A stretch of 64,000 nt of DNA from Diplocarpon mali (lineage: Eukaryota > Ascomycota > Leotiomycetes > Helotiales > Drepanopezizaceae): the NCBI GenBank assembly GCA_024741835.1, contig JAENRP010000081.1, forward strand, positions 101,533 to 165,532, read 5' to 3'. Position numbers and translations under genes: made by a program. The notes beneath the pieces are model-generated. The model was given only the letters and a program-made list of their open reading frames with translations, did no database searches and was not told the DNA's origin. Below, piece after piece: positions 1 through 64,000 of the stretch. Position 1 is the first letter of the stretch; each line of letters begins with the position of its first letter.

Positions 1-876
1 TCGGAGCTGGACGGGTTGTGGGAACCGCATGCCTGTAGCCCCGCTCAGCATTATCTCAGCCTCCGCGGGGGCGGCGGTCGGTGGCTCGAGGAACGTGGCG
101 AGAATTTCGAGGGGGACAGGGGTTGCTAATATCACCTGAACTTCTTGCTACGAGTACTCCATGTCCCATCGCTGAAATGTAACATACGAGTGTGGATAGT
201 AGAGAGGGAATAATGCTGCTCCAACATGGTATGTATGCGCTGTCTGAAGGTCATGCGCGCCTCCCTTGGTCCATGAGAAGCTCGTTGAGGGTTTCAATGA
301 CCTTGTTCGTCCCCGACTTATTCCTGGCAAAGAGAGGGCTTATTCTTCTCTCTCTCTCTCTCATATTTACACAAGACGGGAGAATGTCGTGGCTCAACTT
401 AAGAGTGCATTTCACGTATCGACCAAGAGCCGGAGTGCCGTTGTCCATTCTTTCTTTCTTCCGCTATACTTCCTCCCTCCGCCGAGGTCATGTATACCCC
501 AGAAGCACGCAGGCCATGTATCTCCCTATCCGCTCGCCGCCCACCTCACATTTTCTTCAATCCTGTCTGTCCCACCTGGTATCTCCGCGCGGAGCTTCGA
601 AGTCATCGCATTCTCACCCTCGTTCATCACCCAAGGCCAACCCCAACAAGAAAAAGGGGGGGGGGGAAATGTATGTAGGTATCGTAACATCAACTCGCCC
701 CGCCGCAGTCCCACGCATCTTCTCCACCAGCGCTCCAAATGCAGGTATCGATCATCATCATTGCTCATCATTCTCTGGTCTGAAAACAAAGGAAAGAAGA
801 ATGGAAGAGAGATTCCTCGAAGAGAACCAAAGGGAAAGGGAGGCCATCCACCAAACCATCCACGCAGCAGGCTAGC
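1..876. other. 3' flank of PBS2; possible coding exon at the left edge
   Basis: No gene can be established here. On the minus strand, positions 1-135 read as 45 open codons after an AG at 136-138. Their composition resembles protein, so an exon of a gene lying to the left is possible. The plus strand is also open over the same bases and I recognise no family, so I do not annotate a CDS. The remainder is the downstream flank of the MAPKK gene, with a CT-rich run near 345-362 and a G run at 656-666. Confidence 0.4.
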
Positions 877-2863
877 CTACGTCGCAGTGGCATTCGTATT
901 ATCCAGCGGGGCCGCGTGCAGAGCAGGTTTGGCGCTCTCGCCCATCAGGCCATTCTTCTTGCGCTCCATCGCATTCTTGACCCACTCCGCAACCTCGGCG
1001 TCCTCGGTGCCTCGTCCAGCGCCCATCTCTTTCTTGGGGGCATCGCCGCCGTTAGGGGACGGGGGTTCCTGGCTCTCATCTTCTTCGGAGATAGTGAGCG
1101 GTTTGGAGAGGCCTGCTAGCCAGGGGTGGGCTAGGAGCATGGCGTACGTTGGGCGGAGTTTAGGGATCTTGTTGAGGCAGCCGTGTACGAAGTCACGCGC
1201 CACGGATGAGTAGCCTTCTTCAGGGAGGTCGGGCGGTTCACCATCTACGATGGCCTGCAGGATGTCAGCCAGGTACTTGAGCAAACCAGAGTAGGAAGAA
1301 GCTGACGCTCAATTGCGAGAAGATATTGTTGTACGTCTCGGGGGGGTACGGGTATCTTCCCATTGCGCACTCGATGATACTGAGTCCCAGACTCCAGATA
1401 TCACTCTGAACGCTGTAGGTACCACCCGGGGCACCAGACGCGGCCATACCACCACCTGCTATCCGCTCAGGAGCCATGTAAGATTGGCATCCGATATTTG
1501 TCTTTGCAATACTGGCGACCAGATTGCCACTGACACCGAAATCGCAGATTTTGACTTGGCCCCTGGTGTTCACGAGTATATTCGTAGGCTTCACATCTCT
1601 GTGGATGATATTATGGTCATCTTTCAGTGTCTTGAGACCTTGCGTCGTTGCATAGGTGATCTTCCTCAACACACCCTCTGGGATGCCGTCTCCGTAAATC
1701 TTGTCGATAGAACCACCGTCCATGAACTCGATACAGATGTACACAGCACCCTCCTGGAAGAACGCTCCGTAGAAGTCGATGATGTAGGGACTCACACATC
1801 GATGTAGAATGTCAAGTTCCATGATGATGTTGGCAAATTTGGCCTCGTCAAGCTCGAGCCTGATCTCCTTCATGGCCATGACAACACCGGTTGTGGAGTC
1901 CGTAGCGGTGGGCGATGGCTCTGCTGAGTGGACATCGTTCACCGATGCGGTTGATGCCGAGGACGAGTACTTGTTACCGGCCAATCCAAGACCTGGTCTC
2001 CGCATGCGGGGTCTGGCGTGACGAACTTTGTAGACCGTGCCGTAGTTCCCCTTGCCCAACTCTTCCAACGTATCGACCTCATCTAACGAGATGCTGAAGT
2101 TGCTACCGGAGCTAAAGTCGATCCCATGGCCATGGATGACTGCCTTTCCCTTGAATTTTAAAGTCCCATTCTTGGTGTCGACAAATTCCGAGAAATTATC
2201 AAACGCATTCTTGGATTCACTGCTTGCGGTGGTCGAGCTACTCGTGAGACTTGGCGTGAGTGGGCTGTCTGAACCTGGCAGTCCTCCTGGAAGTTTCATG
2301 CCTCGTCTTGCGCTCAATCCACCACCCTTCGCAGGCATCTTGGGGACTGCCGGGGCAGAGACGAAGTTGTGGGCTGCAGGACGCATATTCGGTGGCATCC
2401 TCAGCCCGCCAGGTAGACCTCCAAATGCCTGCCCTCCAAAGCTGGGTCTATCTGGCACAGGGCCTGCTCCAGCAGACAAGGTCGGTCCAACACCCGGACG
2501 TGTTGGCGGCGTCCCTTGTCTGGAGAGATGGAACGCCTTCATCTTCGCCTCCATACTTTGTGGTAGTGCCATTTGTGCGGTTCGCAGATTTGACATGTTT
2601 GCTGCGGCTGGGACAGGTCTTCGCGCGTTGCTCAGAAGACCTAGTGGTGTTGAGGAGGCCGTCATGGAGGCCGTCCCTTGAGGGTCGGAGGTGGATCGAA
2701 GAGAGGGGAGACGAGGGGTATTTGAGGCTTCTGGGTTTGTGCTCGGTAATAGAGCCTCATCTTCGTCGTCGCTCGAAACTGGCGACTGAGGACTTGCAAA
2801 ATCAATAGCTTCGATCGATTCGTCGCGGGACACACTTGGAACGTGAGCCACGGGGGGGGCCAT
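877..2863 (-). CDS. PBS2: Pbs2-type MAP kinase kinase of the HOG osmostress pathway
   Basis: Dual-specificity kinase expected to phosphorylate the Hog1 MAP kinase under osmotic stress in the cytosol. Exons are 1307-2863 and 877-1254. The 52-nt intron (1255-1306) has a GCTGAC branch site and rejoins FSQLS to AIVDGEPPDLP. The protein is 644 aa. Residues 1-260 are Ser/Pro/Gly-rich. The kinase domain follows, with a glycine-rich loop (GKGNYG, about 270-275), catalytic Lys332, HRDVKPTN with Asp423, and DFG Asp441. The activation segment SGNLVASIAKTNIG carries the phosphorylatable Ser451 and Thr455 in the Pbs2-specific context. An insert of about 45 residues separates the glycine loop from the catalytic lysine. 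I chose the ATG at 2863; the open frame extends 5 codons upstream to a TTG, so a further 5' exon is possible. Family assignment is firm. Confidence 0.95.
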
Positions 2864-5035
2864 AGCTGTCCGTTCCAAAAGTCCTGTCTATATGGGTGAC
2901 ATGTGCGGAGACAGACCTGTCCTGACGAAAGCGGGCACGAGGAGGCAAATCAAGGACCGGGACGTCTGGTTGTAAGGCATAGTCAGCAAGATGGCCGCTT
3001 GGCAGAGGGAGTGTTGCGGAGTTTTAGACTGACTTTTGCAATCAACCAGCCGCAAGCTCCGGTTGGCGTAGCGGAGTAGTCGAGTGTGGAGGAACGGCGT
3101 GGCGACTAGCTACAAGCATGGAGCGAGGACGACGCTGGTGAAGGATAGACTGCGGCCGAGGGGAGCCTGAAGGGCCGAAAGAGTCGAGGATGTGGAAAGA
3201 CGTGGAGGGGCAGGTCTGAAGGGGGAAAAATCGGCTGGGTTGGGGTTGAGTTGGGTGGCCGAGCTAAGTTTGGATGCGTCGGTACCTGAGGCGCAGTTGT
3301 AGACGACGTACTGTGGCAAGGCTCGCTGACTGCGGTGATTCGATTCGAGCTGACTGCCAGGTGCGAGACCATGCCGTCCTGATCAAGGACGAGGATTGAT
3401 CGATACTACTGTACATACAGCACAGTCAGTACTCTTGAGTCGTGGGCACTTGCACAGTCAGAAAGGATGCTGGGGCTGCGGGCTAAAACGGCGTGTAGAT
3501 CGACGGCATGGAAATAGTTCGGGGAACGGGGACGACGGAGACTTCTCTTATCTCCAGTGCAAGCATCATATCGCAGGTACATTACCGTGGGTAGGTGATT
3601 GATCTTACACCGCATACCTGCACAGTACATGTATTTGCCTGCGCAGTGCACATGGCAGCAGGGCAGAGCCGCGATTTACAGTGGACAGCATTGACGGTAT
3701 GGATATCGATATCAACATTGAGCCTTTCGTTGGCTATGGTCGGCTTCCTCCTCGGGGCAGGGCGCAGGGCGTCACCGTCGTCTGGTCAGATTGATACTGT
3801 ATGTCCTTAGGTAGGTATGTACAGTAAGGCATATGTATATTGCATCTACGCATATGCATGTGTGTATATGTATATCTGTATTGAGACACATATATATTTT
3901 TATATGCGTAGGTATTCTCGTCTCGTCCTGCTCCCTCTCGAGCCGTCAAGAAGACCAACGGCAGTGAGTTCCCCGGACTGACTGTCCAGCCGGCTCCCGC
4001 CAACCTACCTGCCAACCTACCGTTGGCAAGGCACCTTCGCAAGAGGGATTCCCATCGGGGTTGGCTCATCGATCAAAGCGATCGATGCACTCCCCGCCAG
4101 CTGCCCGTGGCTATTGGTGTAGCTCCTGACTCGACTTATCGTCCCCTTCGCGTCAACAGAGCAAATTGATCACGATCGCAGCACCCACCCGCGCATTGGG
4201 ACGAGATCAGACCAGGCCAGGGCAATATTCACTCCACGAGTCACGGGCTAGCCTGTCGGAGAATTTCCATTCCATTCCACTCCACTTCAAACGTAGCGTG
4301 GCGTGGCATCTGCGCGATAGACTTTGATTTTCAAGGTTCGCAGCAATCATCTGGAGGTGGCATGCTCGCATGCTCGCATGCGAGCAGATCTTCCGCCTTG
4401 ACATTCTTCGCTTCTTGCCTGAGGATCACCGACTCGGGGGATAGATTACCTGATTCTAACTCGGTGGTGGTAGTACGAGTATCCGCCCTCAGGAAGGTAG
4501 GCCTGTTATGTTCTCGGGATCATTGACCGTCGAGGGGGATTTCAAGCCAAGCGTGCATCTGGATCGGCATCGGGAAGTGGAGAGATCGAGTGATCGCGGG
4601 TTGAAGCCAAGCACTTTGGAGAATCTATGGGGAACGAGGGAAGACCGGCGGGGTTGCTCGATGTTGTACGGGACCGTCCCCCCGACGACTACCCCGTCTC
4701 CAATGCCTCTGCTCTGATGAGATCGAGTATGCGTGCTGAGAGCTCCTGATGGGGAAAATCCACTGTCGTGACTATATCAGCCTCTGGTTCGACGACTCCG
4801 GCTCGCGTGAAACTTGTGGGCTCTGCCGACCAATCGATTCCGATTGCCTCGACAGACGGTTTCCCCGAGTCGGTCCGCAGAGCATGAGATGGCGCTGAAT
4901 CGATGTTGACGATAGGAGCCGGTGCATGGCTATCAGAAACAAGTTTGGTTGTCTCCGCCCTGGCGAGTGCCGCTAGGGCAGAGGTTGGCAACGAGATCTG
5001 ACCCTTGGAGTCAATAGGGTGGGGGGGGGGATCCA

Positions 5036-5105
5036 AAGCCAAAGACAAAGCCAAGGATAAAGAAAGAGACAAAGAAAGAGACAAAGCCAATGACAATGCC
5101 AATGA
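5036..5105. repeat. Purine-rich microsatellite (AAAGACAAAGCC-type)
   Basis: Imperfect 6- and 12-bp units such as AAAGACAAAGCC and AAAGAGACAAAG repeat across the tract. It creates artificial Lys/Asp or Leu/Ser reading frames on the two strands. Confidence 0.8.
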
Positions 5106-5438
5106 TAAAGCCCAAGCCCAAGCCAAAGTACACTGGCTCTCTGAACATGTGGAATGTGTGTCGAGAGCTTTTGAGAGAGGGCGAGGTTTGCGGGCCATCG
5201 CCTTTGTCACGTCGACCAGCAAGGACAAGGTGGCTGGTAAGCATCATCGAGGTCTCCGGTATTGTCTGGACACACACGCTTGACTGCAGGCCGGCCTGTG
5301 CGTCTCGCCACATCACGCTTGTCACGACGTATGTGGCTTGCCTCTGTGGTTACGTCATCTGTGGCTGAAGCATGCACCGATTCTTGATCCTCCCTGACCG
5401 CCAGCCCAGACCGCCACGCGCTACGTGCTCTGTACGCA

Positions 5439-5494
5439 GTGCCATGCAAGAAGTGCCATACAAAAAGTGCCATGCAAGAAGTGCCATACGAACA
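5439..5494. repeat. Four-unit 14-bp tandem repeat with alternating variants
   Basis: Units begin at 5439, 5453, 5467 and 5481. Units one and three are identical (GTGCCATGCAAGAA). Units two and four share GTGCCATAC and differ in the tail, so the block looks like a 28-bp unit duplicated once. Confidence 0.85.
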
Positions 5495-6599
5495 ATCCCA
5501 TGTGTCCTCCTCGCTGCCAATTCCTGTTGAATCATGCAACAAGCGGTCTCGTCCCAGGTCCTTTTCTCATGGTTTCTTTGCATCATACAGTCGCTCCCCG
5601 GGGCTTGGCCTGCACCAAAGACCTGCTTGGCAGAGGAGGATAGATGCAGTAGTAAGGGCTGCCAAGTATTCGGAAGAATGCCGGGAACCTTCGGTCGGCT
5701 TTTGACTCTGGATGCGATTTCAACTTCATTTTTTCGGCCGGGGACAAGGTAGAGAGAAGAGTGCCGCATGGTTGCCGCTTGCTAGAATATGCCTTGGCTC
5801 GTGTGTGAAAGCGACCCCCCTCGCCACCGCCTCTTCTTACTTCTACACGTTTTCCTCCCACCTCGCCAGCTACCGCACCTACGCATGGATACCCGATTTT
5901 CGAAGCCTCTCACGGCCAATTTCAGCCAGCGGTGCAAGGCGTTTTACTTGCAGAGAGGCGGGAGACGAGTCTTGGGAACTCGATATTTGCCGGGAGGACG
6001 TTGTTCCCTTGACCGCTGGTACGTACGGGCACCCACGATTGCAGGACTTTCGATCCTACTCATCATCAACATCCTACTCGAATCCCCGTGCAGGCGAGAA
6101 GAGATGGCTGGTCAAGGTCATAAAGGTAAGTACCGTACCCGTCTGCGACCGGCCCGGCACGAATACATACCTCCTGTGTAGAAATACCGTACCAGGGGCA
6201 GCTTCGTCGCAGGCCAAGCAAAGCCCGCATAAAAGTCAATTCGTATGGAGGTTCGAGTGGGCCGTGAGCCACAGGCCTTCTTTTTTTCGAGTGCGGTACG
6301 GTGAATAGTAAAACCCACGGCTCGTACTGTGTGTATGAAGGCTACTCGGCATCTTGAGATGGGAATACAGTGCGTTGTAGGAGCTTCCACGAAGTAGGGA
6401 ATCGCAAGGACTTAGATGGCTTGGATCTCGCGGCTAAATGGATCCCTGGAAAGGCTATCTGTCTATCGATACGGGCCCCAATTTTCAGGACCCGGCACTC
6501 TGTATTATTCGAGGGTAGATTGCCATGGCGGTCACTATCAGCAGCATCATAATACAATAGTACATGCTGAAATAATCTGACCTTTGGCGTCCGAGAGGT

Positions 6600-8400
6600 T
6601 CCTACTTCCTAGAGAGTCTTACGCAGGGTACTACTAGTGGTATCCCAATGCAAATATGCTGCTTTTACCATGCAAATAAAAGGAAATCGTCGTAGATTTG
6701 ACACTCAACGTACCTATACCAAAAACCCTTCGCAGATCAACAACTCGAGACAATCATTTTGATGATAATTCTCTCTTCTTTAAAACTGGCTAGACTCGAT
6801 CTCAGATCGCCTTTTAATGAAATCTGACTTTAGGGCAAGTTATACATCTTCGTACCGAGTAACGGCTTAAAGGCAACGATACTGCGGTCGAAAAGCTCTT
6901 CTTAATACACTTCAACGAAAACGCCTTATTCAGTAGGTTATCTCATCAAGTAAAGATTAACATACCCCTTGGGTCGATATTCCCTCGGTTAGACTTGAAT
7001 TGTAAATTACACGCTATTCGCATAGCATTTGATAAAGAAGGCTTTAGACAACGAGTTGTGCGTCGAAAACCTATCCCGACTTACACAAATAAGGTCCCAA
7101 GGCTTTAGGAAGCCATGAAATAAAAATAGAAGATAATAGAAAAAGGCTAGTACTGTGGTATTATAGTGCCTTTAATTCAAGAGCGCTTATTCAAGGCTTT
7201 AATCTGATGTTACAGGAGCACTGAAAGCAAGGAGTATCTGCAAGAATTGTTTTTCTGAATCTTCGGGATTCATAAGGGAGCACGTGTTGCAGGCCGTAAG
7301 GGCTGCGCTGCCGTGCTATCCTGCATGGAAGGTGCCGTAAGAGGCGTGATACCTGGGTAGCCTACGAAATTTGAATAAGATAACGTAAAGGCTCTGCTTC
7401 GAAGTTTATAAGATCTGTATTTAAAGCAATTAGGATTACGCCTGTCTTTTAGGCTTTAACTAGTCTCAATTTTATCCAATTAAGATAAAAGGCGATATAC
7501 AGGGTTACATTCAAGGAGAGCACTTAAATGTTTAACCGTCATATAAGATGTCGTAAGACGCCACATAAAAGCGTGGGAATCTGTTATAGTTGAATGGAAT
7601 GGGGAATTGGCAAGGGAAATGCTAGAGAAATGTGAAGCAGCGATGAAAGTAGATGGTGGATATATAAAATACTAAGAACTATTTAAAAGCAGCATTGCCA
7701 AGTATCTGATCTATATAGGTCCGCGCTTTGACATAGAAGGTCAGATTATTACCTATAGTACGATGTATGTATATTCTTAGCATCGTGTATTTACGTTGCA
7801 AGGTCTGAATTTACCCTCAAGCTTAGCCGGAATCCTGAATGGCTAGGTCCCATTGCTGACCTGTGCTGTAGGTTTTCAACACCTTCGCGTTGCGTTGCGT
7901 TGATTTCTAACGTACCTATGTATCTACGGATTACGCCATTATTACTGCGATCCTTTTGCACTCTTGATTAGACACTTGCGACCCCCAACGGCCAAGGCAC
8001 CAAGAGCAGTTCAGAACGCCCCCCTTCTGCCTTTGCTGCTGCTCAAGATCGCCGAAGAACCCCGCCGACGGAAAATAGGGAAAATTCCAGGCCAATGCAA
8101 TTAGTTCCTAGCTCGGCTGTGCTGTCTGGATCGACCTGCTGCTCTACACTTTCCAATTTATCAAATACCAGCGAATGTTTTGTCTCAATCGAAAGAAGTA
8201 AATAATTCAACGCTCCGTACATGTGTGTCGGTTACATCCATCCCTCGCAGGGAAGTTACAAATTTCTTACCCAAACAAGGCCTTGCCTCTGTTCCGAGTG
8301 GAGGGATATGACTGTAGTACGTGTAAATAACCCTTTTAGTTTGACTTAAATTCGTGGGTTTAATATGGAGTTTCCTGATGTTAATTTTGCCACTCCTGAA
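6600..8400. other. AT-rich tract without genes, probably a decayed transposon
   Basis: Base composition shifts sharply to A/T from about 6600 and recovers near 8000-8550. No frame is open for a meaningful length between 6560 and 8180, stops are dense in all frames, and words built on ggcttta/aaggc recur. This is the usual look of a repeat-induced-point-mutated element in Pezizomycotina. I cannot identify the parent element, and see no clear terminal repeats. It lies just upstream of the secreted pseudo-peptidase gene. Confidence 0.5.
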
Positions 8401-8564
8401 ATGATCAGGCATTCGAAAGCCTACAACTGGTGTTTAAATCCTACTGGATTTTTCGCTATAAAGAGCCTTGAGCTGTGTAGTCAAAGTCAAACAATCCAGC
8501 ATTCAAAGCAGATCAACCGGGTCAGCACCTTCCTTGTGCTCTGCTACTATTGACCTAGTTCACA

Positions 8565-9593
8565 ATGTATCTTTCTTCAGTTCGTCCGGCGGCTTTTTTT
8601 ACCTTGCTATCGTCGGTTGCTGCTCAGCATCCAGACGATCCGGTGCAACTTCAAACCCGCGCTCCCGGCTTTTCAGAATCACCTATGCAACCATCTCAGG
8701 CCATGAACTACCCACAAGTGATCTACCATCGCGATTACGAACAGAATGCCTACTTGAGCAACGTGGTCGGTCCTATGAGCTGGCTCAAAACTCTAACCGA
8801 GTTTCGCAACCGCGACTACCGCTCTTCTCACGGCTTCGAAGCTGGCAAGTGGCTACTTGAACTAGTACAGAATATTACAGCCCCGAACCCGGCGATCCAA
8901 GTCAGAGAATTCGAGCACAAATTCAACCAGTCCTCTATCATCGTTACGATCCCGGGCAAAAGCAATAGATTCAATGTTATTGTTGGTACACACTACGACA
9001 CTCCATCTCCTACCGCCAATGACATTGAGTACCGTTTCGCTGGTGCAAACAGGGACGGCTCCGGCGTCGTGACTCACCTCGAGGCCTTGAGAGTGCTTGT
9101 CGCAGATCGATTCAAGCCCAAGAACACGATCGAGTTCCACTTCTATGCCGGGCGTCATGGTGGAAATCTGGGCTCCAAGGCGGTTCTGTCTAGCTATGCC
9201 GAAAGGACGGGAAAAGATCACAAGGTTGTTGCTTTTCTGAACCAAAAGATGACTGGATACGCTCCCATAAGCAGAATCATGGTTTGTGACGAGAGAGGAC
9301 CCAGGACCGGTGTACACGGTGAGCTCTTACAATACACTAAGAATATCGTCCAGGTGTATAACGGCCACGAGGCTCGAGGCGACCATGAATGCTCTGAACG
9401 AGCCGGAGACTACAAATCCGCTTTCGATTACGGAATTCCTTCGGTACATGTCGCCGGTGACTTGCTTCAACCATACTATCAAAATCGAATCGAGAACCCG
9501 AACGATAGGTACGATGATGTCAATTGGTTCCCGGTCCTGAGACATGTGTTTTTCACGATTTCATTTGTCATCGAGGCTTCGTATTACGGCTAA
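8565..9593 (+). CDS. Secreted M28-family (Lap1-like) peptidase homologue, predicted catalytically dead
   Basis: Single-exon gene, 342 aa, with a signal peptide (residues 1 to about 20, ending AA-Q). It aligns along its length with fungal secreted leucine aminopeptidases of family M28, which use two zinc ions. His143 and Asp145 (GTHYD) are kept, but the bridging Asp of the ADDDGSG motif is Arg163 (ANRDGSG), the catalytic and zinc Glu pair of YAxEEGG is Arg197-His198 (YAGRHGG), the zinc Asp of QDMTGY is Lys228 (NQKMTGY), and the final zinc His is Glu310 (RIENPND). CSDH is CSER (276-279). Scaffold motifs, Cys residues and two N-glycosylation sequons (Asn103, Asn121) remain and the frame is intact. 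I infer a secreted pseudoenzyme with a binding or decoy role, not a peptidase. It lies just downstream of an AT-rich tract. Confidence 0.85.
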   Translation: MYLSSVRPAAFFTLLSSVAAQHPDDPVQLQTRAPGFSESPMQPSQAMNYPQVIYHRDYEQNAYLSNVVGPMSWLKTLTEFRNRDYRSSHGFEAGKWLLELVQNITAPNPAIQVREFEHKFNQSSIIVTIPGKSNRFNVIVGTHYDTPSPTANDIEYRFAGANRDGSGVVTHLEALRVLVADRFKPKNTIEFHFYAGRHGGNLGSKAVLSSYAERTGKDHKVVAFLNQKMTGYAPISRIMVCDERGPRTGVHGELLQYTKNIVQVYNGHEARGDHECSERAGDYKSAFDYGIPSVHVAGDLLQPYYQNRIENPNDRYDDVNWFPVLRHVFFTISFVIEASYYG

Positions 9594-10789
9594 AATGGCA
9601 TGAGGCCACAACCCACACCTACACCCGATTTCTCCCCTGTCTTTGGGCATACCCGTCACTCCAGCATGCGAAACTCATCCTTTGAAACTACCTACTTGGT
9701 AGAAAGGTACTAATAGCGATCATGATACTGAATGCTTTTGAGTTGGAATCTCAAGCAATACTATGTATTTGTATAGTTGACGAGGTGCAATCGATATTTT
9801 AAATCTTAATATTCAGTGCTTTTTACAAGTGACATATTTTACATACATTACCTTGAAACCTTTGATATCTCTATGATAGCTTGCAAGATAAGCAAAAGCG
9901 GGGTGGGTGAATTGGTATGCGACATGCACGCACATAGTACTCATTATGACCTTATGCCATTCCAATCGATCCCCTCTCTTTGCTTGGGGCTTATCATTAG
10001 GGGTATCGTCTGAGGGCCGGTTGTCGTACACGCCTCGAGTGTTCACGCCTGGGTAGGTGTCCGGCAAGGATTGACTGTCAAGCTTTTTACACGCTTGACA
10101 TTTGCAATCGAGAATCACGTCTACTGTATAGTCGCTTGGTCCGAACGCTACGGTAGAATGAGTACGGGACTGAGTTCTCAGCTGATCTCCTCGTTGTGGT
10201 GCTCTTGCTACTGAGAACTCTTATCGAAGCTCTTTGTTCTCCTCACTACCGCTTGCAGAGTTGAAATGCTGCCGGCTCGTCAGCTCGTTTGGAATATTCT
10301 CAAGTCTTTCCCCCCTTCTTTGCATTCAGACTGGTTTGAGAAGGCTGAACGTAGCCACAATCTCGGTCTTGATTAGGCGGAACCAGCGATCCAGAAATTC
10401 AAAATAAGTGAGGAGTGTCGTATACTAGTCGGGGGGATTTAAATGTTCCAGGCGGGGGAAAGAGAAGAAGGAAAATACCGTTGCATAAAGCGGCAAGCAG
10501 TTTAGAGGGGTTGGGCGATGGTTCCATTAATAATGTAGAGCAGTAAAAGCTACCCAGCTACCCAGCCGCCACCACAGCCTTCCTTTCTTGCTTGACTGGT
10601 TGTCACGTGGGCTTGGGCTTGGTCACTGCTACTACCGTATATCGGCTCCGCCGTCGTCCATCGCCCGTCAGCGGTCCTCAGTTCTTCGCAATCCCAATAC
10701 CACATAACGAGGACATCTCCCCCCCCTCAAGACCGAGCCACCCACATCCACAACCACAACGTTTGTGGTTGTCATTCCTCACATCCACC
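9594..10789. other. Intergenic region between pseudo-peptidase and transporter
   Basis: AT-rich downstream flank of the peptidase homologue (to about 9900), followed by the promoter of the transporter gene. An in-frame open stretch continues upstream of the transporter start to 10592, but it lacks family similarity and is read as leader. No other gene is visible. Confidence 0.6.
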
Positions 10790-12663
10790 ATGGGTCTCTT
10801 CACCCCACCCACCTCCTACCGTCTCAACGCGCTCGTTGCAGGCAACGACCACGGCCCGCCCATCGCCGCAACCTCCTTTGCGAGCTTCTCCTTTCTCTCC
10901 ACGCGCAACGATCATGAGTCGCATCCGGCGCTGGGCCACTTGATCCTGCTGGTGTTCGAGGCTGTGATGGAGGTCGTGTGTGTTAGTCTGCCGGGGTACA
11001 TCGTTGCGAGACTGGGAATGTTCGATGCGGACAAGCAGAAGTTTGTTGCGAATCTGAACGTGGCTCTGTTCACGCCTTGCCTGAGTATGTGCGCGGTTCC
11101 ATGTCGAGCAGCGGAGCATTGCTAACTCGGGGTAGTTTTCACAAAGCTGGCTTCCCAATTGACCGCGGATAAGTTGCTGGAGCTGGCAGTCATTCCAGTC
11201 ATCTTCATCATCCAGACGCTGGTCTCTTACTTGGTGTCCATCGCTGTTTCCAGGGGCTTTGGGTTCCACAAGAGAGCTGGAAACTTCGTTACCGCTATGG
11301 GTGTAGGTTATAGTGTCTGACTAGATTCTCCAAGTACTGACTGCTACAGGTTTTCGGGAACTCCAATTCGCTTCCCATTTCGCTCGTCATCTCGCTTTCG
11401 CAGACTCTCCGCGGCCTACACTGGGACAGAATTCCAGGAGATAACGATGACGATGTAGCCGCTCGCGGCATTCTCTACTTGCTGATCTTCCAGCAACTCG
11501 GACAACTGGTGCGATGGAGCTGGGGATACCACGTCCTACTTGCACCACCCGCAAATTACGAAGAAAGTGAGACTTCGGATCTCGAGGACGGACGATACAG
11601 AGATGAGCCCGATCTGATTCCTGGCTTGGACGGTCCCCGTGAGGACTACCAGAGACTGAATGGCTCCTCGTCCACAGTGTCGTTCGAGTCTGGAAGTAGG
11701 ACCCCCGTCACAAACGCACATTACGCAGGGCCAGCGGATATAGACGAAGATGAGCCCCCGAAGAAGGTGCAGCCTACACCGACTCACGGAAACACTTTGC
11801 TCACGGATAACAACATCACCTCATTCCCAAGTATTCGAACCCCGACACCAGGTGACGATTGGGAAATCCCCAACGGTGTCAGAGGAATTTTCCCAACAGT
11901 CCACCTCAAGTCCAGACGCGGAGTCTTCCATGTAACCCACAAGATCAAGAGGATATCGCAAAAGGCTTTTAGAGCACTTCCTTCTCCAGGGCAATCCGCA
12001 CTAGCAAAGACTTATTCGGCTCTCTTCAACTTCTTCGCGGGCTTATGGCAGTTCATGAACCCCCCTCTCTGGGCTATGCTTCTCGCTATAATCGTAGCCT
12101 CGATCCCAAAACTCCAACACCTCTTCTTCGCGGATGGCTCTTTCATTGCCAACTCTGTAACCCGCGCCATCTCGCAATCCGGCGGCGTAGCCGTCCCTTT
12201 GATTTTAGTCGTCCTCGGCGCCAACTTGGCCCGCAATACTCTTCCGAAGGAATCTCTAGACGAGAACTCCGAGGAGAACAGGATCGGCACTAAGCTAATG
12301 ATCGCTTCTCTCATCTCACGCATGCTGCTCCCTACACTCATTATGGCGCCTCTCCTCGCTCTGGCGGCCAAATATGTACCCGTCAGCATCCTCGACGATC
12401 CCATTTTCGTGATTGTGTGCTTCTTGCTCACTGGTGCACCGAGCGCCTTGCAGTTAGCACAGATTTGCCAGATCAATGGTGTCTACGAAGGCGTCATGAG
12501 TAAATTGCTTTTCCAGAGCTACGTTATCTGGTATGGACCCCCTCCCCCAACTATGGTCCCCCACTCCAGCAAATTAGTTCAGAATGTTAACGCAGACAGG
12601 ATCCTGCCCTCGACTCTCATACTCGTCATGTGCGCTCTCGAAGTCGTCGAATGGGCGGCATGA
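10790..12663 (+). CDS. Auxin-efflux-carrier-family (PIN-like) membrane transporter
   Basis: Integral membrane protein of the AEC family (plant PIN and PILS, yeast Ecm3), probably in an internal membrane; the substrate in fungi is unknown. Exons are 10790-11084, 11136-11302, 11350-12530 and 12600-12663, giving 568 aa. An N-terminal hydrophobic bundle (about 45-215) carries the conserved FTPCLIF and MGVFGNSNSLP stretches. A long acidic, Ser/Thr-rich cytosolic loop (about 219-377) leads to a C-terminal bundle (about 390-568) ending WILPSTLILVMCALEVVEW. The start ATG sits in CACCATGG. Introns of 51, 47 and 69 nt were placed so that these motifs are restored. The third intron is a multiple of three and has no stop, so its retention would insert 23 residues. 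Confidence 0.9.
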
Positions 12664-13591
12664 GTATATTTTGTTTTCTACCCGCGTGATACAATACAAA
12701 AGAATTCTTGACTCTAATTTCCTAGACTGTTTGTTTTGGCATGGGCGAAGCGTGGAGCGCGGGATGTAAGAGTAGGACGCAACCCAAAAAAAGGGTTGTT
12801 TTAGTTGCAAGTCCAGAGAAAGCGCACAGCTGTTCCAGTGTGGATAGCGTGGCGTTTCAGCAGTTTGGTCGATTATACTGGACGCCTAAGCGCCAGGGGT
12901 GGTTAGCTGGAAAAGCAGAGAAGTGTCTATAGCAACCTGGAGGGAAGGAGGGGCGAGGCTCTTCCCTCATGCCTCCTTTGATATATTTCCTAATTTATCA
13001 GTTTCCCTGCCGTCTGGACTTTCGATTGCTCTGCTAAGCCGAGGCCGTGTACCCAACTGTAGAAAGGGGGATGGACCCCAATCCCCTGTGGCGCGTCTCC
13101 CTTTCCCCCACCGCGCTGCGATCCTGGTGCCTCTCAGTAGGAAACCTTGCGCTACTTGCCCATCGTGTGAGGACAGAGAGAGAGAGAGAGGTGTCTAAGC
13201 GAGCCAGCTACCAGCCCGCTCGTCTTCTTTCCCGGGCAGGGGAGGCAGAGGGGGGGGCTTTGATAGATGAGAGGGTGCTACGCGGGGGATAGGCGCAGCT
13301 GGCAATGGATCTCGAGAGCAGCCGGTGCAGGGGGGGGGGGGGAGTTTGTGCACGAGGTCCTAGACGGTACATCTCGGCCGTGCAGCCTCTCTGGCAGGCC
13401 TCAGTTATCGGGATCAGCGCACGATGATCCGTCGGCCTGCAATGGTAATTCTCTCGCACAGAGGTCTCGGTGAGGCTCTCGCGCACCCGACGCGGTTTGA
13501 GCGTCTCCTTCCCATCGTCTGTCTCCGGCTCCAAAGGCCGAATCTCGAGCCCTTCGTCCTCCAAAGCTGGCGATCTTACCCACGCCTCTGC
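12664..13591. other. Convergent intergenic region
   Basis: Lies between the 3' ends of the transporter and the Rad51-like gene. It holds a GA run (about 13172-13190) and G-homopolymers (13249-13257, 13330-13341). No gene supported. Confidence 0.6.
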
Positions 13592-15341
13592 TCAGCTCCT
13601 TTTTTCCCATTTTCCCACTCCCTTCGTGCCGCCTTCGGCTGGAAAAGCGGCTACCAAGCCCGTTCCGTCGCCGGCCACAACGACGGCCGTCCATCTCTGC
13701 TCGCGCCACGCGAATCTCCTCTCTCCCTCTCGATCACGGCCCAGGATCGGGCACTCATCCTTCAGCACCTCGATCAAGGTGCAGTACCCGACGCTCTTCT
13801 GATCCGACGGGCCGGCCTCCTCCTCCCTCCCGTACAGAGCCTCGGCATCCTCCCTCCTCCTCGGCATGTCATGCAAGAAGATGTGGAGATCCGGGAATTG
13901 CGAGAACACCTGTCCGAGAGCCGGTTTGGTCGGGGTAGCTGCGAAGATGGATTTCGGCGCTGAATGGTGGGCTTGTTGCCGTGATGAGTAGGAGGGTTGG
14001 GTGGCCGAGGGCGTCGTGGTGTTGTGGAGGACGGTGAGGATATTGCGGCTTTTGGCGAGGGTGTGAAGGGTTGAGGAGAGGAGTGTGAGGATGGCGTGTG
14101 CTGGGGTGCGTTAGCATCACATGGGTCATGAGGCGGGAGGCACAGGACGAGACGACGGACCTTCGCGCTTCTCCTTGCGGGCGAATAGCTCGTTGATGAT
14201 GTGCGTCAGGTTGTCTACGATAATGATCTCTGGGCCCGCTCCAGCCTCCTCGTCTCGAGCCGAGCTCGGGTTCGCGAGCTCGGGAGACATGGGGATCGTG
14301 GGTTCAGGAGTGAGATCTTCCTGGCTGTCGAGAATCTCTAGCTCGTCTCCCTGGACGCCAGAAGGCCTCATGGCCGGCGCAATCGCAGAATTCCCTCCCG
14401 AGGAAGTATCCTGGTCAATCTCCCCCAACACCTCCCAGAGTCCCTCGAAATCAAACACCCGGCTAATGGCTACCATCTCCAGGCATCTCTGCGCGTCTGC
14501 CCCGACCCTGATCCCGAAGCCTTCCTGCCCGGGCTCACTGACCGAGTGATGGCCATGTTCCACGGCGTTCCGAGCGGGTTGAGAACGAGTGGCGAGGATC
14601 CGGGACTTGAGGACGGACAGGAGGAGGGCGAGGGGAAAGGAGCCGGTCGTGTCTATGATGATCGCCTTAGTCGTGTTCTTTGTTGCGTCGGGCTGAGGGA
14701 GGAGAGCCGAAGCGATGAGGTTGAGGGATATCTAGGCTGGTGAGCTTGTTGACTTGTGACGAGTGAGCCCATCATGGTTCAGTTGCGGATGGACTGCGAC
14801 GACGAGCCTGGCGGAGGGCGGAAAGAATTGTGATCCTGGATGTCTCGGCAGCGGGAAAGCACCACGACATGCGCAAAGAAGCTTCAGATCGCCACTCGAC
14901 TTGGATCGCACCACCTCCACCTCGACGGAGTAGTCACGTGACGTTGGTTTTCCGGAGTCCATGCCGCCTTTCATCGTGCAAGAGGCCCACCCCCGAGCGC
15001 GATACTCATGCCAGAGAGGGATTGAGACAATCAACTCGCCAGAGAGGGATGAAGAGAATACTCATGCCAGAGAGGGATAAAGAGAATCAACTCACCAACC
15101 GGCCCTCCAAGGCCTCTGCACTCGAACTGAGGCCCAGCACCACGCCCCTCTCCACCCCTCCCCCCAGCAGCTCATCGATATTCTGGCAGCCCGTGCCCAG
15201 CCTCTCCGCGCCAGCCAGGCCGGTCAATTGCCTGCGCTGCGTCTCTTCCAGCTCGAGGAGATGCGAGGCCAGAATGGGCATGGCAGATTCCGGGGCCGAG
15301 GGGGGACGGGTGTGAGGCAGGTTGGGGTCGATGGGTATCAT
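13592..15341 (-). CDS. Rad51-paralogue-like RecA-fold ATPase (recombination or repair factor)
   Basis: Likely a RecA/Rad51-superfamily recombination factor acting with Rad51 in the nucleus. Exons are 15096-15341, 14161-14731 and 13592-14100, giving 441 aa. The N-terminal part contains LGTGCQNIDELLGGGVERG (49-67), the sequence that precedes Walker A in Rad51 paralogues. The expected P-loop position reads GLSSSAEALEGRL (70-82), so GKT is missing. Then follow AIIIDTTGSFPLALLLSVLKSR (beta-strand with the Rad51-like DTTGSF) and a good Walker B, EIIIVDNLT (Asp255). The C-terminal third includes LTVLHNTTTPS and the CTLIEVLKDECP stretch. The first intron (363 nt) is much longer than its neighbours and contains tandem repeats; a hidden small exon there is possible. 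Paralogue identity (Rad51D/XRCC2/Rad55-like) is not resolved. Confidence 0.72.
15007..15090. repeat. Tandem repeats in intron 1 of the Rad51-like gene
   Basis: CCAGAGAGGGAT occurs three times (about 15010, 15039, 15067), each followed by a variant of TGAGACAATCAACTC or AAGAGAATACTCATG. The repeat abuts the predicted donor site at 15095. Confidence 0.75.
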
Positions 15342-15855
15342 CCTTGCTGATTGGAAGTCGTCGTGTGATGGCAGACGTGGCTGAGAGGTGACGCAGGACG
15401 AGAGGACGACGAGCAGGGGTGAGCCGAGGATATCACCTTTCGGCGATGATGGTGTTGCGACGGGTGAGAGGCGTGGGAGGGGTGAGAGGCGTGAGGGGAG
15501 CGAGGGGAGCGAGAGGAGAGGATGGGATTCTCACCAGGTCGACAACGGCCGACCGTTGCGCGGCGAACCATCACCTGGCGTCTGGACTGAGATGGCTTGC
15601 CGGCCTGGAAACTCGAGCGCCGGTGAGAGGGGTTGTCGGCGTGAGGCCTCGCTCAGGGGGCACGACGAGGGGGATGGCATCGTGCTGCCTGCTTCCTGCC
15701 TGCTTCCCGTGACCAAGCGGGTTTCTCAGGTCCGAAAGGAAATCTCACGACATGGCTCCGAGCGTGACGGAGCATCCAACACATGCAGCGTAATCCCTTG
15801 TATGCCTCGTCTATCTCCTTGGGATTAGCCTCCTGGAGAGGGGGAGATGCAATAT

Positions 15856-15899
15856 CACGTGATAATTGCCGAGCCACGTGCCGTGTGTGTCAGCACGTG
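15856..15899. promoter_or_regulatory. Three CACGTG boxes spaced exactly 19 bp
   Basis: CACGTG begins at 15856, 15875 and 15894. The first is inside the longer palindrome ATCACGTGAT. E-boxes of this kind are bound by Cbf1-type bHLH factors in fungi. Binding here is inferred only from the sequence. Confidence 0.5.
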
Positions 15900-16659
15900 G
15901 AGCTTTCCCCCTCCCCCCTTGCCCGGCTCGGTCCCGCTGGAGCAGCGTCTCCGGAGTGGCCGAGTCTAGACCGGGCCGATGAGACCACCGTCCACAATCC
16001 TCGATCCATCCAGCAGAGCAAGGCCTCTCGGAAGGAGGAGGCATCCCACTCCACCCACTCCCCCCCATTCGAGCCTCCACGGCGATGATCCCTCGAGATG
16101 CGACGTGCAACAAGACCCGGCCCTCCTGGCAATCCCCCCACCCAGCCACGGCTCGTCTCCCGTGCAGCCTCGTGGGAGCGGCGGGATGGCGGCGGCGGGT
16201 GGCTCCAGATGGCGGATGGGAGATCTCGGGATGGGAGAGGCGGCAATCCCGACCCCCCCGTGAAAAGCGGTGAAGCGTCGATCACCGAGACTGCGACATG
16301 CAACAGAGCTGAAGATGCTCTCACTCACAAGTCGTCAATCCCGAGCCAGCCCAGCCGCCTACACGAGAGCGGAGGGCGGAGGGCGGAGGGCGGAAAGCCT
16401 GGCCCCACTTCACCTCCACCTCCGCTCGGGCTGCGGTCTGGAATGGTCCATCCCCCCCCCCTTCACCCCCCGTCCGAATGGGGCAAGCTCGAGTGATCCT
16501 CCTTTCTGCGACGTGCAACAGAGATTGCCTTCTCCGCGTCTCGCGGGTGTTCGGCTCTCCTGGTCTGGAGATCATGGCCTGGCACCTTGCATGGCGCTTT
16601 GGGGACGGTCTCGGCTCGCGGCTCGCGGCTCGGGCGCACTGTGGTAAGGTGGTCTCGTC

Positions 16660-16760
16660 ACTTGGCAGCTGGGCGATCACTGCGATGTGCATCAAAGGTC
16701 GGGCTCGCTGGTCAGCTGGTCAACTTGGCAGCTGGGCGATCGCTGCGATGTGCATCAAAG
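16660..16760. repeat. 63-bp tandem duplication carrying two motif copies
   Basis: The segment with CTTGGCAGCTGGGCGATC followed by the TGCGATGTGCATCAAAG form of the motif occurs twice; the two motifs start at 16681 and 16744, 63 bp apart. Only a few positions differ between the two halves. Confidence 0.85.
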
Positions 16761-18187
16761 AGCCCGGATGACTGGACGGACCCATGATTACCGAGAACTG
16801 TCCTCGGCCGGTGCCCAGATCTCCCACGGAGAAGACATGCACGAGGCCATAGACCGGTGGCGGGAGAGTCGGTGGCTCGGGTGCCGGCTGGCTGGCAGCC
16901 GCTCCCGTCAGATCCTCGCCTCCACCGGTGGAGATTGTTTCGTCTCGTCTCGTATGGTATCGTCTCGTATGGTATCGCATCGTCTCCGACACCCCCAAGG
17001 TCGTGGCAGACCTTGGCGATAGGCAACACCAGGTTGAACAGGAGACCCCTCTGCCGAGTATTGGCTGTTGGGAGCCATGCGGATGCTTCAGCTCGGTCGT
17101 GGGGCTTGGTGGCTGAAGCATGGCTGGGGATGCGGAGGCTCTGCTTGGCACGGCCGGCACCGTGATACACAACAGAATGGGACCTTTCTCAAGCCCCTAC
17201 ACGCCCTTGTGCCGCGGGGGGGGGAGGGACGAGGTAGGTGTGGCCCACCATTGTCACTCCCTATCGAGTTCGAGCTCGGTGAAGTGCAGGAGAGGGAAGT
17301 GATCGCAAGAGGGGCTGCTAGCGGGGATTTGTTTACTTACCGGAGAAGCGGAAGCGAGCCGGTCGTCGATGAGCTGGGCCGGCAAGAAGTTCGACCACTC
17401 GGGTCCTCGAGAGAACTCGGCGATGCAGTTCCTTCCGTGCCCAAGCGTGCAGATCTTGCGCGACATGCAACGAAGATGCCGCCGTGGGAGATCTGATTGG
17501 TATTGCACCGCGCCTAGAAATCGTCCGTCAGAGCTGGCGGTGGGGATCCCGGCGGTGGGGGACATGTGAGGACTGCGGGACCACTCTCCCCGACGCAGAT
17601 CTCCGTCCGATGTGCAACAAGAAGCTCCGCGACGCCCTCCCCCGGAGTTCTTGGACCGAGGACGTCGGATCTCCGACTGCCCGGCGGGAAAGTTGCTGGT
17701 GCGCACGGCCGCGCGTGAGATGGCATCCAGGACAGAGTTGCCGATCTCAGCCCCCCCTCTCAGCCCCCCCCCCAATGCTGGCTGGAACGCTCGACAATCT
17801 GGCGATCTGGCTGCGGCGTGCAACAAAAACACGGCGGGAATCATCCCCAGCGCCTGTCCAGACCGCACATGGCCATCTTCTGCCAGGCTCGAGACGGGCG
17901 GGGGCGGGATCGGTCGCTGAAACGCCGTCGCGGACGTGTGGCTTGAGCCCCCCCCCCCCCTTTTCCCCGCGCCATGCCGGATTGACAGGCCGTGGGATTG
18001 CGGAGAAGAGAATGAGACCTATCCAGTCCGGACAACGTCGCACAGTAATCGCAACCAGAGCAGCCGAAGCAGCTGGTCCCCACTCATTCGCGACCTGCAA
18101 CAGAAATCGTCCCGCGCCGTCGGGTGTAACGCTCGCGGTGGTGATGCCCGCGACGTGATCTGAGCCCGTGAGCCGCGTGCCACGCGA

Positions 18188-18256
18188 GCCGGCCGAGGGA
18201 GGGGACGAGGGGAGGGGACGAGTGGACGGGTGGACGAGTGGACGGGTGGACGAGTG
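18188..18256. repeat. G-rich tandem repeat (GGACGRGTGGACG-type)
   Basis: Units GAGGGGAGGGGAC and then GGACGGGTGGACGAGT repeat in order, all G-rich on the plus strand. Confidence 0.8.
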
Positions 18257-18367
18257 ATGTGGAAGATGCAGGCGCCCGCCGCACCCAGCATGCAGCCCCG
18301 GCATCGGCGCGGGCGCGGGCGCAGGTCAGAATTCTAGATGCATGGCCCCTCTGCGTGCGATGTGCAT

Positions 18368-18490
18368 CAAAAGGGAGAGGAGGAAGGAGGGAAAGAAGGG
18401 AGGAGGGAAGGAAGAAGGGAGGAGGGAAGGAAGAAGGGAGGAGGGAAGGAAGAAGGGAGGAGGGAAGCAAAGAAAGAAGGAAGGAAGGAG

Positions 18491-18525
<35 letters not shown>

Positions 18526-18600
18526 AGGAAAGAAGGAAAGAAGGAAGAAAGGAGAGAAGGAAGGAGAGAAGGAAAGAAAGAAGGAAGGAAAGAAAGAAAG
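18368..18600. repeat. Long polypurine tract, (GGAAGAAGGGAGGA)n then (GAAA)n
   Basis: About 230 nt almost purely A and G on the plus strand, starting with four near-identical 14-bp units and grading into GAAA/GAAG tetranucleotides. It begins immediately after one motif copy (18356). Such mirror-like polypurine DNA can form triplex structures. Confidence 0.95.
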
Positions 18601-19025
18601 CCCTCACCCCGCCGGGCGACCAGTCCCGACTCGGCGGCGGCTGGCACTGCTCTCCTCGGAGGCGGGACATACTCTCGAGGGTGTCGGCGAGTCGTATCCC
18701 CGGGTCATGTGCTCACGAAGCGTCGATATGCTTCTGGCACAGCTTCCGGCCTGAGACAGGCAAAGCGACTGATCTCGGGGCCCAACCCACTCTCCTGCAT
18801 GAGGAGTGCGATGTGCAACAAAACGAACCGATCGCATCTGCGCAGCCGAGTCGGGCTCACTTGCTGCCATTCTCCTCCCGGCTTGGCCTGGGTGCGGTCG
18901 GGGGGTTAAGGCAGGGTACGGCCCCGTCCCGTGCCTGGAGGACTCGTTCGGCTGAGGCACCTGATATCCAGCAGCTGGCCTGGCCCGGAGCCTTGCCATT
19001 GCGCCCGGCAGGGGAGCGTGACCGC

Positions 19026-19092
19026 ACTTTCAGACTCCCAGACTTTCAGACTCCCAGACTCCCAGACCCCCAGACCCCCAGACTCGAGAGTC
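19026..19092. repeat. Tandem (CAGACTCC/CAGACTTT/CAGACCCC) repeat
   Basis: Seven to eight short units beginning CAGAC are followed by an inverted TCTGGG, giving a potential hairpin at the array end. Confidence 0.85.
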
Positions 19093-19639
19093 TGGGCGAG
19101 AGGTGCGTCGTGCAACAGAAATGCGCGCTGCCCTCCGTCTCCTGCGCCGATCGGCCGGAAGAGGGGGGGGGGCTCCCTCGGCTACGTCCCACGGCCGAAG
19201 ACGAGGCCTGCTGGCATATTCTGGCCCGGGAGACGAGATGGGGCCGTTCCCCCATGGCGCAGCCCATTCCCTCCGGCACGCAGACCCGCCGCCCGGAGTC
19301 CCCGGTCGCGCCGGACCGAGGTCACGTTACGTCACATCACGTTATGTCACGTCACGAGTCTGGGCACCGGCGCGCGCGGGATGCGGCCGAGGTGGGAGGT
19401 CAGGCAACGTCGTCCCCCATGCTTCCCGAGGCGCTACCTGCCCTTCCGGACGGGGGGCTCCCAAGAAATTGGCATGGGCCGCGACGTGCAACAGGAATCC
19501 CGCTCGCCCGTTCGTGCTCCGCGGGGGCGGCGAGGGGGGGGCGACGAGGTTCGAGGGAGCCGGCGGCCGGCGGCTGCTCTGCCTCGACGAGCGAGGTCCA
19601 AGAGATTGGCATGAGGCATGGGGGGGGGGAGCGGGGGGG

Positions 19640-19880
19640 AATAGGCAACAGTACTAGGCAACAGTACTAGGCAACAGTACTAGGCAATAGGCAATAGGCA
19701 ATAGGCAATAGGCATCAGGTGTTAAGTACTAGGCAATTGGCATAGGCAATAAGCAATAAGCAATAGGTATTAGGCGTTTAGTACTAGGCATTCGGTACTA
19801 GGCATTAGGTACTAGGCAATAGGCATAGGCAATAGGCAATAGGCAATAGGCATTAGGCGTTCACTACTAGGCATTGTGTA
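19640..19880. repeat. Degenerate GGCAATA / TAGGCAACAGTAC array
   Basis: The array begins with three exact copies of a 13-bp unit (TAGGCAACAGTAC), then shorter GGCAATA units, then mixed forms with GGCATTA and GGTACTA. It is less GC-rich than its surroundings. Confidence 0.9.
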
Positions 19881-19881
19881 C

Positions 19882-19955
19882 GGCATTGGCACTCGCACTG
19901 GCACTGGCATTGGCATTATACTGGCATTGGCATTACACTGGCATTGGCATCGGCA
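19882..19955. repeat. GGCATT/GGCACT hexanucleotide array
   Basis: TGGCATTGGCATT units with ACTGGC variants run directly from the previous array and end at the motif copy starting at 19955. Confidence 0.85.
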
Positions 19956-20167
19956 TCGACGTGCGACAAAAGTCCGGCTTCTCGCAGAGTTGCCACTCCT
20001 ACCGCGGAGAGCCGCTTGGCACGCTGATGTGTCTCCAGAGGGCTTGGCAGCCGGAATCGCGCGGTGGCGCGGCCGTGTGGTCCCCTCGGCTTTGGCTGTG
20101 ATCCTCCGTGGCGGCGCTTGGCAACTGCGCCGCGGCAGATCACAACCGACCGGACAAAAAGGGCGCC

Positions 20168-20194
20168 AACCCTAACCCTAACCCTAACCCTAAC
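20168..20194 (-). repeat. Interstitial telomeric repeat, (AACCCT)4
   Basis: Four perfect AACCCT hexamers followed by AAC, i.e. TTAGGG repeats on the minus strand, the usual telomere repeat of filamentous ascomycetes. The block is internal, with complex sequence on both sides. Confidence 0.95.
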
Positions 20195-20635
20195 TCCGGC
20201 TCTCTCTTCGACCCCGGCACGTGTTGATCGATGCCCCGAGAGGGATGCACGTGACCTCGTCCATCCCGCCCCCATCTCCCGCCATGTCTCTCTGCGTGCC
20301 CGGGGCGCTGTCAGGTAAGGAAGACCAGCCGTGCGGGGAGGTGTAGAGCGACGAGAGCGAGGAGAAGCACCGGCCAGCAATGCCGGCTCCCTCGTCCTCC
20401 TTGGCCCGGAGCGCGACATGCAACAAAAGAACTCTTTCTGGACTTTGCCCTTCCCACCTTGGCTCACCTCGCCATCAATCCAGCCCCCTCCAAACCGACG
20501 ATCAGACGCGGCACGAGCAGCGGCAGCGGCAGCCAAGAAGGGTGCGACGTGCAACAGAAGTCTCGCACGTGGGGTCCGGCCTTTGCTTTTCTCGTGACAG
20601 CCGGCCGGTGGCGCCGAGGAGAGGAGAAGACGGAG

Positions 20636-20683
20636 GGGGAGGAGGAGGAGGAGGAGGAGGATCAGCAGCAGCAGCAGCAGAAA
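20636..20683. repeat. (GGA)n followed by (CAG)n microsatellites
   Basis: A GGA-rich trinucleotide run passes directly into a CAG run at about 20660-20683. Confidence 0.85.
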
Positions 20684-21390
20684 GAGACCAGGATCGATCT
20701 CCGGCGGACGGGGTGAGGGAGCGGGGCACGAGCACCGGAACAAGCTTCTGGGCGACATGGGCCGTACTACTCTTACTGTAGCGACGAGGGACCCGGGGCC
20801 TTGGCACGTGGATCCCCGTGAGATCTTCATCTTTTCTCTTTCGTTCCGTCTCGGTCTCGCCGTCTCTCTCCCCCCGACTCTTTCTCGGTCACGGGCTTGG
20901 AGGGCTGGGTTGGGTAGACGACGGTGTGCAGCGACCACACGAGTCTGATCGAGCCCAGGCACGGGACAGGCACGGGGACGATGGATCTGCAGGCCGCGAA
21001 GCTCCCTCCCTCCTCCTCCCATCCCTCGCGCTCCCACCACACATGGGGTAGAGCAGCAGCGGCAGCCGCATCACACCAGCAGCACAACAACAGCCGCACA
21101 ACAGCAGCAGCAGCAGCAACGACACCCACACCCAGGCGAGCAACAGCGGCCTTCTTTGAACTTCTGCCGTCGGTCTAGACAGCAGCCCGCCAAAAGCCCA
21201 CCCGCTCCATCCGCCCGCTCGGAGACGACACTCGGCCCGCCCCATCCCCGGACCCGGACCCCCGCGGGCTGCGCTTGGCCCGGCCTCCGACGTGCAACAG
21301 GAGCTGCCTCGGCCGAGGTCGATGGGCCCCCCAGCTGGCCAAGGTGAGGTGAGGGGAGTTGGGGGGGGGGACGGCACGGGTCAGGAACGG

Positions 21391-21440
21391 GACGGCACGG
21401 GACGGCACGGGACGGCACGGGACGGCACGGGACGGCACGG
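21391..21440. repeat. Perfect 10-bp tandem repeat (GACGGCACGG)5
   Basis: Five exact consecutive copies, with degenerate copies before (from about 21370) and after (to 21450). Confidence 0.95.
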
Positions 21441-21693
21441 GACGGTCGGATACGCCTCGGCTACCGGCTCTCGCTCGCCGGCCGAACTGACCCCGTACGA
21501 GAGGAGAGGCGCACCCCTTGCACAGCTGCTCCTGTCCACGGTAGATCCCCCTGAGAGGCCGGACTCCCGGCATCTGCTCGTGGGGTGAGCCCTGCGACGA
21601 GAGTACGCCGACGGAGGGGATCGAGAGCGCGGCTGCGGCGCTGGCGTTTGGAAGGGCGAGCGAGCGTAATGGTGGGTGTTTATGAATTGGGGA

Positions 21694-21743
21694 TGTGTAT
21701 ATGTGTATATGTGTATATGTGTATATGTGTATATGTGTATGTG

Positions 21744-21775
<32 letters not shown>

Positions 21776-21845
21776 TGTATGTATGTATGTATGTATGTAT
21801 GTATGTATGTATATATATACATACATACACATGTGTATACCACAC
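21694..21845. repeat. (GTATAT)n and (GTAT)n microsatellite
   Basis: GTGTATAT units pass into about 17 GTAT tetranucleotides and then a TATATACATAC inverted tail, so part of the array can fold back on itself. Confidence 0.95.
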
Positions 21846-22470
21846 AGATGTATGTTACACACCCAGTCAGATAACACACAAGCTGACCTCCAACTGCCTA
21901 TCGTACTGCAATTGTAAAAGCTATCGTAATACCTATCCTACTGCCCATCCTACTCCCTAATACCTATTGTACTCCCGTTGTAGTACATCTTCTAATACCT
22001 ACCCTACCGCCCATCCTACCGCCCACCTACCACCCATCCTAACCACCCATCGAGGTCTCGTCATACTGGGCGATGGCTGGCCCCGGTCTGCGACTACTCT
22101 GCGCGTCCGACCCCGATCCCAACTTCGGTATCGCCGGTCGTGGCAGAGGGCGTGTTCCGGAGCGATGAGGTGTTCTGTTCGACCCCCACCCCCACTCGGA
22201 TCCCACATGGCGACGCTGCGCTTGCCAGCAGCCAGGATCGCCGTCGGCGCGGGACTGCGTCGGGCTCACGACCCACGGCGCGCCCGTCCGAACCGACCCG
22301 GTCACGAGGCGCACCACGTGCGATCTCGCATCCCTGGTCCGGGAGCCAACTGCGAAGGATCCAAAAGTCCAAGAGCCTCTCGTCGAGGGAGAGGATCCTT
22401 ACCGCCGTGGCCATGCCGTCGCGTAGCCGTCGCCCGGAGTGGCAGACCTCTGTCGCGCGTTGCAATCTCC

Positions 22471-22533
22471 CCTTCCTTCTCCTCTCCCTCTTCTTCTTCC
22501 TCTTCTTCTTCTTCTCCCTCTCGAGCCTCGGCA
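22471..22533. repeat. (TTC)/(TC)n pyrimidine tract
   Basis: An almost pure C/T run on the plus strand, mostly CTTCTTC units. Confidence 0.85.
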
Positions 22534-22601
22534 GATGGCTATTTTTACACTCGCTTGTCTGCCTTGGAGAGGCTTTGTTGCACGTCGCAAAATGGGCTCT
22601 C

Positions 22602-22690
22602 AAAATAGGAGTCTGAAAATAGGAGTCTGAAAATAGGAGTCTGAAAATAGCAGCTGCTGGAAATAGTAGCCGCTGAAAATAGCCATCTCG
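22602..22690. repeat. 14-bp tandem repeat AAAATAGGAGTCTG
   Basis: Three exact copies (22602, 22616, 22630) followed by three decayed copies to about 22690. The array starts 12 bp after the only minus-strand copy of the dispersed motif. Confidence 0.9.
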
Positions 22691-24475
22691 AGATAGCTTC
22701 CCTTGCACCAGTGTCTTTACTAGAGCGCCTCGGGGGAAAAGCTCTCCATCGCGGCCAACCAGCTGCACGGCGTTGGCAATTCGACGGCGAAGAGGAACAA
22801 AAAAACACCATGCGCGTTCTGTCCAGCCGGCGTCGTGGGACATCTCGTGGGGACCTGGCGACCGGCGCAGTCAAGCGAGCCTCTCGAAGCTTTCTCTCCG
22901 TATGCTGTTCCGGTCCCCATCCCCCCCCCCGGTGGCATGTCCTCTTACGGGCAGCGCGGTATCAGCATCGACCTCCCATTCATGAGCAGAGTGATATCCT
23001 TCCTCCTCATGCCGTCGTTGATGTTTTTCCAACCCCAGCACCACTCCCGTGGTTGGAATTTCAAGTCCGGTGGATCGCAACCAGGGCGGAGATCCACCGG
23101 GAAAAAAGTATGAATTCCGACCATCCGGAATAGCAGACGAAGTCGTGGAAAGTGTGCTTCACGCTTCTGATTAAGAGAAGGCTTCCAACCTCAGGAAAGC
23201 GCCAAAACGGGGTCACTCTAGATTGTTTGGAAAGATCTCGAGTACAGTAGCTCGCGCACCAGACAATTCTCGAGCCATCCGACTCTTAGCATCCGTACTC
23301 TGACTTACTCTTCTGAAGTATATCCAGGGGTGGGGAGTTGATCCACTCTGCTCGAAAAAGGAAAAGAGAAGCAGGAGTGTAGCGTGCTTCCAGTGACCCC
23401 GATCGGATCTCCGCCTTTTCCCATGCGCTTGACGATGATATCGACGATATCCGCGCTGCAGCAGCACAGAGCAGCGCCCAGGGGCGAAGCAATCTGCCGG
23501 CGGAGAACTCAACGACAAGTATTGATGCTCACTCAGCAATGGAGCCTAAGTTGTTGAGTTGGGATGCATCGCCAGGATCTCTCCGAGCAGGATAGATGGG
23601 CGGTTCATCAAGACTACGCGGGAAGAACTGCAACAAGCACGCCAAACGTTCCACCGCCACGCAACTACGGCGACACCAATCATCGAATCACCCCACGCGA
23701 AAAGGGGGAGCGAGACAAACATCCCGACCAAAATAAAAACCACCAGACCACCAAGCAAACCCAAAATCACGACACGGGGAGTATGGCTTCGGGTGCCGTC
23801 TCACGTAGAGCAGCTCGCTTACCTCCCACGATCTAGGCCATGCCGTCGCCCTCTCCTCCCGACAACCTTCCGGTGCCTAGACCATCGCGCCGACGCGCAA
23901 CAAAACACCCACCAACCCCCCTCGTCCGTTGCCCTTCCCACAATTACGACCCCGCGGCCGGCTCTGGACTCTCGACCGCGACGTGCAACAAAACACCCCC
24001 TTCTCGTGTACTCCAAACGGCCCGAGTCATGGATTGCACGAAGGACAGGTAGAAACCAGTCTCCGGCCCGACCAGACCAGACCAGACCTGCTGCTTGGCG
24101 TGTCGAGGAGTCTGGTACACGCGGAGAAGCGCTGTCGAGTCTGGACTCTGGCTTGCTACATGCAACAAAACAACGGAAGCAGGACCACAGCCACCAAGCC
24201 AATCTCGAGCGGCGACGCATCCTCACATCACGCAGAACCCTCCCCTCCCATCGAAGCGCCGAGCCTTTGCAGCGCTCCTGATTGACCGTCTCTTCCCCAG
24301 TCCCCCCCCGGCTCGCAACTCTCCTTGCAGACACACCGAGTACAGCACAGCAGACCCGTCTGTCGATGATCCGCAGCACCCGTTCCCCATCTCCGGAGGG
24401 AGAAAGGGCTCGCCTCACGTAAAGTGCGTGACGGGAGAGAGGAGGCAGCACCGTGCGGGGATGGGGGACGGAGAA

Positions 24476-24533
24476 AGAAGAAGATGAAGAAGATGAAGAA
24501 GAAGAAGAAGAAGAAGAAGAAGAAGAAAAGAGC
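24476..24533. repeat. (GAA)n microsatellite
   Basis: GAAGAAGAT units pass into pure GAA. It encodes artificial Glu or Lys runs on the plus strand and Phe/Leu runs on the minus strand. Confidence 0.95.
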
Positions 24534-25149
24534 CTCGCCGGGAGGTGCGTCGAAAGGCAGGGGAGGCAGGATGTCGTGCATCTCCCCGCGGGAGCCGGGT
24601 CCAGACTATCTGAAGACGTGCAACAGGAAGACATCCTTGCCGGACGGCGACGACCCAACTCCTCCCCGTGGTGCGGATGGGGGAAGCTCTGCCTGCCCCT
24701 CTGCAGAGCGCTTGCCAGGCCACCGCGCCTAGCATTGGGACTCGACAGCTCCCGTTGTGCTCCGCGGCCTCGAGGGAGTTCGTTCTTCTCCAGCCTGCGG
24801 GTCGATCGAGCCGGTCTCCTCGGCGGCGAGGGTGCGTGGCTGTCGCACCCGTCTCGCTCTCGCCCTGGCTCGACTCTTCTTGAGACGGGACGCGTCGACT
24901 CCCCCCTCTGTCTGCTCGCTCGCGAGATCCCGTTGATGCACCACACCACACCCCCCAAGCCGTACAGCCCCACACCTCCATCTACGACTCCCTCAGCCCG
25001 TCCTGCTAGGCCTCACTCGACGACGAGGTTCTAGGACGAAGTATCCCGGAGAGCACCCTCCCACCCGCCGCCACCCGTTGGCTGACGGCGTAGGCCGCAA
25101 CACGCAGAGCTACTACCGGCCGCGGGAGAATGATTCTATGTAAATTTAA

Positions 25150-25214
25150 CATATATACATACATACATACATACATACATACATACATACATACATACAT
25201 ACACATATACACAT
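25150..25214. repeat. (CATA)n microsatellite ending at an assembly gap
   Basis: About a dozen CATA units followed by CACATATACACAT and then ten N at 25215-25224. The gap was probably caused by this repeat. Confidence 0.95.
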
Positions 25215-25224
25215 NNNNNNNNNN

Positions 25225-26323
25225 CCCACCGCGTTCGTGTGCATGCTCTCTGCCTCCATGCCGAGAAGGCAGCTTATCGGGTCTGGAATGATTGAGAGGG
25301 AAACTGCAGGCGGAGCTCGCGAGATCGCTGCGACCGTATCGTTCACTCGAGAGGAGGGATGGAGGTTGAGGAGAGAAACGGGAAGAAGAAAAAGACTACA
25401 TCGAAGGCAACCATGACCTTCACATGAGCCTACTACACGGAATATGAGCCTGGTACTTGATCGTTTCGCTACCAAGTATCCAAGAGTCCGAGCCAACCGG
25501 GTCGAGGAGGGCTAGCATGGTAAACTTCGAGTCCACTCGGCCCGAGAGCCAGTCGGGTTGGCATCCTCCCTGTATACATGACGATAATCAACCATGAGCT
25601 GGATCACATCCTTGCGGGTGGGGTGATGCAAGGATAGTCGGTAGCCAGCCCGTCCACCTTCGAGAGGCATGAGGACGATGCCGACAAAAGCCAGACTTGC
25701 AGATCAGCTGGTCGAGGGCCCCGAGATGCAGTAGAGCCCAAGGAAAAATGGAAAGCGACCAACGGTATCAGCAGCATACAAGTACCATCGAGCACGCAAA
25801 TATCGAGCGGAAGACGATCGTCGTTGCATTTTTGCCTCCATATCTCACAACAGAGCTCCTCGTCGCTGCTTGCACACCATCTGGTATATCAAACCCTCCC
25901 TGCTCACCCCTTCAACGTACTGCACCATGAAAAGAAACGATCGCAAATACAATAAAAGCAGTGGTCCATCCTGCGCCTGCACCACTCCGATTGCGTGAAG
26001 AAGGATCGGTTGTCATACTACAAACCTGCGGGGAAAGGACTTATTCCTTCTCCAAGTCCTGCACGGCCTGCAAATTCTTCTCATCTTTCTGGGGGAAAAA
26101 AAAAAAAAAAAAACACACCACGGTCAATCGACGCGAGTAAAACCTTGGGCTAGAATCTCCGTGCCCATCCCGCCTGTGCTATCCAAGGGGGAAAGAGCCG
26201 AGAAAGTATCCAGAAGCAGAATGACAAGATAAGCCGTACGTAAAGAGGGTACACACGCTCCGTCGCCGTGGGACCCCCGGTTCATGCATTTCGGAAATTC
26301 TCTGCTTTCCCAGGCAGTTCAGC
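25225..26323. other. Intergenic region downstream of PAL1
   Basis: No gene supported. It contains a poly-A run (about 26096-26113) and the 3' flank of PAL1. Confidence 0.55.
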
Positions 26324-28331
26324 CTACGGCATTGGTCGGTCAGATTTTGGCTTCCGGGGTCCGCCCTTCAAACTCTTGACGCGAGATAAGAATCCCCCAC
26401 CAGTCCTAGGAGCGGTAGATGGTGGCATGGAAGGGTCAGTGCCATCTTCGGTGATACGTCGCTCAAGGCGGTCGCCAAAGCGACGACCGGGACTGCTTGG
26501 CGCTCGTGCTCTTCCGATCCTCTCAGGTTCGACAAAAGTGATACCTTCCTTCCTGGTGTCATCACCCTTGGTGAACTCATCGAAGAAGGGGTTGGATTCG
26601 GTCATCCTGGTTCCGCCAGGGGTGCGCGTCTCAGATGAGTAAATCCCTTCCGGGCTGGTGATTCTCCCAGATGGACCGTAATCACGTCGAGGGTTGTTCA
26701 TGCCACGGAACTTTTGAGCCAACGACTTCTTACGGCCCAGGCCGCCAATCTCCGTCGGGGACGCCAGATCACTGGTTCGGCGTTGCAAGGCTGCCCTCGA
26801 AGCTGGGGCGCCCTCCAAGAAAGTGGAAGTTCCTAGGCCGAGTGTCTCCTCGCCGTGGATGGGCTCAACTCGGGTGGTAGCGCTCTGTACGTTGGCTTCC
26901 TTTCCGGTTGGGAGGCCTTCGCTGTTATAAGGTTCGTAGCCACTCGTTCCGGCTCCGCCCTTGGAGTAATCCTTGAAAGCCTCGTCATCGTTGTGGCCGA
27001 GGAAGGTCGCATGGTCCGGCCTCTTGTTCAATGGTCCTCCGCCTCCCAGGACGTTGTTCAAGGAATCCTTAGGAAATGCTTGCATCGGGGCACGCCTACT
27101 GCCTTGTTTGTTGCGATGAGGATTGCAGGCATCGAAAGGACCGTCATGATGGAATACTGACAGATGTTAGCGGGAGGGGGGAGAGGACCGGCCTGTGGGA
27201 GGAACTACTCACATCCAGTACCGTAGATACTCGTAACATCTAATTTATCGATGATATCTAGCTTCCGATCTGCCTTTCTCTTGGGGTCCTTTCCCTCCCG
27301 CTCGCGCCTCTCTCGGCGTTCGCGTCTCCTTCTCTCCTGGCGTTTCTTCTCTTCCTCGTCAGTTGCCTTGCTCATGACCGAAGAATCAGAGTTTCGTCGG
27401 AAACGTCGAGAGTCCGGTCTTCGCGCGGTGTATGAATCAACTGGGTCGGCGAAGATGTCCAGCTCCTGTCGGGACGGTACAGGCTTGCTCGGGGAAGAAG
27501 ATCCTGCAGCTGCCCTACGAGCTCGCATGGCCTCCTCCTGAGATCGAGATGGACGATGTGCAGGAGCTCCTTTCAGCGGGACACGAGGGGGTATATTCTC
27601 ACCACGGCTCGTATATGGAGGTGGGGGGTTCATGTCACTCGTGCTGGCTCGAGGTGGAGGCCGCATGGCAATGCCGCTAGAAGGTCTATCGTCGAGCGTG
27701 AGGTTATCCTGCGGAGCCGTGGTTAGCGAACGTGTTTTCCTCTCTATCGCCGTGTGGGAAGCGGAATCTATGCAGGCTATACAGCCGGGAGATAGACAGG
27801 TATATGCGTAGACGTACAAATAGATCCGCGGCAGCACCTGTCAGCGCAGGTCTTGGTTGAGCTTTATCTGCCACGGAAGGCATCTTCTCAGGGGAACCAG
27901 ACGCTTTTTGGGAGTAGGTGGTGGGCTGTAATTGTTCTGCTGAAGAATCCAGGAATGGGTTTCGTGACACCGGTCGCGGGGGGTCCAGAGGTGAAGGCTG
28001 GCCGTTGGACAAAGCAGGAGACGCAGCCCGGTTGCGAAAGGGGTTGTTCGACGAGAGGGTGAATTGCAATCCTGGTGACATGCGTGAGTCTATATTCAGA
28101 GAGTAACCATGTCAGCCAGCAAATTCATGCACGTCACTGACGGTGTTTTGGGCATAACATGAAACAGAGGATCCCTAACATGACACGCCCAGCCCGACCG
28201 CAAGTGGGGGGTTCAGACGTTATCATTGGAACGTCCAGTATTGCAGCGGCGCCTCATGCTATGCTCGCCATGTGACAAAGGGGGACAGGAGAGCTGTACT
28301 AACCTGCCGGTGCTGGTTGGGCGAGCGACAT
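26324..28331 (-). CDS. PAL1: Pal1-family cell morphology protein
   Basis: Homologue of fission yeast Pal1, a cortical protein at growth sites and endocytic patches needed for cylindrical shape. Exons are 28304-28331, 27818-28089, 27213-27708 and 26324-27156, giving 542 aa. The first exon is only 28 nt (MSLAQPAPA), followed by a 213-nt intron. The N-terminal half is Pro/Ser-rich and contains NPF (residues 25-27) and NPFLD motifs, typical ligands of EH-domain endocytic proteins. A basic coiled stretch (EEEKKRQERRRRERRERR) precedes the Pal1 signature: DVTSIYGTGLFHHDGPFDAC, then NPHRNK and FPKDSLNNVLGGGGPLNKR. The third intron is placed inside this signature and removing it restores the family sequence. 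The C-terminal half is disordered with further Ser/Pro motifs and ends TAG at 26324. Confidence 0.93.
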
Positions 28332-30443
28332 GATGGCAAGACTGAGATGAGAGTAGCTTGCAAGCCCAAGGTCGGCCTATTAGAATGAGGATTGATGCCG
28401 ATGAAAGGTGTGTGCGTTGATAAGCTTTGCTGCTATAGTAGAGGAGAGGAGGAGATTCGAGATGTTGATTGCGATGTGATGTGTTGAGGAGGAGATGTTT
28501 CGGGGTGGATATGGAGGAAGCTTTGTCTGATCGCTAGCAGTGGTCTGTCCNGCCAGGAGCTAGGTGGTGGAGTTGAGTGTAGGAACGCGGGTGGGCATGT
28601 GGCTAGCAGTCTTAAAATAAGCGGCAGAAAATGTTAATTGGTGGAGCCGAGAAGATGACTTCAGGGGACGAGACTGGGATTTCAGGAGTCGCAATGGCGG
28701 TTCGTAGGCCACATTAAGTTAGGGTTGGAGATGACGATGGAGATGGAGATGATGGAGATGATGGCGGTGATGAAGGTGATGCAGATGGAGGTGATGCAGA
28801 TGGAGGTGGAGCCGGACTGGGTTGGGTGAAGGGATTTTGGCGACGCCGTTTCCGCTGCACCCAGAGAGGCCTCGGCGTGTTGGGCGTGACTCTCTCCCCG
28901 TGACTTATCACGGGATCTCTCCAACGTGATGCGAATACAAGCGCCGCTCCAGAGGTCGGTCGGTATAAGGTGTCGGAGGTGAGAGAGGTGTTCGTCGAAA
29001 GCCTTTATTTTTTTTCCAATCCGAGGACTCCCTCACATACACTGCAAATACCGGACCAGAAAGCAGTACAGAGCGGCGTATCCAAAGCAATCGTCGTATG
29101 ACAGGCCGTTCTGCGCGTGGGGGGGGGGGGAGCGGGGCACAAGCAACAATGATGGCCAGCGGCTTGCAAAGGAGGTAAAGATGAGGCTTATGTACCGGTC
29201 AGGTGGGCAGCATTGGTGTTCAGTTGCTGTTATGTGATATGTTTTGCTAGTTCCTTCTTCCTGGCGGAGAGAAAGGATTCGATCCAAGTTTCTCTCTCGT
29301 CAGGACCCTGTTGGAGGCAACACCCCAGCTGTGCAGCAAATTGGAGCTGACACTCAAACTCCCTGGCCATTATGACCATGGCAGTGACATTTTCCGACCT
29401 GAGCTACCGCTATGCGTGGGCTTTGCTTCCTTGCCTGCGGCTACTTTGCATTTCAACAGCCCCTGAGGAGCCAGAGGCTTCACTCTCTCGCTCCAATCCT
29501 CCGGACCATCGTCCCCTCAGCGCCTGGTGGCCGAGCAGAACACCTCTCGCACGGCAACGGGATCCTCTCTCCTCCCCCCCCCTCTCCCATTCTCCCTTTG
29601 GGTTGTTGGGTGCACTGATTCGCACAGCAGCTCCAGACCCAGAGCCGTTGTGACGGGCCCGACTTTGGCCTGGTTGAGCAGAGACTCGGGCGCCATCGTG
29701 GGCCAGCCCACACCGAAGCGCCTGCCCGAGGCCCGAGCCTCCCGCATTACACTCCTCAGTATCGTATCAATCCAACAATTCAGAGAGTCAGTGAGGTCAA
29801 GCCTCATTACCAATGTGGCCGCGAGACGCCCTCGACACCTACGCGATTTGGTGTTCATGACTTGGTGTGGCCCAAGTTTTTTCCCGAGAGCGGCGCGCTT
29901 GCAAGGGACGGCAGAGGAGAGGGTAATCTCCGCGCATGAAGCAGGGAGGGATAGGATTGAGCATTTGGATCTTGAAGGACTGAGAAGCAGCCGAGATCCA
30001 TGGAAAAGGGGGGAAAGATAATCCAATATTCCGAGCTCAAGGGCAAATTCCCCGTTCGAGACGGAAAGACGTCATATACTTGCTTCCAAGGACATCGGTC
30101 GGAATTGGAAATGCGGACGAACGCCGTCCAGAGCGCGGAGTCGACCATATCATCTCACCTTATCGATGCGGTCCATGTACCGTTCCGCGGTACCTGCGCA
30201 CAGGAAGCCAAATATGCAAGCCCGACGACATGTGTAGATCGAGTAGTGGATGAAGGGCGCCGCCTTGGACTAAACATTGAGGCCGACACATCAGGGGCCG
30301 AGTGATCGACGCCAGTTTCCCAGCCGGGCATGGCTGGGATCCCCCTCTTTGTCTACAGCACCCCCAGCCTCGGCGACTATTCATTCGACAATACCTTGCA
30401 GTCGCTGCCGAGGAAAAATCTCTCCTCACCCATTCTTACAAAG
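28332..30443. other. Divergent intergenic region between PAL1 and MED31
   Basis: Includes an ambiguous base at 28551, a GGAGATGAT-type microsatellite (about 28730-28808), a G run (about 29119-29130) and the two promoters. A minus-strand frame at 29517-30026 is open for 169 codons but has no recognisable domain. I do not call a gene. Confidence 0.5.
28730..28808. repeat. GGAGATGAT / GGTGATGCAGATGGA microsatellite
   Basis: Imperfect 9- and 15-bp G/A/T-rich units, read on the minus strand as short Ser-Pro repeats. Confidence 0.8.
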
Positions 30444-30965
30444 ATGGAGGACATCCAAATGGAAAACAACCACACTCCTCCACCGATCCCGACTGACGAA
30501 CCGAAATATGCCGGCTTTACCAGATTCGAGGTTGAGCTCGAGGTAAGCCACGCAACCACGCCTCCAGTGTCGGCCTCGTGCGCGCTCTCGCACATGAGCC
30601 TGGTCTGACTTCTCACCGTGATCGCCGTGCGATCGTTCCCTGCACTCATTCATCTACAGCCATTGCTCAGACATTCCCAGCTGACAAGCCACGAGTTCGT
30701 TCAATCCCTCGCCTCCCCCCTCTACCTCAATCACCTAGCCTCTCAGAAATACCTCGAGAACCCGGCCTTCATCGCATACCTCAGCTACCTGCAATACTGG
30801 TCCCATCCGCCCTACGCCAAGTTCCTCAACTACCCCGGACCGACGCTGAAAAATCTCGAGCTGCTGCAGCAAGAGCGTTTCCGGGCAGACATCTTGAGCC
30901 CAGAAGTGACGGCTAGACTGTTTGAAGAGGGAATGAAGAAGTCTCTGGAGGGGCCCGGCACTTAA
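30444..30965 (+). CDS. MED31: Mediator complex subunit Med31 (Soh1)
   Basis: Small conserved subunit of the Mediator middle module, linking transcription factors to RNA polymerase II. Exon 1 is 30444-30542 and exon 2 is best placed at 30696-30965, giving 122 aa, close to the family length. The junction then reads RFEVELE-FVQSLASPLYLNHLA, the invariant Med31 start. YLENPAFIAYLSYLQYW and PPYAKFLNYPGPTL follow. The donor is GTAAGC. The chosen acceptor ends in GAG with a CTGAC branch site 11 nt upstream; acceptors at CTACAG (30660) and CCCAG (30680) are better by consensus but would insert 12 or 5 extra residues into the conserved helix. It is convergent with RPC11, 327 bp away. Confidence 0.9.
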
Positions 30966-31292
30966 AAGTGACGAACACGGGGGAACTGGAAGGGTCGGGG
31001 CTCATGATACCCAGACATAAGGCGTTTATGGGGGCAATGTTGCCACTGGACGGGAGCCCACGGGACGTAGGAATTACGTGGAGCATCTGATATTGATTGT
31101 GCTTGAGCCTCGATATTAACGCATATACCCCAGCACAAGAACTCAAGGCATTTCCTTACATCCCAATGGACTTTTACGCCTTCCGTGCGCCACGCTGAAT
31201 CGCATGCAAATCGAAGAGTCTTTGAGGTCCAGCAATTCATCACGGCTCCCCCAACCAGACCCAACCCGCCTAGCCTCCCAGTCCGCCGATCC

Positions 31293-31788
31293 TCAATTCT
31301 CTCTCCACCTATTCCCACAAGTCATACACTGCAGAGTTTAGCTTCGATCGATTTCTTCTCCCCCTCAATCGTCCACAGCACCCTTGCAAGACTCACCTTG
31401 TAAAATCCTGTCATCGGTTCATCCGCACTGCGAATCTGCACCTGGAAAAATGCGGCTTCATTGCCATCACATCCATCCTTCGGACACTGCATCTTCGTCT
31501 TGTCGGCATTATCCCAAGACCCTTCGCCTCCGAAAACATCTTCTCTTTCCTGGCGTACGAATGTCTTGCGCTCAAAGTACCGCTTCGAGAGCAGATACTG
31601 GTAGGGGCAGGTCTGGCACTCAAGACGGTTGATGTTTTCGCCGTTTGCGTCGGTCGGGTTTGCCGTCATGGAAACCGTGAGAACGTTGCTGCAGGATGGG
31701 CAGACTTTACGGAGGTAATTAGCACGCGCGTTTAAATAGTTTCGAGCCAATCAAGACAGGAGAACGGAATAAACATACAGAGCAACAT
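31293..31788 (-). CDS. RPC11: RNA polymerase III subunit C11 (Rpc11/RPC10)
   Basis: TFIIS-like subunit of RNA polymerase III that supports transcript cleavage, termination and reinitiation. Exons are 31779-31788 (10 nt), 31397-31704 and 31293-31328, giving 117 aa. Splicing yields MLLFCPSCSNVLTV, the standard family start, which no unspliced frame provides. The N-terminal zinc ribbon has Cys pairs at CPSC and CQTC. The C-terminal zinc ribbon has CPKDGC, the RSADEPMTGFYK hairpin with the acidic DE pair for cleavage, and CMTCGNRWREN supplied by the 36-nt last exon. It is head-to-head with the ankyrin gene (416 bp between starts), which may share a promoter. Confidence 0.94.
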
Positions 31789-32204
31789 TTGAGCTATGCG
31801 CAAGCGCGAACACCAACTCGAGTGACTATGAAAAGTAAGCTCCAAGGATTGTTTCGTCCCAAAGTATCCCACCAAGTCGGCGTATCTGAGCGCCGACGAG
31901 GCCACGCTAGGCCTCGCTAAGTGGACGGACGTGCTGGAGCGTTCAGACAACTCGAAGCGTCCCTATCGATCGCATCTCCCTGTTTCTCACTCTCGCATGA
32001 CCATCTCTCTTTCCACCTAACCACTTGACAATCTAATCGAATCGTTGCTCTGGAGCCTCATATCACAACTCTCTAAACTTTAAAAGCCAGACTCCTCCGC
32101 TTGAAACCGCTGCGTCAGCCTCCACCGTACAAGCACGCGGTCCCAGCTCTCCAGGCACAAAACTAACGCCTCTGCAGACGGTTGAGAGAGGACACATAGG
32201 CAAG

Positions 32205-33110
32205 ATGGTGAAAGATTCGAGAGCCCAACCTGAGCAAGACCAGGAGTATGAGGTTCGCATCCATCTGCATTATCTACCCCTCCATCTGCCCCACCATGCC
32301 GCTCTTCCAACCATCAAAGTCTCAACTGCACCATGACTACAATGTCACAATTGTGGAAAGCAGCGGCTGATATCATGAGTAGGGCGCTTCCACAGGCGAG
32401 ATCCTCGTCGAAGCCGCGCGTCATAACAATACCGACCTCCTAAAGGAGACCATCGACAGCATCGGCGACGAAGACAAGGCAGCCAAGATCTTGAATGAGA
32501 CGAAGACTGTGCTCGGGAACCACATTTACCATGAAGCTGCATTACGCGGGAACTGTACGTCTCACCCGCCTTTACACGCACCTCGATCCAACAACCCCAC
32601 CCACTCGAAGCGATCCAGGAACCCCGCCAGAAAAATGTTAACAGACCTCCCATAGATGAAGTAATCGACATGCTCCTCGACCAACCCGGCTTCGAGTGCG
32701 ACCCGGTCACCCGCGTAGACGGTGACACGCCCCTGCACTCTGCCGTCCGGTATCTCAACTCGCTCACGGAATCCTCACCCCTCACACCCGCCATCTCCTC
32801 CTTCGGCACCGAGCTAATCAGCATGATGATTGAAGCCGGGTCCGACCCGCGGCTGCGCAACAAAGCGGACCTCACCCCGTACCAATTAGTAGACCCGCGG
32901 AACGAAAAGCTGAGACAGCAGCTGCAGGATGCGGTTGATGTGGCACAGAATCAAGGAGACTATATCCTTGATGGGGTGAATGACGAGAGGGATTTCAGGG
33001 GGGCTGGAGGGGGAGAGGACGATGCAGGGAGTGCGAGTGATAGCGATTTTGACCCGGCGGAGTATACAAGGGAGCAGCAGGAGAGGAGGAGGAAGGCCGG
33101 TGCTGTTTGA
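32205..33110 (+). CDS. Small ankyrin-repeat protein (YCR051W-like)
   Basis: Exons are 32205-32252, 32383-32554 and 32656-33110, giving 224 aa. Ankyrin-type helices include ILVEAARHNNTDLLKETI, HIYHEAALRGNYEVIDMLLD, DGDTPLHSAVRYLN and ELISMMIEAGSDPRLRNKADLTPYQL. An acidic disordered tail ends in an Arg-rich helix (EYTREQQERRRKAGAV). The arrangement resembles the uncharacterised yeast YCR051W family. The first intron was placed with an ATAG-type acceptor at 32382 and a CTGAT branch site, which keeps the frame; the more obvious CCACAG site at 32395 would break it. Partners and function are unknown, though ankyrin repeats generally bind proteins. Confidence 0.82.
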
Positions 33111-33914
33111 TCTGGAGGCTGGGACTCGGATCCTGGTTTTGGAAATCACATTGCTTATAAGAAGTAGATAGGGTCGCTGGGTGGCACAAGCGCCGGCAGA
33201 AGAGAGGGCTCGTTGGATTTTGTCCTGGTCCGTTTGCATGGCGTGGCCGGCGCAGTGTGAAGAGCTTCTTTGCTGCATGGACTCTGCTCTGCCAGATAGC
33301 GACGCGTTGACTCGATAACCCATGTCTCTGGTCATAGAGCAGGAAGCTTTACACGGCCATACTCTTAGAGACATAATCATGGAATTCATGAACATGGAAT
33401 TTCGACCCTGTTCACTAAGCGAGCTCGCCAAACTTCCGCCGGTTTCGCCCGCCAGAAAAAACCCCCCAAAAATAACGTGAAAGCTACATGTCGGTCAGTC
33501 GATCAGCCGGGCCTTGGACGACGCCCTTGAAGGGCATCTCATCCACCGGCTCTCTCCGTCTTTGATCCCACCGTCCGGCGGTCCCTCCACTCACTCTCAA
33601 GGCTCAGGGTTACGTGGTAAAGCTACCGTATCTCATTCTCATTCCTTGGAAGACGTCCAGTTATCTAGAACAGACTCGAGTCTGCAAGCATTCAATGCAA
33701 AAGGGGGTATCGAATCATGAGTCGTAGGGTATTCGCTTTGGAAAGGAGGAAAAAAAACAAAACCGCCCCCTTCCCCTTGCCCCCCTCTGCTCACCCATTT
33801 AATGGAATAACCGCATCATCCACCCTGACCCGATCTGATCCAAACCAGTCTCCTCCGCAAGACACGTATCATCCAACACGCTGCTGATCCTGGGATGAAG
33901 CGAGATCGGCGAGC
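33111..33914. other. Convergent intergenic region
   Basis: Between the 3' ends of the ankyrin and thaumatin-like genes. No gene or repeat of note. Confidence 0.6.
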
Positions 33915-35232
33915 TTACCACAAAACAGCCCAAGCAACAACCACAACCAGCGCGCCCAGGCTCAAACTCCTCCCGTCAACTCTCTTCTCCTGAGCGCCGC
34001 TATTTGCCGCACCCTGTTCAATGATGGTCATGTTCATGCAATCCGCCGCTATGGCTTTGCTCATCTTGCCGGCCTGGGTCAGATCCTGCATCTGCTGCTT
34101 GAACGTGGCCAGGATGTTCGTGCTCCGTCCCGGGGGGCAGAACTGAATCTCCCAGCCGCCGCCAGAGGGGATGATGAAGGTGGATGTCTGGTCGTCAAAG
34201 GCGTACGAGTAAGCGTCTGGACAGACCGCTTTGGCCGATGTGGCGTACAGGTTGGGCTTGCAGACTTTGGGGTCGTTGAAGGATCCTGTGCAGCAGTCTT
34301 CGGGGGAGTTGGACTTGGAGCAGGCCGAGAGACAGGGGTCGAAGACAGGTCGTTGGATGTTGTCATCGGGGTACGGGTAGACGCCGTCACCTGGCTTGGT
34401 GGGTTGCGCCTTCTGGAGGTCCCAAGGACACCAGTCGGCGACTTTATCATTGGTATATTTACTTTCGTATGGGAGCGGGTACGCGTCAGTCGTCGAATTT
34501 CCCGAGACGCCCGAATCGGCTGGGGGGGCAAGCCATCCTGCCGTGGCGATACACGCGCAGTTGGTGAGGTTGGGAGGGATGTCTTGGAGCTTCGGATTGT
34601 CGCCGGGAATAAAGATTATCTGCAGAGGCAGGTTATAGCCATCGACGAGGGATATATCGTAGAAAACCTGGTCGCCGCCCGAACCCCCGGCCAGATCGAG
34701 TTCGGCAAGCGTGACAGGTGTTTCGCCCCATGGAATTGTTAGTATTGCAACTCCAATCAGTCATGGCAGATATACGAACAGTCAAAACGCAACTCAGCAC
34801 ACCCCCACAATCGCCGGTAGTGCAGGCAGCCCCAGCACCATTGTTACCATTCAAATTACTAGCTCCCGTTCCGAGCTCATTGAAACTGCAGTTAGTCCTC
34901 CCCCAGACTCTTCCCTGCCAGTCTCCGCTGACGGTCAACTCCTTGACACCTCCCGACGCGAGTTCAAACCCGCCCGTACCTGCGCCAGTTCCAGCTTGGG
35001 TCCCAATGCCAGGCCATATCGTCTGTTCGCAAAGATTGCTGACCTTGAGAGGAACACTGTCTCTCTTCAAAGGCGGGCCTGCTCTCACCGGGCGAGGGTT
35101 GGGATTCGCATTCTTGGCAAAGTATGGGTTCGTAGTATACGACGAGGCCGTCGGTGCAATGCTCAAGAAAAGCAAGGCTGCGAGGAGCGTCGAGGACTTG
35201 CGCTCTTCGCGACTGCGGTTTGCAAGGTGCAT
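33915..35232 (-). CDS. Thaumatin-like secreted protein, probably GPI-anchored
   Basis: Exons are 34794-35232 and 33915-34750, giving 424 aa. A signal segment (about 10-30, LLAALLFLSIAPTASS) precedes the thaumatin fold: VSNLCEQTIWPGIGTQAGTG, then GRTNCSFN, CTTGDCGGVL, PVTLAEL and YDISLVDGYNLPL. Further conserved Cys motifs are CPWDL, CLSACSK, EDCCTG, CKPN, VCPDAYSYAFDD and FIIPSGGGWEIQFCP. The C-terminus has a Ser/Gly-rich site followed by a hydrophobic tail (LGALVVVVAWAVLW), as in GPI precursors. Thaumatin-like proteins bind or cleave beta-glucans; fungal ones act at the wall. The 43-nt intron is required by frame, but its GAG acceptor replaces the expected Cys after CGGVLS. The start is set at the ATG before the signal peptide. 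Confidence 0.86.
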
Positions 35233-36308
35233 CTCTGGCAAATTGGCCGAGTCGCAGTCTCGTGAGCGCTTCGTATTATCTCCAGGGTCGAAAAGAGGTG
35301 AGGTTATGGGCAGTACTACAACTATACACACGCAGGCGGCAAGCCGTCTCCGCGATCAAGATCAGGATGTATCCAAGATCAGGGGTCTGGACGTGGCCCG
35401 CAGTAATCCGACGAAAGGAAAGGTCCAGAGGAGCCCTCTGTGTCGGGAAAGATCCAGGGATCAGCACATCTGAGAGATGGCCTGCATCTCCAATGACGCC
35501 AGGGTTCCTGGCAAGGATGGGTGTAGATGTGGAGAGATCACGGTGGAGGGGTTGTGAAGCACGGCAAAAAAAAAAACCCCTGTCTCTGAACCCCGCGCTG
35601 ATTGCGCCGATCAGCAGAGAAGAAGACGCCGAGAGTGACCTGGTCGGGACAGTCGGTGGCGCGGAAGAGAGTGTTCGGTGCCTCGTCGGCGTCGTGGGCG
35701 GATTGCAGAGTAGGGTGGATGGTGGAAGAGAGTAATGAATGTTAGGGTTGTGAACTGATGTTGAGAGGAGGGGAGGGGAGGGCCGGCTGCTCGGGCGAGA
35801 GGAGTCTGGACATGTACAGCAGCTTAGCTGCCTCTGGCAACGACGCAGGTGCGACCAGCGAGGTGTCATGCCGCCGTATGTCATCGCGGCGTAGCAGGAC
35901 ATTGATGGAACAGAAAGCACCAGACGCCTGGCCCTCTGCTGAACAGCTTGAAAGGCCCTTGCGCAGCAAGACTCAGAAGACTTCTTCAGTCATCACGTCT
36001 CGACCACACCAGCTCAAGGGACATTTCGTCTGGAATTTCAAGGCTAGGTAAGCATGTACAGCGGTCTCGACCAAGCCATCACCGTATCTGAAGAGCCACT
36101 CAACGACCTCCGTTGCCACGCCCGCCTCTGCCATTGACTCGGTTGCCCTCGCTCTCGTCATGCCCGCCCCGCCCTGAACGAGTGGACCAGTGTCACATTC
36201 CTTCCCCCACAAGGCTCATTACCTGTCCATCCATATTCCATTCCCTCCCCAAGGTAAGAAAGGAGATTCGTCTATATCCGTGGTATCTTCTTTTGTTGAA
36301 AAGCGCAA
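35233..36308. other. Intergenic region upstream of the thaumatin-like gene
   Basis: Promoter of the thaumatin-like gene and the 3' flank of the Hsp70-like gene. A 214-codon minus-strand frame (35276-35920) is Ser/Pro/Arg-rich without a domain; I read it as leader or noise. An A run lies at 35565-35574. Confidence 0.5.
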
Positions 36309-38733
36309 TTACTTGAATCTCGAGGTGCACCGTCCCATAACCTCTCCCTGGCAGACCAGCTCGGCGTTGAATTCCGACCCGTCGAGTGTAAGGTAGATAT
36401 CGAAATACACACGGTAGAAGGTCCCTTGCGGGGTATCCATTCGCTCGAAGTCCTGTTCCAGGTTCTTTCGCGAGAGATCGGAAGTCAGAGTCACGACCTC
36501 CTTGACACCTGCACACCATCAGCACGTACACGGCGGGGAACGAAATAGCAGTACTCACGAGGGTCTTTGGTATACTCAGGGCAAACATCATCGTCACAAG
36601 CGTACAGGATGTCCTCGTACATCAGAGTGGCACCGGGAGCGACTTGACGGAAGAAGGAGACCTTGACGGGCTCGCCAATCTTCACCCTCTGTCCCTTCTG
36701 TACGAAGATCTGTCGAGTGAACTTGCATCGATCCTTGCCATCCAGAGACGGAACCCGGTACGCTTCTGGGTGATGTCCCTCCTTGAAAGGCTGCAGGGTC
36801 GCCATGAGGTAGTGACGACGGGCAACGCGGGACGTGACGACCCGCTCGGTGATACCGGCAGTCACGGCACCCTTGACAATCGCCGCAACTGAATCCATGG
36901 GTCGCACAACCTTGGCCTGGAACTGGGGCGGGACGTGGAGCTTGATCTGTTGGAAGAGGTATTCGGAAGCACCGAATCCCCCCACCACTAATACGTTTTG
37001 GAGTGTTCTGTTCTGTGCTTGGATGGCGATGATCTGGTTCCGGACCAGTTCCAAGATTCGGTTCACCACGGGCTCGAAGCATTGCAGTATCTCCTCGTTG
37101 GTAAAGGTCATATAGCCTTCCTCGATGCCAGCCTCCGGGAATTCGGCCTCGATCCCAACATCCACGGCCCACTTCTGGTTGTTGTTCCGGAAATCAGCCT
37201 TGATCCGGTTCTCAAAGTCCATGATGCACTTCGCGTAGACTCTGCCCGCCGTTTTCGATCCATCTGGCAACTTCATCTTTCGAATCTTGGTCCGCAGGAT
37301 GTTGCTAAAATTTCGGTTGAGAGCGGTGGATCCACAAGAATCGCCAGAACCTGCTGTGCATTCGGACACTGTGAAAGGAGACTCTTCTTCGACCTCATAA
37401 GCAATCAAATCCACGGTGCCGCCACCACAATCAACGATGAGCACGGCATCGTGGACCTTGAGGTTCAGCAGTCCGGCTTTGGAACAGAACAAGGCCGCTG
37501 CTTCCGGTTCCGTGATGAGAGTCAGCCGGTTGTCGTTCTCGTCACGTAGGAAACCCGCCTGGATAGCAGCCGCTCGGGTGGCGGCCTTTCCAGCATCGTT
37601 CCAGATGGCCGGTACCGTGAGGTAGTATCTGATGTTTCGCTCTTCGCGGTTGAACACCTCTCCGAGGGCTTTCTGCAGTTGAGTTCGCATCGCTTGTCGC
37701 AGCTTGAAGAGGTAATCGGCTGCCACGTCGATTTCAGACTTTCCAGGCGGGAGGGGAGGGAGGTTGATGGGATCGATGTATGTGTTTCCAGAAAGCATGA
37801 GCTGAAGCTTGAACCATTCCACCTTTTGCACGCCAGGCTTCGGGTAGCCGGTAGGAGCCAGCGCATCAGCAATGTCAGGTCCCCATCCGACGACTTTCTG
37901 GTATTGATCGTAGTATAAGACCGTCGGGATCTACTATCGGGTCAGCCGGGCACTAGACTCTACGGGCCTTCCTCCGGGTACCTTTTGCTTTGTGTATGAT
38001 CCGGCTCCGGGCCACTCTGTGATGATGTCCTCCTTGGCTTCGCTGTTGGTGGCAAAGGCAAATGCGACCCCCGAGAAGGTAGTTCCCTGCGACTGTTAGA
38101 CCATGCCATCTTGACTGGTCGTGGAATGCTTACAAAGTCGATGCCCACGATCAGTTGCGCTTTGCTTCTTCCAGCCCCCTCGACCTCAACGGCACTGTTG
38201 TTCCGGTTTGCGTACTGCGCTGCCGCAAAGCTATTACCCCCGACAGGGAGTTGCGTGCCGTACTGCGGCGGCCCGTATCCAGGAGGCCCGCCTGCTGGTG
38301 GTGGAGCTCCCATGTTGCTCGCCGGATGGCCAGGAGGGTAGCCACCGGTCGCAGCGGTGTTGATGGGCGGGGGGCCGCCCATCACCTGCGACGGAGGCGT
38401 TCGAGGGTTTCCCGCCATGGGGCTCTGCGTGCGAGCGCCCGCGACCGGCGGAGCTGGGACATAGTTGTTGGTGTAGCTCGGTGGTCGCCCACCCGGAACT
38501 TGGTGATTCATAGGGAGACTGGACGTCGAGGACGTTGTCGAGGTCGAAAGGGGCCGTAATTGTGGCGCCGAGCTCGACGTGACGGATGTCAGGGTCAGGT
38601 TCTGGCTCGGGCTCGGGCTCGGGTTCTGGTTCTGGTTCTGGTTCTGGTGCTGTGCGATGGTTGGGGAGTTGGAGCTCGATTTGCGTTTGGAGCCGAATCC
38701 AAGGCTTTTCAAGCGGGAGTTCATAGAACTCAT
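36309..38733 (-). CDS. HSPA12-like actin/Hsp70-fold ATPase with disordered N-terminus
   Basis: Exons are 38134-38733, 37982-38086, 36559-37930 and 36309-36508, giving 758 aa. Residues 1-190 are low complexity, with NQ and PSPS repeats and a Pro/Gly-rich stretch. The actin-like ATPase core begins with phosphate-1, IVGIDFGTTFSGVAFAF, which is interrupted by a 47-nt intron exactly at DF/GTT. IWNDAGKAATRAAA, phosphate-2 VLIVDCGGGTVDLIAYEV and the adenosine motif VLVVGGFGASEYLFQQI follow. There is no canonical Hsp70 substrate domain; the C-terminus is a shorter beta-rich segment, as in the large fungal family of HSPA12-type proteins. Substrate and function are unknown. The ATG at 38733 follows an open frame with a GTG; a second ATG lies 3 codons downstream. 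Confidence 0.9.
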
Positions 38734-41700
38734 TAAGATCGAGGAGTCGTGCACAGTTCGGAGAGACGAGAGGAGAGAGGAGAGAAGAGGAAGATTGCGA
38801 AGGATCGTTAGAGATATTGCTGTCCGCCAGTGTCAAACAGATTAGCGCTAGGCGAGTCCACCGCGCTGGGCTGAGCTTGCGACGACTCTTCAGAACGGAA
38901 CAGAAGAGGGCTTCGTCCTGCGCATCGGGAGGATTATGGAACAGGAGCCGAAACTGGAACTGGGACTCGTCGACATGAGTTGGCAGGAATGGAGATGTAG
39001 CTGACTTTTAATCCACGGAGCAGGCAGCGCGGCCGGGAGGTGGCGGATTCGAGGCTGGACGTGGTGGTGGGGAGGAGAGGAGTGGAGACGAGGGGTGGGN
39101 NNNNNNNNNNNNNNNNNNNNNNNNNNNNNNNNNNNNNNNNNNNNNNGAGAGAGAGAGAGAGAGAGAATCGACTACTATGTAGACAAGGTAAAAAGCAGGT
39201 AAGGTGGTGGTGTGTGTACCTGAGGCAAGCAAGGCCAGGTAGGTAGCGAGCTGGGAGCAGGCGAAAGGTGCTCAGAGAGAGGTGAGGTGGTGGAATGGTC
39301 GGTCTCGCTTTGTCTCCCGATTGCAGCTCCAAGGAACACTGCAGCATGAAGTCCTGCATTCGTCGAGTGACGAGCGATGGGAAGCGCCAGGAAGGTCGTC
39401 GGTCTCTGGCAGTCTGGTCTTGGGGGATGCGGACGTCGAAGAGGGCGCATTGCGTGCTGGTTGCTTGCGTCGGCTTGCAACACGGCTCGAGACTCGCAAC
39501 TACGAGGACCTCGCAGCCTGCCCTACGAGCTTTTGTTTGCTCGGCCTCACGCATCAGCAGCCAGGGAGAGGGAGGAGGAGCGGAAACTGGTCTTGCAGAA
39601 GATCAGGACTCGTGGAAGCGAGTCTGCCTCGCATACAGTACATCTGGAAAGGTTCGGTCGCATTGCCTTTCTTGGCTCGTCTGGGCCGTGGTGATCTTGC
39701 TGTGTTTTCGGGTCGTCTCCGAGAAAAAAGTTTGCTCGCAGCGACCTGCCATGGCCTTCTGGTGACATGGAATCCCCTTCCCAGCCGGCTGGTCTGCGGT
39801 CAAGAAGACAGAGGAGATCGCGCTGCTCGTCATCCCCAACACGTTCCGGTGCAGTAGGTATCGGGTGCCCGCTCGTGCCCCCCGAGCAGACGGAGGCGCA
39901 AGTCTGTCCCCATCAGCCACGAAAGTATATCGTTCGCAGCGGCCTTCGTGTGCGGTCGGGCTCCATCATCCCATGGCATTGCCCGGCAGCAACGTCGGAG
40001 GAGAACGGCGCGGACTGTCTGCTGCGGGCTGCATGTCCGGGGCCCCGTGGATCCATGAGAGAGAGTCGTCGGCCGAAGATGCGAAGAAGACCAAGCCGGG
40101 GAGAGTGAGGAGAGGGGCAGGGAGTTGGTCAGGATACAGAGGTATCCCGATGCTTATGTGGAGAGAGTCGCCGTCACCTGTTGTCGGTCTTCTCTTCTGG
40201 CCTTCCAGTCTTTTGCTTACCTTCTTGAGCGAGGCAAGAGGCTCAAGTTCCCAGACTCCAATGCCTGGTGGGGATGTCCAAAGTTGCCTTGCATACCATT
40301 CCTACACTTAGCCACCCCGTCCCGAACCTCGTCGCGTGCGTACGGCGGCGCCGGTGAGCTCCTCTCGAGATGCCGAGATCTCAGTGGACGGCAACGCGGG
40401 CGCGCGTAATCCACGGCCTCGTCGAACTTACATCTCTCTCCTCGCTTCTCTCATCCATGTCGCCCCCGGGGAACCAAGTGGACAGAGTGAACCAACAGAG
40501 TTTCCCGGAAACGCCAGATGCAAGCCATTCTCGGGCCTCCCACGAACCCGGAGGAGGTCGATGAGCCGGCAACACAGAGCTTGCACGATGCTCCCAGCAC
40601 GGATCCCCATCGCCCCAACATCTCGTCACCTCTTGGCCACTTGATCACTTCGTCTCTTCACATCTTCGCCTCTTCATCTCTTCACCTCGCATCCGACAAG
40701 GGCCGAGGACCACGCCCGCTCTTCCTGCTGCATCCAATGCAGATATATCCTCTGTTGATCCAAGTCCGCTTAGCCTCGAAACCTCTTCGCCCAACCCCAA
40801 AAGCTTCCTGGTCGAAAGGCGATTTTGGATCTTCGTGGAATTGTCGCGGACGGTGGAGAAGCTCGAGCCCGGAAGAGAGCAGCATCTATCTCCCTTCCGA
40901 TCGAATCAGTACCTCAAGGTAATCGTCAATCGCTGACTGTCCGGTGGAGCTTCTACCCTCTCTACCACAGGACCTCGGCCGTCCGTTGCTATCCTCACGA
41001 TCAGGCCGAGATTCTGCAGCACATCCCCGAATGATCCTGTCTTACCCACCTATTCATCAGGCCAGCTTTTTTCGAACCTTGAATTCCATGCTTACTGTCC
41101 TCGAGTACAGGCTCGGTCTCTGTACAAGAGCCAAGAATCCGGCCTGACGATTGCGGCGCCGCATCAAGCCTCGAAGCCAGCAGCGGAACTCGGTGCTCTT
41201 ATCCCACCGGCCAAAAACTCAATCTGCAGTGCAGCCTAGGCCGGCGAAGATTGCTCTCTGCATCAGTCAATCCCATTGCATGGCCAATCTATCGCGTAGC
41301 TCGGCATTGCGGTTCTCTTGCGTAGTCAGCGACGTGGCCGCCGACGTTGACAGTTGCCCCTTGCCCCTCATTGCCATCCCGCTATCTCGTCATCGTCGCC
41401 TCTGCCCCGCCAACTTTGGCTTCAGAACTCCACAACCTCAAAATTCCGTCCTTAAGGTCACGACGGGCCCCCCCGCCCAGCCCAGACCTCTCTGATTCTG
41501 ACACTCCTTCATCTTTACCTCCGATTGTCGAGAGTAATCTTTACCCACCACACAAAGTCTCCGCTCGGAGCCCCATCAGCCTCATACACGTCGCATCCTC
41601 TGCTCTACTGGCAGTTGTCCTCGTGAGAAACTCCACCAAATGGCAAATGTTACGGCTTGTACCCTAACCCGTGTGTGTAGATAATCCAGCTCTTCTACGC

Positions 41701-41836
41701 AGATACCCTACTGAATTACCTAAGAGCAGTTCCACTCTCTCCAGTCTCCAGTTCGCTACCTGTGCAAGCCGAAAGTGGGATCCGCGAATCACCTCGCCCC
41801 CTTTCAACCCCATCTCCCTTGTCCAAACCACACACC
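38734..41836. other. Divergent intergenic region, including an assembly gap
   Basis: About 3.1 kb between the Hsp70-like and glucokinase genes. It contains a 46-base gap (39101-39146) flanked by a (GA)n run, and CT-rich leader sequence before the glucokinase start. Several overlapping frames of 100-200 codons exist, but none has a recognisable domain. Confidence 0.55.
39101..39170. repeat. Assembly gap with adjoining (GA)n microsatellite
   Basis: 46 N followed by GA dinucleotides to about 39168; the gap probably spans more of the same repeat. Confidence 0.9.
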
Positions 41837-43644
41837 ATGGCTCTCCAAGCTGCGACCAAGAAGGTGGTGGAGGAATTTACCTTGTCAGATGATAAATTGC
41901 AAACCATAGTGAAGGAGTTCATCGGGGAACTGAGTGTGTTTGGGAATCATCTGGGCCATGGGATACGTCGCTGATGCTGCTCATAGAGGAGGGACTAGAG
42001 AAGAATGGCACTACTATGGCCCAGATCCCCACATATGTTACGGCAGTCCCGGACGGAACAGAGAAGGTAAGGCGGCGGGCGGTACGTGCATAGTCGATAA
42101 CTGTAACTGATGGAATCCAGGGCCTCTACATGGCCGTGGATCTTGGAGGGACCAATTTCAGAGTCTGTTCCATCCAGCTGAACGGAGATACCACGTTCAA
42201 CCTCATCCAATCCAAGGTAGCTGTGCCGCAGGAGCTGATGAGAGCAAAGACAGCCAAGGATCTCTTTGGATTTTTAGCCAAGCAGATCGAGCTGTTCCTA
42301 AAGACTCACCACCAAGACCAGTTCTCGGCGCTGGTCAGGCGACGCGCCACTGTCAGCACACCAGAAGGATTTCGCGATGAGCATATCTTCAGGCTTGGTT
42401 TCACATTCAGTTTCCCCGTCCACCAGGTTGGAATCAACAGAGGAACGCTCATGAGATGGACAAAGGGCTTTGATATTCCAGATGCTGTCGGTCAGGACGT
42501 CTGCATGTTGCTGCAGAAGGAGATTGATGCGCTCAAGCTCCCAGTCAAGGTCGCAGCTCTTGTGAATGACACGGTCGGGACACTGATGGCCCGTGGATAC
42601 TCGTCGCCTGGAAAGAATGGATCTTTGCTAGGTGCGATCTTTGGCACTGGAACAAACGGCGCCTACGTTGAAAAGCTGTCAGCTATTACTAAGCCTCTGG
42701 AAGGCAGCTACGACAAGAGCACCGGGGAGATGGTTATCAACACAGAATGGGGATCTTTCGACAACCCTCTCAAAACTCTCCCAAACACGCCTTACGATAC
42801 TCAACTGGATATCGAAAGCATCAACCCAGGCATGCAAATGTTCGAGAAGCGCATCTCGGGCATGTTCTTGGGTGAGCTTCTCAGACTGGCGCTTGTGTCT
42901 ATGTGGAAGGATGCTTCAATTCCCTTGTTCAGGGATGACAACTCTTCCCAGAATGACTACCGATCCACTGCATCGGTCGAGGAAAATGCGGCCTTGAAGA
43001 GCAGGAACTCTGTTGACAGCAGCATCCTCTCCTTCTCCGAGGCAGATAACAGCGATGGACTCCGTGCGGTTCGGCAAGCCATCTACAAGAACCTGGGTGT
43101 CTCAGCCGCCAGTGTTGAAGATGCGCAAGCAGTCAAGGAGATTTCCCACGCCATTGGCCTCCGTGCTGCCCGCCTCGCAGCTGCTGCCATTGGGGCAATC
43201 GTCATCCATACCGGCCGCCTTGCGCCAGAAAGTACCCCCAAACCCGAATCCACTGCCTCGATCGTTGAAAACGTCAAGAACCTCAAGCTGTCCGATGCTG
43301 CGTCCGCGACCGTCAACAAGCTAGCCGACACGGCCGGCCTAACCGTCAACGAGGACGAGATCGTGGATATCGGCGTCGACGGCAGTCTCGTGGAGTTCTA
43401 CCCCGGCTTTATGGACTCTATGCGCGATGCTCTTCGGTCCATGCCCGAGATCGGCGTTGTTGGCGAACGCAGGATGCGCATCGGCATGGCGCACGACGGA
43501 TCTGGCGTCGGTGCCGCTCTCATTGCGCTGGTAGCCGCCAAGATGGAATCCAAGCAGGACTTGATGGGTGATCTGAGAGATCAACTGGACGGGCTTGTCG
43601 AGCAGGAGGGAGTCGATTACGAGGACAAGGTAAAGAAGGTCTAA
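41837..43644 (+). CDS. GLK1: Glucokinase (ATP:glucose phosphotransferase)
   Basis: Cytosolic enzyme that phosphorylates glucose at the entry to glycolysis. Exons are 41837-41933, 41987-42066 and 42121-43644, giving 566 aa. Motifs in order are KGLYMAVDLGGTNFRV (phosphate-1, about 59-74), LGFTFSFPV, WTKGFDIPDAVG, VNDTVGTLMAR with the catalytic Asp209, IFGTGTNGAYVE, NTEWGSFD, and the adenosine site HDGSGVGAALIALVA. The pattern fits the filamentous-fungal glucokinase branch better than hexokinase. The protein is longer than most glucokinases (about 490-540 aa) because of a Ser/Asn/Asp-rich insert near 335-360 and another (PESTPKPEST to TVNEDE) near 425-465. Introns of 53 and 54 nt split the N-terminus. 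The CT-rich leader and CACACCATGG context support the start. Confidence 0.95.
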
Positions 43645-46600
43645 ACGGCTGGGACAACGAATGGATACGAAGTACATGGACGGGAGCCGGGGTGATTGTG
43701 GGTGGTTGACGCGCGTGCTTGTCGTCTAGGAGGCTGACGCCACGCGGTCCTTGTTGAGTCTGGCCTGCTTTCTCCATTGCTGCTTTGCGCATAGCTAGGT
43801 CTGGAGCTGTCTTTGGATCGAGTCAATGGGATTTGCACCGCACCCTCTGAACACTTCAGTATGACAGTCGGTGACCGAAAGTCCACAGGATCATAGTAGC
43901 CCGAGGCTCCAGTGAGCAGAAATTCCTCTTCAGTTCTCTACAACAGCCGTCTTTAGACTGCAATCAACTTTCTGTTGCGTTCTGCATTAGCGATGTCCCG
44001 AATCGAGTTTCCTTTTTTTTTTCTCTCTCTCTCCAGTCTGATGCATGGCCGAGAGCTCCTTCTGCAGGCTGAGGGAAGGTTGTGCCGATATTTGATCAAC
44101 GCGAGGCGCGTCAGGCCTCGAGGGGAGGGTTCGATGGCCCTTCTGTGTTTTCCACCGCCCGCGTGTGGGATTGTGTGAGACGGGTGTCTGAGTGAGCGTG
44201 GGGAGAAGGTCTCGGACCAGGCGAATGATACTGTGCTGTCTTGATCAGTGTGACTGATGGGTGAGATATAACCTTTCACGGGTACCTGGTCGCAGCACAA
44301 CGAGTCGAAACTGCCGAAATCACAAGCGCGCTGAGATGCTCTGGTTGCAAGCCCATCTCACCGGCCTGTGCTCGTGTACAGGTTGGGAAAAGATGTGCTC
44401 GGGCAGTGGTCCTTGAGAGTGATAGCTGTTCTTGTTTTCGAAAGTAGAGTCGGTGATTGACTCCGGATTAGAGATGGCATTGACCACGGGAGTCGGTGAC
44501 AATCTCGCCGTTCCCGCTTCCTGGCTAGATTTCCTCGCGAGCGGAGCTGGCATCGAGTATGCCTCTCATGTATACGGGCTCGTTGCTATCTGTTTTCTCT
44601 TCCTGCAAACCAGACAGGATGACGTGGACTCAGTTTGCTTGCTTTAGGGTGTCTGGGTATATCGAATCTACAAACTATGCATTGGTCGGAGAAGCCGGGG
44701 AAAACCGCCCCCGTCTCATGGGCTCGCGTGGCACATTTGTCGTTAGTGATTCTTCTCTATGTCATGGACGTCGAGACCTGGGGTATTGAAAACCTACACA
44801 GATAGTCAGGACCTACAGCATGACGGCAGGTACTCCACAGCGAACGTATCAGTCCAGAACTCGGTCTCTTCTTTTTCAAAAAAGAGCAGTCTCTGAATGA
44901 ATATCAACTCCCGAAGGCATGTCACCAGGTCTTGCGCACAATCTTCTGCGATCCCGAGCCGCCAACACCGGCAGCTGTTCAGAGAGACCGTGGAGAAAAA
45001 TCCCCAGCGTCGTCCACAGGTGGTAGCCTCTGCCATGCGGGCAGTTTGCTGGATAACTTCCACCCTCTGGGCCCCTAGGAGGTGCAGCAGCTCCTGGTCG
45101 CAGCATGCTGGACTGTCCCTGGCGTGCTCGGCTGAAGATCTCGTCTTGCCAGACGTGAATTGGCGTTGGGCCCCCTGATTCGAACCAGCCCTTACTCGCC
45201 TGGAAGCGGCCGCACTTGACCTGACCGCGGCCAGCTCTCCCGGGTCTCTCATGACCCTTCAGAGTGTCTGAAAACAAGTTCTTCTGCAGATGCGTTTTTC
45301 TCTCTCGGTTTCCCTGCTGAAGGATGAATGTTGTCATCAGGCCGACTGTATCTTCGACTGCAGAAGATTCATCACGCGGCTGGAGGCGTCTTCTGCGGCT
45401 ATCTCTGCACCAAAATCAAATCAGCTCTGTTCTGCGGTCTCGCAATGGCCACTCCCCTGGGACAATGATACCATGTTGCATCCCGTCCAAGTCCCGCCAC
45501 GTCGTCGTCTCGGAAGGAGAGCGAGGCAGTCGACTCTCCATCGGGTGGCCTGGACGGCTGCATGTTCGGGTTGGTACGGGCGATCTGTTGTACAGTGATG
45601 TAGATTCTGGACGCTGGTTGGTTGGGCGAGGTCATCTCAAAGAGTCGAGACTTGCAAGGATCCATCTGCAAAGCCCGTGACTACGACGAGAGTCTAGCGG
45701 TCTTGGAGATGGCTGTCTTCTCTTTGCCATGTTGGGTAGTACCAGATGGCTGTTTTCTCTTTGCCATGCTGGGTAGTACCAGATGGCTTCTTCCTCTGCC
45801 AAAGAGTGAAATACAGGAAGAGCAAAAGGAGTGTATATATACGTGTGTGTATGGATCCCACTCGTGCTGGCGTAGGTCACGGGACTCGATAAGCAGTGCT
45901 TAGAGCTCTCAATAGCGCGCCTATACTGAGAGGAGCGAGTGCACATAGCTCTCAGCCTCCGTGAGGACAGTTCCAAACACTTCCACGCAACAAGATTGAG
46001 TATTACCCAAAGACCAAGGCATTTCCGAGAAGAGATAGCAACGCCTGGGGAGAGAACACAGAGCACGACTGATCGCCTGCACCTTGGAAGCACGACACGA
46101 CCAACGGGCGAGCTGAGCGCCGCGCAAGCACATATCCACACAGGAGGGCGCTTTCGGTGGCGAGGAGCCCACTCCTCAGTCTCACGGCGGGTATGGAGGA
46201 AAGCAACACTCCCCCACATCAGAACAACACCATCACGGGCACTATCACCCGCACCAACGTCATCGGCCTACTCGGCTTCGCAAGTCGAATCGGACTCTGA
46301 TTCATCATAGCGAGGACGGCTCGCCAATGCGTCCCGACAAACGCCCCTCTCCATGCCGCGCTGTCGGCCCAGTTCCCTCCCCTCGACAGCGGAATTCCAA
46401 AATGGCAGCATTGCTACGGTCCCAAGCGAGGTAAACAAGCCAAGCCCGGGCGGCTCGCCTCTCCCGGGGGAAAGGCTGGGCGAGACATCCGTACCTCGGG
46501 CGTTGGGCCGGGAGGAGCCGCGGCCAAGCGGGCTGTTTACTCGGCTCGAAAACCAAACCCCCCTCTGCGCAGGCGAGTCCCGTCCCCATGCTGCTGTTGG

Positions 46601-47150
46601 GGTACTCGTGTCGTCGCCGGCTATTCTTCCGACCCCGCGACGTCGATCTGCCTACCGAGGAGAGAGATGCCGTCGCGGGCTACCGTGGGCCAGAGAGAGG
46701 CGGACGTGTGCTGCGGGTGGAATGTCGGGTCGGGGCATCTCAAGTCAAGTAGGCGCCTGACCTCACGAGCGCTTGATGGAATAGACTGATGTCGCAACGA
46801 CGAGACGGAGAGAGACGGTTTGCCCGGTGCCTACAGCTCACTCGTTCCACCCGACCGATCACCAAAACAGTCTCTACTCGGTCATGTTCTATTAGTTTAG
46901 CAGTATCTAGCAACGAGGCGATCTCCAAACACCAGAGAGACAGCCGCGATTATATAGCAAATGGGTATCGTATCGTATAGCATCGTACCCATCAATGGGA
47001 TCATCATCATCCTAACAACCTCAGGTCCGAACCAATTGGGAAGCAAACGCATCCGCCCCACCGTACCGCTGAAAGGCAAAAGGCACAAGTAGCAAGACAT
47101 CCAGGGGACTCGAAACTCACAAGACCCCAAAGCACAAAGAGACAGAGGGC
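43645..47150. other. Convergent intergenic region between glucokinase and REC8
   Basis: 3.5 kb with no supported gene. It holds a pyrimidine run (about 44011-44034) and a 37-bp tandem duplication at 45707-45801. Open frames here are short, overlapping and without domains. Confidence 0.55.
45707..45801. repeat. 37-bp tandem repeat, about 2.5 copies
   Basis: Copies at 45707-45743 and 45744-45780 differ at two C/T positions; a third, decayed copy starts at 45781. Confidence 0.9.
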
Positions 47151-49601
47151 TTAGGCCACAACACCAATACGGATCTCCCCAAACGGCTCCAGAGACCCCT
47201 CGTCTACATCCTGCTCTACCCACACGCGCCCCTTGGTTGCCAGGCTTAAGACATGGTAGAAGGCCTGCGCCGCAACGATTCGAGAGTTGCTCGTAGTCGC
47301 AAACAGCTCCTCAAACGTAACCGTCTTGCCCGGAGACTCGGCAACGTATTCAGAACCAAGCTCATCGCCAGACTTCTCGTCGATCGTATTCTTGACATAC
47401 TCAAAGAAGTTGTTGCTCTCACGATCCATGACGTCCTTCATCCACTGCGAGGATCCGGCAGTCTGGGTATCGACCCCAGCCGCAGCGCCGAAGACCTCAA
47501 AGTCGTCTGCGCCGGCTCCGTTCTGGCTGGAAGATATGACGCCGCCAGGGATGAAATCGTATCCTTCGCTGGAGACGCCGAGACCGAGACCATCGTCCGA
47601 GCGTCCGTACATAACCATATCTTCGTTTTCGTTCACCATCTGGGAGAAATGATCGAGCTCACCGGGCAAAGCGGAACCACGGCCTATGAGCGGGGAGGTA
47701 AGACGGTGGCCTTTGACGGATCCAATCTGGGAGCCGAGTATACCGGTGCGGCCTTGGATGGAGGAGGATTGGCCACGATGGTGGGAGTGTAGGGACGAAG
47801 AGATGTTCCATGGCATGGCAGAAGGGGGGTGGTCTGCTAAAGCGCTCCCGGCATCTCGGCCTACCTCGATGCTGTGTTCTTGGGAACGTGGATATTGATC
47901 GTCATCCATGTTAAAGACCATGTCCTCGTCTTCGTCGCCCCGGGCAACTTCGTCCTCTCTGACTCTCTTGTTGGGGATTTCGCCATCATTGGGTGTAGCG
48001 CGTGCCGAACGCTTCTTGAGCTGCGGTGAAGAAGCGGGCATGCGGATGATCTTGGCCAAGAGTGCAGCTCCTGAGAACATAGCAAGGGGACTGGCTACCT
48101 TTGAAGAGCCGACGCCCTCACCAACACCACTGATGCCAGAGCCGTAGACGTAGTGGAAGGCGTTCTTCTTTGCCTGAATCGTGGCTTGGTGCTTGACCCT
48201 AGTACTGGTACTACCCGCCATATTCTCGGCATAGCTCTTTTGCCACTGATTTATGGCTGAATTCGTGAGCGTAGAACTAGAGTCAAATTTGATGGTCTTG
48301 GCCTTCTTGGTCTTCTTCTTCAGCGGAGCCTTCGCAGAGACCGAGGAGTTTTCGGACGCGTCAAAGACACGATCCTCGTCGGAAAGGTGCAACGGCCTAT
48401 CGCTGCCACCCAGACCGCCAGTCATCACAGGAAATGGCTCGGCACCTGGGTAGGTTGGCGAGTCACCGTCACCGTAGCTGGGCATACCGAAATCGGCATG
48501 AACGTCCTGCCGTGCGCGTCCAGACATGCCAGCGAGAGCATCCTCATGCTCCTGACGAACGCGTCGGCTTGCGGCAGGATCGCTTCCGAGCCGTCGCTGA
48601 GGGTTAGGACTAGCAGCATGGCGAGCCTCGCGCTCACTTGCTGGAATATCGCGAAGTTGTCCATCAGCATCGAAGCCAAAGAGGTCATCGTCCTGGAAGA
48701 TCATATCTTCCTCGTCGTTGAATATGCCAGGACCAGAAACAAACGGCTTTTGAGCAGATGATTGGCTAAATGGGTCTAGTAGCGGGAGTTGGTATGATCC
48801 CCCATTACTAGAAGGGATATGGAGGTCGAGGACCGAGGACGCGCGCGAGGCGACAGAGCCGATTCGACCACGGATCGACAGCATGGATTGGGAGGAGCGC
48901 TGTGAGTCGCCTTTGGGTTTGAGATTCATGTTTGAGAAGTCAAAATCAAGAAGGGGGGCTGGCATATCGATGGCAAAGGCGGGATCATCCATCAAGATGA
49001 GTTGATCAGGGCTACAACGCGTTAGCTTACTCTTTCTCGTATCTCGTAGCGGAGAAGAGTTACTTACTGGGTCTTTCCGGCACTGGGATCAAGCTCGTTG
49101 TTGCGAACAACCCTGAACAGTGTTCTGACCATGTTCTGAGTAGATTGCGCGTCCATGAGAAGGTACTCCCATTGCTGGTTATAGACTTTGGAGACACCAT
49201 AGCTAATCTGTTAGTGAGTAGCACAAGATCGCCGGAAAAGAGACGCACAGAAGATTGCTTTGAAGTCTCAATGCCATTGGGGCCTCTGGCTCACAGATGG
49301 TCTTGCAGGCCTTCCTGACATCGACGTCGAGGATAGCCTTTTTCGAGACCTTCTTGGTATTTGACTTTGCGCCGAGCGTAGCGACCAACCTGTAATGTCA
49401 GTTTCTTTTCCCCGTGTATCAGAGGGAAACAGTGTACAGAAGGGACCCAGGTAAATGAGTAACGCGTCGAAGATTCAGACTCAGTGGGAAACCTACCAGA
49501 CAGTTGCTACACCATACTTGCGGCTTGTCAGAACTATGGGAGCTTCAGTAAGGTGTTATCACTAGGAGGTAAGCAGGCTTACTCTCGTGGCTGTAGAACA
49601 T
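47151..49601 (-). CDS. REC8: Meiotic cohesin kleisin Rec8
   Basis: Meiosis-specific kleisin subunit that closes the cohesin ring on sister chromatids and is cleaved by separase. Exons are 49583-49601, 49497-49533, 49249-49389, 49068-49202 and 47151-49011, giving 730 aa. Splicing of four short 5' introns (49, 107, 46 and 56 nt) yields MFYSHEILTSRKYGVATVWLVATLG, the Rad21/Rec8 N-terminal domain, continuing through LLYGVSKVYNQQWEYLL to about residue 110. The middle is acidic and disordered. The C-terminal winged-helix domain reads VTFEELFATTSNSRIVAAQAFYHVLSLATKGRV (about 675-708). I call Rec8 over mitotic Rad21/Scc1 from the start sequence and length; a comparison with both families would settle it. 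Confidence 0.9.
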
Positions 49602-50450
49602 TTTGAACGTTCCGCACCTTCAGCGCATTTAACAGGAGTACAACTCTGGCGAGGTGGGTAGCTTCGGTACCCAAAAGCCTGGCGGAAACTTGTCAATAGA
49701 TGAGAATGGAGAGAGGAAATTCACTTGAGTGAGTGATTGGACATTGACGACCAAAGCAGATAAGGTCACGAAGACCCGCGGATGGATGGTAAGAACAGGA
49801 GAGGTACCGCGTCTGGGACGTGAGGGAAGCAGACCGCAGCGAGAGAGGAGCGTCACGTGGCCCCTCCAATCACCTGGGCACCTCTCGGGTCTCATCGCCC
49901 AGGATAGGTAATGCGCACAGTGTCCAGTCGGCCTGGGGAGAGGTATTTCTTGAGAAAGCATGGCACAGTACAACAGGTATGCCAGCAATGACATTTAGGA
50001 AAAGTAATGGAGGAACTCAAGAGATCTGTATTGGGAAGGAACAGTCATCTGTGCCTAAGTCTTTGCCGCAATGCAAACATACCAAGATCCGCAGATCATC
50101 ACCGAACGCCTATGCCACGATTCCTTAACCTCCATATGCAACTCCGTCCCATGACGGCGCGTCAAAGCCACTCTATGTGTGCGAGCTTCTTCTTGACGCC
50201 GAATGCAAGAATGCAAGTGCAAGAACCAGTCTAGCCAGAACACGAAACCCGGTCAGAAGCCGTGTATAGGAAGCCTCGCGAAGCACAAATAGAACAAATG
50301 AAATGTAACGCCCCAGCTGTGCAATAATCGAAGGCCAACACTATAGCATCCCCTCGCTTCGCACTATATCCCTAGTTCGTAGTTTCGTGACAGCGCTCAA
50401 GTATGTCTCTACTCTACGAATGCGACTCGCTGGCTCGAGACTTGCCTATG
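49602..50450. other. Intergenic region between REC8 and the TRP-like gene
   Basis: REC8 promoter and 3' flank of the TRP-like channel gene. A CACGTG lies near 49855, about 250 bp upstream of the REC8 start. No gene supported. Confidence 0.55.
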
Positions 50451-53228
50451 CTACTCCCGTGTTGGCGTCAATGGCCGTAAGCCGCTGTGCGAGGGAGGCC
50501 GGCCAAGAGAAGCATTTGATGATGTTGAGTTGTTTGCCAGGTTATGCTCTGTCGCATCTCTCGGGGGAGTTTTATTTGGCGTTCCTGCTCTCGCGCCATA
50601 TTCCTGCCAGTTCTGAAAGTCGCGTGAACTCCAGCTTGCTCTGTGAACCCGCGCGCCGAATGGCACGTTACCGTATTGACTTCGCATGCTACCCGCCGTA
50701 CTATTTGGTCTGCTGGTACTGGGACCACCCAGCGAGTGTTGAGAAGCTGCCGCGTTGTGATGGGTCATGGCAGGGACAAAATCAACATCCTCATCCTCGA
50801 TCTTAGGCGCACGACGAACCGTGTTGACGCTAAAGTATGGTTCCTTGGGCTCCTCGGGCGCTGGAGTTGGTGGGGGTGGTACATCCTTCTCCGTTTGTGC
50901 CAGATGTCCAAAGTATTTCATCCGGATATCGTGCAAGTTGTGAGGTCTGATCGCTTCGCGGTTGCGGGTGAGTGACATGTAGCTTGAGATAGCCCCCAAG
51001 ACAATCAGCACCAGCAGGCCGACGACTAGAAATCCTTGAATGACGATAATAATCACGCCGATAATCGTGGTTGGGATGCGTGCTACCTTGAGCTGAGGAA
51101 GGAAGGCGATTGATAAGCCGGCAGTGGTGACCTTGCTGATACCGAGCATCCAGACTGCCAAAGCCGTATTCCGAGATCCCTCGAACGGATTGATCCAGAC
51201 GACAGCGACGAAGACAATGATTTCCCAGATGAAGAGCCCTATGACCTGTGCAGTCGGGTTCTGGCGGCCACCACCGACGAAGCAAGCTCGGATGAATTGA
51301 TAGACAACCCAGAATGCGAAGAACCACCATCTCGTACGTCGGTATCTGGCAGCAAGCCAGCCGAAACGCTTTGTGAAGTTGGCATTCAGATGAACACTGT
51401 GCTCATCCTCTGCGCTCTCGATGAACCTAACCTGGAAGAATGAAAGAGACCCTATGGATTTGGCCTTCTCTTCCTCGTCCAACGAGCTTTCCCTGGCAGT
51501 ACTATACCAAGGAACAACCTTCAAGACCTTCCTTGGCTGGAAGTGGATCCGATCTGGCGACGATTCATACTTTCCGAATCGAATTCTGTAGAAGCAAGCG
51601 TAGAATGAGATCCCCAGGGTCCCGACGAAAAAGACGAGGAACACAATGACGGCGATCGCAATCGGGCCAGCCTTTCCACCGAAAGAAAATTGGAAGAGTG
51701 TCAGGGTCATCATCATAAAGAAAGCGATAAATAGGGTTCGGAGGACGACTAAGCCCATGAAGCCAAGCCAGTGCTCTCGGAAGAGCGCGAGACGATCCCG
51801 CTTCATGATTTTCGTGGCGCAGAGGGCTTCCAGGGCCCATTTAAACAAGGCTGTGGCTGCAACCAAAACCACCACGAGAATCAGCAGCCACAGGAACCCG
51901 ATCATAAAAGCATCTGCCGCTGGGACGTCGACAAGTGAAAGAGTGCCGGCGAAATTGTACCAGCCCCCGGGTAGTGGCAGTCCAGGAGAAACAGGCACAC
52001 CGGCCCAATCGAAGAGTTTTGCTCCTGCGGTTTCGTCTTCTACCCGTTTGTACAAGTGACTGGCGACTTGCTCGCTCTTCTGGGCGATCGTCTCTAACGA
52101 GCGTCCGTAAATCTGCTGCTGTAATCCACCGTTGTTGTTGATTATGGTTGATCCTGCACCACCAACCTGGCTTGAGTTTCCTGATACTCCAGTGAAGCCG
52201 TTGATGGATTTCAGCAGTGACGGAGTGGATATCATGCCCGCGGACCAGGCAAAGTTGCTCCAGAAAGCGGGCAACACACTCGGCCACTGCAGTGACAATG
52301 CACCCGAGAAGAAGATCGATTGAAAGACTTCGATAACGACGAGAACTGGTAGAGAGTGCGCGTAGTGAGTCCGGATGTGCGGGACACTATCTCCATAGAT
52401 TGCTGTCACGAAAGACGCCAGAAGAGCCACGATGGTAAATACTCCGAGGGTAGTTCCCACTGCTGCTGGGTGCGAAAAGCTGGCACCATTTCGCATGACC
52501 GCGGAGAAGCAAGCAACCTGAGTTTGAGACGAGTTGGAGTAGAAGCTCAGCTGCAAGGTTCCCTCGAAGTCCGGAATACCCAGCGCGATGGATGGTATGG
52601 CGGAGACGTCTGATTTTGACACTGGGATGATGGCTCCGCCTGTAATCGGAACACTAGCATTCAAGGGGCAAAGACTTTACAAGTTAGATCTTCTAATCTG
52701 GTCAAGACAACAGGTTTGAAGACTCACCTGTGAAAGTTGGCATTGCACGGGTTGAAGATCATGTCAAACCTATCTTCTCCATCTACACAAGTACAATCAG
52801 TATTTCCCTTGCATTGGCTATTCTTGTATTAGCTTACATGCATAGACCGAGATGTACACTACAGTCCGAGTCAGCTGTATTCCGTAGAGAATAGTACTGA
52901 TGGAAGACTTACACATCAAGGACTCATTTCTCAGATTGGTCGTTCCCGCCAGGTTGAACAGGACCGTCATGTTATCCGCGTAATAAGCTCCATCGAAGGA
53001 CGTAAGGTTGATCAAGCTCTGTCCTCCCATACAGTCTCCAAAGTCCCCACTGTACAAAGCCGGGTATCTATCCACCAGCAGCGTCGTAGTCTGCCCATCT
53101 GCATTTGTTCCCTGTACAACTTCTGGACCTGCTGCCCCGGCCGAGAGGATAAAGGTGCTGAAAACTGCCAGGGAAGCAACCAGTACCGTTGCCCATGATG
53201 CTGGTCCAGAGGAAGGAAATCGGGCCAT
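50451..53228 (-). CDS. TRP-like membrane protein of the Flc/Pkd2 family
   Basis: Multispanning membrane protein related to yeast Flc1-3 and fission yeast Pkd2, implicated in calcium handling, cell wall integrity and FAD or haem transport. Exons are 52913-53228, 52838-52858, 52728-52782 and 50451-52653, giving 864 aa. A signal peptide (LVASLAVFSTFILSAGAA) precedes the lumenal ML-like domain with DCMGGQSLINLTSF and VYAYGEDRFDMIFNPCNANFHSVPITGG. About nine hydrophobic segments lie between about 205 and 690, and a Ser/Pro-rich cytosolic tail follows. The second exon is only 21 nt (LYISVYA), yet it restores the family's ISVYAYGEDRFD motif. The start is the ATG at 53228, because the frame upstream opens only on TTG. 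Confidence 0.92.
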
Positions 53229-54710
53229 TGTCAAAATGGTGTATTAATTATCGTATTAGTTGACCAGATATTAAGAGAAGGAGATGAACAATGCCCAGAC
53301 GAGTTTCGACTTTCACTCCGATCGTCCGGGCGGGGAGGGGGCGGGAATGAAGGGTCTGTAGAGAAGAAGCGCAAGCCTGCGTCTTGGTAATGTGAGCTTT
53401 CCGGTCTGCTCAGACTCTGAACGAGCTAAGGGATAGGCCGTTTCGAACTGTCTCTGCCAACCAATATCTTGTCGCAAACGGGTAAGCAGCTGTGAACGAC
53501 GGTGAAAAGGATTGGTGCAGGCTTGGAGAGGTGACTGTAGACAGGAAATGGGCGCGTAATGATTTGTAGACTGGCTTGCTTGGTTGGGCGTGGATGCTCT
53601 GTCGTGTGGGGGAGGGGGGGGGGTGGTGATAGCTGCAGCTCCCCACGAGCTGGAAGAAGATTAGAGACTGAAGCGTTACAATCAATTCTCTCCCTGGTGC
53701 CCGAGCCACCGACCGTGGTATCCTTGGGATAGTCAACGACTGCGATCTGGGGCGGATGCACACACGAAAGCCATGGTGCGGCCTGGGATGGAGTGGAGAG
53801 GAAAGATAAAAGAACGTGTGGATGCGAAGGTTGAGGTGTGCGGAGGGTTGGGAACCTTGCATGATCAGACCAGACTCCCTTGAGTTGGGAGGCCAGACTG
53901 TACAGTACCAGCCTACCGACGCACCAACCTACTTTACCTTACGTAGTAGATGGATTCCGTGGCGAGGCTTGGCGCCGGGCTAGTCTGGTGTAGGGAGAAA
54001 CTTGACTTTTTGCACAGAGGACGGACCGCGGTTCAGGTTCAGCCATGGAGAACACACGCCCGCAGCCAGCAATTCCAATGAATGTGTACCAAAGGAGGTA
54101 GAGTACAAGACCAGCAGAGCACACGCCGCTGACGGGTCACATAGCATCATAACCTACCCGGCTCGCTAATCTAGGACACCGGCGAGTGCGAGACACGAAG
54201 AAACATGTGCGCATCATCAGATGCTGGGCTCCGAGCAAGTTGCCAGCATGAATGATTGATTCACTGCCAGCAGATCCCCCTCCCCCCTCCCCTGCCCAGG
54301 CTCGAGCTCTGGCATCAGGCCTCGTAGGAACACGCACCCGGCGCGCTCTTGACGATCTCTTCCCTTACCCAAGGTACGAGGAACTATTCAAGCAGCCGAG
54401 CTGGGATGCCGATGCTGATACCGATAGCGAAGCCGATACACGACAATCAAGCGTCTCCAATGCAGGTCATCCTGCAAGGCTGCAAGGGCATTCCACAGTG
54501 TTATATTAATTAACCTCGCAGGCGAACAGACGCCACATCTATCGGCGCCAATTCAAGGGGGGCTTGCAGTGGGCTTGCAAGGTTCAACAGACTTTCATGT
54601 GGTGTTTGTTTTTAACCTGCGACGGAGCATTCCAGAGATATCGGCATCAACGCCTTGATCACGATCAACAGTGGCAGCTCGATAGCGGCGAACAAAGGTG
54701 GAGAGGGGCG

Positions 54711-54783
54711 GAGAAGGGTGGACAAGGGCAGACAAGGGCAGACAAGGGCAGACAAGGGGCGCATAAGGGCGGACAAGGACGAA
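54711..54783. repeat. 10-bp tandem repeat (GGGCAGACAA)n
   Basis: Three exact copies in the centre with decayed copies (GGGTGGACAA, GGGCGGACAA) on both sides. Confidence 0.9.
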
Positions 54784-55915
54784 CGCCGGGCTGCACACCG
54801 TAATCGTCGGGATTCCATCACGTCCCCGTGGCAACCACGGCGCTGTCATCTTCCAGACGCAGATACCGTCACTGCAAGTCATCGCCAGATGATGGTGAGC
54901 ACAGAGGGGTGACCGTCGATTGTCAGAGCTCCCGCCACGCCCCCGCACCTCTCGCGGTACTGGATCTGAACATCTACTACTGTATAAGTACTTGGAAGTA
55001 TGTCAGAGCGCGGCGGCGATCTGTACCTGCTCGCAGAAGCATCTCCCGGCTTGGCATCAGATGAGTTGAGTTCCTTCAGCCACACACACTCCGGCCACGC
55101 CGGACAGTACAGTCTGAAAGGGTCTCAGGATGGGGGACAAGACCCACAAGACCTTGCGTCATCGCAGTGACAGACCTCTAAATCAAGCCCGAAAGCACTT
55201 GGAGGTGTTTGCAGGCGAAGCCGGCTTTCAGGAAGTTCTGTTCTCGTTCCATGCCCTCCTCCAACTCCTGTCTGGGCGCCTCTGCCACATCACCCCTCCA
55301 TCCGGACCAGGCCTCACCGCCCAGGATCGAGGAGGGCAGGGGTGGGTCACTAGGGGAGCCTGACTCTGGCCAACAAGGCATTTCGCAGTATCTAGCAGCG
55401 CTGTACTCTTTGAATATAAATCAACGTCAGCCCCACGTGATTACAAGACTTCCATTATGCATTACGAGGCGAACGCTACACTGGTAGCTGGGGTTCCAGG
55501 AGCAGGAAAGCCGTCGAGAGGCGGCCAAAGTCCCTGCATGGGAAATGGAAATGTGGTTTGTTTCGGCCCAGGGAATACCAGCAAGCGTAGGTCTCTGAGA
55601 ATCACGAGTGACAAGTGCACAAGTGGGCAGTGTACGCACATCCAAAGTGTACAACGTACCTGAGCCTGTCAGGTCCAAAACAAAGAGGACAAGGTTCGGA
55701 TCACACACAGCACGAGGACCACGTGACACCCCGCCGCGCCCTCCATCCCACACCCATGCATCCCCTCGCAGGTTCGTGAGCAAGTGAGTGCAGTTCAGAT
55801 GTGATGGAGAGAGAGGAACCACGAGGTATCTCGGACGGGCACACCGAGAGCAACGACGTCGGCCGAGTCAGCCAGCTAGCTCCCGAATGAGCCACCAGCC
55901 ATGGTTTGGATCCGT

Positions 55916-55916
<1 letters not shown>

Positions 55917-55949
<33 letters not shown>
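55917..55949. repeat. (CT)n microsatellite
   Basis: About fourteen uninterrupted CT dinucleotides. Confidence 0.95.
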
Positions 55950-55952
<3 letters not shown>

Positions 55953-56464
55953 CTGTCTACACAACACACTCCTAGCCAGGCACTTCCGATCAGGCTACCA
56001 AGCCGGTTAGACAGCAGTTGAACATCAACATCGTGCCGAGACCAGCGAGCTTGCCACTCGACTCGACTCGAATCGACGTCCTCGCCGACGGAGAAGCCGG
56101 CGAAGAAGTACGACTCCCGGAAAGCCTCCCTCGAGCCTCGCACCGGGCCAGTCACGAGCTGTTTCTCGAGCAGATCTTCACGTGTCGACAAACTGCCCCA
56201 ACCTCCTCACCTACAAACATCTCCTAACCCTCCATCTCCTGCATCTCCCTCTCGACTTTTCACGCCACAACCCCTCCGACCGCCCTCTCCCTCGCCTCAA
56301 CCGTTCCCGCACCCCGTTCGGCGGAACCTTGCACTCTCGCCACCCTCAGCCTACCTACCTCACGGTTATCGCCAATGCGAGCAGTCGGTCATTACAAATT
56401 CGCTGTTTCATTGATTCGCTGCGCCTATCTAGAGACCGCTCGCTTCTTCTAAGACACCCAGGCC

Positions 56465-57262
56465 TCACGCAAACCGGAGATATCCTTCCTCCGCCTCTTT
56501 CTCCGTAGTCCTCGCCTCCGGGGTTTTCAGAGGGGACGGCGGGCCTGACCTGCCAGCAGCTAAACTTGCACTGCTTTGGACAGGAATTCGGAGCTGTGGA
56601 ATTTCCGTCGGGCGACTCCTGCCAGCTTGCTCGGCTGCCTGACGTTGAGAGTGCAATCGCGTTTCAATACCTGCTTGGCGGTCGTAAAGTTTGCGACTTG
56701 CTGGCAACCCTGGGCTATGTCCATTCTGCTCATCTCTAGGTCCACTATGATCGCGGGTACGTTGTTCTTGTCGTCGACCTACTAAACTCTGTCCCTTCCG
56801 CTGGGGCTCGGGCGCCTCTTGGTGGCCAATGGCAAGTTGTTCCTCCTGTTGAGATACTGAAACCTGTCCGTTCTGCTGGCCTTCAGACATGTCTCCATGA
56901 CGAGTCACAGGCTGTTCTAGTTGTTGACCGGTTTGGATGTCTGGATCCTGCCGCTCTTCAGGCTCAACCGGCACTGCTCTGTGGAGTTGCCCTTCTTCAT
57001 TGCCAGACTGTGCTGGCTGCTGGTCATCTCCTCTATGGTACAGCGATCCCGCTGCCTCCTGGCCAACACGTGACTGATGATCCGAGTTCGAATCATAATC
57101 GTAAAACACGAGCGGGCTTCGGGCAGCGCAAGCTTTCGCCCGAGCCCACCTTGCCTTTTCAGCCTTCCGCTGCCGGTGTGACTCCCGCAACCGATGATGC
57201 AAATCGCGTGCAACATCAACAGCGTCTTCGACCCACCCTTTGATATTCTTCAGAAACCGCAT
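56465..57262 (-). CDS. Uncharacterised Gln/Glu/Arg-rich protein
   Basis: 265 codons open from the ATG at 57262. The first 50 residues form a basic amphipathic helix region (MRFLKNIKGWVEDAVDVARD, then HHRLRESHRQRKAEKARWARA). The rest is a hydrophilic, Gln/Glu/Pro-rich and probably disordered stretch with repeated QxGQ and EEQ words. The frame stays open upstream to 57520. No domain recognised. The composition is unlike a chance frame in the neighbouring GC-rich DNA, but the gene is not proven. It may be the 3' part of a spliced gene that includes the ORF at 57492-57842. Confidence 0.45.
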   Translation of the reverse strand: MRFLKNIKGWVEDAVDVARDLHHRLRESHRQRKAEKARWARAKACAARSPLVFYDYDSNSDHQSRVGQEAAGSLYHRGDDQQPAQSGNEEGQLHRAVPVEPEERQDPDIQTGQQLEQPVTRHGDMSEGQQNGQVSVSQQEEQLAIGHQEAPEPQRKGQSLVGRRQEQRTRDHSGPRDEQNGHSPGLPASRKLYDRQAGIETRLHSQRQAAEQAGRSRPTEIPQLRIPVQSSASLAAGRSGPPSPLKTPEARTTEKEAEEGYLRFA

Positions 57263-57491
57263 CTCTAGACCCCGGCGAGCGGAGCCGTGAACATGCGTAC
57301 CAGTGGACTGGGCTAGATCAAATTGGCCAGGAATTCCACGCGATGAGTATGGAGTATCGGCCTGGCTGCCCGGACGTTGGATTTCGAAATAGAAGGATAG
57401 AGATGCCGCAAATAACTCACGACGGCACGCCAGCGAGGGGAAATTCGGCCACAGCCACACAATCAAATCACGAGCGTGCGCGAGAACACCC

Positions 57492-57842
57492 TTACACCCA
57501 ACTAAACGTGGAGAACACACCGTAAGGGCCGTTGGCGATTTCTAGCTTGAGCCTCTGCTGCCACTGCTGCGGCGACGCGAAGAAGAGTGTGAATCGAGCG
57601 TCCTCCTGGAAGAAAACGTGGCCCGTCACCAGGCTATCAATGAAGATCGCGGGGTCTGGACCGATGGTGACTGTCGCGCACGTAGGAGGGTAGTATTGCT
57701 GCGTGATAGACTGATCGATGGGACGTTCGATAGACTGCTGGAAGAGGCCGGCTGGATCGAAGACGTTGAGAGCGTTGAGGAGGTATACCTGGATCCTGAT
57801 GTGGGTGTAGGCGACCAAGAGCGGGATCTCGTTGTCTGACAT
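57492..57842 (-). CDS. Uncharacterised small protein or 5' exon
   Basis: 116 codons from an ATG at 57842 (MSDNEIPLLVAYTHIRIQVYLL) with a globular-looking composition including aromatic and aliphatic residues throughout. I recognise no family. Possible donor sites near its end (GTGTGT at about 57521 and GTAAGG at about 57494) suggest it could be the first exon of the downstream minus-strand gene. The alternative is an independent small gene or a chance frame. Confidence 0.35.
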   Translation of the reverse strand: MSDNEIPLLVAYTHIRIQVYLLNALNVFDPAGLFQQSIERPIDQSITQQYYPPTCATVTIGPDPAIFIDSLVTGHVFFQEDARFTLFFASPQQWQQRLKLEIANGPYGVFSTFSWV

Positions 57843-58433
57843 CGGTGGAGATCAGTAGCTAGGCTGCCCGATTCCAAGTCCAAGTCCAACCCCGGTGAGA
57901 TGGCGTGCAATGATCCCCAAATTCTTGGCAGAGAGGCATTCCTTCCTGTGCGAAAGTACACGGAAACAATTGATCTGAAGAGCTCCAGGCGAGAGCAGTA
58001 GTACTGACGATGCTGAGGAATGGATAGATGAATGATGGGTGTTGATCCACGCAGATGTAAACAATAGAAAGACGAGGACGCAGCTGGCGAAGTGGCGAGG
58101 ATCAGAGGAGTGAGGAAGGAACGGCTCGTGAGAACGAGGTGGTGTCATTCGCGAAGACGGCGCTTGCCAAAAGCGAAGCACATATATACGAGAGAAGGGC
58201 AGGGCAGATGGGAAATAACAAGTACCAAGAGACACACGCTTTCTCGCTGCAAGGATATCCACCTGTCGCTTCAGAACCGCTCTACCCAGCGCAAAACACC
58301 CTCATCAATGTCATAATCGTCATGTACAAGTATCACCAGAGTGACTCGGACGGATATCCTCGCCTTCAGCCCATCGACTGATCTACCATCACGTCCCAAC
58401 TATCTCGCCTCCCCTGCCCTACAGGTACGATTC
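57843..58433. other. Intergenic region downstream of choline kinase
   Basis: 3' flank of choline kinase and putative promoter for the ORFs at 56465-57842. A Ser/Leu-rich minus-strand frame (57852-58262) has no recognisable domain. Confidence 0.5.
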
Positions 58434-61010
58434 TTAGTACTCCAAAATCTTGACCCTCCTCAACAGCTCATCCGGCAGCTCCTCTCTCTTCACAATCCCC
58501 AACCCGAGCACATCGCCCCAGAAGAACATGGCCCGATCCTGAGCATACGCCAAGTAGTCAAACTCATCCTCTTCGTCTTCTGCAGCTTCTCCTTCCTTGC
58601 CCTTGGTCCCAGCGACGAGATTCTTGGTCTCGTCAAGCTCCTTCTCAACCTTTGACTCGACCTTGGAAGAATTGATGCTGCGTTCCTCTAGCGGTGCTGG
58701 CTCCTCGGTTAACTCAGTACCCGTGACCACAGGCCCGATACTCTCATCAAGACCAGGGACCTGAGCCTGCACAATACCCCACGCAACCCACTGCGCACTG
58801 TTTGCCACACGCCAAATCCGGACTTCCTTAATAAGTTCCTGAACCAGATGCTCGGTTTCCTGCTCTCTCCTCGCCTCCTCTTCATTGTAGTTGCCGAAGG
58901 ACGGTAGGTCGGCGGTACTGCCGCCCGGGGTTCTCGAATCAAGGTAGAAGTCCGAGATACTGTTGCGGAATGACGAATCTATCGGATTCATCTTGGGGGT
59001 TGCGGAGGCCCGCGGGTTGAATTGCGGACGGTGGTTGAGATAAGATCGAATGAACGTTACTTGCTGCTCCAGTGTCGGGTAGACGTGCGTGTTGCAGGCC
59101 CAAGATCTGGTCGCGTCGTGGTAATTGTAGCACCATTCCGTGAAATGGTTGGCGAACTCTAGGCCGGGGGTGTTGGCTGAAGCATACTCGAAATCGATGA
59201 CTATAAGTTGCTTATGCTGGTTCTCGGGGAGGAGAAGCGGGGACGGCATTGATCCTTTGGTCGGCCTTTCGGGAACGAGGCGGAGAATATTTCCATATTG
59301 TGTCTATACGAGTTAAGCAGGCTGATTGAGACGGAGCATTCGTGGGCTTACGTCGTTGTGGGCAAATACCAATCTTTGGTTAACGCCCCCTTTTCCATAA
59401 TAGCTGTCAAGCCACTTTCGGTACTTGTCAACAGCACCCTTGAATTGAGGCCATGTAACACCACACACAAACCCTCTCGATCTCCATAACTCTCCCTTGG
59501 CTTCCTTACCACTATCAATCTCTTTATCCAGATAGGTGATGATCTTCTCACAAGTATTGACCCACTTGTCCCAATTCAACCAGACAAACGGCCCTTCTTC
59601 CCTCTCGTTCTCAAGCAGGTCAATGCCATCATGCAACTCCCGCATGCGCTTGGCAATCTGCTTACTAGTGCTCTCAACCCGGAGATCGTCGAATGTTAAA
59701 GTCTCCGCATTGAAGAATTCCTCGAAACGTCCGTTCTTGAAGGTACCCAGTAATCTGGGGCCAATTTTCTTACGAGCCAGACGACGCAGGATTGAAAGCT
59801 CGTTCTCTCGATCAATGAGGTGCTCGACTTGTGGACCGTAAATTCGGAGAAGCAACTTTGGGGGAGCTCTCGGTGCGTTCTTGTCCTCTAATGTTGGTAA
59901 GTCTTGAGGTGGCGAAACAACATACACAGCATTCGTGAGGGCACCGCTTAATCTCTTGACCTCAATGTCCCCACCACGCTCCAGGGGCACGCGTCTCCAG
60001 GCCTTCAATCTCAAAGTATGTGCCAGCCGTAAAATCTCGTTCTTGAATGTCAACCACGCCTTTCTCTCCCTCTCGGCTTTCTTGCTGTTACTCAACGTAA
60101 CCGTTTCCCTGGCGGAGTCCGAGATCCCACCGCCGTACGACATTGTCTTGGAGTTGTCTAGCACCACATCGCACGAAGGCAGAACCACGTCCCCATCCTG
60201 GTACTCGGTATCTGAGCTCCCCACATACATCTTCCGTGCCGAGGAGCGTCTCTTCGAAATATGACTCGGGCGACGTGCGCTGGTAGCTGGAGAGGCAGCA
60301 GGTAGATTATCGATCCCAAATGTGCTCATGTTGTCTTCCAGTATCTGCTGCAACTTCTCCAGAGAAATAGCGCTGGCGTCGGAACTCTGACTAGATGTGC
60401 GAGGTCGGGCGAATCTGGTATTCTCTTTATCCTCCGGCTCGTCTCCTCGTTTGTGGGCCTTCTTCGCAGCCCGCTTAGCCTTCTCTGCTTGTAGCCATTC
60501 CGCGACCTGGGAGAGGAGCCTTTCGTGGCGATGCTCATGGTGATGATGACGCAGCGGCTCATGGTTAGTGGGACGAATGTGGTGCTTGTGTGTTTGTGCA
60601 GGCGTCGAGGGGTCAGGCGCAGGGACTGGATCATCGATACTGCTCTGGCTGAGCACCGACAGTCTCGACGAGGAGGTCGACTGAAAGCTTGGACGACCGG
60701 TCATCCTTCTTTCGGAGACTCCAGCCTTGAATTGCTTCGGTCGCGTCGTCGAGTCTTCGGAGCCGGACAAGGGAGTTGTGCTTTCTGGTTCAGCGATGGA
60801 GACAACTGCATGTGTGAATCAGCTCTGGTTGTTGCGGGAGTCTGTTTTGGACGCGTGCAGCGAGGAGGTAACAGCTTGAAGACTGACCCCACGCCCGCCT
60901 CGTGTCTTACATTTCACTGGGCCGCCCTGTGGACTCGCCGGCTCCTCCGAATCTTTCAAGGCAGGCCGCAGGAGAAGAGCTGAGCCATTTTCCGGGGGTA
61001 TGAAGGACAT
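58434..61010 (-). CDS. CKI1: Choline kinase (phosphatidylcholine synthesis, Kennedy pathway)
   Basis: Cytosolic enzyme transferring phosphate from ATP to choline, possibly also ethanolamine. Exons are 60911-61010, 59352-60805 and 58434-59303, giving 807 aa. Residues 1-240 are a disordered fungal extension rich in Ser, Arg and His. The catalytic part contains VKRLSGALTNAVYVV, LLLRIYGPQVEHLIDRENEL (nucleotide-binding lobe), the Brenner motif HNDTQYGNIL (516-525, catalytic Asp518) and the choline kinase motif VIDFEYASAN (metal-binding Asp555). A 48-nt intron cuts the Brenner motif exactly after HND. The C-terminal extension includes an acidic insert and ends in a WGDVLGLGIVKREEL helix. The first exon supplies MSFIPPENGS, joined through PVKFVSIAEPE; the TTG-initiated frame inside exon 2 is not the true start. 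Confidence 0.94.
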
Positions 61011-61764
61011 CGTGGCGGTCTGCTTCTTACCGCGCTGGACCTCTTTATCCAGACGTCTCTCTCATTCGGCTCGGCCTGTCCGTGTCGCGACAGTAGCAAG
61101 AACAATGCCAGCCCTCTTTTCAGGAAGACAGGCGGTTTGATTCAACGAAATCTTTCCCACTATGAGGCTGCTCACGGAAACTGATGCCGGCCGCTGCAGC
61201 TGCTGGTGCGTTGTGGATAGATGATGCCAGTGGGAATGGGGCTGAATGAGTATTGCAAGGCAAGTGTTGACATGAAAGGCCAAGACCAAAAAAATTAACA
61301 AGATTTCCCGACCGTTAACAAGCTTTGCGCTATCGTGGCTACTGGCCCGGCCCACAGTTGAGATGACTCCCGATGACATCGCCGGCTACCGCCTACCACC
61401 GTAGCACAGGGATCCCCGTCCAGGCCAATCTGGTATGCACGGGGTTTCCTGCTACGTCAGTGCACGTGGGCTTGGCTTCAACATCGGCCACTTTGGGAAT
61501 GGTGAGAAGTCTCGTTCTACTCCGTCCGGTATGTATTCTATTCTTCCTATGAATCGATATCACCACCATCTCCTCCAGCTGTTCGATCTGACCTTCATTC
61601 TGGCACAGTACCGAGCAGCTCCTCTACCACCTCCGGCTCCACAACATCTGGATCTTGAGATCCCATACTGATTTTGGCCATGTTGGAACCATGACAGGTG
61701 TATAGGGCCATGCTGGATGTGACTATGGTGAACTTGGCATATCATTAGTATTGGCCTTGCCATG
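61011..61764. other. Intergenic region between choline kinase and the hydrophobin-like gene
   Basis: Choline kinase promoter and 3' flank of the hydrophobin-like gene. No gene or repeat of note. Confidence 0.6.
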
Positions 61765-62291
61765 TCACTGGGAAATAGGGTCGCATACATTGCTCGAACA
61801 ACAAGCACCAATTGTCTTCTGCTTGGATCCGTTGTTTGTCGTCGGGGCAGCAGGACACCCAAATAGAACCGTCTTGGACACGTAATTGGCCATGAGTGGG
61901 GTCGCATCATCGCCTGGGGCTGTCAGTCTCTACTACCCTTGGAAATAGAACGCGTACAGTTGAAGCCGACGTTGTTGGTGCTAAAACTCTCGCAACAGTT
62001 GCCCTTGGGCTGTGGTCCCAGGGTGCACTCGAACAGGTTCATCGACAATTCCTCTGTATCTCGTCGAACCTCGTAGGGATTTCCATCTTGGTCTCGTCCC
62101 CAAGGAGATGATTGGTCGCGGTCAGTTCCCCAGGGAACTGGAAGAGATGATCTGGCTGCGATATTTGGAGGCCCTTCTGCAACAGCGGTAGCACGCGGAG
62201 TTCTCGTCTTGGACTGCTTTGGTCGGTAGCCGGCGTACTCATACTGTGCGGCGGCGAGACCTATGGTCGCCACGATGAGCAGGAACTTCAT
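61765..62291 (-). CDS. Small secreted hydrophobin-like eight-cysteine protein
   Basis: Exons are 61958-62291 and 61765-61913 with a 44-nt intron, giving 160 aa. A signal peptide (MKFLLIVATIGLAAAQ) is followed by a polar spacer with a short repeat (PWGTDRDQ, then PWGRDQDG). The C-terminal half carries exactly eight cysteines in hydrophobin order, C-CC-C-C-CC-C, at 89, 99, 100, 112, 131, 149, 150 and 155. Spacing is 9-11-18-17-4 residues. The first two gaps match class II hydrophobins, but the later gaps fit neither class II nor class I well. The splice is needed to supply four of the eight cysteines; the unspliced frame stops after 122 residues. It is probably exported to the surface or medium. 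The next ~1.7 kb is AT-rich. Confidence 0.82.
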
Positions 62292-64000
62292 CCTGAGAAG
62301 TGGTCTAGGAAGTCAGTATGTGTAACCAGAAGAGCCAGTGATATTGTAATACCTGGAATTGATGATGGTGGATAATTGATTACAAGAAAAGTTGACGATA
62401 TTGATTGATGGATGGTGACGAAGAGCAATCCTCGGAAAAGAGTTTTTTAAATAAGCATATTCTGGAGGAAGAAAAGGAAAGAACACACTCATCTCTTCCG
62501 TCCAATTGAATATGGGAAGAACGACCATGCTAGGGAGAATTTTGAGATCAGACTGCCCAATATCTTGATGCAAGTTATCAGAAGGAGCTGGGTACTTCGC
62601 GGCAGCTCATTCCGGAAGTCCGGTGGTCCTTCAAGAAATAAATACCCAGGCAAATCGAAATTCGCCTCGCCTAGTCGTGACAACCTAGTCTACCTGGCTG
62701 AAATCATTATAATTCTCCAAATCAGTATGTAAAGTCTTGGATGTCTCAAATGATTTGTAAGAATCGAATTATTTGTCGCTTAAATTCAAGGCAAGTAAAC
62801 AAGCCCTCGAATTGAGACAAATATCCGAGCCCTAGCATTTCGCAACCGACCAGAAAAAAAACCGTAATACCTATCCACAGGAGAGTTTCACATTGTAAAG
62901 TTGCCAGGCTTCGAGATGCGCTACGCGAAATCTTACAGTCGCTAATAGGGTCAGCGTGGTCAACAAACGAGCCCTTCCCGCAACTCCACAGAATCAATGC
63001 GCCATCTACGAGAGGGGGTAGGGGCGAGGGATCTGGCTACGGAAGTGAAGTTTTCAAGCCACTCGAATATTGTGCATATAATATCTGTAGCGACCGATTG
63101 CGTCTCATTCTCGCCGTCGAACAAACCGTACAAAATGAATAACATTCCATGCGATAATGCCCTGCTAGTGAACAGGGAGTTTTTAATCTTGAGGGAGCAG
63201 CGTCGATTGTGAGTTGTGACACTATTCTGCACCGCAACTTTTAAAAGTTATCACAGGCCTTCCTTAGGTATTAGCTAAAAGCATTATACGTATCAGATCG
63301 CGGATAGAGCACATGGATCGTTACAGTGATTCAAACGGTCCGTCACGATACTCCTGGCTGGTTAGAAAACGCCTGGACTGGAGAAATATGGCCAGTAGGC
63401 ACGTTACATACGAAATAAACTCGTCGCCAGTCACAAAGAGTTTTCGTAGCAGTAGGCAATAGCGGATCCCATATAACTTCAGCTACTAAATATGAATAGT
63501 ACCTTAAGATGAAGTCATTTTCAACCGACGGGCCAACTCGGCAGCCACTCGTTGTACAGTATGCATGATGCCAAACGAATTCCTAACAATGTCTGGGAAC
63601 AGTAAGGTTTTTCCAAAAGGCGTAACCCTCAGGGATTCAAGTACTTCTAAGTTACTGATGGTCTTCCCAGTATTCTAACAGTGGATTCATCATAGGCCGG
63701 CTGAGATTTATGCAGATTATCAGAAGTGACCATCGTTGGCCAGCACTAGGCTGTCGTTAGCTGCTTCAATTCGTCTCCATTGTAGATTTCTTGGTGAGAG
63801 GTTGATACGTGGAAATTTCAGAATCAATCTTCGTGATCGTGTAAGATTCATAAATTAGGCGGACTTTGGTGTAGATCAATACTTGACAGAATCAAAAGGT
63901 GTAGATTCTAGTTCTAGAGAGCTGAAGTAGTATATATATAAGGTAGGCTTACGTAGGCTTACCAAGCCTTAGCCTCCGCTCCGTGCGGTAATCTCCGTAC
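62292..64000. other. AT-rich right end without a gene
   Basis: The first few hundred bases are the promoter of the hydrophobin-like gene. Beyond about 62.4 kb the sequence is AT-rich with dense stops in all frames, and no frame above about 90 codons. It may be a decayed repeat like the tract at 6.6-8.4 kb, but I cannot identify an element. Confidence 0.5.

What the first reader, a model, noticed from the sequence alone, without database searches (positions are those of the whole stretch)
16099..24628. Undescribed 17-bp motif dispersed 22 times across a gene-free 8.5-kb island, almost all in one orientation
Copies near TGCGAYRTGCAACARAA recur every 60-1300 bp; 21 are on the plus strand and one on the minus strand. 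The core is kept while the intervening DNA is unrelated, so this is not a simple tandem array. I noticed no good copy elsewhere in the window. Copies fall in different frames, which excludes a coding repeat. A DNA-binding site array, a replication or chromosome-structure element, a small-RNA target, or the footprint of a tiny mobile element are all possible.
Basis: seen in the sequence. Interest (0 to 1): 0.86.

Follow-up and report, generated by a model that had tools for sequence, protein, structure and literature searches.

The report
Recurring DNA box in fungal arrays
An apple-blotch fungus carries one short DNA word again and again, in small one-way arrays and as single sites between genes, as if an unknown DNA-binding protein, perhaps its relative of the human centromere protein CENP-B, recognises it.

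Summary
In detail: 22 copies near TGCGAYRTGCAACARAA lie in 16099-24628 (21 plus, 1 minus), against 0.74 expected. It is not unique to this window. The genome matches Diplocarpon coronariae. It holds 134 exact CGAYRTGCAACA cores versus 8 for the reversed control: 76 in 25 clusters, 58 alone; 44 of 51 neighbouring pairs share a strand. The commonest words shared by clusters are all pieces of the box; flanking genes differ. Some clusters are decayed tandem arrays with locus-specific flanks. I found no RNA fold, splice-signal, coding or mobile-element signature. The few reversed copies keep the consensus equally well, which favours double-stranded DNA recognition.

Best reading: a protein-binding box multiplied by local duplication and kept while its surroundings decay, as CENP-B boxes are in unrelated satellites. 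Its reverse complement matches the human CENP-B box at 11 of 17 positions (p 0.0065 full length; only 0.12 with free offset). The genome search found one CENP-B-type DNA-binding gene, without a transposase domain. That this protein binds the box is a testable guess; function remains inferred.

The parts
16099..16115 (+). box copy
   Evidence: 26.4 bits
16292..16308 (+). box copy
   Evidence: 25.3 bits
16507..16523 (+). box copy
   Evidence: 26.4 bits
16681..16697 (+). box copy (TGCATCA variant)
   Evidence: 23.4 bits
16744..16760 (+). box copy (TGCATCA variant), local duplicate of 16681
   Evidence: 23.4 bits
17459..17475 (+). box copy
   Evidence: 19.7 bits
17606..17622 (+). box copy
   Evidence: 22.0 bits
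17812..17828 (+). box copy
   Evidence: 24.1 bits
18089..18105 (+). box copy
   Evidence: 21.1 bits
18356..18372 (+). box copy (TGCATCA variant)
   Evidence: 24.7 bits
18807..18823 (+). box copy, exact consensus
   Evidence: 28.8 bits
19104..19120 (+). box copy
   Evidence: 22.0 bits
19480..19496 (+). box copy
   Evidence: 23.2 bits
19955..19971 (+). box copy, weak
   Evidence: 16.5 bits
20412..20428 (+). box copy
   Evidence: 25.8 bits
20543..20559 (+). box copy, exact consensus
   Evidence: 27.7 bits
21286..21302 (+). box copy
   Evidence: 20.9 bits
22573..22589 (-). box copy, the only reversed one in the island
   Evidence: 27.6 bits
23889..23905 (+). box copy, weak
   Evidence: 17.8 bits
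23977..23993 (+). box copy
   Evidence: 26.9 bits
24154..24170 (+). box copy
   Evidence: 22.4 bits
24612..24628 (+). box copy, weakest (4 mismatches)
   Evidence: 14.7 bits
15500..26300 (.). non-coding, GC-rich, microsatellite-rich island that holds the array (tandem-repeat fraction 0.160 in 15500-25500 against 0.016 in the rest of the window)

Best explanation
The motif is a protein-binding box in double-stranded DNA (core CGAYRTGCAACA, full site about 15-17 bp). Shown: it recurs genome-wide in one-way local arrays and as solitary, mostly non-coding sites; it is the only sequence seen to be shared between loci as a rule; it persists where flanking sequence has diverged; some arrays are decayed tandem duplications. 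Inferred: local tandem duplication multiplies the box, a sequence-specific protein that acts on clustered sites selects for its retention, and the one-way orientation is mostly inherited from tandem duplication. Inferred and weaker: the best single candidate for the binder is the one CENP-B-type DNA-binding protein found in this genome (B2J93_2252), used off the kinetochore as an array-binding, fork-stabilising or chromatin-organising factor, as fission-yeast CENP-B homologues are at LTRs. I put about 0.25-0.3 on that particular protein and the rest on some other DNA-binding protein.
For: Excess and clustering: 134 exact cores against 8 reversed-control hits; 51 neighbour pairs within 2 kb against 0.75 expected for random placement. 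Solitary sites are real: positions outside the search core are also conserved (A at position 15 in 41 of 51 sites, p 1.6e-16), and 41 of the 48 loci L033-L080 have their core outside called coding segments. In 21 oriented cluster regions the 25 commonest non-simple words at each of k = 9, 10, 11 and 12 are all pieces of the box. Between clusters, flank positions agree at 0.24-0.30, the ten fixed core positions at 0.89-0.98 (the core figure is partly by construction, since sites were picked by score). Reversed copies within arrays score like the majority (7 copies mean 23.4 bits; 102 copies mean 23.8; p 0.89), as dsDNA recognition predicts. Clusters are not promoter-like: of 11 loci with a gene called on both sides, 4 lie between convergent genes, 7 between tandem genes, none between divergent genes (my reading). 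CENP-B lead: 11/17 identity at zero offset, p 0.0065, matrix version 0.0015; lowest p of 16 known motifs compared. The one PF03221 gene found encodes a 560-aa protein with both CENP-B HTH domains and no DDE domain listed; best PDB match human CENP-B DNA-binding domain, 1hlv, E 5.3e-8 by sequence and E 1.1e-4 by fold, the only fold hit at E<=0.001. S. pombe CENP-B homologues bind LTRs and stabilise forks there (PMC7175516, passages).
Confidence: 0.55

Rival explanations
1. RNA-level element: arrays are long non-coding RNAs and the box is a single-stranded binding site (protein or small RNA), as with the repeated DSR motif of fission-yeast meiRNA.
For: One-way orientation (44 of 51 neighbours; 21 of 22 in the window). 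Most common variants are transitions, which G-U pairing to an RNA would tolerate. AT skew downstream of clusters +0.050, s.e. 0.010. The longest meiRNA-L carries 25 core and augmenting motifs (PMC3352096, passages).
Against: Reversed copies are as well conserved. No consensus fold in 8 clusters. Intron-like signals 24 sense against 21 antisense; a stricter model gave 1 against 8, all 8 in one simple repeat. Rfam: in the island 21 sub-threshold matches, 20 of them on simple repeats; one sub-threshold match in 5 cluster loci; none in 40 further loci. Address-like flanks of two arrays have no near copy or complement elsewhere beyond about chance.
Confidence: 0.2
2. Polar replication-fork barrier or terminator array: a directional protein roadblock like RTS1/Rtf1, Sal boxes or Sap1 sites, whose stalling also explains local duplications and microsatellites. 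This is a special case of a DNA-bound box, set apart because the orientation would be functional.
For: Several copies in one orientation over 0.1-2 kb resembles RTS1 region B, about 450 bp with four repeats that bind Rtf1 (PMC10473836, passages). Tandem-repeat fraction within 400 bp of sites is 0.020-0.058, falling to 0.010-0.017 at 1.6-3.2 kb (window excluded). The box reads as a heptamer direct repeat TGCRAYR-TGCAACA, and Sap1 at Ter1 is proposed to bind direct repeats (PMC6053445, passages).
Against: No clear upstream/downstream polarity of tandem repeats. Repeats are commoner in non-coding DNA anyway, so the enrichment is confounded; 10 of 20 clusters have no more of them than their surroundings. 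58 of 134 exact-core sites stand alone.
Confidence: 0.15
3. Neutral relics: decayed minisatellites or footprints of a tiny mobile element, with no present function.
For: Some clusters are tandem arrays; the island is rich in micro- and minisatellites.
Against: The same box in otherwise unrelated arrays and in solitary sites is not expected from independent neutral arrays. The core is found where flanks are unrelated. No shared ends seen.
Confidence: 0.1

Closest known systems
[quoted passage not shown] CENP-B-box-like motifs in Meloidogyne satellites, PMC3694981 and PMC9673304, passages seen)
   Same: 17-bp box conserved while the surrounding repeats are unrelated; 11 of 17 letters of the reverse complement agree with YTTCGTTGGAARCGGGA; the genome encodes a protein with a CENP-B-type DNA-binding domain.
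   Different: Arrays are small and dispersed, not long satellites; 4 of 9 positions recalled as essential differ; centromere position not shown; binding not shown; similarity not significant if the offset is free.
RTS1 / Rtf1 polar replication fork barrier of fission yeast (PMC10473836, passages)
   Same: Several copies of one motif within less than 2 kb.
   Different: RTS1 is one locus bound by a Myb protein; here dozens of loci, binder unknown, polarity untested.
C. elegans pairing-centre motifs (HIM-8/ZIM; PMC9071541, passages)
   Same: A short motif enriched in clusters.
   Different: Those are 12-base motifs at particular chromosome ends, bound by C2H2 proteins; here one common box at many loci.
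meiRNA / DSR motif arrays bound by Mmi1 (PMC3352096, passages)
   Same: Many copies in a non-coding locus.
   Different: A 6-nt RNA motif; here about 15-17 bp with well-kept reversed copies and no evidence of transcription.

Membership tests
CENP-B box / CENP-B system | 17-bp box conserved among otherwise unrelated repeats | tested here: met
   core shared, flanks unrelated between loci
CENP-B box / CENP-B system | sequence of the box, YTTCGTTGGAARCGGGA (printed in PMC9673304), with its essential bases (list of 9 recalled) | tested here: inconclusive
   11 of 17, 5 of 9 essential; p 0.0065 full-length zero offset, 0.014 offset up to 3, matrix version 0.0015; p 0.12 with free offset, lowest p of 16 motifs, score tied with one
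CENP-B box / CENP-B system | a protein with the two-HTH CENP-B DNA-binding domain in the same genome | tested here: met
   B2J93_2252, 560 aa, best match 1hlv
CENP-B box / CENP-B system | that protein binds this box | not testable with these tools
   needs DAP-seq, EMSA or ChIP-seq
CENP-B box / CENP-B system | location in centromeric satellite | not tested
   676 unordered contigs; the window cluster lies among ordinary genes
RTS1-type polar fork barrier | multiple motif copies in one orientation | tested here: met
   for most but not all clusters
RTS1-type polar fork barrier | orientation-dependent fork arrest by a Myb protein | not testable with these tools
   experiment needed
lncRNA/DSR-type RNA motif array | functional copies all in the transcript sense | tested here: inconclusive
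   44 of 51 neighbours concordant but reversed copies equally conserved
lncRNA/DSR-type RNA motif array | locus is transcribed | not testable with these tools
   no RNA-seq; no splice-signal bias
Mobile element or transposon end | element body, ends or flanks shared between loci beyond the core | tested here: not met
   22 between-locus hits; the one family traced is a common dispersed repeat, the others were not traced, and distances to the box vary
Tandem minisatellite | head-to-tail units alignable beyond the box | tested here: inconclusive
   met in L020, L028, L029 and, by flank sharing, L012, L019, L022; not met in the window array as a whole
Coding repeat | copies in one frame of an ORF with protein support | tested here: not met
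   spacings not all multiples of 3; no Pfam match in 10 island ORFs

The most novel reading that the evidence does not exclude
Each array is a bipartite address: a locus-specific stretch of about 25 bp plus the universal box, repeated several times. Together the arrays form a set of locus-identity sites (for homologue pairing, looping or locus-specific silencing) read by a domesticated CENP-B-type protein plus locus-specific partners. This would be a new class of chromosome-addressing element in filamentous fungi.
Probability: 0.1. Interest if true: 0.9.

Novelty: new variant of a known kind. Interest (0 to 1): 0.6.

Why it matters
A box kept in dozens of otherwise unrelated places suggests that something in the cell reads it. 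Filamentous fungi carry a conserved CENP-B-type protein without a transposase domain; I did not find its binding site in the searches made here, which were not exhaustive. If it reads this box, its role and the question of why CENP-B-like boxes recur in unrelated repeats become testable in a small genome. If another protein reads it, a new genome-wide element with its own binder is still to be named.

Tried and rejected
RNA structure: RNAalifold on 8 clusters gave no conserved helix. Spliced lncRNA: intron-like signals 24 sense, 21 antisense; stricter model 1 against 8, all 8 in one L012 simple repeat. Rfam: island 21 sub-threshold matches, 20 on simple repeats and one weak gabT; one sub-threshold miRNA match in 5 cluster loci; none at gathering score in 40 loci, L033-L072 (L029-L032 and L073-L080 were not searched). 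Trans-acting guide complementary to the locus-specific flank: L020 address found only in its own array (3 of 3 hits); L028 address 7 of 11 hits in its own array, the other 4 each with 3 mismatches, control 2; only these two addresses were tried. A strict upstream/downstream asymmetry of the shared flank looked strong in pooled data but by cluster is only 15 up against 8 down, with 3 ties; I keep it as a lead only. One dispersed repeat near several clusters proved common, with at least 40 scored copies. Spacing peaks near 100 and 190 bp: post hoc, p 0.04 and 0.01. Tandem-repeat enrichment near sites shows no clear polarity. YpR-only degeneracy at positions 5-6 (146 of 158) is biased by how loci were chosen; in the window alone I count 21 of 22. 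A Rad51-like reading of the 14126-14731 ORF from memory found no PDB or Pfam support. The VIA list shows no further family of note beyond common HTH folds. Literature: three searches for such motif arrays or a TGCAACA binding site and one for literal core strings listed no paper that by its title describes this element; one search found 43 papers, listed 20, and I opened only PMC3694981, PMC9673304, PMC9569828, PMC11266386, PMC10473836, PMC7864672, PMC3352096, PMC9071541, PMC7175516, PMC6053445 and PMC5368702 from other searches, as passages, none of the 43.
Full report
What was checked. The 17-bp motif TGCGAYRTGCAACARAA was searched in the window with up to 3 mismatches: 21 island hits and one outside, against a shuffle mean of 0.74 and maximum of 3. 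A position weight matrix finds the 22nd copy at 24612 and scores the copies at 14.7-28.8 bits; simulated sequence gives 0.08 hits of 14 bits or more per 10 kb. Copies are 21 plus and 1 minus, 63-1316 bp apart.

Where it is. A window protein is 99% identical to one from Diplocarpon coronariae and 88% to D. rosae. The genome held is 49.4 Mb in 676 contigs. The island runs from about 15.5 to 26.3 kb between a conserved minus-strand ORF (14126-14731; 46 homologues, no Pfam) and a Pal1 gene on the minus strand. Ten of the island's ORFs were scanned and have no Pfam match. No tRNA was found in the window.

Genome-wide. The exact core CGAYRTGCAACA occurs 62 + 23 + 49 = 134 times, against 6 + 2 + 0 = 8 for the pattern read backwards. 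Strands balance, 67 and 67. 76 sites fall in 25 clusters within 2 kb and 58 stand alone; 51 neighbour pairs lie within 2 kb where 0.75 are expected; 44 of 51 pairs share a strand.

Anatomy. I fetched 20 cluster loci of about 10 kb, 12 further stretches of 1.6 kb, both smaller clusters and solitary sites, and 40 of about 1 kb, one of them 2.4 kb. All were chosen because they hold the core, so they do not test core conservation independently. The 20 clusters span 0.1-2.1 kb with 2-7 copies; the window spans 8.5 kb. In 21 oriented regions the 25 commonest non-simple words of 9, 10, 11 and 12 bases are all pieces of the box. Within a cluster, positions -25 to -1 upstream of the core are often shared (pooled identity 0.33-0.54 against 0.24-0.30 between clusters). 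By cluster this is clear in L010, L012, L013, L019, L020, L022 and L028; L021 and L027 (one pair each) share downstream instead; the window, L009, L011, L014, L015, L018, L023-L026, L030, L032 and L038 share little or nothing. L020 and L028 are decayed tandem arrays with units near 185 and 105 bp, L029 one of 106 bp. L031 has copies in both orientations with a similar upstream stretch. The flanks of L020 and L028 do not recur elsewhere beyond about chance, and the L028 array is single-copy.

Solitary sites. Of 51 exact cores in 50 loci (L004, L006, L033-L080; one of them, L066, holds a pair), 41 have A at position 15 and 36 have G at position 1, positions not used in the search (p 1.6e-16 and 3.4e-10). 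A codon-usage scan places the core in coding sequence in 7 of the 48 loci L033-L080; the scan is crude and also calls short false segments in non-coding controls. Sites in coding and non-coding loci do not differ significantly in how complete the box is (3 of 8 against 23 of 43, p 0.47).

DNA or RNA. For DNA: the 7 minority-strand copies inside clusters score like the 102 majority copies, and there is no conserved RNA fold in 8 clusters, no splice bias and no Rfam match of note. For RNA or a directional function: the strand agreement persists in arrays without flank similarity, the window above all, and AT skew is slightly positive downstream. I rank DNA first. The site reads as a heptamer direct repeat, TGCRAYR then TGCAACA, the second half nearly invariant; the central YR step takes all four transition forms, which follow local GC content (r 0.25 and 0.38).

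Not promoter-like. Ten neighbouring ORFs were scanned; six have Pfam matches, all different (HSF, aldehyde dehydrogenase, KTI12, ankyrin, bZIP and triose-phosphate transporter types) and four have none. Reading by eye, of 11 loci with a gene called on both sides, 4 are convergent, 7 tandem and 0 divergent.

What it most likely is. A protein-binding box in double-stranded DNA, multiplied by local tandem duplication and kept by selection while its surroundings decay. It works like a CENP-B box in that one box is kept in unrelated repeats; whether it is one is open. Function is inferred, not shown.

Noticed in passing
window 20170-20193: Four perfect interstitial telomere-type repeats (CCCTAA) inside the array; two more units in L017 at 3410, near another cluster.
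   Followed up: no
window 15500-25500: The island is dense in micro- and minisatellites (39 TRF rows in 15000-25500; tandem-repeat fraction 0.160 against 0.016 in the rest of the window).
   Followed up: partly
window 14126-14731, minus: Conserved ORF of unknown function, 46 homologues, no Pfam or PDB match.
   Followed up: partly
L081:99-2050 (C16:223400-225700): CENP-B-type gene B2J93_2252 without a listed transposase domain, its first HTH domain split by an intron; relatives in many filamentous fungi.
   Followed up: yes
L010:8088-8553 and relatives: Common dispersed repeat, at least 40 scored copies, the other 39 at 75-80% identity, present near several clusters but at varying distance.
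   Followed up: partly
L031:387-1059: A cluster with five copies in both orientations (387 +, 458 -, 742 -, 950 +, 1043 -) that share part of the upstream stretch, unlike most one-way arrays.
   Followed up: no
window 22596-22683: CTGAAAATAG minisatellite next to the only reversed box copy; the upstream stretch of the L028 array also contains GAAAATAG.
   Followed up: no
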